Below are positions 1-64,000 of a stretch of DNA of 64,000 nucleotides, one piece after another. Source of the stretch: Nocardioides ginsengisegetis (lineage in GTDB: Bacteria > Actinomycetota > Actinomycetes > Propionibacteriales > Nocardioidaceae); the NCBI RefSeq assembly GCF_014138045.1, contig NZ_JACGXA010000001.1, positions 2,217,001 to 2,281,000 of the forward strand. Reading direction: 5' to 3'. How positions within the stretch are numbered: position 1 is the first letter of the stretch; every line of letters begins with the position of its first letter. The notes under the pieces are model-generated. The model saw only the letters and a program-made list of their open reading frames with translations, was not told the origin of the DNA and did not search any database. The position numbers were made by a program, and so were the translations under genes.

Positions 1-2
1 TG

Positions 3-1418
3 ATCCTCGTCGGCTACCACCGCGAGTACTACGAGCCCGGGCACGTCCCGTGGCTCGACGCGGTCATCCAGGTCCAGGACGCGGCGGGCGCCGCGCTCTT
101 CACCTGGACGACCAAGAGCCACACGGACCCGTCCGAGGGCTACGTCTGGGGCGGCAAGGGGCAGGACTACGCCCACATCAACTCCGTCGAGATGGAGCCC
201 AACGGCGACCTGCTCGCGTCGTTCCGCAACCTGGGTCAGGTCATGCGGATCGCCACCACCGCCCACGACGGCTTCGCCCCCGGCGACGTGATCTGGCGGA
301 TGGGAGGCAAGCGCAACGACTTCACCTTCCTCGACGACCCGTACGCCGGCTTCTGCGCCCAGCACGACGCGCGGATCTTGCCCGACGGACACCTGACGCT
401 CTTCGACAACGGCTCGCGCAAGGACACCACCGGCCCGGTCGCGCCGCAGACGGCCGACATGTGCCCCGACCCGGCCAACCCAGGTGCCAGGAAGGCCCGG
501 CCGCAGACGCGGGTCGTGGAGTACGCGCTGGACGAGGTCAACCACACCGCCCGCCTGGTCCGGAGCTTCGTGCCGACCGGCCGCTACGCACCCTTCGCCG
601 GCAACGCCCAGCGCCTCGACGACGGCACCACGCTGGTCGGCTGGTCCGCCAGCCAGGACAGCACCGGGGCGACCCCGCCGTTCGTCAGCGAGGTCCCGCA
701 GGCCGGCCCCGAGTCCTGGTCGCTGACCGCGCCCGGGTGGTTCTCCTACCGCGCCTTCCGCGCCCCGGCCCCGGACAAGCAGGCGCCCGAGATCACCATC
801 AACGGGGTCGAGGACGGGCAGCACTACGTAGGCCAGGACCTCATGATCAGCTACACCTGCACGGACCGCGGTGGGTCGACCCTGCAGTCCTGCGAGGGCA
901 GCGTGCCCAACGGCGCCACCATCGGCTCAGGATCCACGCGCTCGGTGACCGTCACGGCCACCGACGGCGCCGGCAACACCACGACCAAGACGGTCTCCTG
1001 GACCTGCTGCGTCGTCAGCGACCCGGCCTGGACCCCCGACTTGAAGATCCGCAAGCCCGGCGGCGCCTGGACGGACAGGGGCGTCAAGCTCCGCCTGCAC
1101 GACGCCGGGGACGAGGCCGTCCTCAAGGTCCGGCTCAAGAACCGCAGCTCCACCTACGCCTACCCCGTGGCCGCGGGGGCCGGCAACGACGCCTTCACCG
1201 TGCGCTACTTCCACGGTGGTCACGACATCACCCGACGCCTCGTGCGCGGTGACGTCACCACACCCGAGCTCGACCAGGGCGAGATCTGGAACCTCCGGCT
1301 AGTGGTCCACCGGACCAGGGCAGCCGCCAAGGGCGACAAGATCATCGCCGTCGTGTACGCCGAGGGCGGCGGTCTCTCCGGAGGCGACCAGGTCTACGCC
1401 CTGGTACGAGCCCGCTGA
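3..1418 (+). CDS. Arylsulfotransferase (ASST)-family secreted protein, 5'-truncated by the window edge
   Basis: The frame is open from base 3, so the gene begins outside the window; about 471 residues are visible. The region around HINSVEMEPNGDLLASFRN and the later WRMGGK...QHDARILPDG...LFDNG pattern are typical of bacterial arylsulfotransferase-like beta-propeller proteins. These act outside the cell, classically moving sulfate between phenolic compounds; the substrate here is unknown. An Ig-like module follows (about 785-1005, ending near VTVTATDGAGN), then a C-terminal tail of about 135 residues. It faces rpsA across a strong hairpin at 1444-1479. The family call is from recognised motifs; enzymatic activity is inference, since the catalytic His region cannot be checked without the missing N-terminus. 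Confidence 0.75.
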   Translation: MLVGYHREYYEPGHVPWLDAVIQVQDAAGAALFTWTTKSHTDPSEGYVWGGKGQDYAHINSVEMEPNGDLLASFRNLGQVMRIATTAHDGFAPGDVIWRMGGKRNDFTFLDDPYAGFCAQHDARILPDGHLTLFDNGSRKDTTGPVAPQTADMCPDPANPGARKARPQTRVVEYALDEVNHTARLVRSFVPTGRYAPFAGNAQRLDDGTTLVGWSASQDSTGATPPFVSEVPQAGPESWSLTAPGWFSYRAFRAPAPDKQAPEITINGVEDGQHYVGQDLMISYTCTDRGGSTLQSCEGSVPNGATIGSGSTRSVTVTATDGAGNTTTKTVSWTCCVVSDPAWTPDLKIRKPGGAWTDRGVKLRLHDAGDEAVLKVRLKNRSSTYAYPVAAGAGNDAFTVRYFHGGHDITRRLVRGDVTTPELDQGEIWNLRLVVHRTRAAAKGDKIIAVVYAEGGGLSGGDQVYALVRAR

Positions 1419-1443
1419 CCGACGTACTCCCCCGCACATGCCA

Positions 1444-1479
1444 CGAGGGCCCGGTCACCGTGTGGTGACCGGGCCCTCG
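1444..1479. terminator. Bidirectional intrinsic terminator hairpin
   Basis: A perfect 16-bp stem (CGAGGGCCCGGTCACC and its complement) closes on a GTGT tetraloop. It lies between two convergent genes, so it can end transcription of both the ASST-like gene and rpsA. There is no clear T tract, as is common in high-GC actinobacteria. Confidence 0.85.
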
Positions 1480-1516
1480 CGTGTGTTCAGCGGGTGCTGA
1501 GGCAGTTACCTGCGGA

Positions 1517-2998
1517 TCAGCTGGCGCCGCCCGTGAGCTTCTCGCGGAGCGCCTGCAGCGCCTCGTCGGACGCGAGCGAACCGCCGCCCTCGGACTCCGA
1601 CTCGGTGGACTCGGTGCCACCGCTGGAGTACGAGGTGGCCTCGCCGGCCTCGACCTCGGCCTTGGCGGCCTCGGCCTGCTGCTTGACGTGCTGCTCCCAG
1701 CGAGCGTGCGCCTTGGCGTACTGCTCCTCCCAGACCGCACGCTGCTCGTCGAAGCCCTCGAGCCACTCGCCGGTCTCCGGGTCGAAGCCCTCGGGGTAGA
1801 CGTAGTTGCCCTGCTCGTCGTAGGTCGCCGTCATGCCGTAGAGCGTCGGGTCGAACTCCTCGACGTCCGTCGCGGTGGCGGTGTCGTTGGCCTGCTTGAG
1901 CGACAGCGAGATCCGGCGACGCTCGAGGTCGATGTCGATGATCTTGACCATGACGTCGTCGTTGACCTGGACGACCTGCTCGGGGATCTCGACGTGACGC
2001 TCGGCGAGCTCGGAGATGTGCACCAGGCCCTCGATGCCCTCCTCGACGCGGACGAACGAACCGAAGGGCACCAGCTTGGTGACCTTGCCCGGCACGATCT
2101 GGCCGATCTGGTGGGTGCGGGCGAAGTGCTGCCACGGGTCCTCCTGCGTCGCCTTCAGCGACAGGGAGACACGCTCGCGGTCCATGTCCACGTCGAGGAC
2201 CTCGACGGTGACCTCGTCGCCCACGGCGACGACCTCGGACGGGTGGTCGATGTGCTTCCAGGACAGCTCCGAGACGTGGACGAGACCGTCGACGCCGCCG
2301 AGGTCCACGAACGCACCGAAGTTGACGATCGAGGAGACGACACCCTTGCGGATCTGGCCCTTCTGGAGCTGGGTCAGGAAGCCGTGGCGAACCTCGGACT
2401 GGGTCTGCTCGAGCCACGCACGACGCGACAGGACCACGTTGTTGCGGTTCTTGTCGAGCTCGATGATCTTCGCCTCGAGGGTCTGGCCCACGTAGGGCTG
2501 CAGGTCGCGCACGCGGCGCATCTCGACGAGCGAGGCGGGCAGGAAGCCACGCAGGCCGATGTCCAGGATGAGACCACCCTTGACGACCTCGATGACCGTG
2601 CCCTCGACGACACCGTCCTCTTCCTTGACCTGCTCGATCGTGCCCCAGGCGCGCTCGTACTGGGCGCGCTTCTTGGACAGGATCAGACGGCCTTCCTTGT
2701 CCTCCTTCTGGAGAACCAGGGCCTCGACCTTGTCGCCCACGGAAACGACCTCGGAGGGGTCGACGTCGTGCTTGATCGAGAGCTCACGGGAAGGGATGAC
2801 ACCTTCGGTCTTGTAACCGATGTCGAGGAGGACCTCGTCACGGTCGACCTTGACGATGGTGCCCTCGACGATGTCGCCGTCGTTGAAGTACTTGATGGTC
2901 GCGTCAATGGCCGCGAGGAAGTCTGCTTCAGAACCGATGTCGTTGACCGCAACCTGCGGCGCGTCGTAATCGGGAAGGATCGAGATGGTGCTCGTCAT
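1517..2998 (-). CDS. rpsA: 30S ribosomal protein S1
   Basis: The 493-residue product contains four S1 RNA-binding domains at about residues 38-107, 122-188, 207-276 and 293-362. The last two carry the usual FGAFVDLGGVDGLVHVSELS and FGSFV..EEGIEGLVHISEL cores. An acidic, low-complexity C-terminal tail follows, as in other actinobacterial S1 proteins, which are shorter than the six-domain E. coli form. It binds mRNA on the 30S subunit and helps initiation. The ATG at 2998 gives the conserved N-terminus; the open frame upstream is a shadow of the next gene. About 220 bp of non-coding DNA lies upstream with a GGACCC-type leader. coaE, which often follows rpsA, is not downstream here. Confidence 0.97.
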   Translation of the reverse strand: MTSTISILPDYDAPQVAVNDIGSEADFLAAIDATIKYFNDGDIVEGTIVKVDRDEVLLDIGYKTEGVIPSRELSIKHDVDPSEVVSVGDKVEALVLQKEDKEGRLILSKKRAQYERAWGTIEQVKEEDGVVEGTVIEVVKGGLILDIGLRGFLPASLVEMRRVRDLQPYVGQTLEAKIIELDKNRNNVVLSRRAWLEQTQSEVRHGFLTQLQKGQIRKGVVSSIVNFGAFVDLGGVDGLVHVSELSWKHIDHPSEVVAVGDEVTVEVLDVDMDRERVSLSLKATQEDPWQHFARTHQIGQIVPGKVTKLVPFGSFVRVEEGIEGLVHISELAERHVEIPEQVVQVNDDVMVKIIDIDLERRRISLSLKQANDTATATDVEEFDPTLYGMTATYDEQGNYVYPEGFDPETGEWLEGFDEQRAVWEEQYAKAHARWEQHVKQQAEAAKAEVEAGEATSYSSGGTESTESESEGGGSLASDEALQALREKLTGGAS

Positions 2999-3221
2999 AA
3001 GGGAGTTGGGTCCTTGGATGGATGAAGTCGTGCGGGCACGCCGGAAGTCCGGTTTCACTACCGATGAGACGCTCCACCGACGGTGGGGCTGATAGCGAGC
3101 CAGTGTCCACTCGGTCTGGGACCCAGGCAGACTGCAGGCGCAGTGTCCAAGACTACGCCGCGGCGCACGCGGGAGTCCAACCGCGGGCGCCCCTGACGGC
3201 AGGCGTGGCCCAGGCGGTGGC

Positions 3222-4139
3222 TCAGGCGGGGACCGCCCCCGGATCACGCCTGCGGGCCACCTCGCGGAGCAGGACGTCGGCCGCGGCCGCGACCGGGTTG
3301 GCGCTGCGTCGGGTCGCGAGGTCCACGAGCGCCCACAGGTCGGCCGCCCGGGCGAGGGCCAGGGCGTCGGCCGGCGGCGTCCCGCGGCGGTCGGCGTAGG
3401 CGGCCAGGACGGCCCCGGTGAAGTCCTCGTCACGCTCGAAGCGGAGCAGGTTGCCCAGGTCGGTGAAGGGGTGCCCGGCATGGGCGAACTCCCAGTCCAG
3501 GACCCCGGTGACCTCGAGGGTCTGGGGGTCGACGAGGAGGTTCTTGGGGTTGAAGTCACTGTGTACGAGGCAGACGCGGCCGACCGTGTCGAGCAGCGCC
3601 TGGGCGTCGACGGCCACCTCCCGGAGCCCGTCGAGCTCGTCGGGGGTCCACCAGCCCAGCTGCGGTGTCGCGAGGTCGACGTACGCCGGGAGCCCGTCGA
3701 CGTCCTGCCCGTCCGGCCAGAAGCTGCCGATCCGCAGGTCGCCGTCGACGAAGGGCCCCGAGCGCAGGAAGGGCATCCCGCCCAGGTCGGCCAGGATCCC
3801 GGCGAGCCGGGCGCCGAGCTCGGCACGGGCGGGGGCGTCGAGGGTGGGCAGCAGCAGGTCGCCGCGCTCCCCCGGCAGGTGCGAGGTGACCAGGAGGGCG
3901 GGCATCCCGGTGGCCGGGTCGGCCCGGCGGACCTCGAGGACCTCGGCGACCGGGACCAGCCCGCGCACCAGCCGCAGCAGCGCCGCGTCGACCTCGTGCG
4001 CCGCGGCGCCACGCAGGCCCGGGTCGGCGTAGATGCGCACCACCGACTGCTCACCGGCGACGCCGGCCAGGAAGGTCTGCCCCGACCAGCCACCGGCGAG
4101 CGGCGTGAGGGAGGCGAGGTCGGTGCCGGCGGGGTCCAT
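3222..4139 (-). CDS. Aminoglycoside phosphotransferase (APH)-family kinase
   Basis: The 305-residue protein has the APH/choline-kinase fold signatures: the catalytic loop VHSDFNPKNLLVD (Brenner-type HxDxxxxN) and the metal-binding DWEFAHAGHPFTDLGN. It should transfer phosphate from ATP to a small hydroxylated molecule. The substrate cannot be read from the sequence, and most family members in actinobacteria are not resistance enzymes. The ATG at 4139 leaves only 18 bp to the start of the divergent methyltransferase gene, so the two probably share a promoter region. Confidence 0.85.
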   Translation of the reverse strand: MDPAGTDLASLTPLAGGWSGQTFLAGVAGEQSVVRIYADPGLRGAAAHEVDAALLRLVRGLVPVAEVLEVRRADPATGMPALLVTSHLPGERGDLLLPTLDAPARAELGARLAGILADLGGMPFLRSGPFVDGDLRIGSFWPDGQDVDGLPAYVDLATPQLGWWTPDELDGLREVAVDAQALLDTVGRVCLVHSDFNPKNLLVDPQTLEVTGVLDWEFAHAGHPFTDLGNLLRFERDEDFTGAVLAAYADRRGTPPADALALARAADLWALVDLATRRSANPVAAAADVLLREVARRRDPGAVPA

Positions 4140-4144
4140 GGCAG

Positions 4145-4150
4145 TAGTCT
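4145..4150 (+). promoter_or_regulatory. -10 element TAGTCT of a leaderless promoter
   Basis: TAGTCT matches the actinobacterial TAnnnT -10 consensus and ends 7 nt before the GTG at 4158. This spacing would put the transcription start at or next to the start codon. Confidence 0.45.
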
Positions 4151-4157
4151 GCCGGTC

Positions 4158-4985
4158 GTGGACGCCGACGCAGCACCCGCACATCCGCCCGTCCGCGTCG
4201 AGCGGCGGCCGGTGGACGAGGCCGAGTCGCGGCACGCCAACGGCCCCGACTGGGACCGCTACGCCGACGAGTACCAGGCGACGCACGGCGAGTTCCTCGG
4301 CGACGCCGGCTTCGTGTGGGGTCCCGAGGGGCTGACCGAGGCCGAGGCCGGGATCCTGGGCGACGTCACGGGCAGGGACGTGCTCGAGGTGGGCTCCGGC
4401 GCCGGGCAGTGCTCGCGCTGGGTGCGCGACCGCGGCGGCCGGTCCTACGGCCTCGACCTCAGCCACCGCCAGCTCCAGCACTCGCGCCGGATCGACCTGG
4501 ACACCGGCATCGCCGTGCCGTCGGTGCTCGGCACCGCCACGCACCTGCCGTTCGCCGACGACAGCTTCGACGTCGTCTTCTCGTCCTTCGGCGCGCTCCA
4601 GTTCGTCGCCGACATCGAGCGGGCCGTCGCGGAGACCGCACGCGTGCTACGGCCGGGCGGCCGCTACGCCTTCTCGATCACCCACCCGACGCGGTGGATG
4701 TTCCCCGACGACCCGGGCGAGCCGGGCCTGGTGGCGAGCCAGTCCTACTGGGACCGCACGCCGTACGTCGAGATCGACGACCTCACCGGCGTGGTGTCCT
4801 ACGTCGAGCACCACCGCACCCTGGGCGACTGGGTCGCCCTGCTGGCCGGGGCCGGCTTCCGGATCACCGACCTGCTGGAGCCGGAGTGGCCCGAGGGCCA
4901 CGACCGGGTCTGGGGCGGCTGGTCAGGGACGCGCGGACGCTACACGCCCGGCACCGCGATCTTCGGTGCCGAGCTGCGCGACTGA
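4158..4985 (+). CDS. Class I SAM-dependent methyltransferase
   Basis: The 275-residue product has the SAM-binding motif I DVLEVGSGAGQCSRW, an acidic residue after YGLDLS, and motif DDSFDVVFSSFGALQF, all typical of Methyltransf_11/25 proteins. VLRPGGRYAFSITHP is the usual post-motif III loop. The substrate is unknown. The GTG start at 4158 is chosen because it follows a -10-like TAGTCT by 7 nt; a long in-frame extension upstream is antisense to the phosphotransferase gene and not credible. Confidence 0.85.
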   Translation: MDADAAPAHPPVRVERRPVDEAESRHANGPDWDRYADEYQATHGEFLGDAGFVWGPEGLTEAEAGILGDVTGRDVLEVGSGAGQCSRWVRDRGGRSYGLDLSHRQLQHSRRIDLDTGIAVPSVLGTATHLPFADDSFDVVFSSFGALQFVADIERAVAETARVLRPGGRYAFSITHPTRWMFPDDPGEPGLVASQSYWDRTPYVEIDDLTGVVSYVEHHRTLGDWVALLAGAGFRITDLLEPEWPEGHDRVWGGWSGTRGRYTPGTAIFGAELRD

Positions 4986-5001
4986 CGTTCGGGGCCGGTG
5001 G

Positions 5002-5931
5002 CTACTTGCTGCCCGCGGCGACCGGCTGGCGGCTGGGCGCACCCGGCGCGGAACCGTTGCGGCCGAGGAACAGCAGGGCCAGCCCGATGAGCAGCATCGG
5101 GATGCCGACGGCGTAGCCCACGACCGGGACGGTCTTGGTGAGCGTGTTGAGCTGGTCGGCCTGGCCGCCGATGTCGTCGGCGAACGTCTGGACCTGGTCC
5201 TTGGTGAAGGCCAGCGTCAGGTCGAGCAGGACGTCGCCGTCGTCGGTGAAGCGCTGCTGGTGCTCGCGCTGGTCGACGATGCCGCCGGTCAGGGGCTCGA
5301 TGAAGAACTCCTTCTCGTCGGTGTAGGTGCCCTGGATGCCGTCGGACACCTCGGCCGGGGCGTCGGAGACCGTCGCGACGTAGACGTAGCACTCGACACC
5401 GTCGAGGGTCTCGGTCCGGTCGTACGTCGCGTCGACCGTCGTCTGCAGGACCGTGTCCCAGTAGGGGTAGGTCGTCTTCTTCGAGTGGAACGGCCACTTG
5501 TTGACCAGGCCCTCGTGCGGCACGGCGTCGGCGGGGAGGTACTTCGGGTCGTTGACGGCCAGCGCGTCGACGCGGTCCGCGGCGAAGTTGTCCTCGGACG
5601 CGTTGATCAGGCGGTCCTGCGGGTCGTCGGCGGAGACACACGTCGTGACGTCACCTTCGTCCTTGACCAGGCAGGCGAAGTTCTGGAAGACCGCGACGTT
5701 GTCGTCGGACTTCTCCGAGTCGGTGTGCGTGATGCTGTAGGCCTTGACGGGCGTCTCCTGCAGGTCGCCCGAGGCGTCCGGCAGCGAGGCAGTGCCCTCG
5801 AGCTCCGTCGTGGTGTTGACGTCGATCGGCGTCTTCTCCAGGGCACCGGGCGCATACGCCTGGGCGAGGATGGCGAGGACGACGAGGAAGCCGCCCACGA
5901 AGGCGAGCACCGCTCCTACTTTTCTACGCAC
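5002..5931 (-). CDS. DUF3068 (PorA-like) membrane-anchored protein
   Basis: The 309-residue protein has an N-terminal hydrophobic helix (about residues 4-24), a long extracytoplasmic domain, and a second helix near the C-terminus (VVGYAVGIPMLLIGLALLFL) followed by a short basic tail. This two-anchor layout and the NVNTTTELEG / PFHSKKTTYPYWD pattern fit DUF3068, an actinobacterial family of unknown function named PorA-family in some databases. The GTG at 5931 has a good GGGAGGGG ribosome site about 7 nt upstream. It ends 16 bp from the convergent methyltransferase gene. Confidence 0.8.
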   Translation of the reverse strand: MRRKVGAVLAFVGGFLVVLAILAQAYAPGALEKTPIDVNTTTELEGTASLPDASGDLQETPVKAYSITHTDSEKSDDNVAVFQNFACLVKDEGDVTTCVSADDPQDRLINASEDNFAADRVDALAVNDPKYLPADAVPHEGLVNKWPFHSKKTTYPYWDTVLQTTVDATYDRTETLDGVECYVYVATVSDAPAEVSDGIQGTYTDEKEFFIEPLTGGIVDQREHQQRFTDDGDVLLDLTLAFTKDQVQTFADDIGGQADQLNTLTKTVPVVGYAVGIPMLLIGLALLFLGRNGSAPGAPSRQPVAAGSK

Positions 5932-6003
5932 AGAATCCCCTCCCAGAGCACGTGCAGAACGGCCGAACTGTAACAGCACTGACCGGCGGGTAACTGTCTT
6001 CAC

Positions 6004-6009
6004 TAGAGT
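6004..6009 (+). promoter_or_regulatory. -10 element TAGAGT of a leaderless promoter
   Basis: TAGAGT ends 7 nt before the GTG at 6017, the spacing expected for a leaderless transcript of the acyltransferase gene. Confidence 0.45.
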
Positions 6010-6016
6010 TCGTGCC

Positions 6017-7228
6017 GTGTCCACCGACCTCCCCACCGCGCCCGCGCGCCGCGTCGACGTCTTCGACGGCATCCGGGGCATCGCGATCCTGCTGGTGGTG
6101 GTCTCCCACGGCTGGGCGCTCTGGCCGGTCACGTGGATCTCCGACCACGCCGTGCCGTCGGCGATCTTCCGCAGCGGCAACTACGGCGTCTCGATCTTCT
6201 TCGTGGTGGGCGCCTTCGTCTCGACGCGCGCGCTGCTCCGCGGCCTGGACTCCCCCGTCGGCCTCAACCCCGCCGTCGCGTTCGTACGCCGCTTCCTGCG
6301 ACTCTCCGGACAGCTCTACCTGCTGCTCGGCGTCGTCGTGCTGGTCTCGGTCTTCGACCTCGGCGACCCGTTCTCCGACAAGGTGACCCGGGCGTCGGTC
6401 CTGCACATCGGCACCTACACCTGGAACTGGTACCTCCAGGGGCACTCGGTCGCGGCCCGGTCCGACCTGGGCCACCTGTGGTACCTCTCGGTCGACCTCC
6501 AGGTCTTCGTCGTGATCCTGCTGCTGGTGCACCTGCTGCGCCGCCACCGGGCCTGGCTGGTCGTCGCGCTCGGCGCCCTGCTCGTGCTGTGCGCGTGGTG
6601 GCGCTTCCACGTCTCGGGCACCGAGCTGCTCTACGTCTCGCTGCTGCGCTCCACCGTCCGGATGGACGCACCCGTCGCCGGCGCCCTCGCCGCGGCCGCC
6701 CTGCCCTACCTCGGGTCGCTGCGGCCCTACGCGCGCCCGGCCGCGACCGTGAGCCTGGTCGCGCTGGTGCCGCTGCTGCACCTCAACGTCAGCAACGCGT
6801 CGTACTTCTCCTGGTGGGGCCTGCTCCTGGACGCCGCCCTGGTGACGTTCGTGGTCAGCTGCTCGCTGGCCGTGCCGCCGCCCGCCGTGACGCGCGCGGT
6901 CGGCAACAGGGTGCTGACCTGGCTGGGCCGCTGGTCCCTGGGCATCTACCTGTGGCACTACCCCGTCTTCTACTTCGTCTCCCGGCACACCCACGAGTGG
7001 CGCTGGCAGGCGCGGACCGTCCTCGCCGTGCTGGTGTGCGCGGCGATGGTGTGGTTCGGCCACCGGGTCGCCGAGCGACGGGTGACCACGCTGCTGCGCT
7101 CGCCCGTCTGGGAGGAGCTGTCCGCGGGGGTGTGGCCCTACGTGCGGCGGCGGAGCCGGTCGATGCGGGTCAACAGGCGGTTGACCGACTCGTCCTTGAT
7201 GCCCAAGCGGCGCTTCACCCGGTCGTAG
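6017..7228 (+). CDS. Acyltransferase-3 family membrane protein (OafA/YrhL type)
   Basis: The 403-residue protein carries the family signature near its N-terminus (DVFDGIRGIAILLVVVSHGW), with the conserved His of the RGIA...H motif, followed by about ten hydrophobic segments. A second family landmark is DLGHLWYLSVDLQ, and WSLGIYLWHYPVF lies near the end. Such enzymes O-acylate (usually acetylate) sugars of exported or surface glycans. The GTG at 6017 removes an implausible upstream extension. The last 91 bp overlap the 3' end of the convergent hydroxylase gene, and the C-terminal ~30 residues are very basic. It fits the surrounding glycan genes. Confidence 0.88.
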   Translation: MSTDLPTAPARRVDVFDGIRGIAILLVVVSHGWALWPVTWISDHAVPSAIFRSGNYGVSIFFVVGAFVSTRALLRGLDSPVGLNPAVAFVRRFLRLSGQLYLLLGVVVLVSVFDLGDPFSDKVTRASVLHIGTYTWNWYLQGHSVAARSDLGHLWYLSVDLQVFVVILLLVHLLRRHRAWLVVALGALLVLCAWWRFHVSGTELLYVSLLRSTVRMDAPVAGALAAAALPYLGSLRPYARPAATVSLVALVPLLHLNVSNASYFSWWGLLLDAALVTFVVSCSLAVPPPAVTRAVGNRVLTWLGRWSLGIYLWHYPVFYFVSRHTHEWRWQARTVLAVLVCAAMVWFGHRVAERRVTTLLRSPVWEELSAGVWPYVRRRSRSMRVNRRLTDSSLMPKRRFTRS

Positions 7229-7986
7229 ACGTCGAGCGCGATCCGGTCGGCGCCGATGGCGGCCTTCTTGAGCCCGGACTCCTCCGGGCGCGCCCGGTAG
7301 TTGGTGGAGCGACGCTCCACGTCGGTGCCCTGCGTGAAGTAGTAGAGCGCCATCGACCGGCGCGCGACGTCCGGCGGGCAGGTGAGGCCGTCGGGGTGCC
7401 CGTGGAACGTGTCGTACGCCGTGGTGAACACCAGCATCCGGTTGCCGGCGGGGGTGACCTTCGCCTGGCAGGCGGTCATGTCCTTGTCCCAGAGCTCGAG
7501 CTTGCCGCCCCACTCGTCGCGCCACTCGGTGTTGAGGTAGAGCAGGATGTTGACCCGCCGCGCCCAGTCCTCGTGGGTGTGGTGGGTGGTGAAGTCGGCG
7601 TGGATGTTGAGGTGGCCGCCGGTCAGCGTCTGGTGCAGGCCGCCGCCGTCCATCGACCAGTCGGGGATCAGGTTGTCGATGCCGGTCAGCTTCTCGAGGT
7701 AGGCCACGAACGCCGGCGAGCAGAACTCCTTCGCCACGTCGTGGAGGGTCGGACCCCACGAGTCGGGCTGGGTGTTGGAGTACTTCGTCTCGTTGACGTG
7801 GAGGTAGCCCTTCCAGAACTCGTCGGTGATACCGGGGAACTCGCCGGCCGCCTTGTCGAAGACCTCCGGCAGCAGCACGCCGTCGATCACGACGTGCGGG
7901 AACGGCGCGGCCGCGGCGTAGGCGGCCGCCTTGCCGTCGAGGTCCTGCTCGAGGCGGGCGTAGTCGATGAGCGAGCTGTCCGGCAT
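7138..7986 (-). CDS. 2OG-Fe(II) oxygenase (prolyl 4-hydroxylase-like)
   Basis: The 282-residue protein has the facial triad expected for iron: H129-x-D131 in NIHADF and a distal His195 in DTFHGHPDG. The R209/R210-S pair about 15 residues later is placed to bind 2-oxoglutarate. This matches the P4Hc/2OG-FeII_Oxy_3 group. It should hydroxylate a substrate using oxygen and 2-oxoglutarate in the cytoplasm; the substrate could be a sugar nucleotide, amino acid or lipid. It sits among glycan genes and is divergent from the GT2-methyltransferase gene, so a role in modifying a glycan precursor is inferred only. Its 3' end overlaps the acyltransferase gene by 91 bp. Confidence 0.85.
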   Translation of the reverse strand: MPDSSLIDYARLEQDLDGKAAAYAAAAPFPHVVIDGVLLPEVFDKAAGEFPGITDEFWKGYLHVNETKYSNTQPDSWGPTLHDVAKEFCSPAFVAYLEKLTGIDNLIPDWSMDGGGLHQTLTGGHLNIHADFTTHHTHEDWARRVNILLYLNTEWRDEWGGKLELWDKDMTACQAKVTPAGNRMLVFTTAYDTFHGHPDGLTCPPDVARRSMALYYFTQGTDVERRSTNYRARPEESGLKKAAIGADRIALDVYDRVKRRLGIKDESVNRLLTRIDRLRRRT

Positions 7987-8033
7987 GGCCGGAAGTGTGC
8001 CACGAAGCGGCGGTCGCGACCCCGCGGAGCGGA

Positions 8034-8039
8034 TAGAAT
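8034..8039 (+). promoter_or_regulatory. -10 element TAGAAT upstream of the GT2-methyltransferase gene
   Basis: TAGAAT is a strong TAnnnT match. The start of transcription would be near 8046, leaving a leader of about 63 nt that carries an AGGGAG ribosome site just before the ATG at 8109. Confidence 0.45.
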
Positions 8040-8108
8040 CCCGTCCCGGTCCCTCATGGGAGGCAGTCGCGACCGGCGGCTGGGTTGGGGACCGTCAGGG
8101 AGAAATCA

Positions 8109-9590
8109 ATGCAGCACCCCACGCAGTCCGGCCCCACGCGGCCGGGCCCCGCGAAGCAGGCTCCGCGCGTCGGCGTCCTCGTCGTCGCCTACAACGCCGC
8201 CGGCACGCTGGCCGAGACGTTGTCGCGGCTGCCCGCGTCGTTCGCCGAGACCGTCGACCACGTGCTCGTGTGCGACGACGCCAGCTCCGACGACACCTAC
8301 GAGGTCGGCCTGCGGTTCCAGAGCGGCTCGACGCTGCCGCTGACCGTCGTCCGCCACCAGGAGAACCTCGGCTACGGCGGCAACCAGAAGGCCGGCTACG
8401 CCTGGGCGATCGAGCACGGACTCGACATCGTGGTGCTGCTGCACGGCGACGGCCAGTACGCCCCCGAGCGGATCGAGGACCTGGTCGCGCCCCTGGCCAA
8501 CGGTGACGCCGACGCGGTCTTCGGCTCCCGGATGATGGAGCGCGGCCGCGCCCTCGAGGGCGGCATGCCGATGTACAAGTTCGTCGGCAACAAGATCCTC
8601 ACGAGCTTCCAGAACAAGCTGACCGGCCTGCAGCTGACCGAGTGGCACAGCGGCTACCGCGCCTACCGCGTCGACGCGCTCGCCGACCTCGACCTCGCGT
8701 CGTACACCGACGCCTTCGACTTCGACACCGAGATCATCCTGGGCCTGCACGCCCAGGGGAAGCGCATCGTCGAGGTGCCGATCCCGACCTACTACGGCGA
8801 CGAGATCTGCTACGTCAACGGCATGAAGTACGCCAAGGACGTCAGCGTCGACGTGGTGAAGTTCCGGATGCGGCGGATGGGCTTCGGCGAGACCGCGACG
8901 GCCGGTCCGGACCTCGACGCCTACGAGCTCAAGCCCTCCGAGCACTCCTCCCACGGCGTGCTGCTGCGCTGGCTCTCGGCGGTCGCGCCGTCGCGGGTGC
9001 TGGACGTCGGTTGCTCCGACGGCCAGTTCGCCGCGCTCGCCGGCGCCTATGGGCACCGCGTCACCGGCGTCGACCTGGTCAAGCACGAGGGCGTCGCGGG
9101 GCGCGTCGAGCACTTCGTGGAGGCCGACCTCAACGCCGGCCTGCCCGCCGACGCCGGCACCGGCTACCGCGTCGTGGTCGCGGGCGACGTGCTCGAGCAC
9201 GTCGTCGACCCGCAGCGGCTGCTCACCGACATCGCCGGCCGGCTGGCCGACGACGGCGAGGTGCTGGTCTCGGTGCCCAACTTCGGCCACTGGTACCCCC
9301 GCGCCCGCGCGGCGACCGGCACCTTCGACTACGACCAGCGCGGCCCGCTCGACCACGGCCACGTCCGGTTCTTCACCCGCAAGAGCTTCGAGCGGCTGAT
9401 CGCCCAGTGCGGCCTGCGGATCGTCGAGCGCGAGACCGTCGGGTCGCCGTTCGACATCCTCGAGCGCGGCGCCGCCAGCGACCGCGCGGCCCGGATCGCC
9501 GGTAGGGTCGCGGTCGCCGACCGGGCGGCCACGCGCATGTGGCCGACCCTGTTCGGCTACCAGTTCCTCTACCGCCTGGAGCGCGCTTGA
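8109..9590 (+). CDS. GT2 glycosyltransferase fused to a SAM methyltransferase
   Basis: The 493-residue product joins two enzymes. Residues about 15-240 are a family 2 glycosyltransferase of the GtrB/dolichol-phosphate mannosyltransferase kind (VGVLVVAYNAAGTL, CDDASSDDT, LHGDGQYAPE, FGSRM, WHSGYRAY). Residues about 290-480 are a class I methyltransferase with motif I VLDVGCSDGQF and AGDVLEHVVDPQ. The GT half normally moves a sugar from a nucleotide donor to a polyprenyl phosphate or glycan acceptor; the methyltransferase half probably methylates the same product or acceptor. The ATG at 8109 has AGGGAG 6-7 nt upstream. The stop overlaps the next start (TTGA), suggesting translational coupling. 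Confidence 0.88.
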   Translation: MQHPTQSGPTRPGPAKQAPRVGVLVVAYNAAGTLAETLSRLPASFAETVDHVLVCDDASSDDTYEVGLRFQSGSTLPLTVVRHQENLGYGGNQKAGYAWAIEHGLDIVVLLHGDGQYAPERIEDLVAPLANGDADAVFGSRMMERGRALEGGMPMYKFVGNKILTSFQNKLTGLQLTEWHSGYRAYRVDALADLDLASYTDAFDFDTEIILGLHAQGKRIVEVPIPTYYGDEICYVNGMKYAKDVSVDVVKFRMRRMGFGETATAGPDLDAYELKPSEHSSHGVLLRWLSAVAPSRVLDVGCSDGQFAALAGAYGHRVTGVDLVKHEGVAGRVEHFVEADLNAGLPADAGTGYRVVVAGDVLEHVVDPQRLLTDIAGRLADDGEVLVSVPNFGHWYPRARAATGTFDYDQRGPLDHGHVRFFTRKSFERLIAQCGLRIVERETVGSPFDILERGAASDRAARIAGRVAVADRAATRMWPTLFGYQFLYRLERA

Positions 9591-11593
9591 GCCCTGACGT
9601 GGCTGCCCGGCGGCGCACGGTCGCGACCGCCTCGGGTGTCACCGTCGGTGCCGCTGCCTACCTCCTGACGCTGCTCGACTGGGGCACCAGCCTCACCCGC
9701 CGGGCGAGCGGGCTGGGCTACGCCTCGAACTTCTTCGACATCCAGGCGCGGGCGCTGATGGCAGGCCACCTCTGGGTGCCCGACGACAGCCTGTCGATCG
9801 AGGGCTTCGTGCTGCGCGGCCACGAGTACATGTACTTCGGGCCCTGGCCGGCGATCCTGCGGATGCCGGTGCTCGCGACCACCCACGAGTACGACGGCCG
9901 GCTGACGCTGCTGTCGATGGCGCTCGCCTTCGTGGTGCTCGCGGTCGTGACCACCCGGCTGGTCTGGCTGGTGCGCGACCTGATGTGCGGCCAGGAGGAT
10001 CTCACCCGGCTGGAGGCCGGGTCGATCGCGGTCTTCCTCGCGCTGGCCCTGGGCGGCACCACCCTGACCTACGACGCCTCGCTGCCCTGGGTCTACCACG
10101 AGGTCTACGCGTGGGCCGTGCCGTTCGTGCTCGGCGCGATGTACTGGATGCTCCGGGTGTTGCGCTCCCCCGACCCCGCCGCGATCGGCTGGCTGCTCGC
10201 CTTCGACCTCGGCGCTGTCATGACCCGCACAACGGGCGGCTTCGCGGTCTGCCTCGCCACGGCCGGGGTCGGCGCCTGGCTGCTGTCCGGCCGGGTGCAC
10301 CGGCTGCGGCGCCGGTCCGGCTGGGCCGTCGTGGTCGCGGGCGTGCTGCCGGTCCTGGCCGGTGTGGCCCTCAACTACGCGAAGTTCCGCAACCCCTACC
10401 TCTTCCCGCTCGAGGACCAGGTGTGGACCTCGCTCAACGCGCACCGCCGCGAGGCGCTCGCGGTCAACGGCGGGACGATCACGGGGCTGCAGTTCTTCCC
10501 GACCGCGTTCATGGCCTACTTCCGCCTCGACGGCATCCGCTTCACCGACTACTTCCCCTTCGTCACCACGCCGCCCCACCCGGCCCGCGCCTACGACGGG
10601 GCCTTCCTCGACCAGAGCTACCGCACCGGCAGCGTCACCGCCTTCATGCCGTGGCTGCTCGCCCTGACGGTGCTGTCGGTGCCGGTGCTGTTCCGCCCGG
10701 GGGTCGACCTGCCGCGCCGGATGCTCCGGCTCCCCCTCGTCGCCGGCGTGCTCGTCACCGGCGGCGTCATGGCCTACGGCTACTTCGCCTTCCGCTACAC
10801 CTGCGAGTTCGTGCCCGCGCTGGTGCTGGGCGGCGCCGTCGGCACGGTCGCGCTCACCCACTGGCTGCGGGGGCGGCGCCTGCTGCTCGGCACGTTTGTC
10901 GGGCTGGCTGCGCTGGCCACGCTGTTCTCCACCGGGGCGGCGATGCTGACCGGCTACGCCGCGGCCGCGACGACGTACGGCGGACCGCGGCTCGCGTCGT
11001 ACCTCGACCTCCAGCACCGGCTCACCCCCGAAGCCCAGCGGGCGCTGGTCACCCACGGCACGGGGCTGCCCGAGCAGGGACGGACCGACGAGATCTACGT
11101 GCAGGGCGACTGCGACGCGCTCTACCTCGCCACGGGCGAGGACGCGACGCCGTGGCTGCTCGTCGAGCGGCGCAGCCTCGTCGTCTCGGTCACGGTCAGC
11201 CGGTCCGCCGACGCCACCCGCGTGCTGCTGGCGCGGGTGGGCACCCAGATCCCCAGCACCGTGTGGATCCAGACCGACGGCGACGGCCGGGCGCGGCTGC
11301 TGCTCGTCACCCGCTACGGCAGCCAGCCCGGGCAGTGGTTCGACATCCTCAACCCCGGCAGCATCCGGGTCGGCATCCTCGACCGCGCCGAGCTCGGCTA
11401 CGCCGAGGTCAGCTCGACGCCCGGCGGCCAGGTCGGCTACGTGCCGTCCTCGGAGTACGACGAGGACTGGATCACCCACCCCATCGACATCACCCCGGTG
11501 GTCGACACCGCCGCCGCAGCCGCCCGGGGCATCGGCGTCAGCGTCGAGCGCGGGCTCGCGCCGCCGGTGTGCACCGAGCTGACGGGCGGCTGA
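9587..11593 (+). CDS. Large polytopic membrane protein, GT-C-like, function unknown
   Basis: About 668 residues with roughly ten to twelve hydrophobic segments in the first 480 residues and a soluble C-terminal domain of about 180 residues. An acidic residue follows the first helix (SNFFDIQARALMAGHLWVP), and YMYFGPWPAILRMPV comes next; this resembles the first extracytoplasmic loop of GT-C glycosyltransferases, but I cannot name a family with confidence. The start is TTG at 9587 in a TTGA overlap with the preceding stop; a GTG at 9599 is an alternative. It is followed 1 bp later by the GT4 gene, so the three form an operon. Confidence 0.7.
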   Translation: MSPDVAARRRTVATASGVTVGAAAYLLTLLDWGTSLTRRASGLGYASNFFDIQARALMAGHLWVPDDSLSIEGFVLRGHEYMYFGPWPAILRMPVLATTHEYDGRLTLLSMALAFVVLAVVTTRLVWLVRDLMCGQEDLTRLEAGSIAVFLALALGGTTLTYDASLPWVYHEVYAWAVPFVLGAMYWMLRVLRSPDPAAIGWLLAFDLGAVMTRTTGGFAVCLATAGVGAWLLSGRVHRLRRRSGWAVVVAGVLPVLAGVALNYAKFRNPYLFPLEDQVWTSLNAHRREALAVNGGTITGLQFFPTAFMAYFRLDGIRFTDYFPFVTTPPHPARAYDGAFLDQSYRTGSVTAFMPWLLALTVLSVPVLFRPGVDLPRRMLRLPLVAGVLVTGGVMAYGYFAFRYTCEFVPALVLGGAVGTVALTHWLRGRRLLLGTFVGLAALATLFSTGAAMLTGYAAAATTYGGPRLASYLDLQHRLTPEAQRALVTHGTGLPEQGRTDEIYVQGDCDALYLATGEDATPWLLVERRSLVVSVTVSRSADATRVLLARVGTQIPSTVWIQTDGDGRARLLLVTRYGSQPGQWFDILNPGSIRVGILDRAELGYAEVSSTPGGQVGYVPSSEYDEDWITHPIDITPVVDTAAAAARGIGVSVERGLAPPVCTELTGG

Positions 11594-11594
11594 G

Positions 11595-12686
11595 GTGCGC
11601 GTCGCGTTCCTGACCTGGCGGGACTCCACCCACCCCGACGGCGGCGGGTCGGAGGTCTTCGTCGAGGAGGTCGCCCGCGAGCTGGTCCGGCGCGGGCACG
11701 CGGTGACGATGCTGTGCGCCCGGCACCCCGGCTCCGCGGCCCGGTCCTCGCTCGACGGCGTCCAGATCGTGCGGCTCGGCGGCCGGCTCACCGTCTACCT
11801 CCGCGGGCTGCTGTGGCTGGCGACCCGCGGCCGGTCCTGCGACGTGGTCGTCGACGTCATCAACGGGCTCCCCTTCGGCGCGCCGCTCGTCCGGCGGCGC
11901 GGCCTGGTGGCGCTGGTCCACCACGTCCACCGCGAGCAGTGGCACATCATCTACCCCGGCTTCTGGGGCAACCTCGGCTGGTTCGTGGAGCGTCGCGTCA
12001 CGCCGTGGCTCTACCGCCGGCACCCGCACCTGACCGTCTCGCAGGCCTCCCTGGACGACCTCGCCTCGATCGGCATCCCGCGGTCGTCCCTGACCGTGGT
12101 CCGCAACGGGATCTCGGCCGCCCCGGCCGGCGCCACCCGGTCGGCCACGCCCCGCGTGTCGGTGCTGGCGCGGCTGGTGCCGCACAAGCAGGTCGAGCAC
12201 GCCTTCGCGGCGATCGACGTACTGCGCCCGGAGGTGGAGGGCCTGCACCTCGACGTGATCGGCGAGGGCTGGTGGCACGAGGAGCTCCTCGCGGAGGTGC
12301 GCCGGCTCGGACTGGAGGACGCCGTCACGTTCCACGGCCACGTCGACGCGGCGACCCGCGACCGGCTGCTCGGGGAGTCGTGGCTGATGGTGCTGCCCTC
12401 GGTCAAGGAGGGTTGGGGGCTGGCGGTCCTGGAGGCCGCCGTGCAGGGCACGCCCACCGTCGCCTACCGGTACGCCGGCGGCACGGCCGAGTCGGTCGTG
12501 GACGGGTGCACGGGACTGCTGGCCGACGACCTCGACGGCCTGGTGGCGCACGTGCGGACGCTGCTCACCGACGCGGAGCTGCGGGAGCGGCTGGGGCGCC
12601 GGGCGGCCGAGCGCGCGGCGGAGTTCTCGTGGTCAGGGACGACCGACGTGGTGGAGAAGGTGCTGCGCGAGGCGCAGCGGACCTGA
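11595..12686 (+). CDS. GT4-type glycosyltransferase
   Basis: The 363-residue GT-B fold enzyme starts with MRVAFLTWRDSTHPDGGGSE, the N-terminal Rossmann half. It has the donor-binding C-terminal half with VSVLARLVPHKQ, VIGEGWW, the EGWGLAVLEAAVQGTPTVAY Glu motif, and GLLADD. It likely adds a sugar from a nucleotide sugar to a lipid-linked or membrane glycan on the cytoplasmic side. The GTG at 11595 is 1 bp after the preceding stop. The donor and acceptor cannot be read. Confidence 0.88.
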   Translation: MRVAFLTWRDSTHPDGGGSEVFVEEVARELVRRGHAVTMLCARHPGSAARSSLDGVQIVRLGGRLTVYLRGLLWLATRGRSCDVVVDVINGLPFGAPLVRRRGLVALVHHVHREQWHIIYPGFWGNLGWFVERRVTPWLYRRHPHLTVSQASLDDLASIGIPRSSLTVVRNGISAAPAGATRSATPRVSVLARLVPHKQVEHAFAAIDVLRPEVEGLHLDVIGEGWWHEELLAEVRRLGLEDAVTFHGHVDAATRDRLLGESWLMVLPSVKEGWGLAVLEAAVQGTPTVAYRYAGGTAESVVDGCTGLLADDLDGLVAHVRTLLTDAELRERLGRRAAERAAEFSWSGTTDVVEKVLREAQRT

Positions 12687-12697
12687 TCAGTCCGGCG

Positions 12698-12847
12698 TCA
12701 GGACTGGTCGCCGTAGACCATGATCGGCTGGCTGGCCGGGTTGGTGGAGGGCGCCTTGGTCTGCGAGTACACCACGCCGTACATCGTCACGGACGCGGTC
12801 AAGCCACCCGCGATGGCGGGCAACAGGAACTTCAGCAGCAGCGGCAC
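12698..12847 (-). CDS. DUF2613-like small membrane protein (49 aa)
   Basis: A 49-residue frame starts at GTG 12847 with a good GGGAGG site 6 nt upstream. The product has one hydrophobic helix (about residues 3-27) and ends PIMVYGDQS. Single helix, short polar tail and the terminal YGD/YGN motif resemble DUF2613, an actinobacterial small exported family that in mycobacteria sits beside aftD. Here too it directly follows an AftD-like gene (33 bp gap), which strengthens the call. It probably assists or stabilises the membrane glycosyltransferase; this is inference. The gene is below the size limit of most ORF callers. Confidence 0.72.
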   Translation of the reverse strand: MPLLLKFLLPAIAGGLTASVTMYGVVYSQTKAPSTNPASQPIMVYGDQS

Positions 12848-12880
12848 GGTGCCTCCCTCTCTCTGGCGTGGCAGAGCGTA

Positions 12881-14548
12881 TCAGGGCAACCCGCGTTCCA
12901 CGGGTTCTTCGTGACCCACCCGACGACGCGCCAGGGCAGCGCCGAGACCGACGAGGACCGCCAGGAGCGCGAGGGCGTCGACGAGCCCGACGAGCACCCG
13001 GTCCTCGACCGAGGCACCGGGCGGTGCGACGGCGCCGTGGACGCGGTAGAGCGCGACCTGCTCGTCCCGGTAGACCGCGTCCAGCCCGCCGAGCTCGAGC
13101 CGGCTCGACTCGGGGTCGTCGAGGTAGACCAGCACCCAGGTGACGTCGTGGGCGGTCGTGAGGTCGGGCTGGTCCGGACCCTCCCCGTCGATGCGTGTGT
13201 CGCCGACCTGGAGGTCGGTCGAGACCAGGACGGGACGGTCGAACCAGCGCAGCGCGGGGTCGGAGGAGCTCAGCCCGTTGCCCCAGGCGAAGACGCGGTA
13301 GGAGCGCCACGGGAGCGTGACGACGCTGGCACCGGGCGGTCCGGCATCCATGAGCGCGCCCACCTCGTCGAAGCCCGCGGGGTAGTCGACGGGCCGCACG
13401 GTGTCCCAGGTCAGGCCCGGGCCGTCGGGCACCAGCGCGACGGGCAGGGGCACCGCGAGCAGGGCGACGGCGAGCACCACCTCGGGCCCGTGGGCGCGCA
13501 CGGCGGCGACGGCGCGGTCGACCGCGACGCCGAAGGCCGCGGCGACGAGGACGACGAAGGGCGCGAGGAACTTCTGGCTGTCCCGCAGCAGCCCGGCTCC
13601 GGGCACGGTGTCGACGAGCCAGCGGACGACGTCGTCGCCCCCGGGGACGCTCGAGGCGAACGCCAGCAGCAGCCCCACGCCGCCGAGCGCGGCCAGGCGA
13701 TGCACGTCGGGCACCCGGCGCGCACCGATGGCGAGGACGGCCACCACCAGCACCGCCGTGACGGTCGACCACCACGAGTCGCGGGTGGCCGGCACGCTCA
13801 GTGCGTCCCAGATGCCGCCGAGGCCCACCAGCGCGGTCAGCACTCCCCCGGGACCCTCCGCCCCGGCGGAGAACGCGTCGACCCCGGCCGGGTCGGACGT
13901 GCCGCCACCCGGACCGAGCAGCGACGGGACGAGCCAGGTCAGGTTGAGGAGCACGCCGACGCCGACCAGCCACCAGGTGCGGCGGGCACGACGGGCGCCG
14001 GCCACCAGGGCGACCACGGCGCCGAGGGCGCCGCCGGTCGGGGTGAGGGCGGCGAGGCCCAGCCAGGCGGTCACGGCGCCCAGGTCGCGCGGGCCGCCGC
14101 CCTCGCGGAAGCGCCGGGCCGCCATCACCAGCCACGGGAGGGCGGCGTACGCCGCGAGCAGGGCCCACTGCCCCAGCGCGAGCCGCTCCACGACGTACGG
14201 GTTCCAGACGGCGAAGCCGCCCGCGGCGAGCCGGCCGACGGTGCCGAGCTCGCGGACCAGGCGATGCGTGCCCCAGCCCGCGGTCGCGAGGACGAGCGGC
14301 AGGACGAGCCGGGCCAGCACTCCCCCGTCGACGACCTTCGTCAGCAGCGAGACCACCGCGTCGAGCGGCACCGCCCGCGGCGCCGCGTGGCCGAGGCCCA
14401 CCGAGGCGTCGGTCCACGGCTGGTGCGGGACGAACACCAGGTCGCGCGCCAGCGGATAGCCGCCGTGGGTGAGCAGCGGCAGGGTGAGCACGACGGCGAG
14501 CAGCAGGGGCCACGCGTCGAGCGCGAGATCCCGGGGCCGTCGACGCAT
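12881..14548 (-). CDS. AftD-like membrane glycosyltransferase (GT-C), compact form
   Basis: The 555-residue protein has about ten transmembrane helices then an extracytoplasmic domain (about 370-500) and a final helix. The early loop GGYPLARDLVFVPHQPW and the segment FAVWNPYVVERLALGQWALL are close to the N-terminal part of actinobacterial AftD (alpha-(1->3)-arabinofuranosyltransferase, DUF3367). Mycobacterial AftD is about 1400 residues, so this is a much shorter relative lacking the large carbohydrate-binding C-terminus. It probably uses a polyprenyl-phosphate sugar outside the membrane. The ATG at 14548 is 11 bp from the divergent methyltransferase start; a -10 TAGGGT sits 6 nt upstream. 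Donor identity is not known. Confidence 0.68.
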   Translation of the reverse strand: MRRRPRDLALDAWPLLLAVVLTLPLLTHGGYPLARDLVFVPHQPWTDASVGLGHAAPRAVPLDAVVSLLTKVVDGGVLARLVLPLVLATAGWGTHRLVRELGTVGRLAAGGFAVWNPYVVERLALGQWALLAAYAALPWLVMAARRFREGGGPRDLGAVTAWLGLAALTPTGGALGAVVALVAGARRARRTWWLVGVGVLLNLTWLVPSLLGPGGGTSDPAGVDAFSAGAEGPGGVLTALVGLGGIWDALSVPATRDSWWSTVTAVLVVAVLAIGARRVPDVHRLAALGGVGLLLAFASSVPGGDDVVRWLVDTVPGAGLLRDSQKFLAPFVVLVAAAFGVAVDRAVAAVRAHGPEVVLAVALLAVPLPVALVPDGPGLTWDTVRPVDYPAGFDEVGALMDAGPPGASVVTLPWRSYRVFAWGNGLSSSDPALRWFDRPVLVSTDLQVGDTRIDGEGPDQPDLTTAHDVTWVLVYLDDPESSRLELGGLDAVYRDEQVALYRVHGAVAPPGASVEDRVLVGLVDALALLAVLVGLGAALARRRVGHEEPVERGLP

Positions 14549-14562
14549 AGGCTCACCCTATG
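14546..14562. promoter_or_regulatory. Divergent double leaderless promoter
   Basis: The 17-bp CATAGGCTCACCCTATG holds both start codons and both -10 hexamers. Rightward: TAGGCT (14548-14553), 6 nt, ATG 14560. Leftward: TAGGGT (14560-14555), 6 nt, ATG 14548. Each hexamer begins on the base paired to the A of the opposite start codon. Confidence 0.6.
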
Positions 14563-15258
14563 GCCGTCACTCCCCGCCCCGTCGGCGACTTCGAGGCGAT
14601 CCCCGGCTGGCTGACACCCGACCAGGCGGCGCTCCTGCGCGAGGCCGCGTCGCAGGTGCCCGCGGGCGGCGTCGCCGTCGAGATCGGCAGCCACCACGGC
14701 CGGTCGGCGGTCGTGCTCGCCGCCGCGCTCCCCGTGGGAGCGCGGCTGGTCGCGGTCGACCCGTTCCCCTCCGACTGGCGGTACGGCGCCCCCGGCACCG
14801 AGCAGTCCTTCCGCGCCAACCTGGCCCGGGCCGGGGTGGCCGGCCGGGTCGACGTCCGGGTCGCCACGAGCGCCGACGTCCGCCGGGACTGGACCGGGCC
14901 CCTCGACCTCGTCTACGTCGACGGCAAGCACGACCACTGGACGGTCCGCGACGACCTGCACTGGGCCCACCACGTCACCCCCGGGGGCTGGGTGCTGGTC
15001 CACGACGCGTTCTCCTCCCTCGGCGTCACGACCGCGTTGCTGCGTGACGTCCTGCCGTCGCGGTCGCTGCGCTACGCCGGGCGCGTCGGGTCCCTGGCCC
15101 GACTGCAGGTCGCGCCGCCCTCGCGCCGCGACCGGCTCCGGATGCTGGCCGAGCTGCCGTGGTGGGTGCGCAACCTCGTGGTGAAGGTCCTCCTCAGGCT
15201 CCGGCTGCGCCCGCTGGCGCGCCTGCTCGGCCACGACGGCGCCGCCGACCCCTTCTGA
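14560..15258 (+). CDS. Class I SAM methyltransferase (Methyltransf_24-like)
   Basis: The 232-residue protein has GVAVEIGSHHGRSAVVLA as motif I, then LVAVDPFP and LDLVYVDGKHDHWTVRDDL, the pattern of the Methyltransf_24 family found in glycan and antibiotic loci. The acceptor is unknown. It begins with ATG at 14560, shares a 17-bp divergent promoter with the AftD-like gene, and lies 56 bp before the flippase gene. The C-terminus is basic and amphipathic (about residues 185-225), so peripheral membrane binding is possible. Confidence 0.8.
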   Translation: MAVTPRPVGDFEAIPGWLTPDQAALLREAASQVPAGGVAVEIGSHHGRSAVVLAAALPVGARLVAVDPFPSDWRYGAPGTEQSFRANLARAGVAGRVDVRVATSADVRRDWTGPLDLVYVDGKHDHWTVRDDLHWAHHVTPGGWVLVHDAFSSLGVTTALLRDVLPSRSLRYAGRVGSLARLQVAPPSRRDRLRMLAELPWWVRNLVVKVLLRLRLRPLARLLGHDGAADPF

Positions 15259-15302
15259 GGCATTGCAGGGTCTCCGGTCAGGTTCCGGACAGGGTGACCA
15301 TC

Positions 15303-15308
15303 TAGGCT
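15303..15308 (+). promoter_or_regulatory. -10 element TAGGCT of a leaderless promoter
   Basis: TAGGCT ends 6 nt before the GTG at 15315, the exact -12 to -7 placement for a transcript starting on the G of the flippase start codon. Confidence 0.5.
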
Positions 15309-15314
15309 CGAGTC

Positions 15315-16577
15315 GTGAGCACCATGACGGGGGAAGCACCCAGCCGTCTGCGCGGACTCCTCCGCGGCAGCGCCGGCATCGCGGTCGCGATGGCGGTGAT
15401 GAACGTCGCCACCTACGGCTTCCAGATGGTCGCGGCCCGGCTGATGGGGCCGAGCAACTACGGCGCCATCGCCGGCCTGATGGCCCTGCTCATGGTGATC
15501 GCCGTGCTCCAGCTCGGCCTGCAGGCCACCGCCGCCCGCCGCATCTCGGCGACGCCGGGCCACGTCGCCCAGATCGAGCAGGTCATCCTCGCGGTGACCT
15601 ACAAGGCCGCCTTCGTGCTCGGCGGCGTCATGCTGCTCGTCTCCCCCGCCGTGTGGGTGCTGCTCCGGCTCGACAGCATCGTCCCCGCGATCCTGCTCGC
15701 CGTCGCCGCCGTCCCGCTGACGATCATGGGCGGCCAGGCCGGCATCCTCCAGGGCGAGCGCCGCTGGCTGCCGCTGGCTGGCGTCTACATGGCCGTCGGA
15801 GTCCCGCGTCTGCTCATCGGCACGGCCTTCATCCTCTGGCGGCCGAGCGAGACCTCGGCGATGTTCGGCGTGATGGTCGGCCTGTTCGTGCCCGCCGTCA
15901 TCGGCTGGTGGGCGCTGCGCCACGGCCGCGACGAGGGCGAGACGAGCGAGGACCACCTCGCCCGGCCGATCGTCCGCGAGACGCTGATCAGCTCCCAGGC
16001 CCTGCTCGCCTTCTTCGTGCTGTCCAACCTCGACATCGTGGTCGCCCGCAACATCCTCGACGACCACAACGCCGGCCTCTACGCCGGCGGCCTGATCCTC
16101 ACCAAGGCCGTGCTGTTCCTGCCGCAGTTCGTGGTCGTGGTCGCCTTCCCGTCGATGTCGACGGTCGAGGAGCGGCGCCGGGCGCTCGTGCGCAGCCTCG
16201 CGGCAGTCGCGGTCATCGGTGTCGTCTGCACCCTCGGCGCCTGGCTGCTCTCGGGCATCGCCATGGTCTTCGTCGGCGGCGACGGCTACCTCGACATCGA
16301 GTCCGACCTGTGGCGGTTCGCGGTCATCGGCACGCTGCTCTCGATGCTGCAGCTGCTCGTCTACAGCGTGCTGGCGCGTCAGGGCACCCGGTCGGCGTAC
16401 GTCGTGTGGCTGGCCGTGCTGGGCCTGGTCGGCGCCAGCGCGTGGATCCACTCCCTGACCGGACTGATCCTGGCCGTCACCGTGGTCGACGGCGCGCTGT
16501 TCGTGCTGCTGCTGGCGCTCAGCCTGTGGCGGATGCGGCTGCCCGCCCCCGCCGCCCCGGCCGCTCCGCCCGTCTGA
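15315..16577 (+). CDS. MOP-family polysaccharide flippase (Wzx-like)
   Basis: The 420-residue integral membrane protein has about 12 predicted helices and the N-terminal GFQMVAARLMGPSNYGAIAG pattern of oligosaccharide flippases (Polysacc_synt family). It should move a lipid-linked saccharide from the inner to the outer leaflet of the membrane. With the neighbouring glycosyltransferases, methyltransferases and acyltransferase it completes an assembly route for a surface polysaccharide. GTG 15315 is preferred over ATG 15324 because the -10 hexamer is positioned for it. It ends 14 bp from polA, which is convergent. Confidence 0.88.
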   Translation: MSTMTGEAPSRLRGLLRGSAGIAVAMAVMNVATYGFQMVAARLMGPSNYGAIAGLMALLMVIAVLQLGLQATAARRISATPGHVAQIEQVILAVTYKAAFVLGGVMLLVSPAVWVLLRLDSIVPAILLAVAAVPLTIMGGQAGILQGERRWLPLAGVYMAVGVPRLLIGTAFILWRPSETSAMFGVMVGLFVPAVIGWWALRHGRDEGETSEDHLARPIVRETLISSQALLAFFVLSNLDIVVARNILDDHNAGLYAGGLILTKAVLFLPQFVVVVAFPSMSTVEERRRALVRSLAAVAVIGVVCTLGAWLLSGIAMVFVGGDGYLDIESDLWRFAVIGTLLSMLQLLVYSVLARQGTRSAYVVWLAVLGLVGASAWIHSLTGLILAVTVVDGALFVLLLALSLWRMRLPAPAAPAAPPV

Positions 16578-16591
16578 CCTGTCTGACCTGC

Positions 16592-19306
16592 CTAGTGGGC
16601 GGCCTCGTGCCAGCTGCGGCCGGTGCCGACGGAGACGTCGAGCGGGACGGCCAGGTCGGCCGCGCCGCCCATCTGCGCGCGCACCAGCGCGTCGAGCGCC
16701 TCCCGCTCCCCCTCGGCGACCTCGAACACGAGCTCGTCGTGGACCTGGAGCAGCATCCGTGAGCGCAGCCCGGACTCGGCGAGCGCACTCTCGACGTTGA
16801 GCATCGCGACCTTGATCAGGTCGGCGGCCGAGCCCTGGATCGGGGCGTTGAGGGCCATCCGCTCGGCCATCTCGCGGCGCTGCCGGTTGTCGCTGGTCAG
16901 GTCGGGCAGGTAGCGGCGGCGGCCGCGGATCGTCTCGGTGAAGCCGCTGCGGCGGGCCTCGTCGACGACCCCGGCGAGGTAGTCGCGGACCCCGCCGAAG
17001 GTCTGGAAGTACTCGTCCATCAGGCCCCGCGCCTCGCCGGGCTCGATGCGGAGCTGCTGGCTGAGGCCGAACGCCGACAGGCCGTAGGCGAGGCCGTAGT
17101 TCATCGCCTTGATCTTGGCCCGCATCTCGGAGGTGACGTCCTCGGCCGGGACGCCGAAGACCCGGGCCGCGGTGATCGAGTGGAAGTCCTGGCCGGACTT
17201 GAACGCCTCGATGAGCAGGGCGTCCTCGGACAGGTGCGCCATGATCCGCATCTCGATCTGGCTGTAGTCGGCCGTCATCAGGCACTCGTAGCCGGCCCCG
17301 ACGACGAAGCCCTCACGGATCCGTCGCCCCTCCTCGGTGCGGACCGGGATGTTCTGGAGGTTGGGGTCGGTGCTGGAGAGCCGGCCGGTGGCCGCGATCA
17401 GCTGGTTGAACGTGGTGTGGATGCGGCCGTCGCTGGCCACGGTCTTGAGCAGGCCCTCGAGGGTCTGGCGCAGGCGGGTCACGTCGCGGTGCCGCAGCAG
17501 CGCGAGCAGGAAGGGGTGCTCGGTCTTCTCGTAGAGCTGCTGCAGGGCGTCGGCGTCGGTGGTCCAGCCCGTCTTGGTGCGCTTGGTCTTGGGCATGTCG
17601 AGCTCGTCGAAGAGCACCACCTGGAGCTGCTTGGGCGAGCCGAGGTTGATCTCCTTGCCGATCACGCCGAAGGCCTCCTCGGCGGCCTTCTTCACCTCAC
17701 CGGCGAAGTGGCCCTCGAGCGACTCGAGGTGGTCGGTGTCGACGGCGATGCCGATCTGCTCCATGCGGGCCAGCAGGTTGACCAGCGGCAGCTCGATCTC
17801 GGCGAGCAGCTGGGCTCCCCCGTGCTGGTCGATGGCGGTGTCGAGGGCCTCGGCGAGGTCGAGGACCGCGCGCGCGTGCAGCATCGCGGTGTCGGCCGCG
17901 CCGGTGTCGGCACCCTCCAGGCTGTCGAAGGTGAGCTGGCCGCTGTCGGCGGTCTCCTGCTTGAGCTCGCGCTTGAGGTAGCGCAGCGTGAGGTCGGCCA
18001 GGTCGTAGGAGCGCTGGTCCGGGCGGACGAGGTAGGCGGCGAGGGCGGTGTCGCTGACCAGTCCGGCGAGCGGCCACCCCCGCGCGGCGAGCGCCAGCAT
18101 CGGGCCCTTGGCGTCGTGGAGGACCTTGGCGCTGGCGGGGTCGGCGAACCAGGCGGCCACCGCCGCGTCGTCCTCGGGGCTGATCTCGGTGGCGTCGAAC
18201 CACGCGGCACTGCCGTCGGGCGCCGCGAGCGCCACCGACCAGACCTCGCCGGTGCCGGCCCGCCAGGTGCCGGTCAGGGAGACGCCGGTGCGGACGCCGG
18301 ACGCGGGGGCGGCGTGCTCGGCCAGCCAGCCGGCGACCTCGCCCCGGGCGAGGCGCTGCCCGGCCATCTCGAAGCCGGAGTCGTCGATCTCCTCCTCGGA
18401 CTGCAGCGTCTCGAAGAGCCGGTCGCGCAGCACCCGGAACTCCAGGCTGTCGAAGAGCGTGTGCACCTCCTGCCGGTCCCAGGCGCGGACGGCCAGCTCG
18501 GCGGGGGTCAGCTCGAGGTCGAGGTCGCGCACCAGCGCGTTGAGGCGGCGGTTGCGCATCACGTCGCCGAGGTGGGCGCGCAGGTTGTCGCCGGCCTTGC
18601 CGGTGATCTTGTCGACGTGGGTGATGACGTTGTCGAGGCCGTCGTACTGGTTGATCCACTTGGCCGCCGTCTTGGGGCCGACGCCGGGCACGCCCGGCAG
18701 GTTGTCGGAGTCCTCCCCGACCAGCGCCGCGATCTCGGGGTAGCGGTGGGGCGGCACGCCGTACTTGGCCTCGACCGCCTCCGGCGTCATCCGGGCGAGG
18801 TCGGAGACCCCACGCATGGGGTAGAGCACCGTGGAGTGGTCGGTGACCAGCTGCAGGGAGTCGCGGTCGCCGGTGAGGATCAGGACGTCGAGGTCGTCGG
18901 CGAGCGCCTGGGTGACCAGGGTGGCGATGATGTCGTCGGCCTCGTAGCCGTCCTTCTTCAGGAACGGGATGCGCAGCGCGTCGAGGACCTCCTCGATCAG
19001 CGGCAGCTGGCTCTTGAACTCGTCGGGGGTCTTGTTGCGCTTGGCCTTGTATTCGGCGTATTCCTCCATGCGGAACGTCTGGCGCGAGACGTCGAACGCG
19101 ACCGCGACGTGGGTCGGCTGCTCGTCGCGGAGCACGTTGATGAGCATCGAGGTGAAGCCGTAGACCGCGTTGGTGTGCTGGCCGGTCGTCGTCGAGAAGT
19201 TGTCCACCGGGAGCGCGAAGAACGCGCGGTAGGCCAGGGAGTGGCCGTCCAGCAGGAGCAGACGGGGGCGGGCGGTGTCGACAGGAGTGGCAGCGAGCTC
19301 AGGCAC
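16592..19306 (-). CDS. polA: DNA polymerase I
   Basis: The 904-residue enzyme has an N-terminal 5'-nuclease domain (LLLLDGHSLAYRAFF with Asp20; H3TH GVPGVGPKTAAKWI), a central 3'-5' exonuclease-fold domain, and a C-terminal family A polymerase domain. Polymerase motif A is DYSQIEMRI, motif B RAKIKAMNYGLAYG, motif C QVHDELVFEV near residue 856. The central domain lacks the acidic DxE start of a working proofreading site (it reads EVWSVALAAPDG), as in other actinobacterial PolA, so proofreading is probably absent. It fills gaps in repair and Okazaki processing. GTG 19306 follows TAGAGT by 6 nt, so the mRNA is likely leaderless. Confidence 0.97.
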   Translation of the reverse strand: MPELAATPVDTARPRLLLLDGHSLAYRAFFALPVDNFSTTTGQHTNAVYGFTSMLINVLRDEQPTHVAVAFDVSRQTFRMEEYAEYKAKRNKTPDEFKSQLPLIEEVLDALRIPFLKKDGYEADDIIATLVTQALADDLDVLILTGDRDSLQLVTDHSTVLYPMRGVSDLARMTPEAVEAKYGVPPHRYPEIAALVGEDSDNLPGVPGVGPKTAAKWINQYDGLDNVITHVDKITGKAGDNLRAHLGDVMRNRRLNALVRDLDLELTPAELAVRAWDRQEVHTLFDSLEFRVLRDRLFETLQSEEEIDDSGFEMAGQRLARGEVAGWLAEHAAPASGVRTGVSLTGTWRAGTGEVWSVALAAPDGSAAWFDATEISPEDDAAVAAWFADPASAKVLHDAKGPMLALAARGWPLAGLVSDTALAAYLVRPDQRSYDLADLTLRYLKRELKQETADSGQLTFDSLEGADTGAADTAMLHARAVLDLAEALDTAIDQHGGAQLLAEIELPLVNLLARMEQIGIAVDTDHLESLEGHFAGEVKKAAEEAFGVIGKEINLGSPKQLQVVLFDELDMPKTKRTKTGWTTDADALQQLYEKTEHPFLLALLRHRDVTRLRQTLEGLLKTVASDGRIHTTFNQLIAATGRLSSTDPNLQNIPVRTEEGRRIREGFVVGAGYECLMTADYSQIEMRIMAHLSEDALLIEAFKSGQDFHSITAARVFGVPAEDVTSEMRAKIKAMNYGLAYGLSAFGLSQQLRIEPGEARGLMDEYFQTFGGVRDYLAGVVDEARRSGFTETIRGRRRYLPDLTSDNRQRREMAERMALNAPIQGSAADLIKVAMLNVESALAESGLRSRMLLQVHDELVFEVAEGEREALDALVRAQMGGAADLAVPLDVSVGTGRSWHEAAH

Positions 19307-19312
19307 CCCGCG

Positions 19313-19318
19313 ACTCTA
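19313..19318 (-). promoter_or_regulatory. -10 element TAGAGT of the polA promoter
   Basis: On the reverse strand TAGAGT ends 6 nt before the polA GTG, placing the predicted transcript start on the start codon. Confidence 0.5.
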
Positions 19319-19360
19319 TCCGTCGCCGTGGACAGCCGGACGGTCGGCAACAATGGCAGC

Positions 19361-19813
19361 ATGAGCGCCGATTCCGCACACCGTCCGCACGACCAGATGA
19401 CGATCGAGGAGTACGTCGCCGCGATGCCGCAGGGCATGGGCGCGCTCAACGACCGCATGGGCATCCAGCTGCACGAGGTGTCGGCCGAGCGCGTCGTCGG
19501 CACGATGCCCGTCGAGGGCAACACCCAGCCCTTCGGGCTCCTGCACGGTGGCGCGTCGGTGGTGCTGGCCGAGACGCTCGGCTCGGTCGGTTCCTACGCC
19601 CACGCCGCGCCCGACAAGGTCGCCGTGGGCGTCGACATCAACGCCACCCACCACCGCGCCGCCACCTCCGGCACGGTCACCGGCGTCGCCACCGCGATCC
19701 ACCTCGGCCGCACCTCGGCGTGCTACGAGGTCGTGATCACCGACGAGCGCGGCAAGAGGGTCTGCACGTCACGGATCACCTGCGCGCTGATCCCCGCGGA
19801 GCGGGTGGGCTGA
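19361..19813 (+). CDS. PaaI/hotdog-fold thioesterase
   Basis: The 150-residue product has the hotdog thioesterase core PFGLLHGGASVVLAETLGS, with the HGG turn and the catalytic acidic residue (Glu) ten residues on, and the closing LGRTSACYEVVITDERGK strand. It hydrolyses an acyl-CoA; polA-adjacent homologues in actinobacteria are commonly annotated as PaaI-like or 1,4-dihydroxy-2-naphthoyl-CoA thioesterases. It is divergent from polA (54 bp between starts). The ATG at 19361 is preceded at -12 to -7 by AACAAT. It stops 5 bp before repeat copy 1. Confidence 0.85.
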   Translation: MSADSAHRPHDQMTIEEYVAAMPQGMGALNDRMGIQLHEVSAERVVGTMPVEGNTQPFGLLHGGASVVLAETLGSVGSYAHAAPDKVAVGVDINATHHRAATSGTVTGVATAIHLGRTSACYEVVITDERGKRVCTSRITCALIPAERVG

Positions 19814-19818
19814 GCTTT

Positions 19819-20422
19819 TCGCCCGCTTCGCGGGCGGATTTCCGCTGCGCGGGGCTGCCTCCCCGGGACATCTCGGCGCGGGGTGGTGGGGCCGGACGGT
19901 CGCTCCCACGTCGACGATGCGAGTCCCTATGCTCGCCGCGTCGCTCGCCACGGCGTGGGTTTCCTGCCGGGCCGCCGCCGGGCGGCGCCGCGCCTCCCTT
20001 TGACGGGACCTCGCATCGTCGCCGCGTGCGCGCCCGCCCGTCCCCACGGCTCGCCGCCCGGCTCCCGGGCGGGCGGGGAACAAGATCCGGTCGACCAACC
20101 AGTCTGCGCTGCCGCAAGACACGGGACATTCCGCGTCAGCGCGGAACGGGTCAGGTGGCGACCCTTGACCCCCGCCCGCCCGGTGGCCGGGAAGCAGGCC
20201 GGGACGGTGGGGCGAGCACGCGGGCCCCTCGCGAGGTCCCGTAAAAGGTCGGCGTGGCGCCGCCGACGGCGAACACGGAAGGAAACCGCCTGTAGCGGCG
20301 ACACGGCGACCCCAGGGACTCGCGAGGGGACCGTGGGATCGTCCCGCCGGCCCTGCCCGGGTGGAGGAACCCCCGGGGAGGCAGCCCCGCGCAGCGGCAA
20401 CCCGCCCGCGAAGCGGGCGACA
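19819..20422. repeat. Composite palindromic repeat, copy 1 (arm A - centre - arm B)
   Basis: This ~604-bp element fills the whole gap between two convergent genes (stops at 19813 and 20427). Its ends are inverted repeats: CGCCCGCTTCGCGGGCG at 19820-19836 and the complement at 20403-20419, continuing inward through GCTGCGCGGGGCTGCC. Arm A (about 19865-20078) and arm B (about 20169-20385) are diverged inverted copies of one another, each with a long hairpin: CGACGATGCGAG/CTCGCATCGTCG in A and CCCCTCGCGAG/CTCGCGAGGGG in B. The 90-bp centre (20079-20168) is bounded by GGGCGGGCGGGG and its complement. Open frames through it are GC artefacts. The same element occurs at 51059-51661 and 57226-57832. 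Confidence 0.92.
20079..20168 (+). other. Central 90-bp module of repeat copy 1, inverted relative to its arms
   Basis: The module reads AACAAGATCCGGTCGACC... to ...GGTGGCGACCCTTGA left to right, with arm A on its left. In copy 3 arm A is also on the left but the module reads in the opposite direction (57489-57578). Copy 2 (51313-51402) is copy 3 reversed as a whole. A small hairpin TTCCGCG/CGCGGAA lies inside. Confidence 0.88.
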
Positions 20423-20426
20423 ACCG

Positions 20427-20999
20427 TTACGACGAAGTGCTCTGGGCTCGCCGCAACGACCGTCGCGCGGCGAGGACGTGGGTCAGCTGACGGCCGCTCG
20501 TGCGCTGCAGCGCAGGCCTCTGGGCGGTGAGCTTGGAGCGGACCGCGTGGGTGGTGGCGACACGGAAGACTGCCTGCGGGCCCAGCGCCAGGCGGGCCAT
20601 GAAGCGGTTGGCGTCGCGGGAGGCGGAGGCCGCGGCGGTGGCGAGATGGCCGACGCCGTTCTCCTCGGCGTAGGACACCGCGGCGTCCATCAGCGAGCGA
20701 CCGACGCCCTTGCGGCGGTACTGCGGGAGGACGTGCGGCGAGATGGCCTGCACGGTGGGCTCGAGGTTGATGGGGCTGAGCGGGGTGATGCGGAGGTAGA
20801 CCGCGCCGGCCAGCTCGCCGTCGTACTCGGCGACCACGAGGCGCTCGGTGTCGGAGATGGCGGCCGACTCGATGACCGAGACGAGGTCGGCGACCTGCTC
20901 GTCGTGCTCGACGCGTCGGATGACGTCGCTCCACAGCACAGCCAGCTGGGGTGCGTCGGACGGCAGCGCACAACGCAAGGACACCAGCGAACGACTCAT
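20427..20999 (-). CDS. GNAT-family N-acetyltransferase
   Basis: The 190-residue protein has the GNAT acetyl-CoA loop in PQYRRKGVGRSLMDAAVSYA (Q/RxxGxG/A form), preceded by the strand AISPHVLPQ and followed by ANRFMARLA. Residues 160-190 are a basic tail (RTSGRQLTHVLAARRSLRRA) outside the fold. The substrate is unknown. The upstream sequence GGAAGG supplies a ribosome site. The stop codon lies 4 bp from the edge of repeat copy 1, so the element sits right at its 3' end. Confidence 0.82.
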   Translation of the reverse strand: MSRSLVSLRCALPSDAPQLAVLWSDVIRRVEHDEQVADLVSVIESAAISDTERLVVAEYDGELAGAVYLRITPLSPINLEPTVQAISPHVLPQYRRKGVGRSLMDAAVSYAEENGVGHLATAAASASRDANRFMARLALGPQAVFRVATTHAVRSKLTAQRPALQRTSGRQLTHVLAARRSLRRAQSTSS

Positions 21000-21069
21000 C
21001 GTCCCGCCTTCCGGAGTTGAGTGGGCAGCGCGTCTTGGTCCCCCGATCTGCGACCCACGGGCGCGAGAC

Positions 21070-21075
21070 TACGCT
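21070..21075 (+). promoter_or_regulatory. -10 element TACGCT upstream of DUF554 gene
   Basis: TACGCT fits TAnnnT. Transcription from near 21082 would give a short leader with AGAGGAG 5 nt before the GTG at 21106. Confidence 0.35.
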
Positions 21076-21105
21076 CAGCCTCCCCGGATTGTCAGAGGAG
21101 ACCCC

Positions 21106-21852
21106 GTGATCGCCGGAATCGGCACCCTCGTCAACGTGGCGACCGTGCTTCTCGGAGCCACCATCGGTGTCCTCCTGGGCAACCGCCTGCCCGTCCGCAC
21201 CCGCGACGTGGTCACCGACGCGCTCGGCCTGGTGACGCTGCTGATCGCCGCCACGTCGGCGATGGCCGTGCTCGACAGCGGACTGGCCGACGCCGTCGGC
21301 TCGAGCGCGCCGATGCTGATCGTGCTCGGCTCGCTGCTGATCGGCGGCATCGCCGGGTCGCTGCTCCGGCTCGAGCAGCGGGTCGAGTCGTTCGGCGGCT
21401 GGCTGCAGACCCGACTGTCCGGCGACCACGGCACCGTCGAGCGGCACCGCTTCATCGAGGGCTTCGTGACGGCCTCACTGCTGTTCTGCACGGGCCCGCT
21501 GACGATCCTGGGATCGCTCAACGACGGCCTCGGCAATAGTGCAGACCAGTTGTTCCTCAAGTCCGTGCTCGACGGCTTCGCGGCCATCGCCTTCGCGGCG
21601 TCGTTCGGCTGGGGCGTCGCCGCCAGCGCGCTCACCGTGGTCGTGATCCAGGGCAGCCTGACGGTGTTCGGATTCCTGCTGGGTGACGTGCTGCCCGATC
21701 CGCACCTCTCGGCGCTGACGGCCACGGGCGGGTTGCTCCTGGTCGGCGTGGCTCTGCGCCTGCTCCGGATCCGGGAGATCCCGGTCGCCGACCTGCTCCC
21801 AGCGCTGCTCGTGGCCCCGGTCCTGGTCGAGATCGTCTCGTCGTACACCTGA
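21106..21852 (+). CDS. DUF554 integral membrane protein (YqgA-like)
   Basis: The 248-residue protein has about seven hydrophobic helices. It has the DUF554 hallmarks: an N-terminal GTLVNVATVLLGATIGVLLG helix, GSLLIGGIAGSLL, and RFIEGFVTASLLFCTGPLTI with GSLNDGL after it. The family is a putative transporter or channel of unknown substrate. GTG 21106 has a strong AGAGGAG site at 21094-21100. It is divergent from the GNAT gene and followed by the amino acid ABC operon, which has its own promoter. Confidence 0.85.
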   Translation: MIAGIGTLVNVATVLLGATIGVLLGNRLPVRTRDVVTDALGLVTLLIAATSAMAVLDSGLADAVGSSAPMLIVLGSLLIGGIAGSLLRLEQRVESFGGWLQTRLSGDHGTVERHRFIEGFVTASLLFCTGPLTILGSLNDGLGNSADQLFLKSVLDGFAAIAFAASFGWGVAASALTVVVIQGSLTVFGFLLGDVLPDPHLSALTATGGLLLVGVALRLLRIREIPVADLLPALLVAPVLVEIVSSYT

Positions 21853-21898
21853 GACCCGCGGTCGGCGGTTCGCCCGACCACACCGGCCGGGACAGGCC

Positions 21899-21904
21899 TA
21901 AAAT
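21899..21904 (+). promoter_or_regulatory. -10 element TAAAAT of the amino acid ABC operon
   Basis: TAAAAT is a near-ideal -10 hexamer and ends 7 nt before the ATG at 21912, indicating a leaderless operon transcript. Confidence 0.5.
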
Positions 21905-21911
21905 TGGCCGC

Positions 21912-22727
21912 ATGCAGAATCGACCCTCGCGCGCCCTCGTGGCCGCCACCCTGTCGGCCCTCGCGCTCGGCATGACCGCGTGCTCCTCCGGCGGCTCCTC
22001 CACGTCCAGCTCCGGCAACGACCTCGGCCTGATCAGTGACGGCACCCTGACCGTCTGCTCGGACGTCCCCTACCCGCCGTTCGAGGACTTCGACAAGTCC
22101 TCCGACACCGGGTTCAAGGGCTTCGACGTCGACGTCGTGAACTCCATCGCGGCCAAGCTCGACGTCAAGGTCGAGATCAAGGACTCCTCCTTCGACGCCC
22201 TCAAGAGCGGGCTCGCGATCAACTCCAACCAGTGCGACCTGGTAGCCAGCGCCATGACCATCACGCCGGAGCGCGAGCAGGCGATGGGCTTCAGCGACGG
22301 TTACTACGACTCCGAGCAGTCGTTGCTCGTCGGCGCCGACTCCGGCATCGCCAGCATCTCCGACCTCTCCGGCGTCAAGGTGGGCGTCCAGAAGGGCACC
22401 ACCGGCGAGGCCTACGCCAACGACCACGCCTCGGGCGCGGACATCGTGGTCTTCCCCAGCGACGGTGAGATGTACGCCGCCCTCAAGGCCGGCCAGGTCG
22501 ACGCCCTGCTCCAGGACCTCCCGGTCAACATCGACCACCAGAACGACCCCAGCCAGAGCGGCGCGTTCAAGGTCGTCGAGACCTACGACACCGGTGAGAA
22601 GTACGGCTTCGCCATGAAGAAGACCAACACCGGTCTCATCGACGCAGTCGACAAGGCGCTCGGCGACATGAAGTCCGACGGCAGCTACCAGAAGATCTAC
22701 GACTCCTACTTCGCGACAGCCAAGTGA
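21912..22727 (+). CDS. Polar amino acid ABC transporter, substrate-binding lipoprotein
   Basis: The 271-residue protein has a lipoprotein signal (hydrophobic stretch then MTAC, modified Cys24) and a Ser-rich linker. The family 3 solute-binding domain shows [47 protein letters not shown] and [13 protein letters not shown]. These are typical of glutamate/glutamine/arginine/histidine-type systems; the exact ligand is not decidable. It captures the ligand outside the membrane and hands it to the next gene's permease. Its stop overlaps the permease GTG (GTGA). Confidence 0.9.
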
Positions 22728-23518
22728 CCCTCAAGCGTTCCACCCGCCGCCGCCTCCGGGACGGCACGCTGTACGCCGTCCTGGCGGCGGTGGTCCTGCT
22801 CGTCGTCCTCCGGGCCAACCGGGACGCGATCTCGGCCAACTTCCTCGACAAGGACACGTGGAAGGAGCTGTGGCCGGACATCATCCTGACCGCGGCGAAG
22901 AACACGGTGAAGTACACCGTGACCGCTTTCGCCGGCGGCATCCTGCTGGCGCTGGTGCTGGCACTGATGAAGCTGTCCCCGCTGCGGCTCTACCGCTGGC
23001 TGGCCACGGCGTACATCGAGTTCTTCCGCGGACTGCCGGCCCTGGTCGTCATCATCTTCATGGCGCTCGGCGTGCCCCTGGCGTTCGGCTGGATCCCTCC
23101 GGGCGGCACGATCGGCGCCGGCATCATCGCGCTGATCCTGGTGTCGGGGGCCTACATGGCCGAGACCCTGCGGGCCGGCATCCAGGCGGTGCCCAAGGGC
23201 CAGCACGAGGCGGCCCGCTCGCTGGGCATGAACGGCCTCTGGACGATGGTCACCGTGATCCTGCCGCAGGCGGTCCGGATCGTGATCCCGCCCCTGACCA
23301 ACGAGTTCATCCTCCTGGTCAAGGACACCTCGCTCCTCGCGATCGTGGGCATGCAGGCCAACCAGGTCGAGCTGACGTCCTTCGGCCAGAACGGCCTGAC
23401 GACGTACGCCAACGCCAGCCCCCTGCTCGCGATCGCCCTGGTGTACCTCGTGATCTCCATCCCGGCCACCCAGCTGGTCGCCCATCTCGAACGCCGACAG
23501 CAGAGGGCATCTCGATGA
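22724..23518 (+). CDS. Amino acid ABC transporter permease (HisM/GlnP type)
   Basis: The 264-residue inner membrane protein has one N-terminal helix then a BPD_transp_1 domain of about five helices. The EAA loop that docks the ATPase reads [34 protein letters not shown] is the usual GlnP-type pore helix start. A single permease gene suggests a homodimer. GTG 22724 overlaps the preceding stop and its stop overlaps the ATPase ATG, so the three genes are translationally coupled. Confidence 0.92.
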
Positions 23519-24264
23519 CGACGACCGCCAGCGCCACCCCCGCGATCCAGGTCTCCGACCTGCACAAGTACTTCGGGGACAACGAGGTGCTCAAGGGCAT
23601 CGACTTCCGGGTCGACCAGGGCCAGGTCGTGTGCGTCATCGGGCCGTCCGGCTCGGGCAAGTCGACCCTCCTGCGGTGCGTCAACCGCCTCGAGGAGCCG
23701 ACCTCGGGCCGGATCCTCGTGGAGGGCATCGACATCACCGACCCGGAGACCGATCTCGACGCGGTCCGCAGCCGGATCGGGATGGTCTTCCAGCAGTTCA
23801 ACCTCTTCCCGCACATGGACGTCCTGGCCAACCTGTGCGTGGCCCAGCGTCGCGTCAAGAAGCGCTCGCGCGACGAGGCGGTCCAGGTGGCCCGGGCCAA
23901 CCTGGCCAAGGTCGGTCTCTCGGAGAAGGAGAAGGCCTACCCAGCACACCTCTCCGGCGGCCAGCAGCAGCGCGTGGCGATCGCCCGTGCCCTGTCGATG
24001 GACCCCGACATGATGCTCTTCGACGAGCCCACGTCGGCCCTGGACCCCGAGCTGGTCGGCGACGTCCTGTCGATCATGAAGGACCTGGCCGCCGAGGGCA
24101 TGACGATGATGGTCGTCACCCACGAGATGGGCTTCGCCCGTGAGGTCGGCGACCGACTCGCCTTCATGGACGGCGGCGTGATCGTCGAGGAGGGCGACCC
24201 GCGTCAGGTCCTCGCCGACCCCCAGCACGACCGCACCAAGGCGTTCCTGTCCAAGGTCCTCTGA
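23515..24264 (+). CDS. Amino acid ABC transporter ATP-binding protein (GlnQ type)
   Basis: The 249-residue ATPase has Walker [11 protein letters not shown]-loop [14 protein letters not shown], signature [15 protein letters not shown], Walker [14 protein letters not shown] and H-loop [11 protein letters not shown]. All catalytic residues are intact. It powers import by the two preceding gene products. ATG 23515 overlaps the permease stop (ATGA). The gene is closed by the hairpin at 24271-24300. Confidence 0.94.
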
Positions 24265-24270
24265 GCGGTC

Positions 24271-24300
24271 CCTGACCGGCCCCTTCGGGGGTCGGTCAGG
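24271..24300. terminator. Bidirectional terminator between amino acid ABC and liv operons
   Basis: CCTGACCG, a bulged G, CCCC, loop TTCG, GGGG, a bulged T, then CGGTCAGG form a stable hairpin. It fills the 36-bp gap between two convergent operons and abuts the livF stop at 24301. Confidence 0.8.
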
Positions 24301-25014
24301 TCAGAGGTCGCCGCCGAGGTACGCCGCCTTGACGGCGTCGTCGCCGGCCAGCTCGGCCCCGGTGCCCGAGCGCTTGATCTCGCCGGTCTCGAGCACGTGG
24401 GCCGTGTGGGCCCGCTTGAGGGCCTGGGCGGCGTTCTGCTCGACGAGCAGCACGGTGGTGCCCTGCTCGTTGATCTCGGTGATGATCGAGAAGATCTGCT
24501 GGATCAGCTTGGGGGCCAGACCCATCGACGGCTCGTCGAGCAGGACCAGGCGCGGGCGCGCCATCAGCGCGCGCCCGATCGCGAGCATCTGCTGCTCGCC
24601 ACCGGACATCGTCCCGGCGACCTGGTCGAAGCGCTCCTGGAGCCGCGGAAAGAGCCCGAAGACCCGCTCCAGGTCGGCCGCCAGGCCGGCCTTGTCCTTG
24701 CGGACGTAGCCGCCCATGTCGAGGTTCTCGCGCACCGTCATGCCCGGGAAGATGCCGCGTCCCTCGGGCGACTGGCTCAGGCCCATCTTGACCCGCTCGA
24801 AGGGCGGCAGGTGGGTGATGTCCTTGCCCGCGAAGACCACCTTGCCCTCACGGACCTTGCGCAGGCCGGAGAGCGTCTTCATCGTGGTGGTCTTGCCGGC
24901 GCCGTTGGCGCCGATCAGGGTCGCGATCGTGCCTTCCTCGACGGAGAAGCTGATGTTGCGGATCGCCTCGATGTGTCCGTAGTTGACGCACAGGCCCTCG
25001 ACCTCAAGAAGCAT
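24301..25014 (-). CDS. livF: Branched-chain amino acid ABC transporter ATP-binding protein LivF
   Basis: The 237-residue ATPase has Walker A GANGAGKTT, SQSPEGRGIFPGMTVRENL (the LivF-type Q-loop region with EGR), signature MSGGEQQMLAIGRAL, Walker B LVLLDEPSMGLAP and H-equivalent LLVEQNAAQAL. LivF proteins normally end the switch with EQN rather than a histidine. Together with LivG it energises the LivHM channel. ATG 25014 lies 11 bp inside the livG end, so it is translationally coupled. It is the last gene of the operon. Confidence 0.93.
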   Translation of the reverse strand: MLLEVEGLCVNYGHIEAIRNISFSVEEGTIATLIGANGAGKTTTMKTLSGLRKVREGKVVFAGKDITHLPPFERVKMGLSQSPEGRGIFPGMTVRENLDMGGYVRKDKAGLAADLERVFGLFPRLQERFDQVAGTMSGGEQQMLAIGRALMARPRLVLLDEPSMGLAPKLIQQIFSIITEINEQGTTVLLVEQNAAQALKRAHTAHVLETGEIKRSGTGAELAGDDAVKAAYLGGDL

Positions 25015-25789
25015 CTTCTTCGTCCACTCCCAGGTAGGCGGCGATGACGGCAGGATTGTCGCGGATCTCCGCGGGCGTGCCCTCGGCGATCTTGCGCCCG
25101 AACTCCAGGACGACGATGCGATCGGTGACGCCCATGACCAGGCGCATGTCGTGCTCAATGAGCAGCACGGTGATGCCCTGGTCGCGCACCTTCCGGATCA
25201 GCTCCATCAGCCGCTGCTTCTCGGCCGGGTTGAAGCCTGCGGCCGGCTCGTCGAGACAGAGCAGCTTGGGGTTGGTGGCCATGGCGCGGGCGATCTCGAG
25301 CCGCCGCTGGTCGCCGTAGGACAGGTTGGTGGCGAGCTCGTCGTGACGGGCCTTGATCCCGACCAGGTCCAGCAGTTCCTTGGCCCGGGCGAGCGATGCG
25401 GCCTCGGTGCGCCGGTGTCGGGGCATCCGGAAGAGCGCCTCGAAGAAGCTCACCTTGCTGTGGGCGTCGGCCCCGACCATGACGTTCTCGAGCACCGTCA
25501 TCGCCTTGAACAGGCGGATGTTCTGGAAGGTCCGGGCCATGCCGAGCTTGGTGATCGAGTGGCGCTTGCGGCCGGCCAGCGAGTCACCGTCGAACCGGAT
25601 CTGGCCCGACGTCAGCTGGTAGACACCCGTCATCGCGTTGAAGCAGGTGGTCTTGCCGGCGCCGTTGGGCCCGATCAGCCCCAGGATCTCGCCCTCGCGG
25701 ATGTCGAAGGTGACCTGGTCCAGGGCGGTCAGGCCACCGAAGCGCAGGGTCGCGTTGTCGACCTCGAGCAGTGCGCGTGCCTCAGGCAT
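25004..25789 (-). CDS. livG: Branched-chain amino acid ABC transporter ATP-binding protein LivG
   Basis: The 261-residue ATPase has Walker [27 protein letters not shown] (family Q-loop), signature [15 protein letters not shown], Walker [14 protein letters not shown] and H-loop [12 protein letters not shown]. The extended C-terminus and Gly-Asp signature variant are normal for LivG. ATG 25789 overlaps the livM stop by 8 bp. It pairs with LivF. Confidence 0.93.
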
Positions 25790-26969
25790 GGTCCACCTCG
25801 TCCAGCTCTCCCTCTTCGAGGGCCTCGATCTCCGCCTCGGCCTTCTTGGCCCGCCGTGTCCGGCGTGGTGGCAGCAGCCCCTCCGGCCGCCAGACCGCCA
25901 GGACGGTGAGCGCGAGGCCGAAGACCAGCAGGCGATAGTCGGCGAAGTCACGGAACCGCTCGGGCAGGTAGGCCACGAGCGCACCACCGGCGATGGCTCC
26001 CCAGCGGTTGCCGGCGCCACCGACGATGACGGAGGCCACGAAGAGCATCGACAGCAGGAGCGGGAAGCTCAAGGGGTTGATGTAGCCGCTCTGGCTGCTG
26101 GCGTAGAACGAGCCGGAGAGGCCGCCGATCGCCGCGCCGAGCGCGAAGGCCATGAGCTTGTACTTGAAGGTCTGCACGCCCATCAACTCGGCGGCGTCCT
26201 CGTCCTCGCGCGTGGCCTCCCACGCCCGGCCGACCCGGCTCGCCTTGATCAGGCGGTCGCCGATGAGGACCAGGATCAGCACCGTGAGGACGAGCCAGTA
26301 GTACGGGATCGCGTCGAGCGCGCCGAAGATCAGCACGTGCGTCTCGTGCTTGTGGTCGACTGAGGGGACGAAGCCCTCCCACGTCAGGCGCGGGATGGCG
26401 AACATGCCACCCGGGTCGAAGGGCGGGGTGGGCGCCTTGCCGATGTTGTTCGGGTGGGCGATGTCCTTGATGCCCGCCGCAGCGCCGAGCCACTCCACGT
26501 TGGTGACCGTGATCCGGATGATCTCTCCGAACCCGAGCGTGACGATGGCGAGGTAGTCGCCGCGCACGCGCAGGGTGGGCGCCCCGAGGACGACGCCGGT
26601 GACCATCGTGACCAGGATCGCGACCGGCAGCGCCAGGAAGAACGGCCAGTGCCAGTGGTAGGTCGTGAGCACGGCCGTGGTGTAGGCGCCGCACGCGTAG
26701 AAGCCGACGTAGCCGAGGTCGAGGAGGCCGGCGTACCCGATGACGATGTTGAGGCCCAGCGCGACGAGCGCGAAGGCGATGACGCGGAACATCACGCCAC
26801 CGAAGTCGATGCTCTGGGTGGTGATGATGGGCGGCCGCAGCAGCGGCAGCGCGTAGGCGAAGACGAGCACCAGCGTGACGGCCACGATCTTCACCGGCCG
26901 GGACGAGGCCTGGTAGCGGTCGACGACGCGGTCCCAACGGCGGGCGATGCCCAGGTCGCGGCCCATCAT
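25782..26969 (-). CDS. livM: Branched-chain amino acid ABC transporter permease LivM
   Basis: The 395-residue permease has about ten helices, with the LivM core [23 protein letters not shown] and the later [22 protein letters not shown] cytoplasmic loop that couples to LivG/LivF. The C-terminal ~35 residues are highly charged ([21 protein letters not shown] region), longer than in E. coli. It overlaps livH by 4 bp and livG by 8 bp. It forms the inner membrane channel with LivH. Confidence 0.93.
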
Positions 26970-27982
26970 GCGCGTGCCTTTCCGAGCGACTCACCGAGCA
27001 GGCCCGACGGCCTGACCAGCAGGATCAGGACCAGGAGGATGAAGGCCACGACGTCCTTCCACTCCGAGCCGAAGACGGCCGAGCCCCAGTTCTCCATGAC
27101 GCCCAGGATCAGGCCGCCGAGGAGTGCGCCGCGCAGGTTGCCGATGCCGCCCATGACGGCGGCGGTGAACGCCTTGACGCCCAGCAGGAAGCCGGCGTTC
27201 TGGCGGGTCGAGCCGATCTTCATCATGTAGAGGGTGGCGGCCGCGCCGGCCATCAGGCCACCGATCAGGAAGGTCAGCTGCACGACGCGGGTCGAGTTGA
27301 CGCCCATGAGGGCCGCAGACTCCGGGTCCTGGGCCACGGCACGGATGCCGCGACCGAAGCGGGTGCGGCGGACGAACTGATCGAGCGCGACCATCATCAC
27401 GAGCGCCGCGACGACGATGACCAGGTCGACGTCGGTGACCTTGTAGCCGCCGATCTCGAAGAGGCCGTGCGGCTGGATGGAGACCGGGTTGGAGAAGACG
27501 TCGCGCGCCTTGTTGGGCGCGACGTAGTTGGCGAGCTTGCCGTCGAGGCCGACCCAGCTCGCGATCCGGTCGCGGAGCCCCATCGCCTCGGCGAGCGCGA
27601 ACGAGGCACCGATGGCCGAGATCAGGGCGATGAGCTTCGGCGCCCCCTTGTTGATCAGGGGGCGGTAGGCCAGGCGTTCGAGGAGCAACGCCACGCCGGC
27701 CGAGAGGAGCATGGCCGCTATGAGGGCGACCAGGAGGTAGGGGATCGCATGGCCGAGGCTCCACGTCGCCGAGCCGGTGCCGTGCAACGCGATGAAGACC
27801 CATGCGACGGCAAACGTGCCGTACATGAAGACCTCGGAGTGGGCGAAGTTGATGAGCTGGAGAACGCCGTACACCATCGTGTAGCCGAGCGCGATGAGGG
27901 CGTAGATCGCCCCGAACACCAGCCCACCCATGGTGAAGCTGAGGAAGTTGTCCAAGCTGCCGAACAGGGCGCCGAAATCCAC
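26966..27982 (-). CDS. livH: Branched-chain amino acid ABC transporter permease LivH
   Basis: The 338-residue permease has about eight helices. It shows the LivH pattern LIALGYTMVYGVLQLINFAHSE and the cytoplasmic coupling loop GRGIRAVAQDPESAALMGV. An insertion of about 35 residues after GLRDRIASW makes it slightly longer than the E. coli protein. GTG 27982 has GGAG about 9 nt upstream. It lies 89 bp after livK, with a strong hairpin between them. Confidence 0.92.
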   Translation of the reverse strand: MDFGALFGSLDNFLSFTMGGLVFGAIYALIALGYTMVYGVLQLINFAHSEVFMYGTFAVAWVFIALHGTGSATWSLGHAIPYLLVALIAAMLLSAGVALLLERLAYRPLINKGAPKLIALISAIGASFALAEAMGLRDRIASWVGLDGKLANYVAPNKARDVFSNPVSIQPHGLFEIGGYKVTDVDLVIVVAALVMMVALDQFVRRTRFGRGIRAVAQDPESAALMGVNSTRVVQLTFLIGGLMAGAAATLYMMKIGSTRQNAGFLLGVKAFTAAVMGGIGNLRGALLGGLILGVMENWGSAVFGSEWKDVVAFILLVLILLVRPSGLLGESLGKARA

Positions 27983-28010
27983 AGAAAGTTCTCCTCAGCC
28001 GATCTGAGTG

Positions 28011-28045
28011 GCTGCGGCCGGGGAGAAGGTCTCCCCGGCCGCAGC
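28011..28045 (-). terminator. Intercistronic hairpin between livK and livH
   Basis: A perfect 15-bp stem (GCTGCGGCCGGGGAG and complement) with a 5-nt loop lies in the 89-bp gap. Its place suggests partial termination or 3'-end protection, which would keep the binding-protein mRNA more abundant than the permease mRNA. Confidence 0.7.
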
Positions 28046-28071
28046 CCGGGTCAGTGCGTCAGATCAACGGA

Positions 28072-29199
28072 TCACGAGATCGCCTGGGGGTTCTCGACGT
28101 CGAGCTCCCCGTTCTTGACGAAGTACGCGTAGATCTTGGACTGCGTGATGTCGCCGTTCTCGTCGAACTCGATCGGGCCGCTGACGCCGTCAGCGGTGTA
28201 GCTGCCGATGAACGTGTTGATCTCCTCACCCGTGCTGGCACCGTCGTCCAGCGCAGCCAGGAAGATGTTCGCGGCGTCGTAGGACTGCGTGGCGTAGAGA
28301 CCCGTGGCACCGAAGTCGGCCGGCGGCGGACCCGCGGGAGCGGACAGGACCGCACCCTCGGCGGCCTGCGCACCGGCGACCTTGACGAAGTTCGGGTCCT
28401 CGGAGCCGTCACCCGACATGAACGTGCCCTTGAAGCCGCCCTGGCGAAGCGCCTTGGCGAGCAGGCCGGCCTCGGTGTAGTAGCCACCGTAGAAGACCGC
28501 GTCCGCCTTGGCGGCGTTGACCTTGGTGACCACGGCGGACATGTCCGTCTGGCCGACCGAGATCTGGTCGGTGCCGACCACGGCGTCGCCGAGGGTGTCG
28601 GTGACCTTGCCGGCGAGGCCCTTGGAGTAGTCCTGGCCGTCGTCGACGACGTAGACCTTGGCGGCGCCGTTGTCGGTGAGGTACTGCGCGTCCGCCGCGC
28701 CCTGGGCGTCGTCGTTGCCGATGACCCGGTGCCACGTGGTCCAGCCCTGCTGGGTGATGGTCACGTTGGTGGCCGAGGGGGAGATCGACGGGAGGCCAGC
28801 CTCGAAGAAGGTCTTGCCGGTCGCGAGCGACTCACCGGAGAAGCCGGGACCGATGAGGCCGAAGATGGTGTCGTCGTTGACGATCTGCGTCGCCAGACCC
28901 GGAGCGGTGTCCGGGCTGCCCTGCGAGTCGAACTTCTTCAGACCGATCTGGCAGTCGGCGTGCTTGTCGTTGTACTCCTTGAGCGCCAGCTCGATACCGC
29001 CGACCATGTTCTGGCCGAGGGCACCGGCGTCGCCCGTCAGCGCGCCGAGGAAGGCGAGGTTCTTGCCGCAGAGCTCGCTGCCGCCAGAGCTGCCACTGGA
29101 GGCGTTGTCGCTCTTGTTGTCGCTGCCGCAGGAACTGAGCGCCAGACCGGCGGCGGCCACCACGGCCAACATCCGGGCTGACTTGGAGAAGCGAATCAT
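28072..29199 (-). CDS. livK: Branched-chain amino acid ABC transporter substrate-binding lipoprotein
   Basis: The 375-residue protein has a lipoprotein signal ending LALSSC (Cys24) and a Ser/Gly/Asn-rich linker. The Peripla_BP_6 domain shows LAFLGALTGDAGALGQNMVGG, GLIGPGFSGESLAT, and YVVDDGQDYSKGLAGK. It binds leucine/isoleucine/valine-type ligands outside the membrane; related proteins can bind other amino acids or amides. ATG 29199 has GGAGGGA 8 nt upstream. It is the first gene of livK-livH-livM-livG-livF. Confidence 0.92.
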   Translation of the reverse strand: MIRFSKSARMLAVVAAAGLALSSCGSDNKSDNASSGSSGGSELCGKNLAFLGALTGDAGALGQNMVGGIELALKEYNDKHADCQIGLKKFDSQGSPDTAPGLATQIVNDDTIFGLIGPGFSGESLATGKTFFEAGLPSISPSATNVTITQQGWTTWHRVIGNDDAQGAADAQYLTDNGAAKVYVVDDGQDYSKGLAGKVTDTLGDAVVGTDQISVGQTDMSAVVTKVNAAKADAVFYGGYYTEAGLLAKALRQGGFKGTFMSGDGSEDPNFVKVAGAQAAEGAVLSAPAGPPPADFGATGLYATQSYDAANIFLAALDDGASTGEEINTFIGSYTADGVSGPIEFDENGDITQSKIYAYFVKNGELDVENPQAIS

Positions 29200-29380
29200 G
29201 GAAGTCCCTCCATCGGGCTCACGGACCCCGCGCCTCAGGGCGCGAAGCATGTCGATGGCCGTCAAACTAGTGCTTGGCGAGCGGCGACGGTGGAATTTCT
29301 TCGGCAAGTTCGCCTGCGTTGTCGATTTGTGATCTGGACGACATCTGCCCGCCGGGCACCGATCGGACGTGGACGGCGCG

Positions 29381-29995
29381 TCAGCCGGCGATGCCGGGGC
29401 CGTGGGTCACGACGCCCTCGGCGACCTGGCGCATCGAGAGACGCAGGTCCATGGCGGTCTTCTGGATCCACCGGAAGGCGTCCGGCTCGGAGAGCTGGAG
29501 CTGCTGCTGGAGGATGCTCTTGGCGCGGTCGACGGCCTTGCGGGTCTCGAGCCGCTCCTGGAGGTCGGCCACCTCGCCCTCCAGCATCGTCAGCTCGGAG
29601 AAGCGACTCACGGCCATCTCGATGGCCGGCACCAGGTCGCCCTTGCTGAACGGCTTGACGAGGTAGGCCATGGCCCCGGCATCACGGGCCCGCTCGACCA
29701 GGTCGCGCTGGGAGAAGGCCGTCAGGATGACGACGGGGGCGATGCGGTTGCTGGCGATCCGCTCGGCGGCCGCGATGCCGTCGAGGACCGGCATCTTCAC
29801 GTCGAGGATGACCAGGTCGGGGCGGAGGGACTCGGCGAGCTCGATCGCCTTGGCCCCGTCGGCCGCCTGGCCCACCACGTCGTACCCCTCCTCGGTGAGC
29901 ATCTCCGCGAGGTCCATGCGGATCAGCGCCTCGTCCTCGGCGATCACGACGCGGCGCGTGCCGGACGGCGTGGGGGCGTTCTCCTGCTGGGTCAC
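29381..29995 (-). CDS. pdtaR: ANTAR-domain response regulator (PdtaR-like)
   Basis: The 204-residue protein has a receiver domain (about 14-130) with EDE acidic pocket, phospho-acceptor Asp in LVILDVKMPVLDG, Thr in LTAFS and Lys in YLVKPFS. A coiled segment (MLEGEVADLQERLETRKAV) and a C-terminal ANTAR RNA-binding domain (about 145-200, AKSILQQQLQ...DAFRWIQKTAMDLRLSMRQVA) follow. It should bind dual-hairpin terminators in mRNA and act as an antiterminator when phosphorylated, as known for PdtaR. The sensor kinase is not in the window. GTG 29995 lies 7 nt after TAATCT. Confidence 0.93.
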   Translation of the reverse strand: MTQQENAPTPSGTRRVVIAEDEALIRMDLAEMLTEEGYDVVGQAADGAKAIELAESLRPDLVILDVKMPVLDGIAAAERIASNRIAPVVILTAFSQRDLVERARDAGAMAYLVKPFSKGDLVPAIEMAVSRFSELTMLEGEVADLQERLETRKAVDRAKSILQQQLQLSEPDAFRWIQKTAMDLRLSMRQVAEGVVTHGPGIAG

Positions 29996-30002
29996 GCCGC
30001 AC

Positions 30003-30008
30003 AGATTA
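30003..30008 (-). promoter_or_regulatory. -10 element TAATCT of pdtaR
   Basis: On the reverse strand TAATCT ends 7 nt before the pdtaR GTG; no good ribosome site is seen, which fits a leaderless mRNA. Confidence 0.4.
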
Positions 30009-30024
30009 TCGGCAGGCGGCCCGC

Positions 30025-30189
30025 TCAGGCGGGCTGGGTCGCCGCGGTGTGCCGCTCGGCGACCTCGGCGAGGAACAGCTCGACGTCCTCCCGCTCCACC
30101 CGGAGGCGGCTCAGCTCGGTCGCGGCGGCCCGGGCGTTGTCGACCGCCCGCTGGTTGCTGGCGCGACTCCACTGCGTGGGACTGAACAT
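30025..30189 (-). CDS. Small hydrophilic protein, 54 aa, unknown
   Basis: A 54-residue frame starts at ATG 30189 with GGGAG about 8 nt upstream, and uses almost only GC-ending codons, as real genes here do. The product begins MFSPTQWSRASNQRAVDNAR and continues as one long amphipathic, charged helix (ATELSRLRVEREDVELFLAEVAE). It has no cysteines or membrane segment. I do not recognise a family. It is directly upstream of pdtaR (29 bp), so it may be co-transcribed. Confidence 0.6.
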   Translation of the reverse strand: MFSPTQWSRASNQRAVDNARAAATELSRLRVEREDVELFLAEVAERHTAATQPA

Positions 30190-30220
30190 GGGGAACTCCC
30201 GGTGTGCTTGCGCGGCCTCT

Positions 30221-30252
30221 TCTTGTTTACCTGTAGTTGATTAGTATTGTTT
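30221..30252. promoter_or_regulatory. AT-rich promoter island between the 54-aa gene and the tRNA
   Basis: This 32-bp stretch is about 70% AT in a genome of about 70% GC. It lies between divergent units (54-aa gene leftward, tRNA rightward). A TAGGGT hexamer at 30284-30289, 13 nt before the tRNA, could be the rightward -10. Confidence 0.4.
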
Positions 30253-30302
30253 GGCCAAGGGGTGGCCGGCCGCCCCGATCGGATAGGGTTTCGCCCGCGC
30301 AG

Positions 30303-30375
30303 GCCCCGGTAGCCCAACGGCAGAGGCAGTGGTCTCAAACACCATCCAGTGTGGGTTCGAATCCCACCCGGGGCA
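30303..30375 (+). tRNA. tRNA with anticodon CAA (Leu by anticodon), short variable loop
   Basis: 73 nt plus an encoded CCA (30376-30378). Acceptor GCCCCGG pairs with CCGGGGC; anticodon stem GTGGT/ACCAT closes loop CTCAAAC, giving anticodon CAA (reads UUG); T arm GTGGG TTCGAAT CCCAC; discriminator A73. The variable loop is only CCAGT (5 nt). Bacterial tRNA-Leu normally has a long variable arm of more than 10 nt, so this is a class I body with a Leu anticodon. The D stem is weak (3 bp). It may be charged by LeuRS, be a tRNA-like RNA, or be misread by anticodon alone. Confidence 0.8.
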
Positions 30376-30430
30376 CCAGTGCGGTTGCGCCGCGTAGGCG
30401 ATCGCGAGCCCTCGGCGCACCCCCTGCGAA

Positions 30431-30464
30431 GGTCGGAATCACCGGTTAACCGGTGATTCCGACC
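30431..30464. repeat. 34-bp perfect palindrome
   Basis: GGTCGGAATCACCGGTT is followed immediately by its exact complement, with no loop. It lies 53 bp after the tRNA CCA. It could be the tRNA terminator, a dimeric regulator site or a recombination site; the sequence alone does not decide. Confidence 0.85.
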
Positions 30465-30470
30465 GCAGGA

Positions 30471-30517
30471 GTGCGCAGGATCATCACCGAAAGCACAGGA
30501 ATGATGATCCTGCGCAC
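30471..30517. terminator. 15-bp inverted repeat, 17-nt loop, before the pyk 3' end
   Basis: GTGCGCAGGATCATC (30471-30485) pairs perfectly with 30503-30517. It lies between the tRNA and the convergent pyk gene and may end one or both transcripts. It is unusual in following another large palindrome by only 6 bp. Confidence 0.55.
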
Positions 30518-30591
30518 ACAGGACCCCAGCGCCAGACCGAGGCGCCCGCGCATGCGGGCGGCGCGGGCGCCAGGGAACAGTCCGCGGTCGG

Positions 30592-32058
30592 TCAGGGGGT
30601 CTGCTTGCGGCGGTAGGCCGGGGCCGCCTCGTTGATGGCGTCGCCCATCCGGTGGATCCGCAGGGCGTTGGTCGAGCCGGGGATGCCCGGAGGGCTGCCG
30701 GCGATGATGACCACGAGGTCGCCCTCCTCGACGCGGCCGATCTGGAGGAGCTGCTCGTCGACTTGGCGCACCATCTCGTCGGTGTGCTCGACCTCGAGGG
30801 TCTTGAACGTCTCGACGCCCCACGACAGCGACAGTTGCGAGCGCACGGACGCCTCGGGCGTGAACGCCAGCACCGGGATCGGGCCACGCAGGCGCGACAT
30901 CCGGCGGGCGGAGTCACCCGACTTGGTGAACGCGACCACGTACTTCGCCTCGACCCGCTCGGCGACCTCCTCGGCCGCCTTGGCGATGACGCCGGAGCGC
31001 GTGTGCGGGTCCCAGTCGATCTCCTTGACCTGGCCCAAGACGCCCTCCATCGCGTGCTTCTCGGTGGAGGTGATGATGCGGGCCATGGTCTCGACCGTGT
31101 GGACGGGGTACTCCCCCACGCTGGTCTCGCCCGACAGCATCACCGCGTCGGCGCCGTCAAGGACGGCATTGGCGACGTCGGAGGCCTCGGCGCGCGTCGG
31201 CGCGGGGTTGGAGATCATCGACTCGAGCATCTGGGTGGCCACGATGACCGGCTTGGCGTTGAGCCGTGCCTTCTCGATGATCTGCTTCTGGAGGAACGGC
31301 ACGTCCTCGAGCGGGCACTCCACCCCGAGGTCACCGCGCGCGACCATGAAGCCGTCGAAGGCCGCAATCACCTCGTCGAGGTTCTCCACCGCCTGCGGCT
31401 TCTCGATCTTGGCGATGACGGGCAGCATCACGCCCTCCTCGCGCATGATGCGGCGCACGTCCTCGGCGTCCTGGGCGTTGCGGACGAAGCTCAGCGCGAT
31501 GAAGTCGACCGTGAGGTGCAGCGCGAAGCGCAGGTCCTCGATGTCCTTCTCCGACAGCGCGGGCACCGACACCGCGACGCCGGGCAGGTTGATGCCCTTG
31601 TTGTTGCTGACCTTGCCGCCGACCAGCACGTCGCACGTCACGTCGGTGTCGTCGACCCCGGTCACCCGCAGCCGGACCTTGCCGTCGTCGATGAGGATCG
31701 GGTCGCCGACGTTCACGTCGCCCGGCAGTCCCTTGTACGTCGTCCCGCAGATCTCGGCGTCGCCCTCGACGTCACGCGTCGTGATCGTCCACTGCTGGCC
31801 ACGGCGCAGCTGGACCGGACCGTCGGCGAACGTCTCGAGCCGGATCTTCGGGCCCTGGAGGTCGGCGAAGATGCCGACGCCGTGGCCGCTGGAGTCCGAG
31901 GCCTCGCGCACCAGGCGGTAGGACTCGGCGTGGTCCTCGTGGGACCCGTGGCTCATGTTCAGACGGGCCACGTCCATGCCGGCGTACACCAGCTCCTTGA
32001 TGCGTCGCGGGGACGCGGTGGCCGGGCCGAGGGTGCAGACGATCTTGGCTCTACGCAC
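30592..32058 (-). CDS. pyk: Pyruvate kinase
   Basis: The 488-residue enzyme makes ATP and pyruvate from phosphoenolpyruvate. Seen motifs: KIVCTLGPATASPRRI, LNMSHGSHEDH, the active-site Lys/Glu segment VIAKIEKPQAVENLDEVI and MVARGDLGVE, and the C-terminal allosteric domain ending RIHRMGDAINEAAPAYRR. Length is typical for actinobacteria. GTG 32058 lies 6 nt after TAGGGT, indicating a leaderless mRNA separate from gltBD. It converges on the tRNA region. Confidence 0.96.
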   Translation of the reverse strand: MRRAKIVCTLGPATASPRRIKELVYAGMDVARLNMSHGSHEDHAESYRLVREASDSSGHGVGIFADLQGPKIRLETFADGPVQLRRGQQWTITTRDVEGDAEICGTTYKGLPGDVNVGDPILIDDGKVRLRVTGVDDTDVTCDVLVGGKVSNNKGINLPGVAVSVPALSEKDIEDLRFALHLTVDFIALSFVRNAQDAEDVRRIMREEGVMLPVIAKIEKPQAVENLDEVIAAFDGFMVARGDLGVECPLEDVPFLQKQIIEKARLNAKPVIVATQMLESMISNPAPTRAEASDVANAVLDGADAVMLSGETSVGEYPVHTVETMARIITSTEKHAMEGVLGQVKEIDWDPHTRSGVIAKAAEEVAERVEAKYVVAFTKSGDSARRMSRLRGPIPVLAFTPEASVRSQLSLSWGVETFKTLEVEHTDEMVRQVDEQLLQIGRVEEGDLVVIIAGSPPGIPGSTNALRIHRMGDAINEAAPAYRRKQTP

Positions 32059-32064
32059 CCGAGA

Positions 32065-32070
32065 ACCCTA
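32065..32070 (-). promoter_or_regulatory. -10 element TAGGGT of pyk
   Basis: On the reverse strand TAGGGT occupies exactly -12 to -7 relative to the G of the pyk GTG. Confidence 0.5.
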
Positions 32071-32103
32071 GCCGGATTAGATCGTTCCAACAACCACGCC
32101 GCG

Positions 32104-32124
32104 CCCCCGCCGAGACGGCGGGGG
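32104..32124 (-). terminator. Terminator after gltD
   Basis: CCCCCGCCG, loop AGA, CGGCGGGGG: a 9-bp GC stem in the gap between the gltD stop and the pyk promoter. Confidence 0.75.
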
Positions 32125-32150
32125 TGCGGTGCTGGTGTGGGGCTGGTGTG

Positions 32151-33617
32151 TCAGACGACGAGGGGCCGTGCGGTCGGCGGAATCGGCGCCGGCAGCGTGG
32201 TCGACCCGGTCAGGAACGTGTCGACGGCGGCCGCCGCGGCACGGCCCTCGGCGATCGCCCAGACGATGAGCGACTGCCCGCGGCCCACGTCGCCGGCGAC
32301 GAAGACGCCGGGGACCGAGGACATGTAGCCGTTGTCGCGCGCGACGTTGCCGCGCTCGTCGAGGTCGACCTCGAGCTGCTCGACCAGACCCGGCTTCTCG
32401 GGGCCGGTGAAGCCCATCGCGAAGAGGACGAGCTCGGCCGGGATCTCCCGCTCGGTGCCCTCGTGCTCGACGAGCTTGCCGCCCTCGAAGGAGACCTCGA
32501 CCAGGCGCAGGGCCCGGACGTTGCCGTCCTCGTCGCCGAGGAACTCCTGGGTGGACACGGCGTAGACCCGCTCCCCCGCCTCCTCGTGGGCCGAGGAGAC
32601 CCGGAAGGTCATGGGGTACGTCGGCCACGGCTGGCCCGCGGGGCGCTCGGTCGGCGGCTCGGGCATGATCTCGAGCTGCGTGATCGAGGCCGCGCCCTGG
32701 CGGGTGGAGGTGCCGAGGCAGTCCGCGCCCGTGTCGCCGCCGCCGATGATGACGACGTGCTTGCCGGTCGCGGTGATCTGGCCCTCGACCTCCTCGCCAA
32801 GCGAGACCCGGTTGGCCTGCGGGAGGAACTCCATGGCCTGGTGGATGCCGCCGAGCTCACGCCCGGGGACCGGCAGGTCACGGGCCTCGGTGGCGCCCAT
32901 GGCCAGCACCACGGCGTCGTACCGCTCGCGCAGCTTGGCGCCGGTCAGCTCCTCGCCGACGTTGACGCCGGCCCGGAAGACGGTGCCCTCGCGGCGCATC
33001 TGGTCCAGGCGCTTGTCGAGGTGCTTCTTCTCCATCTTGAACTCGGGGATGCCGTAGCGCAGCAGGCCACCGATCTTGTCGGCGCGCTCGTAGACCGCGA
33101 CGGTGTGGCCGGCCCGGGTGAGCTGCTGGGCGGCGGCCAGGCCGGCGGGGCCCGAGCCGATCACGGCGACCGTGCGGCCCGAGAGCCACTCCGGCGGCTG
33201 GGGCCGGACGTAGCCGGACTCCCATGCCTTGTCGATGATCGAGACCTCGACGTTCTTGATGGTCACCGGGTCCTGGTTGATGCCCAGGACGCAGGCGGTC
33301 TCGCAGGGAGCCGGGCAGAGGCGACCGGTGAACTCCGGGAAGTTGTTGGTCGCGTGCAGGCGCTCGATCGCGCCCTCCCAGTCGTCACGCCAGACCAGGT
33401 CGTTCCACTCGGGGATGATGTTGCCGAGCGGGCAGCCCTGGTGGCAGAACGGGATGCCGCAGTCCATGCAGCGTCCGGCCTGCTTGCTGATGATCGGCAG
33501 CAGGGCCCGGCCGATGCCGTCCGGGTAGACCTCGTTCCAGTCCTTGACGCGCTCGTCCACCGGACGGCGCGTGGCAACCTCGCGGCCCTCCTTCAGAAAA
33601 CCCTTCGGATCAGCCAT
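32151..33617 (-). CDS. gltD: Glutamate synthase (NADPH) small subunit
   Basis: The 488-residue flavoprotein passes electrons from NADPH to the large subunit. N-terminal cysteine clusters (CMDCGIPFCHQGCPLGN and RLCPAPCETACVLG) bind 4Fe-4S centres; the FAD site is VIGSGPAGLAAAQQL and the NADPH site VIIGGGDTGADC. The C-terminal FVAGDVGRGQSLIVWAIAEG is the second FAD motif. ATG 33617 follows GGAGGCG. It lies 68 bp downstream of gltB. Confidence 0.96.
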   Translation of the reverse strand: MADPKGFLKEGREVATRRPVDERVKDWNEVYPDGIGRALLPIISKQAGRCMDCGIPFCHQGCPLGNIIPEWNDLVWRDDWEGAIERLHATNNFPEFTGRLCPAPCETACVLGINQDPVTIKNVEVSIIDKAWESGYVRPQPPEWLSGRTVAVIGSGPAGLAAAQQLTRAGHTVAVYERADKIGGLLRYGIPEFKMEKKHLDKRLDQMRREGTVFRAGVNVGEELTGAKLRERYDAVVLAMGATEARDLPVPGRELGGIHQAMEFLPQANRVSLGEEVEGQITATGKHVVIIGGGDTGADCLGTSTRQGAASITQLEIMPEPPTERPAGQPWPTYPMTFRVSSAHEEAGERVYAVSTQEFLGDEDGNVRALRLVEVSFEGGKLVEHEGTEREIPAELVLFAMGFTGPEKPGLVEQLEVDLDERGNVARDNGYMSSVPGVFVAGDVGRGQSLIVWAIAEGRAAAAAVDTFLTGSTTLPAPIPPTARPLVV

Positions 33618-33685
33618 TGCACGCCTCCTCCGTCGGCGAGCAACGGCCCACCATGCTGTGCTGAATTTCCATGTCTTCGCTGCGC

Positions 33686-38227
<4,542 letters not shown>

Positions 38228-38424
38228 CGGGCATTCTCCCGTCGTCGTCTGTGCCGTGCGGCCCGGCTGGTGCCGAGCTCACATCAGGCAGATTCGGCCG
38301 TGCAAGAGGAACTGCAGATCGTGCATTGCAGGGGACGACATTGGCCCTAGCGGAGGACTCAGGCTACCACCGGATCAGCGGGCCGAGCAGGGCCCGACCG
38401 CGGCGCGGACGCGTGACGAGCGCC

Positions 38425-39297
38425 CTAGTTTGAGGTCTCCACGGACGCCACGGTCTCGTCGGGGCGATCGACGTACACCTGCTCCTCGCGACCGGGGCGG
38501 CGACGGCTGGAGACGACGAAGTAGACGGCGGCGGCGACGAACAGCACGATCGAGGTCCACACGTTGAAGCGCAGCCCACCGACGTCCTTGAGCTCGACGT
38601 CGTCGATGCGGAGCATCTCGATCCAGCCGCGGCCCGCGGTGTAGGCCATGACGTAGAGCGCCATCACCCGGCCGTGGCCGAGGCGGAACCGGCGGTCGGC
38701 CCAGACCACGAAACCGAAGGCGCCGAGGTCCCACAGGAACTCGTAGAGGAACGTCGGGTGGAACGTGGAGTACTGCTCGTAGCCCAGCGGCCGGTTCTCC
38801 GGCGCGATCTCCAGGCCCCAGGGCAGGTCGGTGGGCTTGCCGAAGAGCTCCTGGTTGAACCAGTTGCCCCAGCGGCCGAGCGCCTGCGCCACCAGCACCG
38901 ACGGCGCCATCGCGTCGAGCACCGGCAGCAGCCGGATGCCCTTGCGCCGCGCGCCGATCACCACGCCCAGCGCCCCGAGCGCGATCGCGCCCCAGATCCC
39001 GAGGCCGCCGCGCCACACGTAGAGCGCCTCGATGGGGTGCTTGCCCTCGCCGAAGTAGAGCGCGTGGTCGGTCATCACGTGGTAGATCCGGCCGCCGACG
39101 AGGCCGAAGGGCACCGCCCAGATCGCCAGGTCGCTGACGTCGCCGTCCTTGCCGCCGCGCGCGACCCAGCGCTTCTCCGCGATCCAGATCGCCACGACGA
39201 TGCCGAGGATGATCGCGAGGGCGTAGCCCCGGATGGGGACCGGGCCGAGGTACCAGACACCCTGGGACGGGCTCGGGATCGACAGGGAGGTGATCAT
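38425..39297 (-). CDS. lgt: Prolipoprotein diacylglyceryl transferase
   Basis: The 290-residue membrane enzyme transfers diacylglycerol from phosphatidylglycerol to the lipobox cysteine of prolipoproteins. It has the Lgt signature GRWGNWFNQELFGKPTDLPW with its essential Arg/Asn residues, the early VPIRGYALAIILG helix, and about seven helices. The C-terminal 35 residues are charged and cytoplasmic. ATG 39297 overlaps the SCO1 gene stop (ATGA). It can process the lipoproteins encoded elsewhere in this window. Confidence 0.96.
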   Translation of the reverse strand: MITSLSIPSPSQGVWYLGPVPIRGYALAIILGIVVAIWIAEKRWVARGGKDGDVSDLAIWAVPFGLVGGRIYHVMTDHALYFGEGKHPIEALYVWRGGLGIWGAIALGALGVVIGARRKGIRLLPVLDAMAPSVLVAQALGRWGNWFNQELFGKPTDLPWGLEIAPENRPLGYEQYSTFHPTFLYEFLWDLGAFGFVVWADRRFRLGHGRVMALYVMAYTAGRGWIEMLRIDDVELKDVGGLRFNVWTSIVLFVAAAVYFVVSSRRRPGREEQVYVDRPDETVASVETSN

Positions 39298-39908
39298 GAC
39301 TTCTCCAGCAGCAGGTGTACGTCGGAGGCGATCGTGGCGGCGGACGTGTCCTGCGTCCAGAGGATGTGGACCTTGTCGTCGCCCCCGATCGCGCTGACCT
39401 GGGTGTTGTGCACGACCTCGTAGCCGCCGCTGGGCAGCTTCTTGCCCTGCTCGACCGCGACCGCCATCGGCCTGCCGATCGCCGCGATCGTGTCGAGGTC
39501 GCCGGTCAGCCCGATGAACGTCGGGTCGAAGTGCGAGAGGTAGCGGGTCAGCACCGGTCCGGTGTCGCGCGCCGGGTCGGTGGTGACCAGGACGACGTCG
39601 ACCTGGGCGCGGTCACTGGCGTCGAGGCGGGTCATCGCGCTGGCCAGCGTGGACATCACGACCTGGCAGATGTCGGGGCAGTTGGTGTAGCCGAAGAACA
39701 CCAGCGTGAGCGGCTTGTCGGTGTCCTTCGTGAGCGAGTAGCTGGCACCGGAGGTGTCGGTCAGCGGCGTCGACGGGACGACGTAGGGCTGGTCCAGGGT
39801 GATGCCCTGGAGCGTCGCCGCCTTGCCGTCGGCCGAGCTGTTGCACCCGGCGAGCAGGACGAGCGAGAGGACGGCGAGCAGGGTCCTGGTCGTCAGGCTC
39901 CTACGCAC
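39294..39908 (-). CDS. SCO1/SenC-family copper-binding lipoprotein
   Basis: The 204-residue protein has a lipoprotein signal (LVLLAGC, Cys22) and a thioredoxin-like domain with the copper motif C77-xxx-C81 in GYTNCPDICQVVM and a later His in YEVVHNTQ. SCO proteins deliver copper to cytochrome oxidase CuA or act as thiol reductases outside the membrane. I chose GTG 39908, which gives a compact signal peptide; GTG 39920 is possible and adds four residues. It overlaps the trpA stop. Confidence 0.87.
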   Translation of the reverse strand: MRRSLTTRTLLAVLSLVLLAGCNSSADGKAATLQGITLDQPYVVPSTPLTDTSGASYSLTKDTDKPLTLVFFGYTNCPDICQVVMSTLASAMTRLDASDRAQVDVVLVTTDPARDTGPVLTRYLSHFDPTFIGLTGDLDTIAAIGRPMAVAVEQGKKLPSGGYEVVHNTQVSAIGGDDKVHILWTQDTSAATIASDVHLLLEKS

Positions 39909-40703
39909 GCCGCACCCCACCGGCCAGGTCCTCGGTGAGCGCGGCCAGCGCCCGGAGGCCGGCGGCCCGGTCGTGGGGGTGGTCCAGGAGGGTGCGCACG
40001 AACGCCGAGCCGACGATCACGCCGTCGGCGTACGACGCCACCTCGGCCGCCTGGTCGCCGTTGCTGACGCCGAGGCCGACGCCCACCGGCAGGTCGGTGG
40101 CCGCGCGGGTGCGGGCGACGAGCGGGCCGGCCAGGTCGCTGGTGGTGGTGCGAGCGCCGGTGACGCCCATGACGGCGGTGGCGTAGACGAAGCCGCGGCA
40201 CGCCGCGGTGGTCATCGCGATCCGCTCGTCGGTCGAGGAGGGGGCGACGAGGAAGATCTTGTCGAGGTCGTGCGCGTCGGCCGCCGCGATCCACTCGGGG
40301 CCGCTGTCGGGCGTCAGGTCGGGCGTGATCAGGCCCGCTCCCCCGGCGCTCGCCAGGTCGGCGGCGAACCGCTCGACCCCGTAGCGCTCGACGGGGTTCC
40401 AGTAGGTCATCACGACCGTGGGCGTGCCGGTGGCGGCGACCGCCTCGACGGTGCGCAGCACGTCGGTGGTGCGGATGCCGCCCTCGAGCGCCTGCTGTGC
40501 GGCGGCCTGGATGGTCGGACCGTCCATGACCGGGTCGCTGTAGGGCAGGCCGACCTCGATGACGTCGCAGCCCGCCTCGACCATGGCCCTGAGCGCGTCG
40601 ATGCCGCCGGCCACGTCGGGGAAGCCGGCCGGCAGGTACCCGACCAGGGCGGCGCGGCCGTCGGCCTTCGCCTTCTCGAACGCGATGCGCGTGCTGGTCA
40701 CGG

Positions 40704-40707
<4 letters not shown>
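39901..40707 (-). CDS. trpA: Tryptophan synthase alpha chain
   Basis: The 268-residue TIM barrel cleaves indole-3-glycerol phosphate to indole, channelled to TrpB. Catalytic Glu51 is in [18 protein letters not shown] and Asp62 in the same segment; [15 protein letters not shown] is the phosphate loop. Length is standard. Start ATG 40707 overlaps the trpB stop by 4 bp. Confidence 0.96.
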
Positions 40708-41938
<1,231 letters not shown>

Positions 41939-41942
<4 letters not shown>

Positions 41943-42721
41943 GCCTCGACTCCCGTCATCGCGGCGACCGCTCCACGCGGGTCGCCGTCCTTCACGAGCG
42001 CCTCGCCGACGAGGACCGCGCGGGCCCCCTCCCCGACGAAGCGCTGCACGTCCTGGGGACCGAAGATGCCGGACTCCGCCACCTTCACGCGGTCGTCGGG
42101 CACCAGCGGCGCCAGCCGCCCGAAGACGTCGCTGTCGATCTCCAGCGTCTTGAGGTTGCGCGCGTTCACGCCGATCAGCTCGGCACCGAGGGCCACGGCC
42201 CGCTCGGTCTCGGCCTCGTCGTGGACCTCGACGAGCACGGTCAGGCCGAGCTCGCGGGCCATGTCGTGCAGGCGGGTCAGCTCGCTGTCGTCGAGGGCGG
42301 CGACGATCAGCAGCGCGAGGTCGGCGCCGGCCGCGCGCGCCTCGACCAGCTGGTAGCCGGTGACGATGAAGTCCTTGCGCAGGATCGGGGTGTCGACCGC
42401 CTCGCGCACCGCCCGCAGGTCGGCCAGGCTGCCGCCGAAGCGGCGCTCCTCGGTCAGCACGCTGATCGCGGCGGCCCCGCCCGCGGCGTACGCCGTGGCG
42501 AGCTCCGCGGGGTCGGGGATGTCGGCGAGTGCGCCCTTGGAGGGGCTGCGGCGCTTGACCTCGGCGATCACGCTCGAGCCGGCTGCCCGGAAGTGCGGCA
42601 TCGGGTCACGCGGCGGGTCGACGTCGGCCAGCGCGGCGCGCAGGTCCGCGATCGGCGTGGCGGCCTCCCGGGCGGCGAGGTCGATGCGTACGCCGGCGAC
42701 GATGTCGTCGAGCACGGACAT
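41939..42721 (-). CDS. trpC: Indole-3-glycerol phosphate synthase
   Basis: The 260-residue TIM barrel has the catalytic Lys in [13 protein letters not shown], the second Lys in LRKDFIV, and [14 protein letters not shown] 42721 is chosen because GGAGG sits about 7 nt before it; an upstream ATG at 42733 would place that ribosome site inside the gene. The 83 bp before it may carry a promoter. There is no fused TrpF domain; PriA (52424-53155) is expected to supply that step. Confidence 0.96.
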
Positions 42722-42804
42722 CGGGTCCTCCATCTCAGGGAATCGTGGGTGCGGGTGGCCGGTCCCTAGCCTCTCACCCGCGCGGTTGCCCGACCGAGAC
42801 GGGA

Positions 42805-43230
42805 TCAGGGAGCGAGCCAGGAGCCCGGGACGTTGCGGGCCAGGGTGAACGCCGTGACGACGACCGCCAGCGTCCACCAGACGGCCGGCGGGACGGCGAC
42901 GGGCGCCAGGGCCGGGCCGCCGCGCCAGCACGCAACGAGGCGGTGGACCCACAGCACCAGGACGACCGGGAGGGCCACGACGAGGAGCAGGTTGCTCGAC
43001 GCGGCGGCGCCGAGGTCGAGGTGGGTCAGGTCGTTGACCGCCCGGAGGCTCCCGCACAGCGGGCACCAGAAGCCGAGCAGCGCCGTGGGGCAGTGCCCCC
43101 AGGAGCCGTCGGTGTGCGGGTCGCGCACGTGCAGGGCGACCGCCCCGGCGGCCGCGGCCGCGCCGACGGCGAGCGGGGAGGCCAGTCGCTGCAGGCGGCC
43201 GGTGCCCGAGCGCGGGAGGGTGTCCGTCAG
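42805..43230 (-). CDS. DUF2752 membrane protein, apparent CTG start
   Basis: The recognisable core is [23 protein letters not shown] (CPxCGxxRA motif of DUF2752), followed by two helices. Family members also have an N-terminal helix before this motif, and one is encoded upstream ([19 protein letters not shown]), but the only standard start, GTG 43128, lies after it. No ATG, GTG or TTG occurs in frame between 43129 and the stop at 43420. CTG 43230 overlaps the preceding stop (CTGA) and gives 141 residues. The reading frame is sound; the start is inferred. Function unknown. Confidence 0.7.
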
Positions 43231-43427
43231 TGGCTCTCGGTGTTGTAGCCGAGCTTGGCCATCACGACGTAGAGCACGATGGCGCCGACTCCGATGGCCA
43301 CGCCGATCCAGAAGATCGTCATCGAGACCGGGTCGAGCATGAGGCCGATGCCACCGACCAGGAAGGCGAGGAGGCCGACCGCGACGGCACTCCAGGCTGC
43401 CGGGGTGTTGCCGTGGTTGTCAGACAT
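43227..43427 (-). CDS. HGxxPAAW-domain small membrane protein (66 aa)
   Basis: The 66-residue protein begins [15 protein letters not shown], the HGxxPAAW motif of a small actinobacterial membrane family, then has two helices (about 13-30 and 34-56) and a short polar end. Function is unknown, but the family is commonly found with trp genes. ATG 43427 has GAGGAG a few bases upstream. Its stop overlaps the CTG of the next gene. Confidence 0.85.
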
Positions 43428-43492
43428 GCGTGCTCCTCGGGGCGGGATCGGTCGTGCGGGGCACAGTCTATTCAGCCGGTGCCGGCGCCGGG

Positions 43493-44101
43493 TCAGGCGG
43501 TGGGGTCGTGGCCCTCGTCCATCGCCTTCCAGAGGTCGATGTTGGTCTGCTCCTCCAGCGGCGTGGCCGGCGGCGTCGGGTCGTCGCCGCCGGTGGGTGC
43601 GTCGTAGCGGCTGCCCATCTCGGGCCACTGGGGCGTGAGCAGGACGGCCAGGACGCTGCTGAGGACCGACAGCACGGCGCCCACGGCGGCTGCCCAGAAC
43701 CAGCCGGTGTGGCTCGTGCTGGCGTCCAGGACGCCGACCCCGGACAGGTCGGCGCGGAGCGAGTCGCCGACCTGGGACCAGCCCACGACGACGGCCGCGA
43801 GGGTGCCGATCGCCGCCAGCGCACCGAGGACGGCCACCCCGCGGCGTACGCGTCCCCGGGTGACCAGGACGACGCCCCAGGCGGCGAGCACGACGAGGGC
43901 CAGGGCGGTGGTGACGGGCATCTTGCCGGCGTCGACGCTGCCGCCGAAGCCCATGTACCAGTCGGCGCCCAGGCGGGTGGACCGCGCCGAGACGTCGACG
44001 GTGGCCCAGGTCTTGTTGCCGGCGACGGCCGTGAGGGTGCCGGCCGCGAGGCCGAGCAGGACGACCGGCCCGAAGGTGCGGCGGCGGGACCGCTCAGCCA
44101 T
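43493..44101 (-). CDS. Trp biosynthesis-associated membrane protein
   Basis: The 202-residue protein has four helices, with WATVDVSAR in the first extracytoplasmic loop and a hydrophilic C-terminus ending near [13 protein letters not shown]. This matches the actinobacterial Trp-operon-associated membrane family (TIGR02234 type). Function is unknown. It overlaps hisI by 8 bp, where trpE would be expected in related genomes. A 65-bp gap separates it from the HGxxPAAW gene. Confidence 0.85.
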
Positions 44102-44444
44102 CGGCGGATCCGAGCAGGTCGGCGTCGAAGCAGGTGCGGTCGCCGGTGTGGCAGGCCGCGCCCTCCTGGTCGACCTTGACGAGCAGCGTGTCGCCGTCGC
44201 AGTCGAGCCGGACCTCCTTGACCCACTGGACGTGGCCGGAGGTGTCGCCCTTGACCCAGTACTCCTGGCGGGACCGGCTCCAGTAGGTCGCCCGCCCCGT
44301 CGTGAGCGTGCGGGCCAGGGCCTCGTCGTCCATCCAGCCGAGCATCAGCACCTCGCCGGTGTCGTGCTGCTGGACCACCGCCGGCACCAGTCCGGTGTCG
44401 GTGCGCTTGAGGCGGTCGGCGATCGCGGGGTCGAGGGTGGTCAC
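44094..44444 (-). CDS. hisI: Phosphoribosyl-AMP cyclohydrolase
   Basis: The 116-residue enzyme opens the adenine ring of PR-AMP in histidine synthesis. The zinc/magnesium ligands are in [14 protein letters not shown] (CDxD) and [10 protein letters not shown]; the segment [18 protein letters not shown] is diagnostic. It is the single-domain form, without HisE. GTG 44444 has GGAG 3 nt upstream. It is 22 bp after the ABC exporter and about 7 kb from the other his genes. Confidence 0.95.
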
Positions 44445-44466
44445 GGGCTCCAGTATCGCGGGTGGG

Positions 44467-46266
44467 TCACGAGCCCTGTTGACTGACCCAGCTGGCGTGC
44501 AGGCCGGCGTAGACGCCGTCCTCGGCGACCAGCTGGCGGTGAGGACCGCGCTGGACGATCCGGCCCTTGTCGACCACGACGACCTCGTCGGCGCTCTCGG
44601 CGGTGGAGAGGCGGTGGGCGATCGTGACCGAGGTGCGGCCGCTCATGAGGGTCTCGAGGGCGCGGCCGATGCGCATCTCCAGGGCGGGGTCGACCGCGCT
44701 GGTGGCCTCGTCGAGCACGAGCAGGTCGGGGTCGGCGAGGTGGGCACGCAGCAGCGCGACGAGCTGGCGCTCGCCGGCCGACAACGACTCGCCACGCTGG
44801 CCCACGCGGGTCTCCAGCCCCCGCGGCAGCCCGGCGACCCAGTCGCCGAGACCGAGCTGGTCGGCGCTGGCGAGGATCTCGGCCTCGGTGGCGCCCAGCC
44901 GGCCGTAGCGGACGTTGGCGGCGATGGTGTCGTCGAAGAGGAACCCCTCCTGCGGCACCAGCACCACGCTGCGCCGCAGCGAGACCTGCGCGATCTCGCG
45001 GACGTCGACGCCGTCGAGCAGCACGGCACCCTCGGCCGGGTCCATCAGCCGGGTGAGGAGCTTGGCGAAGGTCGACTTGCCCGAGCCGGTCTCCCCCACG
45101 ATCGCGACGCGGCGGCCCGCGGCGATCTCCATCGTCACGTCGCGCAGCACCGGCGGCCCGCCGGGGTAGGAGAACGTGACGTCCTCGAAGTGCACGTCGA
45201 TGGGGCCCCGCGGCAGCACCTGGCCGTCGCTGCCGGGGTCGACCAGGTCGGCCGGGGTGTCGAGGATGCCGATCACGCGGCGCCAGCCGGCGATGGCGTT
45301 CTGGGCGTCGGTGAGGATCTGGGTGCCCATCTGGACGGGACCGACGAACAGCGAGACGAGGAACGCGAAGGCGAGCACCTTGCCGGCGGTGATGTCGCCG
45401 GCGAAGCCGAGCCAGATGCCGACGATGAGAACCCCGGCGTTGGCCAGGCCGGCCGAGATGCCGCCGAGGGAGAACGAGAACGCCGTGAAGCCCTGGGCGC
45501 GGGTGCTGGCGGCCTGGTAGGTGCTGATCGCGGTGTCGATGCGGCGCTGGGTGCGGTCCTCGACGGCGTACGAGCGGACGACCGCGGCGCCGACGACGGG
45601 CTCGGAGATCGCGGACAGCATCACGCCGACCTGGCGGCGGACCGTGCCGTAGGCGTCGGACAGCTTGCGCTGGAAGTAGCGCAGCGAGAGGAACAGCGGC
45701 GCGAAGCAGACCCACACGACGATCGCGAGCTGCCAGCTGTAGATCACCATCAGGACCGTCGCGACCAGGATCTGGCCGACGCTGACCACGAAGATCAGGC
45801 CGCCGAAGACCAGGAACTGGCTGACCTGGTCGACGTCGCTGGTGACGCGCGAGACCAGGGCGCCGCGGCGCTCGGTGTTCTGGGTGAGGAGCGGCAGGTC
45901 GTGGACGTGGCGGAACGCCTTGATCCGCAGCGTGGCCAGGCCGCGCTCGGAGCTGGTGAACAGCCGGCTGGTCATGGCGTACGACGCCCAGCTGGTCACC
46001 GCCAGCGCGACCGCGGCCCCGATCCCCATCAGGACCGTGAAGCGCAGGTTGGGGCCGCCGGCGGCGTCGAGGCCGTGGTCGAGGGTCTGCTGGACGGCGA
46101 TCGGCACGACCACCTGCCCGATGCTGGCGAGCACGGCCAGCAGCAGGGTGATCCCGATGCCCTCGCGCAGCTCGGGCGAGTGGTGGACGCCGCGGCGGAT
46201 CGTCTCGAGGGCCGGCAGGTCCTCGCCGGTCTCCATGCGGGTGCCGTCGGGGGCGAGCGTGGTCAT
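44467..46266 (-). CDS. ABC exporter half-transporter, catalytically complete partner
   Basis: The 599-residue protein has a six-helix ABC exporter domain (about 30-320) and an ATPase domain: Walker [11 protein letters not shown]-loop [11 protein letters not shown], signature [14 protein letters not shown], Walker [15 protein letters not shown]-loop IAHRLST. All catalytic residues are present. It overlaps its partner by ATGA and should form a heterodimer. The exported substrate is unknown. The signature has Ala in place of the second Gly (LSAGE). Confidence 0.92.
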
Positions 46267-48113
46267 GAGGCGTCCCCCGCCATCTCGGTCTCGCCGGCGT
46301 GCCCGGCCAGCCCGGCGTGCTCCGCGTGCTGCTCGTAGGCGTTGACGAGGTGGGCGTAGGAGCTGCTGCGGCGCAGCAGCTCGGCATGGGTGCCGCGGTC
46401 GGCGATCCGGCCGTCCTCGAGGTGGACCACCTCGTCGGCCAGCCCGATGGTCGCCTTGCGGTAGGCCACGACGACGAGGGTGGTGCCGCGGTCGCCGTCG
46501 CGCAGGGCGGCCAGGATCCGGGCCTCGACCTCGGGGTCGACCGCGGACGTGGCGTCGTCGAGGATCAGCACCCGCGGCCGGCGGACCAGCGCGCGGGCCA
46601 GCGAGATGCGCTGCCGCTGGCCACCGGAGAGCGACGTACCGCGCTCGCCGAGGCGGGTGTCGAGCCCGTGGGGCAGGGCCGCGACGAAGCCGTCGGCCTG
46701 CGCCGCGCGCAGCGCCGCCCAGACCTCGTCGTCGGAGATGGTCGCATCGTCGTCGTGGGCGAGGGTGACGTTGCCGCGCACGGTGTCGTCGAAGAGGAAG
46801 GCCGTCTGCGGGACCACGGCCATCGCGGCGGCGAGCTCGCCCCGCGCCAGGTCGCGGAGGTCCACCCCGTCGACGAGGATGCGGCCGCCGTCGGGGTCGA
46901 CGAGACGGGTCATCAGGGTGGTCAGGGTGCTCTTGCCGGACGCCGTGGCGCCGACGATGGCGACCGTCCGGCCGGGCTGCACCTCGAAGCTCACGTCGGA
47001 CAGCAGCGACTGGTCGGGGACGTAGGAGTAGCTGAGGTGGTCGACGACCAGGTGGGCGCCGGCCGGGTCGTCGCCCGACGGGGCGGGGGTCTCGCCGAAG
47101 GGCATCTCGCCGGTCGCGTCCAGCACCTGGCGCACCCGGCGGTAGCCCACGACGCTGCGCGGGAACTCGCCGAGCAGCCAGCCGATCGAGCGGATCGGGA
47201 AGGACACGATGGTGAGCAGGTAGGCGACGGTGACGACGTCGCCGGCCGCGGTGGCACCGCTCATCACCCGGTCGACGCCCACGGCCAGCACGACGAGGAC
47301 GCCGAAGCTCGGCAGGGCGGCCAGGACAGGGTCGAAGGCGGCGCGGATCCGGCCGGCGCGGATGTTGACGTCGCGCAGCTCGTGGGCCTTCTCCGCGAAG
47401 CGTGCGGTCTCCTCGCCCTCGCGGCCCAGGGTCTTGACGACCATCGCGCCGTCGAAGGACTCGTGGGCGACCTCGCTGACCTCGGCGCGCAGCTGCTGCG
47501 CCCGGGTCATCAGCGGCGACGCGACCCGCTGGTAGACGATGTTGGCGGCGATGACGAGCGGGAAGACGAGCAGGCCGACGAACGCCAGGACCAGGTCGGC
47601 GGCGAACATCTGGACGACCGCGATCACCATCATCGCGACCGTGCCGACCGCCATCGGCAGCGGCGCGATCGGGCCCCAGGCCGCCTCGACGTCGGAGTTG
47701 GCGTTGGAGAGCAGCTGCCCGGTGGGGTGCCGCTGGTGCCACTCCATGGGGAGGGAGAGGTACTGACGCGTCACGGCGCGGCGGGTGTGGGCCTGCATGC
47801 GGTACTGCATGACGCCGGCGCCCAGGCGGCGCGCCACGATGCCGATCGCCCGCAGGATGGCCACGCCGACGAAGAGCGCGAGGATCGCGACGAGCAGGCC
47901 GTTGCCGATCTCGCCGTTCTTGAAAGCCGGCAGCACGACGTGGTCGGTGGACCAGCCGAGCACCCAGGCGTCGGCCACGGTCAACGCGCCGAAGAGCAGG
48001 CTCCCGACCGCGGACAGGGTGAAGATCCAGGGCTCGCGACGGATCGCCACCAGGAGCACCGAGAAGCCCTGACGCGTCGTCGCGGCGCGACGCTCCACCC
48101 GTTCATCTGCCAC
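46263..48113 (-). CDS. ABC exporter half-transporter with degenerate ATPase site
   Basis: The 616-residue protein has six helices (about 25-330) and an ATPase domain with Walker A GATASGKST, signature LSGGQRQRISLARAL, but Walker B LILDDATSAVDP, where the catalytic Glu is Asp, and VVVAYRKAT where the H-loop His is Tyr. It therefore supplies the degenerate nucleotide site of a heterodimeric exporter, as in TM287/288-type pairs. GTG 48113 lies 6 nt after TACCCT, so the transcript is probably leaderless. It is first in the two-gene unit. Confidence 0.92.
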   Translation of the reverse strand: MADERVERRAATTRQGFSVLLVAIRREPWIFTLSAVGSLLFGALTVADAWVLGWSTDHVVLPAFKNGEIGNGLLVAILALFVGVAILRAIGIVARRLGAGVMQYRMQAHTRRAVTRQYLSLPMEWHQRHPTGQLLSNANSDVEAAWGPIAPLPMAVGTVAMMVIAVVQMFAADLVLAFVGLLVFPLVIAANIVYQRVASPLMTRAQQLRAEVSEVAHESFDGAMVVKTLGREGEETARFAEKAHELRDVNIRAGRIRAAFDPVLAALPSFGVLVVLAVGVDRVMSGATAAGDVVTVAYLLTIVSFPIRSIGWLLGEFPRSVVGYRRVRQVLDATGEMPFGETPAPSGDDPAGAHLVVDHLSYSYVPDQSLLSDVSFEVQPGRTVAIVGATASGKSTLTTLMTRLVDPDGGRILVDGVDLRDLARGELAAAMAVVPQTAFLFDDTVRGNVTLAHDDDATISDDEVWAALRAAQADGFVAALPHGLDTRLGERGTSLSGGQRQRISLARALVRRPRVLILDDATSAVDPEVEARILAALRDGDRGTTLVVVAYRKATIGLADEVVHLEDGRIADRGTHAELLRRSSSYAHLVNAYEQHAEHAGLAGHAGETEMAGDAS

Positions 48114-48119
48114 TGGCTC

Positions 48120-48125
48120 AGGGTA
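48120..48125 (-). promoter_or_regulatory. -10 element TACCCT of the ABC exporter operon
   Basis: On the reverse strand TACCCT occupies -12 to -7 relative to the GTG at 48113. Confidence 0.5.
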
Positions 48126-48198
48126 GTCGGCGACACCGACGGCACCCCATTCCCGGGGGTTGCGTCCTGCTTCCTCCCGCGCGGCCCGGCATCGGCCC

Positions 48199-48204
48199 TA
48201 CGAT
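48199..48204 (+). promoter_or_regulatory. -10 element TACGAT of the DinB-like gene
   Basis: TACGAT ends 7 nt before the ATG at 48212, consistent with a leaderless transcript. Confidence 0.45.
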
Positions 48205-48211
48205 CACCGCC

Positions 48212-48871
48212 ATGACCCTCTCCCTGAGCGCGCTCACGGGCAGTACGTCGCTCGCACGGCGGGAGCGGGTCGCGATGTGCGACACCGCGCTGGCCGTCGG
48301 CGAGGACGCCCCGACGCTGTGCGGCGACTGGACGGCCAAGCAGCTGGTCGAGCACTGCCTGGTGCGCGAGCACAGCCCGCTGGGGGCGACCGGCATCGCG
48401 GTCCCCGGGCTGGAGGTGCTGACCGAGAAGGCGATGGAGCGTGTCGGCCGCCGCGACTTCGCGGTGCTCGTGGAGCGGTTGCGCCGGCCCGGCCTCACGC
48501 CGTACGCCCTGCCGCCGGTGGACGTCGCGTTCAACACCCTGGAGTACTTCGTCCACCACGAGGACCTGCGCCGGGCGCAGCCCGGGTGGGAGCCGCGGGA
48601 CCTCAGCGAGAGCGACCGCTCTCGGCTGTGGCGCGCGATCCGCCTCGGCGGCCGGGGCCTGGTGCGGCCGGCCGGTGTGCCGGTGCGCATCGAGCGGTCC
48701 GACACCGACGCGCACGCGACCCTGCGGCGCGGCGACGATCCGGTCGTGGTGCGCGGGCTCCCGTCGGAGCTGGTGATGTTCCTCTTCGGTCGCGCCGAGT
48801 TCCGCGACGTGGAGTTCTCCGGACCGCCCGACCGGATCGCGGCGCTGCGGCGCGCCGAGCTGGGTTTCTGA
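48212..48871 (+). CDS. TIGR03085-type DinB-like metal-binding protein
   Basis: The 219-residue protein has an N-terminal DinB-like four-helix bundle: LCGDWTAKQLVEHCLVREH (first His ligand), then FNTLEYFVHHEDLRRAQPGW with the HHED motif, and a C-terminal domain with RGLPSELVMFLFGR. This fits the actinobacterial TIGR03085/mycothiol-dependent maleylpyruvate-isomerase-like superfamily. Activity is unknown; a mycothiol-linked role is family inference. It is 1 bp before the lipoprotein gene. Confidence 0.85.
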   Translation: MTLSLSALTGSTSLARRERVAMCDTALAVGEDAPTLCGDWTAKQLVEHCLVREHSPLGATGIAVPGLEVLTEKAMERVGRRDFAVLVERLRRPGLTPYALPPVDVAFNTLEYFVHHEDLRRAQPGWEPRDLSESDRSRLWRAIRLGGRGLVRPAGVPVRIERSDTDAHATLRRGDDPVVVRGLPSELVMFLFGRAEFRDVEFSGPPDRIAALRRAELGF

Positions 48872-48872
48872 C

Positions 48873-49910
48873 GTGCGGGCCCTGCTGGCGGTCGCCGCGC
48901 TGTCGGGCCTCCTGCTCGCGGGCTGCACGTCGACCGACGCCGACCCGGGGGTCGCCGAGCCGGGCTCCCCCGCCGGCTCCTCCGACGTGGTCTCCGACGA
49001 GCCCACCTTCGCTCCCCCGGCCGGCGTCACCGTCACCGACGTCCCCGACCGGCCGGTCGGCGTCGAGGCCGTCGGCTCCCATGCCTGGGCAGCCCTGCCC
49101 GACTCTGGCAGCCTCCTGACCGAGCACGGCCACGAGGTCCCGGTGGGCAGCGCACCGCTCCGGCTGGTCGCGACGCCCGCCGGTGTCTGGGTGAGCGTGA
49201 TCCGCGACGGCACCCTCGTCCGGATCGACCCGGACACCGAAGAGGTGGACCTGACCGTGCACCTCAAGCCGACCGGCAGTGAGCCGGAGGGGCTGGCCTG
49301 GGACGGCACCTCCCTCTGGGTGGTCGACCAGGCCCACGACCGGGTCCTGCGCGTCGACCCCGCGTCCGGCGCCGTCGTCGAGGCCGTCCCCACGGGCGCC
49401 GGTCCCCGGCTCGTCGCGCTCGGCGACCAGGGCGCGTGGGTCGCCGACTACGTCGACGCGTCCCTCACCCGGCTGCTGCTCGTCCACGACTGCGCGGCCC
49501 ACCTCCCCGAGTGCAGCGACTACGAGCCCCGCACGATCCCGCTCGACAACCAGTGCCTCACGCCGCAAGGACTTGCCTGGGTAGACCACGTCGTCTGGGT
49601 GACCTGCACGGTCCAGTCGCGGGTGATCGGCGTGGACGAGGTCACCGGCAAGGTGATCGCGCGCTTCCCCGTCGACCACGCCGACGCCGTGGTCGCCGAC
49701 GGCAACGACGTCTACGTCGTGGGCCAGGTCGGGCCCACGGTGCGCCGCATCGACACGACCACCCGGACGATCGGCGACCCGCTCGTCCTCGACGAGGCCG
49801 GACCCACCACCGAGAACGTCGCCGCGGCCATCGTCGGCGACACCCTCGTGGTGTCACATCCCGAGGTCCGTCGGCTCTATTCCGTCCCGCTGGGGCTGCT
49901 GCGCCGCTAG
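48873..49910 (+). CDS. Beta-propeller lipoprotein (YncE/Vgb-like)
   Basis: The 345-residue product has a lipoprotein signal (SGLLLAGC, Cys18), a Pro/Ser-rich linker, then repeating blades with the pattern VWVSVIRDGTLVRIDP, LWVVDQAHDRVLRVDP, VWVTCTVQSRVIGVD, DVYVVGQVGPTVRRID. This gives a seven-bladed-type propeller in the virginiamycin-B-lyase/YncE group. No lyase active site is obvious. It is likely tethered to the outer face of the membrane. GTG 48873 follows the previous stop closely. Confidence 0.82.
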   Translation: MRALLAVAALSGLLLAGCTSTDADPGVAEPGSPAGSSDVVSDEPTFAPPAGVTVTDVPDRPVGVEAVGSHAWAALPDSGSLLTEHGHEVPVGSAPLRLVATPAGVWVSVIRDGTLVRIDPDTEEVDLTVHLKPTGSEPEGLAWDGTSLWVVDQAHDRVLRVDPASGAVVEAVPTGAGPRLVALGDQGAWVADYVDASLTRLLLVHDCAAHLPECSDYEPRTIPLDNQCLTPQGLAWVDHVVWVTCTVQSRVIGVDEVTGKVIARFPVDHADAVVADGNDVYVVGQVGPTVRRIDTTTRTIGDPLVLDEAGPTTENVAAAIVGDTLVVSHPEVRRLYSVPLGLLRR

Positions 49911-49913
49911 CAT
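49908..49913 (+). promoter_or_regulatory. -10 element TAGCAT of the GH6-like gene
   Basis: TAGCAT occupies -12 to -7 before the GTG at 49920 and overlaps the stop codon of the lipoprotein gene. Confidence 0.45.
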
Positions 49914-49919
49914 TTTCGG

Positions 49920-51035
49920 GTGCTCCCCAACCCCCCTTCGGGTGCGCTGTCCCGGGTCCTGCGTCGCATCGGCGTGGCGGTTCTGGGCGTTGCGCTGCCG
50001 CTGACCCTCACCCCGCCGGACCACACCTCGGCCGCGGCGGGGCCGATCATCCCCCTCCCCGGCAACCCACTCGCCGCCCACCCGTGGGGCGTCTACCTCG
50101 GCCCGCAGGACATGGCCTGGGAGCCGTGGACGAAGGCGACCGGGCGCAAGAAGGAGCTGCTCGACAAGATCGTGCTGCAGCCCAAGGCGCAGTGGTACGG
50201 CAAGTGGGTCCCCGACCGGGACATCGCCGACCGCATCCACAAGCTCGTCGCCAGCGCCACAGGCGGCGACCCGGACGTGATGGTGCAGATGGCGATCTTC
50301 CGGATGGTCCCGTGGGAGGGCAACGACCGGGTCTGCAACCGGCTGCCCACCACCGCGGAGGTCGCGAGCTACAAGAAGTGGGTGCGCAACGCGGCGGCCG
50401 CCATCGGATCGACGTACGTCGCGATGATCCTTCAGCCCGACGGTCCCTTCGCGCTCTGCGCCAAGAACGGCTCGAAGCTGCCGTCGCGCATGATCCGCTA
50501 CGCCGCGAAGACCTTCAGCGCCAACCCGAACACCACGATCTACATCGACGCCGGCGCCGCCGACTGGAACCGCAGCAACCCCAAGACCGCCCTGAAGATC
50601 CTGATGCCCGCGGGGATCAGCATGGTCCGCGGCTTCGCCTTCAACTCCACCCACTACGACTCGGTCGCCGAGGAGGTGGAGTACGGCGCCGCCGTGGCGC
50701 AGGCCCTCGCGGAGAAGGGCATCCTCGACAAGCACTTCGTCGTCAACACCTCCTCCAACGGCCAGCCCTTCCGCGGCTACACCTACAAGGGCCCCGACTT
50801 CGACAACGCCTACGCCTGCCAGGACAAGACCCAGCACCACTGCGTCACCCTCGGCATCCCGCCGACGACCGACGTCGCCAACCCGGCCTGGGGCCTGACC
50901 CTCGGGCAACGCCTCAAGGCGGCGGCGTACGCCGACGGCTACCTGTGGTTCGGCCGGCCCTGGCTCTTCGAGCAGGCGAGCCCGTTCGTGATGAAGCGGG
51001 CGCTGACGCTGGCGCGGACGACTCCTTGGCAGTAG
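49920..51035 (+). CDS. Secreted glycoside hydrolase family 6-like protein
   Basis: The 371-residue protein has a basic N-terminus and a signal-like helix (about 13-32). The GH6 landmarks follow: VMVQMAIFRMVPWEG, YVAMILQPDGPF (usually EPDS/EPDG; the Glu is Gln but the catalytic Asp is kept), TIYIDAGAADW, HFVVNTSSNGQPFRG, and CVTLGIPPTTD...DGYLWFGRPW. Family 6 enzymes are beta-1,4-glucanases and cellobiohydrolases acting outside the cell. The first catalytic block is altered (ENDRVC-like instead of YxxPxRDC), so the substrate or activity may differ. It stops 23 bp before repeat copy 2. Confidence 0.8.
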   Translation: MLPNPPSGALSRVLRRIGVAVLGVALPLTLTPPDHTSAAAGPIIPLPGNPLAAHPWGVYLGPQDMAWEPWTKATGRKKELLDKIVLQPKAQWYGKWVPDRDIADRIHKLVASATGGDPDVMVQMAIFRMVPWEGNDRVCNRLPTTAEVASYKKWVRNAAAAIGSTYVAMILQPDGPFALCAKNGSKLPSRMIRYAAKTFSANPNTTIYIDAGAADWNRSNPKTALKILMPAGISMVRGFAFNSTHYDSVAEEVEYGAAVAQALAEKGILDKHFVVNTSSNGQPFRGYTYKGPDFDNAYACQDKTQHHCVTLGIPPTTDVANPAWGLTLGQRLKAAAYADGYLWFGRPWLFEQASPFVMKRALTLARTTPWQ

Positions 51036-51058
51036 GCCGCTGACGCGGCTTGGTTGCT

Positions 51059-51661
51059 TGTCGCCCGCTTCGCGGGCGGATTTCCGCTGCGCGGGGCTGC
51101 CTTCCCGGGAGGTCGGGCTTCGGGGTGTGGCCGACGGGGCGCTCCCACGGTCCCCTCGCGAGTCCCTGGGGTCGCCGTGTCGCCGCTACAGGCGGTTTCC
51201 TTCCGTGTTCGCCGTCGGCGGCGCCACGCCGACCTTTTACGGGACCTCGCGAGGGGCCCGCGTGCTCGCCCCGCCGTCCCCGGGCCGTCCCCGGGCTCTC
51301 GGGCGGGCGGGGAACAAGGTCCGGTCGACCACCGTGGCTGCGCTGCCGCAAGACAGGGGACATTCCGCGTCAGCGCGGAACGGGTCAGGTGGCGACCCTT
51401 GACCCCCGCCCGCCCGGGAGCCGGGCGGCGAGCCGTGGGGACGGGCGGGCGCGCACGCGGCGACGATGCGAGGTCCCGTCAAAGGGAGGCGCGGCGCCGC
51501 CCAGCGGCGGCCCGGCAGGAAACCACGCCGTGGCGAGCGACGCGGCGAGCATAGGGACTCGCGTCGTCGACGTGGGAGCGAACGCCCGGCCCCACCACCC
51601 CGCGCCGAGACTGTCCCGGGAAGGCAGCCCCGCGCAGCGGCAACCCGCGAAGCGGGCGACA
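51059..51661. repeat. Composite palindromic repeat, copy 2 (reversed: arm B' - centre - arm A')
   Basis: This 603-bp element lies between convergent genes (GH6 stop 51035, hisF stop 51666). It begins TGTCGCCCGCTTCGCGGGCG and ends with the complement, shortened by 4 bp. The left arm matches arm B of copies 1 and 3 reversed (CCCCTCGCGAG at about 51153 and CTCGCGAGGGG at about 51247); the right arm matches arm A reversed. The centre is 51313-51402. As a whole it is copy 3 turned round. The flank TTGGTTGCT just outside the left end is also next to copy 3. Confidence 0.92.
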
Positions 51662-51665
51662 CCCG

Positions 51666-52427
51666 TCAGCGAACGGGATGTCCCGCAGAGGCGAGCGCTG
51701 ACTTCACGTCAGCGATCCGGAGCGTGCCGAAGTGGAAGACCGTGGCCGCGAGGACCGCGTCGGCTCCGGCGTCGACGGCCGGGGCGAAGTGCTCGGCACG
51801 GCCGGCGCCGCCGGAGGCGATGACCGGGATGGTGACTTCGCGGCGGACGGCGCGGATCAGGTCGAGGTCGAAGCCGTCCTGGGTGCCGTCGGCGTCCATC
51901 GCGTTGAGCAGGATCTCGCCCGCGCCCAGCTCGGTGGCGCGGACGGCCCAGGCGATGGCGTCGAGGCCGGCGGACTCGCGGCCACCGTGGGTGGTGACCT
52001 CGAAGCCGGAGTCGGTGCCCGGCGCCCGGCGGGCATCCACGGACAGCACGAGGACCTGGTTGCCGAACCGGTCGGCGATCTCAGCGACCAGCTCGGGGCG
52101 CCGGATCGCCGCGGTGTTGACCGCGACCTTGTCGGCGCCGGCGCGCAGCAGCCGGTCGACGTCCTCGACCGAGGACACGCCCCCGCCGACGGTCAACGGG
52201 ATGAAGACCTCCTCGGCGGTGCGCGAGACGATCTCCATCGTGGTGGCCCGTCCCTCGTGGGAGGCGGAGATGTCGAGGAAGGTCAGCTCGTCGGCGCCCT
52301 CGGCGTCGTAGGTGCGGGCCAGCTCGACCGGGTCACCGGCGTCGCGGAGCTCCTTGAAGTTGATCCCCTTCACCACGCGCCCGGCGTCGACGTCGAGGCA
52401 CGGGATCACCCGGACGGCCAGGCTCAT
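51666..52427 (-). CDS. hisF: Imidazole glycerol phosphate synthase cyclase subunit
   Basis: The 253-residue TIM barrel closes the imidazole ring using ammonia from HisH. Catalytic Asp12 is in [15 protein letters not shown] and the second Asp in VLSVDARR; the phosphate loops are TVGGGVSS and ASGGAG. Length is standard. ATG 52427 overlaps the priA stop. It is the last gene of the his operon and runs into repeat copy 2. Confidence 0.97.
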
Positions 52428-53155
52428 GCGGTGCCCTTGGTGAGGGCCAGCGCGTCCTCGAGGGTGAAGCGACCCTCGTAGAGCGCCGTGCCGGCGATCG
52501 CGCCCTCGACGCCCTCGGGCACCAGCTCCATCAGGGCGCGGATGTCGTCGAGGGTGGTGACGCCGCCCGAGGCGATGACCGGCGCGGAGGTCACCGCGCA
52601 GACGTCGCGCAGCAGCTGGAGGTTGGGGCCGGCGAGCATGCCGTCCTTGTTGACGTCGGTGACGACGTAGCGCGCGCAGCCCTCGGCGTCGAGGCGGGCC
52701 AACGTCTCGTAGAGGTCGCCGCCCTCCTGGGTCCAGCCGCGGGCGGCGAGGGTGCGACCGCGTACGTCGAGCCCGATGGCGATCCGGTCGCCGTGCTCGG
52801 CGATCACCTTGGCGCACCACTCCGGCTGCTCGAGCGCGGCGGTGCCGATGTTGACCCGGCGGCAGCCGGTGGCCAGCGCGGCCGCGAGCGACTCGTCGTC
52901 ACGGATGCCGCCGCTCATCTCCACCTGGATGTCGAGGGCGCCGACGATCTCGGCCTGCAGCTCGCGGTTGGTGCCGCGGCCGAACGCCGCGTCGAGGTCG
53001 ACGAGGTGCAGCCACTCGGCGCCGGCGTCCTGCCACCGGCGGGCGGCGGCCACGGGGTCGCCGTACACGCGCTCGGAGCCGGCGACGCCCTGGGCGAGCT
53101 GGACGGCCCGGCCCTCGGTGATGTCGACGGCGGGGAGGAGCTGGAGGTAGGACAT
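52424..53155 (-). CDS. priA: Bifunctional HisA/TrpF isomerase PriA
   Basis: The 243-residue TIM barrel isomerises ProFAR, and in actinobacteria also phosphoribosyl-anthranilate, since no trpF is present. Asp11 is in [15 protein letters not shown] and the catalytic Asp in [28 protein letters not shown] and the Arg-rich loops match PriA rather than plain HisA. Dual use is inferred from the family and from the missing trpF. ATG 53155 is 11 bp after the small gene. Confidence 0.93.
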
Positions 53156-53166
53156 GGGGCTTCTTC

Positions 53167-53496
53167 CTAGGTGCGGCGGAACAGCATGGTGTACAGGACG
53201 GGGGCGGCCAGGATCGAGACGATCAGCGCACCGACGCGGGCGGACCACTCGGGGACGAAGAGCCAGACCAGGATGTTGAGCAGCAGGAGCAGCGCGATCG
53301 TCGCGCCGGTCTGGCGGCGACGCCGCTGGGCGAGGATGCCGGTCTGCCGGGGGCGGCGCCGGGGCAGTCTGGAGGTCAGGACGGCGCGGCGCGCGTCGCG
53401 GCGCTCACGCCGCTCGGCCTCGGCGGCCCGGGCGGCGGCGAGCACGGCGGCCTCCCGCTCGCGCTCCTCGCGGCGTCGGGCGCGCTCCTTGCTCAC
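53167..53496 (-). CDS. Small membrane protein with basic coiled N-terminus (109 aa), in his operon
   Basis: The 109-residue product has a very charged helix ([37 protein letters not shown], about 2-40), an Arg-rich linker, then two hydrophobic helices (about 66-84 and 87-105). Function is unknown. Actinobacteria often carry a small membrane gene at this place between hisH and hisA. GTG 53496 overlaps the hisH stop (GTGA). Confidence 0.8.
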
Positions 53497-54122
53497 AGGG
53501 TCCCCACCCAGTTGTGCAGGAGGGCGGCACCGGCGTCCCCGGACTTCTCCGGGTGGAACTGGGTGGCCGTGAGCGGGCCGTTCTCGACCGCGGCGACGAA
53601 GCGGTCGCCACCGTGCTCGGCCCAGGTCACCAGTGGCGCGCGCGTGCGGTCGTTGGTGACAAGGGTCCAGTCGCGGACGCCGTAGGAGTGCACGAAGTAG
53701 AACCGCTCGTCCTCGACGCCGGCGAACAGCGTCGACCCCTCGGGGACCTCGACGGTGTTCCAGCCCATGTGGGGCACGACGGGGGCCTGGAGGCGCTCCA
53801 CGACGCCGGGCCACTCGTCGCAGCCCTCGGTCTCCACGCCGTGCTCGACCCCGCGCTCGAACAGCACCTGCATGCCGACGCAGATGCCGAGCACCGGACG
53901 ACCGCCGGCGAGGCGGCGGCCGATCAGCCGGTCCCCCTTGATGGCACGCAACCCGGCCATGCACGCGGCGTAGGCGCCCACACCCGGCACGAGCAGGCCG
54001 TCGGCGTCCAGGCAGGTCTGGAAGTCCGAGGTCAGCACGGCCGTGGCGCCGGCGCGCTCGACCGCGCGGACGGCCGAGCGGAGGTTGCCCGAGCCGTAGT
54101 CCAGGACGGCGACCGTGCTCAG
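53493..54122 (-). CDS. hisH: Imidazole glycerol phosphate synthase glutaminase subunit, CTG start
   Basis: The 209-residue amidotransferase makes ammonia for HisF. It has nucleophile Cys81 in [11 protein letters not shown] and the His/Glu pair in QFHPEKSG. The conserved N-terminus [14 protein letters not shown] is encoded, but the first standard start in frame (GTG 54038) would delete it. The codon before AGC-ACG-GTC is CTG at 54122, which overlaps the hisB stop (CTGA). Homologues read GTG or ATG here, so this is probably a real CTG start. The frame and function are certain; the start is inferred. Confidence 0.92.
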
Positions 54123-54718
54123 AGCGCGCCCTTGGTCGAGGGGATGCCGGTCTCGCGCGGGTCGAGCGCGACCGCGTCGCGGAACGCCCGGGCGAACGCC
54201 TTGAACTGCGTCTCCACGATGTGGTGCGGCTCGCGGCCGGCCAGGACCCGCACGTGCAGGGCGATGTGGGCGTGGAAGGCCAGCGTCTCGAAGACGTGAC
54301 GGGTCAGCGAGCCGAGATAGTCGCCGCCGAGGACGACGTACTGCTGGCCCTCGGGCTCCCCCGTGTGCACGCAGTAGGGACGACCCGACACGTCGACGAC
54401 GGCCTGGACGAGCGCCTCGTCGAGCGGCACGGTCGCGTCGCCGAAGCGGCGGATGCCGACCTTGTCGCCGAGCGCCTCGCGCAGCGCCTGGCCGAGCACG
54501 ATCGCGGTGTCCTCGACGGTGTGGTGCGCGTCGATGTGCAGGTCGCCCTCGGTCTGGACCGTCAGGTCGAGCAGGGCGTGCCGGGCGAAGGCGGTGAGCA
54601 TGTGGTCGTAGAAGCCGACACCGGTCGAGATGTCGTGGCGGCCGGAGCCGTCCAGGTCGACCTCGACGAGCACCTTCGACTCGCTGGTCTGCCGCTCGAG
54701 GCGGGCGGTCCTGCTCAT
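54119..54718 (-). CDS. hisB: Imidazoleglycerol-phosphate dehydratase
   Basis: The 199-residue single-function enzyme removes water from IGP. The two manganese motifs are [11 protein letters not shown] and PHHIVE, with [15 protein letters not shown] between them. No phosphatase domain is fused. ATG 54718 overlaps the hisC stop (ATGA). Confidence 0.97.
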
Positions 54719-55815
54719 GTGAGTCCCTCTTCCGTGACTGCTGTGAGTGCCTGCTTGAACGCGGTCATCTCCGCGGGGGTGCCGATCGAGACGCGGAGCC
54801 AGCCATCGGGTCCGACCTCGCGGATCAGCACACCCCGGTCGACCAGACCCTTCCAGACAGCATGACGGTCCGCGAACGTCCCGAACAACGCGAAGTTGGC
54901 GTCGCTGTCGGCGACGGTGTGCCCCTGCTCGCGCAGCCAGGCCACGGTCGCGTCCCGCTCGGTGCGCAGGTCGTCGACCCGGCCGAGCAGCTCGGGGGCG
55001 TGCCGCAGGGCCGCGAGCGCGACCGCCTGGGTGACGGCGGAGAGGTGGTACGGCAGGCGTACGACGCGGATCGCGTCGCAGATCTCCGGGGCCGCGGCGA
55101 GGTAGCCGAGCCGGGCGCCGGCCAGCGCGAACGCCTTGGACATCGTGCGCGACACGACCAGGTTGCGGTGGTCCGGCAGCAGCTCGAGGGCGCTGGGGGT
55201 GCCGCTGCGGCGGAACTCGCCGTACGCCTCGTCGACGACCAGCACGCCGCCGTCGCCGACGGCCTCACACAGGCCCGCCACCGCCTCGGGCGGCAGGGCC
55301 GTGCCCGTCGGGTTGTTCGGTGACGGGAGCAGCACGACGCTCGGCCGGACCTCCTCGACCAGGGCGTGCGCCTTGTCGAGGTCGAGGGAGAAGTCGCTCT
55401 CGCGGTGGCCGGTGACCCACTCGGTCATCGTGTCCCGGGCGTACTCGGGATACATGGAGTACGTCGGCGCGAAGCTCAGCGCCGTGCGCCCCGGGCCGCC
55501 GAACGCCTGGAGCAGCTGGAGCATGACCTCGTTGGAGCCGTTGGCGGCCCACACCTGCTCGGGCGCGATGCCGTGCGGGGTGTCGCGCGAGAGGTAGCCG
55601 GCCAGCGCGGTCCGGAGCTCGGTGAACTCGCGGTCGGGGTAGCGGTTGAGCGACCCCGCGGCCTCGGCGACCGCGGTCGCGATGTCCGCGACGCAGGCCG
55701 GCGAGGGGCCGTAGGGGTTCTCGTTGACGTTGAGCTGCACGGGCAGGTCGAGCTGCGGGGCGCCGTAGGGCGCCAGGCCGCGCAGCTCCTCGCGGAGCGG
55801 CGGGAAGTCGGTCAT
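54715..55815 (-). CDS. hisC: Histidinol-phosphate aminotransferase
   Basis: The 366-residue PLP enzyme converts imidazole acetol phosphate to histidinol phosphate. [14 protein letters not shown], the PNNPTG turn, VVDEAYGEF and the PLP Lys in [18 protein letters not shown] are all present. ATG 55815 overlaps the hisD stop. Length is standard. Confidence 0.96.
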
Positions 55816-57146
55816 GACGTCTCGACAGGCTCGACGACCGAGGGGAACCGGACGCGGACCGCGGCACCGTGACCCGGCAGGTCCTCGGCCTCGGCGAGGG
55901 TGATGACGTGGTCAGCCACCTCGGCGAGGGCCTCGCGGGAGTAGTCCACGACGTGCACCGACTTGGTGAACGCGCGCACCGACAGACCCGAGGAGTGGCA
56001 CGCGCAGCCACCCGTGGGCAGGACGTGGTTGGACCCGGCGCAGTAGTCACCCAGCGACACCGGCGCGTGCGGGCCGACGAAGATCGCGCCCGCGTTGCGG
56101 ACCCGGGCCGCCCAGCCGGCAGCGTCCTCGGTGTGGATCTCGAGGTGCTCCGCGGCATACGCGTTGACCACGTCGAGGCCCTGCTCGAGGTCGTCGACCA
56201 GGACGATGCCCGACTGCGCCCCGGACAGGGCCGTGGTGATCCGGTCGGTGTGCTTGGTCGCGAAGACCTGCTTGTCCAGCTCGGCCTCGACCTCGCCCGC
56301 CAGCCGCTCGGAGGGCGTGACGAGCACGGCGCCGGCCAGCGGGTCGTGCTCGGCCTGGCTGACCAGGTCGGCGGCGACGTACGACGCATCGGCGCTGTCG
56401 TCGGCCAGGATCGCGATCTCGGTGGGGCCGGCCTCGGAGTCGATGCCGACCTCGCCCTTGAGCAGCCGCTTGGCCGTGACGGTGTAGATGTTGCCCGGAC
56501 CGGTGACCAGGTCGACGCGACGGCACGGACCGGTGCCGAGCGCGAACATCGCGATCGACTGGGCACCGCCCACGGCGTAGACCTCCTCGACGCCGAGCAG
56601 CGCGCACGCAGCCAGGATCGTCGGGTGCGGCAGCCCCCCGAACTCCTTCTGGGGAGGCGAGGCCAGCGCGATCGAGGTGACCCCCGCGGTCTGGGCGGGG
56701 ACGACGTTCATGAGCACGCTGGAGACCAGTGGTGCGAGGCCACCTGGGACGTAGAGGCCGACGCGGTCGACCGGCACCTTGCGGTGGGTCACCCGGGCGC
56801 CGTCGCCCAGCTCGGTGGTGACGTCGTGCTCGAGCTCGGCCTCGCAGGTGGCGCGGAGCCGGCGGACCGACTCCTCGAGGCCGGCGCGGATCGCCGGGTC
56901 GAGCTCGGCGAGGGCGGAGTCGAGCGCGGCCTGAGGCACGCGGATGTCCTCGACGACGACGCCGTCGAACTTCTCGGTCAGCTCGCGGATCGCGTCGAGC
57001 CCGCGCGTGCGTACCGCCTCGATGATCGGGAGGACGGCATGGGTCGCGGCCTCGACGTCGAACTCGGCGCGCGGCACGGCGGCGCGGTAGTCGACGGGAG
57101 CCGCGCCCTCGGCGGCGGCTCCACGCAGGTCGATCCGGCGAATCAT
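55812..57146 (-). CDS. hisD: Histidinol dehydrogenase
   Basis: The 444-residue enzyme performs the last two oxidations of histidine synthesis. Motifs: [57 protein letters not shown] and the catalytic EH in [11 protein letters not shown]. The C-terminal VVEPVETS comes from a dispersed short repeat (see 55817-55840). ATG 57146 lies 6 nt after TAGAAT, so the his operon mRNA is probably leaderless. It leads hisD-hisC-hisB-hisH-109aa-priA-hisF. Confidence 0.97.
55817..55840. repeat. Short dispersed repeat (TCGACAGGCTC core) at the hisD 3' end
   Basis: The core TCGACAGGCTC is shared with 58733-58756 in ybaK. On the reverse strand it encodes the last residues of HisD (VVEPVETS). Confidence 0.6.
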
Positions 57147-57152
57147 GCCCTG

Positions 57153-57158
57153 ATTCTA
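57153..57158 (-). promoter_or_regulatory. -10 element TAGAAT of the his operon
   Basis: On the reverse strand TAGAAT occupies exactly -12 to -7 relative to the A of hisD ATG. No -35 consensus is clear. The edge of repeat copy 3 is about 70 bp upstream. Confidence 0.55.
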
Positions 57159-57225
57159 CGGACGCGGCTCGCCGCGCCCGAACCGGCGACGACGCATGGA
57201 CGGGCCGCTGCGCGGGTTGGTTGCT

Positions 57226-57832
57226 TGTCGCCCGCTTCGCGGGCGGGTTGCCGCTGCGCGGGGCTGCCTTCCCGGGACATCTCGGCGCGGGGTGGTGGGG
57301 CCGGACGGTCGCTCCCACGTCGACGATGCGAGTCCCTATGCTCGCCGCGTCGCTCGCCACGGCGTGGGTTTCCTGCCGGGCCGCCGCTGGGCGGCGCCGC
57401 GCCTCCCTTTGACGGGACCTCGCATCGTCGCCGCGTGCGCGCCCGCCCGTCCCCACGGCTCGCCGCCCGGCTCCCGGGCGGGCGGGGGTCAAGGGTCGCC
57501 ACCTGACTCGTCTTGGGCTGACGCGGCATGTCCCCTGTCCTGCGGCAGCGCAGCCACGGTGGTCGACCGGACCTTGTTCCCCGCCCGCCCGAGAGCCCGG
57601 GGACGGCCCGGGGACGGCGGGGCGAGCACGCGGGCCCCTCGCGAGGTCCCGTAAAAGGTCGGCGTGGCGCCGCCGACGGCGAACACGGAAGGAAACCACC
57701 TGTAGCGGCGACACGGCGACCCAAGGGACTCGCGAGGGGACCGTGGGAGCGCCCCGTCGGCCCCACCCCGTAGCCCGACCTCCCGGGAAGGCAACCCCGC
57801 GCAGCGGCAACCGGCCCGCGAAGCGGGCGACA
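57226..57832. repeat. Composite palindromic repeat, copy 3 (arm A - inverted centre - arm B)
   Basis: This 607-bp element lies between two divergent genes (hisD and the LON-domain gene). It starts TGTCGCCCGCTTCGCGGGCG; the inverted repeat can be extended outward to GCTTGTC/GACAAGC (57224-57834). Arm A (about 57275-57488) is nearly identical to copy 1, and arm B likewise. The centre (57489-57578) runs opposite to that in copy 1, and its internal hairpin TTCCGCG/CGCGGAA is lost here. All frames through it lack codon bias or recognisable domains. Confidence 0.92.
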
Positions 57833-57866
57833 AGCGAGCCGCGCCAGCGAAGCTGGCGCGATCGCC

Positions 57867-57872
57867 TAGGTT
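57867..57872 (+). promoter_or_regulatory. -10 element TAGGTT of the LON-domain gene
   Basis: TAGGTT occupies -12 to -7 before GTG 57879. A hairpin GCGCCAGC/GCTGGCGC (57841-57859) sits where the -35 would be. Confidence 0.5.
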
Positions 57873-57878
57873 GGTCGT

Positions 57879-58547
57879 GTGAGCACGACTCTCCCGATGT
57901 TCCCGCTCAACGCGGTGCTGTTCCCGGGGGTCAGTGTGCCGCTGACGGTCTTCGAGGACCGCTACCGCGCGATGGTGCACCACCTGCTGCGCGTCGACGA
58001 CCCGGCCGAGCGGGTCTTCGGGTCGGTCGGGATCCGTGAGGGCTACGAGGTCGGCGACCACGGGGCGCAGTCGTTGTTCCGGGTGGGCTGCAAGGTCCAG
58101 CTGACCGAGGTCGAGTCGCACGCCGACGGGACCTTCGACATCGTCGCCGTCGGGCTGGAGCGGATCGAGCTGGAGCGCCTGGACACGACGGGCACGTTCC
58201 CGGTCGGGCATGTCCTCCCCCGCCCCGAGCCGGAGTACCTCCCGGTCGCCGAGGAGATCCTCGAGCGGGCGCGCGCCACGTTCACCGCCTACCGGGCGGC
58301 GCTGACCGACATCCGCAGCGACCCCTACACCGGCAGCCTGCCCAAGGACCCGACGTACCTCTCCTGGACCCTGGCGGCGGTCGCCCCGCTGCCCATGTCG
58401 GAGCGCCAGGCGCTGCTCGAGGCCGAGGACGCCTCGCTGCGGCTGGTGATGGTCACCGACCTGCTCCGCTCGGAGCTGCGGGCCATGAACGTCATCCCGT
58501 CGCTGCCGGCCACCGAGGTGGCCCGCACGCGGTGGTCCCCCAACTAG
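57879..58547 (+). CDS. LON substrate-binding (N-terminal) domain protein
   Basis: The 222-residue protein is a stand-alone LON N-terminal domain: LPMFPLNAVLFPGVSVPLTVFEDRYRAMV at the start (seen in segments), GCKVQLTEVESHADGTFDIVAVG..., and a helical second half. It lacks the AAA+ and protease domains of Lon. Such proteins are conserved in actinobacteria; their role is unknown, perhaps binding unfolded proteins. GTG 57879 is 6 nt after TAGGTT. It is 7 bp before ybaK. Confidence 0.88.
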   Translation: MSTTLPMFPLNAVLFPGVSVPLTVFEDRYRAMVHHLLRVDDPAERVFGSVGIREGYEVGDHGAQSLFRVGCKVQLTEVESHADGTFDIVAVGLERIELERLDTTGTFPVGHVLPRPEPEYLPVAEEILERARATFTAYRAALTDIRSDPYTGSLPKDPTYLSWTLAAVAPLPMSERQALLEAEDASLRLVMVTDLLRSELRAMNVIPSLPATEVARTRWSPN

Positions 58548-58554
58548 GACGCCC

Positions 58555-59067
58555 ATGGCGAAGAAGTCCTCAGGCGGCACCCCGGCCACCGTCGCCCTGA
58601 CGCGGGCCGGTGTCGCGTTCACCCTGCACGACTACGCGCACGACCCGCGGGCCCAGTCCTACGGTCTCGAGGCGGCCGAGGCGCTGGGGCTCGACCCCGC
58701 CTGCGTCTTCAAGACCCTGCTGGCCACGGTCCACCCTTCGACAGGCTCAGGACAACGCGCCCGCCTCGCGGTCGGGATCGTCCCGGTGTCGGCGCAGCTG
58801 GACCTCAAGGCGCTCGCCCGTGCCCTGGGCGGCAGCAGGGCCGAGATGGCTGACAAGACCGCGGCCGAGCGCGCCACCGGGTACGTCGTCGGGGGCATCT
58901 CTCCCCTCGGCCAGAAGCGGGCGCACCCGACCGTGGTCGACGCGACCGCGCTCGACCACGCGGTCGTCTACGTGTCGGCCGGCCGGCGTGGCCTCGACCT
59001 GGGGCTCTCGCCGGCCGACCTGGTGTCGGTGACGTCCGCGACGGTGGCCGCGATCAGTCGGTGGTGA
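58555..59067 (+). CDS. ybaK: Cys-tRNA(Pro)/Cys-tRNA(Cys) deacylase YbaK
   Basis: The 170-residue editing enzyme removes cysteine from mischarged tRNA-Pro. It has the essential Lys53 in CVFKTLLA, then LAVGIVPVSAQLDLKALA, MADKTAAERATGYVVGGISPLGQK. An insertion of about eight residues (PSTGSGQR, about 61-68) between the Lys strand and the next strand is produced by a short dispersed DNA repeat and is absent from usual homologues. The frame is kept and the loop probably tolerates it. The 3' end overlaps the convergent DUF3352 gene by 14 bp. Confidence 0.92.
   Translation: MAKKSSGGTPATVALTRAGVAFTLHDYAHDPRAQSYGLEAAEALGLDPACVFKTLLATVHPSTGSGQRARLAVGIVPVSAQLDLKALARALGGSRAEMADKTAAERATGYVVGGISPLGQKRAHPTVVDATALDHAVVYVSAGRRGLDLGLSPADLVSVTSATVAAISRW
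58733..58756. repeat. Short dispersed repeat inserted in frame in ybaK
   Basis: CCCTTCGACAGGCTCAGGAC plus flanking bases shares its core with 55817-55840. It encodes PSTGSGQ within YbaK. I recall this repeat type as common in actinobacterial genomes. Confidence 0.65.
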
Positions 59068-60664
59068 GGCGCAGCACCGCGTGCGAGGTGTCGCCGTCGC
59101 GCCACGCGCTCATGCCCAGCCCACCCAGCGGCTCGAGGTTGTCGGCAGTCTCCTGGTCGTCGCCAACGGCCTTGACCAGCCAGCCGTCGCCCGCGTCGAA
59201 GTTGACGAAGATGATCAGCGAGGCCTTGCCGGCATCGGGGACGACGTCCTTGAAGACCGCCGAGTCGCCCAGGCTGCCCCCGTCGAGCACCTGCTTCCGG
59301 TAGTCGGCGTCGGGACCGATCGCGATCCAGTCGCCGTCGCTGTCAGACCCGACGAAGGCGCCCTCCTCGGTGCCCATCTGGCCCTGCAGCTTGGCCAGCA
59401 CGTCCTCGATCGCGGCCGGGTCGCCCTTGACCTTGGCCGCGACCGGCACCCCGTCGCCGTTGGTGGAGTTGAAGAACGTCTCGGGGTCGAAGTCGCTGCC
59501 GATCGAGACGGCGATCGAGTCGCCCACGAGCGTCTCCACGTCATCGGGCAGGTCGAGACCGGACTGCTGGGACATGTCGTCGAGGAACTCCTGCGCACTC
59601 ATGTCGCTGCCGGAGTACGCCGCCAGCTGGTCCGCGATGCCGGAGAACCAGCCCTTGCCGAACGAGGCGCCGATCGCCGCGGCCGTGTCCTCGGGCAGGC
59701 TCGCGATCGCGTCGTCGCCCTGGTCGCCGCCGAGGAACTGCCCCTGGTCGACGCCCGGGTCGCCGGCGACCTCGAACTCCAGCGCACCCCCGTCGAAGCG
59801 CAGCGTCGCGGCCATCCCCTTGAAGTTCTTGAGAGCGCCGGTCGCCTCGGACGGAGCGGTGCCGCCCATCGGCCCGAAGCCGCCCAGGTTGTCGGCGAGG
59901 TAGCTGCCTGCCGCGGGGGCGGCGTACAGGTTGATGATGCCGGCGTCGCCGACCTCGTCCATCCAGTGCTGGTAGTCCTCGTCGTCGGCGAGCGAGGCCT
60001 TGGCCGCCTCGTCCGCGACCTGCTGCGCGAGGTCCTCGGTCTCGGCCACCACGGCCCAGTCGCCGTCGATCGACCAGCCGCCGGCACCCTCGGTGTCGCC
60101 GGAGCTGCTGTCGGTGGTGCAGGCCTGGATCTTCTTCAGGGCCGCGTCGGCCGCGTCGGCGTCGCTGACCTGGAGGACGAAGACGGGGCTCGGCTGGTCC
60201 TCGCCGAGGTCGACAGCGGCCACCGCCGCCCGGTCACCGATCCAGGGCTCGATGTCGTCGTCGTAGTCGAGGCCCTCGCACGGCGACTCCTTCTGGATCT
60301 CGTCGAAGATCGCCCGACGGATGTCGTCCTTGATGCCGAGGTCCACGTGGTCGGTGAACGCCGGGAACTTCCGCAGCATCTTCACCGCCTCGATCTTCTG
60401 CGATCCCGAGGGATCGAGGTCGATCGAGGCGTAGCCGATGGTGCCGGCGGGCAGGGCCTCGGCCGGCTGGGGGCCGCTGGAGAAGAACGAGGTGGCGGCC
60501 CAGATCCCGCCGGCGACCACGAGCAGGCCCGCAACGGCGCCACCCGCCACGAGCGCGGTGCGGCCGGCCGGACGACGGCCCGGACCCTGGGGGTCGGAAC
60601 CCTGCTGGAGGTACTCGGGAGTGCCGGGACCCGTGGGCCCGTCGGGCGGAAGCGTGCTGGACAT
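59054..60664 (-). CDS. DUF3352 membrane-anchored extracytoplasmic protein
   Basis: The 536-residue protein has a Pro/Gly-rich cytoplasmic start, one helix (about 37-60, LVAGGAVAGLLVVAGGIWAA), and a large acidic extracytoplasmic domain with the DUF3352 pattern ALPAGTIGYASIDLDPSGSQK and later DWIAIGPD. The family is found in actinobacteria and other groups and has no known function. ATG 60664 has a GGGGG site. It is likely co-transcribed with DUF2567 and dnaE upstream (70-bp gap). Confidence 0.85.
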   Translation of the reverse strand: MSSTLPPDGPTGPGTPEYLQQGSDPQGPGRRPAGRTALVAGGAVAGLLVVAGGIWAATSFFSSGPQPAEALPAGTIGYASIDLDPSGSQKIEAVKMLRKFPAFTDHVDLGIKDDIRRAIFDEIQKESPCEGLDYDDDIEPWIGDRAAVAAVDLGEDQPSPVFVLQVSDADAADAALKKIQACTTDSSSGDTEGAGGWSIDGDWAVVAETEDLAQQVADEAAKASLADDEDYQHWMDEVGDAGIINLYAAPAAGSYLADNLGGFGPMGGTAPSEATGALKNFKGMAATLRFDGGALEFEVAGDPGVDQGQFLGGDQGDDAIASLPEDTAAAIGASFGKGWFSGIADQLAAYSGSDMSAQEFLDDMSQQSGLDLPDDVETLVGDSIAVSIGSDFDPETFFNSTNGDGVPVAAKVKGDPAAIEDVLAKLQGQMGTEEGAFVGSDSDGDWIAIGPDADYRKQVLDGGSLGDSAVFKDVVPDAGKASLIIFVNFDAGDGWLVKAVGDDQETADNLEPLGGLGMSAWRDGDTSHAVLRLTTD

Positions 60665-60734
60665 GGCGGACCCCCGTCGTCGAGCGGGCGCCGAGCCCGC
60701 ACTGGTCGATGGGCCCAGATCCTAGCGGTGAACC

Positions 60735-61291
60735 TCAGGCCCCGGGGCGGTGTCGGCGGCGTCGGGTGAGACCGAAGAAGACCACCAGGAGACCGGCCAC
60801 CGCACCGCCCGGGAAGGCACGGAAGGGGCTGTCCCCGGAGACGGTGAGCGCGCCGGGCAGCTTGGTGCCGTCCTTGGCCGAGCGGGCGAGGTCGACCGGG
60901 TCCGCGGGACCGAAGTGGCTCCCCACACGGTGCATCAGCACGCCCGCGAGGACCGAGGCCCCGAGCACGACCACGAGGGTCAGCACCTCGTGGCGGTCGA
61001 AGAGGATGCCGACCAGCAGGGCCGAGACGAAGCCGGCCACGACGGCGACCGCGACGTAGGTGCCGGTGCCGGAGAAGTCGCCGCGCAGGCCCGCCTCGTC
61101 CTGGAGCCACTGGTGGTGCACGACCACGCCGGTCGGCGGCGACCAGATCCACTGCCACACCACGCCGGCCAGGGCGCCGGTCACCGCGAAGACCGCGACG
61201 ATGCCGAGGACCTGCACCACCAGCCGCACGACGACGCCCCGCCACACGGGCGGGGCGTCCACGGGGGCGGCGGGCGGTGGTGTGGTCACGG

Positions 61292-61307
<16 letters not shown>
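60735..61307 (-). CDS. DUF2567-like membrane protein
   Basis: The 190-residue protein has four helices (about 25-50, 82-103, 106-126, 162-180) and a basic C-terminus (RRRRHRPGA). The loop VVHHQWLQDEAGLRGDFSGTGTY and the FGPADP segment suggest DUF2567, an actinobacterial family of unknown function. The ATG at 61307 lies 16 bp inside the dnaE 3' end, so translation is coupled. Confidence 0.72.

Positions 61308-64000
<2,693 letters not shown>

Follow-up and report, generated by a model that had tools for sequence, protein, structure and literature searches.

A nested palindrome fills the gap between two convergent genes

What kind of sequence is the palindrome of some 600 bp that separates two convergent genes in the 64,000-nucleotide stretch of DNA analyzed here (hereafter, the window)? 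An initial annotation of the window had bounded it by a thioesterase stop (19813) and a GNAT stop (20427), and both borders hold: copy 1 of the element, a nested palindrome composed of left arm, center, and right arm, occupies 19817–20422 (+ strand, 606 bp) and fills the space between a thioesterase (4HBT) and a GNAT gene, 3 and 4 bp from their stops. Its terminal inverted repeats, first put at about 40 bp, are present and can be refined to 52 nt with 94% complementarity (19816–19867 and 20372–20423). The proposed plan of two arms that are inverted, diverged copies of each other was likewise borne out—arms of ~255 bp, 72–74% alike, surround a center of ~93 bp—and 604 bp of copy 1 match their own reverse complement at 73%. 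In this copy, the left arm (19817–20077, + strand, 261 nt) is followed by the center (20078–20170, 93 nt; inverted relative to copies 3–6) and by the right arm (20171–20422, − strand, 252 nt), which has diverged from the left arm and matches it, inverted, at 73%.

A feature missing from the initial annotation is a hairpin within each arm. Taken alone, each arm is predicted to fold into a long imperfect hairpin, with two small hairpins preceding it at the outer end. The hairpin core of the left arm lies at 19883–20043 (+), with pairs kept by two-sided changes relative to the right arm, and the in-arm hairpin core of the right arm lies at 20202–20359 (−). At the left end, the terminal small hairpin (19820–19836, +; stem CGCCCGC, loop TTC) and the second one (19842–19852, +; stem CCGC, loop TGC) carry GAA and GCA loops, respectively, when read on the complementary strand; their counterparts at the right end are the second (20387–20397, −) and the terminal small hairpin (20403–20419, −). 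GCGNAGC-type DNA is known to form very stable mini-hairpins. Over the whole strand, the lowest-energy fold is a single great hairpin in which the left arm pairs with the right arm.

The palindrome is beyond chance. Folding of copy 1 deviated from shuffled sequences with z scores of −16.4 as DNA and −14.7 as RNA (+ strand), no shuffle reaching its fold in either case (0/20 each), and its folding energy of −477.8 kcal/mol compares with a mean of −310 and a minimum of −349.4 among 30 segments of 600 nt drawn at random from the window. In a self-inversion scan of 964 kb (the 64-kb window, 200 kb more of the genome, and 700 kb of three relatives; 3,810 overlapping 750-bp segments), the best score of 305 belonged to copies of the element and the best place outside them scored 94.5; in the 700 kb of the three relatives, no giant palindrome of other sequence came near the element's score.

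Leaving flanking genes aside, seven open reading frames of at least 80 aa lie in or run into the element. The five that were scanned had no Pfam match, and indels between copies are not multiples of three, in line with the initial statement that the element encodes no transposase and no credible protein. Elsewhere in the window, an Rfam match marks a tRNA gene at 30303–30375 that is unrelated to the element.

Six dispersed copies occupy diverse gene contexts

A whole-genome search, proposed as a check in the initial annotation and made with the 604 bp of copy 1, uncovered six full-length copies (601–608 bp) in the 4.46-Mb genome, all internal to one 3.99-Mb contig, with starts at 50,865, 654,546, 1,463,442, 2,236,819 (copy 1), 2,268,059, and 2,274,228 and orientations, by position, of +, −, +, +, −, +. 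Each of the six places matched the query in both orientations, and no seventh place in the genome matched at E ≤ 0.001. The three copies expected in the window are thus there (19817–20422, 51059–51661, and 57226–57832), while the large genome-wide family that had been supposed shrinks to six members, unevenly spaced, with three of them within about 38 kb.

According to open reading frames and family searches, copies 1 and 6 sit between convergent genes, copies 3 and 4 between divergent genes, and copies 2 and 5 in tandem gaps; one neighbor each of copies 2 and 3 is a reading frame without family match, and for one neighbor of copy 5 the match to a membrane-protein family falls slightly short of the cut-off. 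Copy 6 (51059–51661, −) separates a glycosyl hydrolase family 6 gene from the convergent hisF, about 23 and 4 bp from the flanking stop codons (4 bp on the hisF side), and copy 4 (57226–57832, +) lies between the divergent hisD and a gene for a LON-substrate-binding domain, at a site where relatives lack it. The original description of an element between convergent genes therefore holds for two of six copies and fails for the four in divergent or tandem gaps. With two copies in each kind of context, the element is no convergent-gene terminator, and the double terminator once considered is not supported as a general role.

Copies 6 and 4 (51059–57832), which are 97% complementary over 469 nt, flank the his genes from the end of hisF to the start of hisD as inverted repeats, and recombination between them could invert the his cluster. 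A small hairpin with linker, TTGGTTGCT, is common to the left flanks of copy 4 (57205–57225, +; absent from the relatives' site) and copy 6 (51037–51058); it adjoins opposite arms in the two copies, as if the interior had been flipped relative to the flank. Directly beyond copy 5, on its right side, comes a tandem array of the 10-bp end sequence GCGGGCGACA, with three exact units and one that has a single mismatch (L028 3609–3648; genome C1 about 51,473–51,512).

Relatives hold element-free sites

The comparison of orthologous sites, another check proposed at the outset, covered copies 1 and 3–6 and brought to light an element-free gap for two of the six copies, 1 and 4. For copy 4, we took the hisD loci of the 29 best-matching among 214 same-genus genomes: 28 of these 29 hold both flanks, with 0–185 bp between the aligned pieces, and in one relative (G085) the sequence runs continuously through the insertion point. 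By comparison with G085, the insert of copy 4 takes in a further ~20–25 bp per side, with more small hairpins. The site of copy 1 measures about 59 bp in G085 and about 640 in this genome. Since relatives have the genes on either side of copies 1 and 4 but no element between them, these two copies look like insertions. As for the others, the left neighbor of copy 3 is not conserved in 12 relatives, that of copy 6 is not conserved in G085, and, where relatives have both neighbors of copy 5, these are located apart from each other.

The target duplication sought alongside did not turn up at any of the six copies: no direct repeat of 2–12 bp stands right at the TG..CA ends, and within 45 bp of the ends no direct repeat is longer than expected at random (P 0.11–1.0, six copies). 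Target duplications decay, and copies 4 and 6 may in reality extend beyond the ends used here.

Nor did we find an autonomous partner with the same ends, the exact 19-bp end sequence occurring at ten places in the genome, all within the six copies. Together with the lack of Pfam matches in five of the seven reading frames, this argues that the element is non-autonomous or has lost its mover. REP/REPIN repeats are moved by RAYT (Y1) transposases. A search for an IS200/IS605- or RAYT-type Y1 transposase gave no PF01797 (Y1_Tnp) match in this genome, with matches in 5 of 14 control genomes, and we therefore rejected IS200/IS605 or REPIN machinery as the mover. The absent target duplication and the hairpin-rich ends would suit a mechanism that acts on folded single strands. 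We also rejected a small repeat spread through the genome, as the 19-bp end sequence is confined to the copies; the sequence of the second small hairpin occurs at ten places in copies and one elsewhere, and the flank common to copies 4 and 6 occurs at those two and at two one-mismatch places, compared with four for a control pattern.

The two arms have diverged while keeping their pairs

Once copies 2 and 6 are turned, the six copies align over their full length, with left arms of 257–264 nt, centers of 92–93 nt, and right arms of 252–254 nt. Identity among copies is 95–99% for left arms and 89–99% for right arms, and the reversed right arm matches the left arm at 72–74%. Between the majority sequences of the two arms, we counted 59 substitutions. 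In the in-arm structure shared by both, 8 of 44 predicted pairs have had both partners replaced and nevertheless still pair. In the left arm's own fold, eight pairs are doubly changed and 16 broken, compared with means of 2.5 and 27.8 and extremes of 7 and 18 when the substitutions were placed at random (2000 trials).

In a specified structure of 33 pairs, 99.7% of the 363 cells pair, a share that falls to 34–56% when one side is slid by 1–3 columns, and both the paired share and the covariation score lie above all 500 shuffles; the eight doubly changed pairs, however, are no excess over the shuffle mean of 7.5, and the count of pair types likewise shows none. Predicted pairing energies range from −91 to −95 for halves of left arms and from −80 to −96 for halves of right arms (weakest: copy 1), whereas halves taken from different arms pair more weakly (−66 to −84). 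Copies of the same arm hardly differ from one another, so this pair-preserving divergence amounts in effect to one comparison, left versus right, and either selection or templated correction within the hairpin would produce it. Coordinated compensation inside copy 1, where private block changes affect both sides of the right-arm stem, was considered and rejected: its own right-arm halves pair at −79.7, worse than hybrids with copy 2 (−86.3 and −93.5).

The two strands of an arm differ in their predicted folds. For the whole arm, the strand read from the outer end to the center forms 9–14 G–U pairs versus 2–4 on the other strand (12 of 12 arms) and is the more stable one in 11 of 12 arms, whereas for the core hairpin by itself this strand gives the less stable fold in 10 of 12.

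A fast-changing center occurs in both orientations

Variation is unevenly distributed along the element. Counting ungapped columns over the six copies, we found variable positions in the left arm at 6/72 in the outer, 4/148 in the inner, and 0/36 in the near-center part; the right arm had 19/73, 7/146, and 9/33, all nine of its near-center changes being due to copy 1 alone. In the center, 28 of 100 columns vary, versus 20/363 in the inner and near-center arms (P = 4e-9, all six copies), and the difference persists without copy 1 (26/100 versus 7/364; P = 3e-13) as well as for private changes only, all copies included (16/100 versus 19/363; P = 9e-4). Such low variation of the inner arms relative to the center would be unlike dead insertions, unless the center is hypermutable or selection acts on every copy.

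The center is, moreover, reversed in copies 1 and 2 relative to copies 3–6. Over the central alignment columns, copy 1 is 59–63% identical to copies 3–6 as it stands and 86–94% identical once its center is reversed; the corresponding values for copy 2 are 68–71% and 82–87%. Adjacent changes in the center cluster significantly (P < 0.05) in only four of the 15 pairs of copies, which are not independent of one another; this is compatible with template switching without proving it. In yeast, template switching between inverted repeats leads to homogenization of the arms and inversion of the spacer, as one study reports (PMC8604942). A center that changes fast and is found in both orientations fits template switching where a long inverted repeat has its tip.

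No match to the element in the searched relatives

A DNA search of the 214 other same-genus genomes (E ≤ 1e-6) returned no match. The covariance model suggested in the initial annotation, built here from the arm core, recovered exactly the 12 arms of this genome, always paired (12 arms in six elements), and none in the 214 same-genus genomes (E ≤ 0.01). In these searches, weak relatives could escape, as two candidates were scored for each genome in the DNA search and in the search of the order, and the filters of the covariance search were strict. Another 57 genomes (E ≤ 0.001) gave 11 with one short match each, and 391 genomes of the order gave one other match, of 55 bp, in genome G018, at a place with no inverted repeat longer than 29 nt. 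We dismissed these 12 short matches as chance, their surrounding folds (−287 to −349) falling within the range of random stretches of the window (to −349).

Broader collections, which may leave out this genome itself, added little. Among 84,980 species' genomes, three had one exact match each to the core pattern common to both arms, which we read as chance because an element would hold two. There was no match in viral contigs to the arm-core pattern or two further patterns, none in 72,556 plasmid records or in phage records, and none in Rfam 15, either at the gathering score for the window or at E ≤ 1 for copy 1. Titles and the beginnings of abstracts among the literature matches listed contain no description of such an element, most subscription papers lying outside the range of that search.

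Discussion

We regard the element as a lineage-specific, small, non-coding, and non-autonomous fold-back (MITE-like) mobile element, and give this reading a probability of about 0.6. The simplest history is that a mobile sequence was inserted, given the dispersed copies, the mixed orientations and contexts, and the relatives' sites without the element. Of the options raised in the initial annotation—mobile element, structured RNA, double terminator, or chromosome-organization site—the non-autonomous mobile element is thus the best supported, with copies dispersed in both orientations and element-free sites for copies 1 and 4. The element would have entered or arisen in the lineage after this had separated from the remaining sequenced members of the genus. 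A putative trans-acting recombinase, not visibly linked to the ends, would recognize these ends together with the arm hairpins and would have placed the copies in intergenic DNA, and the center—the tip of the great hairpin—was probably rewritten and flipped when, in replication, the polymerase switched templates from one inverted arm to the other. Against mobility speak the lack of a partner with such ends, the lack of a target duplication, and the small number of copies. We can, tentatively, also picture a mobile element whose recognized form is a folded single strand: arms and end hairpins may serve as the substrate of a putative actinobacterial recombinase or replication protein that leaves no target duplication, with the central tip repeatedly inverted and rewritten. 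Parvovirus ends show a flip-flop to which the inverting center can be likened.

Readings in which the element works in place draw on the kept hairpin pairs and the nearly invariant inner arms, and have against them the missing Rfam match and the missing relatives. We consider it doubtful that inward transcription of each arm yields a hairpin RNA of ~160 nt, which would make two such RNAs for every element. The main pointer to it is the G–U strand bias of the whole arm (9–14 versus 2–4 in 12/12 arms), whose favored strand is more stable in 11/12, followed by the pairs kept by two-sided changes (8/44; eight versus a null mean of 2.5 and maximum of 7 in 2000 trials). The core hairpin alone, however, is less stable on that very strand in 10/12 arms; the arms go back to one old duplication, so that the changed pairs are one comparison and not many events; with eight doubly changed pairs versus a shuffle mean of 7.5, only the paired share and the covariation score are in excess; a scan not made for this phylum gave no sigma-70-like promoter in copy 1; and neither an Rfam match nor a relative in the 214 same-genus genomes was found. 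A host DNA site for chromosome organization, replication, or protein binding, with two facing hairpin arms selected in every copy, would account for arms that are always paired (12 in six elements) and for inner and near-center parts far less variable than the center (20/363 versus 28/100, P = 4e-9), but its absence from every other species examined, the irregular spacing, with three of the six copies in a span of about 38 kb, and the mixed orientation render this unlikely. The proximity of copies 1 (3 and 4 bp) and 6 (about 23 and 4 bp) to flanking stop codons and the terminator-like look of the terminal hairpins would befit a bidirectional terminator between convergent genes, an explanation made improbable by the four of six copies in divergent or tandem gaps and by the position of the sole terminator-like site of the copy 1 scan, inside the center. 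Least probable is that the chromosome captured a minimal linear replicon, of which a pair of ends resembling actinobacterial telomeres would be the relic. On the 3′-ending strand, the small hairpins that form the ends of the element have GAA and GCA loops, and palindromes II and III of Streptomyces telomeres have GCA loops closed by sheared G:A pairs, according to one study (PMC4513846); still, G+C-rich composition alone can yield such loops, and the 72,556 plasmid records hold no match.

The preferred reading, a MITE-like mobile element, invites comparison with known repeats. From bacterial MITEs, the element has the terminal inverted repeats (52 nt, 94%) and dispersed copies with element-free sites (copies 1 and 4), being short, non-coding, intergenic, and stably folded; neither a target-site duplication nor an autonomous relative with the same ends was found. 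Correia and ERIC elements are bacterial MITEs. According to one review (PMC10969869), MITEs are typically AT-rich and mainly derived from insertion sequences, with QMITE and Chunjie as examples. In contrast, our element is 606 bp long and G+C-rich, nests a hairpin in each arm, has an inverted center in some copies, and comes in only six copies, with no target duplication seen and no related insertion sequence found. Eukaryotic fold-back transposable elements likewise have long inverted arms on either side of a variable middle; their arms usually consist of internal tandem repeats, whereas each arm here is one hairpin. With REP/REPIN sequences (PMC3733652), the element shares mirrored hairpins in intergenic DNA and insertion without duplication, yet it is far longer, has few copies, and resides in a genome without a Y1_Tnp match. 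In its tightly packed hairpins and the GCA loops of its 3′ strand, the element resembles the Streptomyces telomere palindromes (PMC4513846); unlike those, it lies internally on a chromosomal contig, matches no plasmid record, and has two facing arms.

What sets the element apart is a combination: a nested palindrome of more than 600 bp that persists in a chromosome, arms that diverged while preserving their pairs, and a fast-changing center in both orientations. To our knowledge, these three features have not been seen together in a bacterial repeat. If kept by selection, the element would represent a new kind of chromosomal site or RNA; if mobile, it would be moved by a putative mover without visible link to its ends. 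With only six copies in the genome, either mobility or selection should be easy to test.
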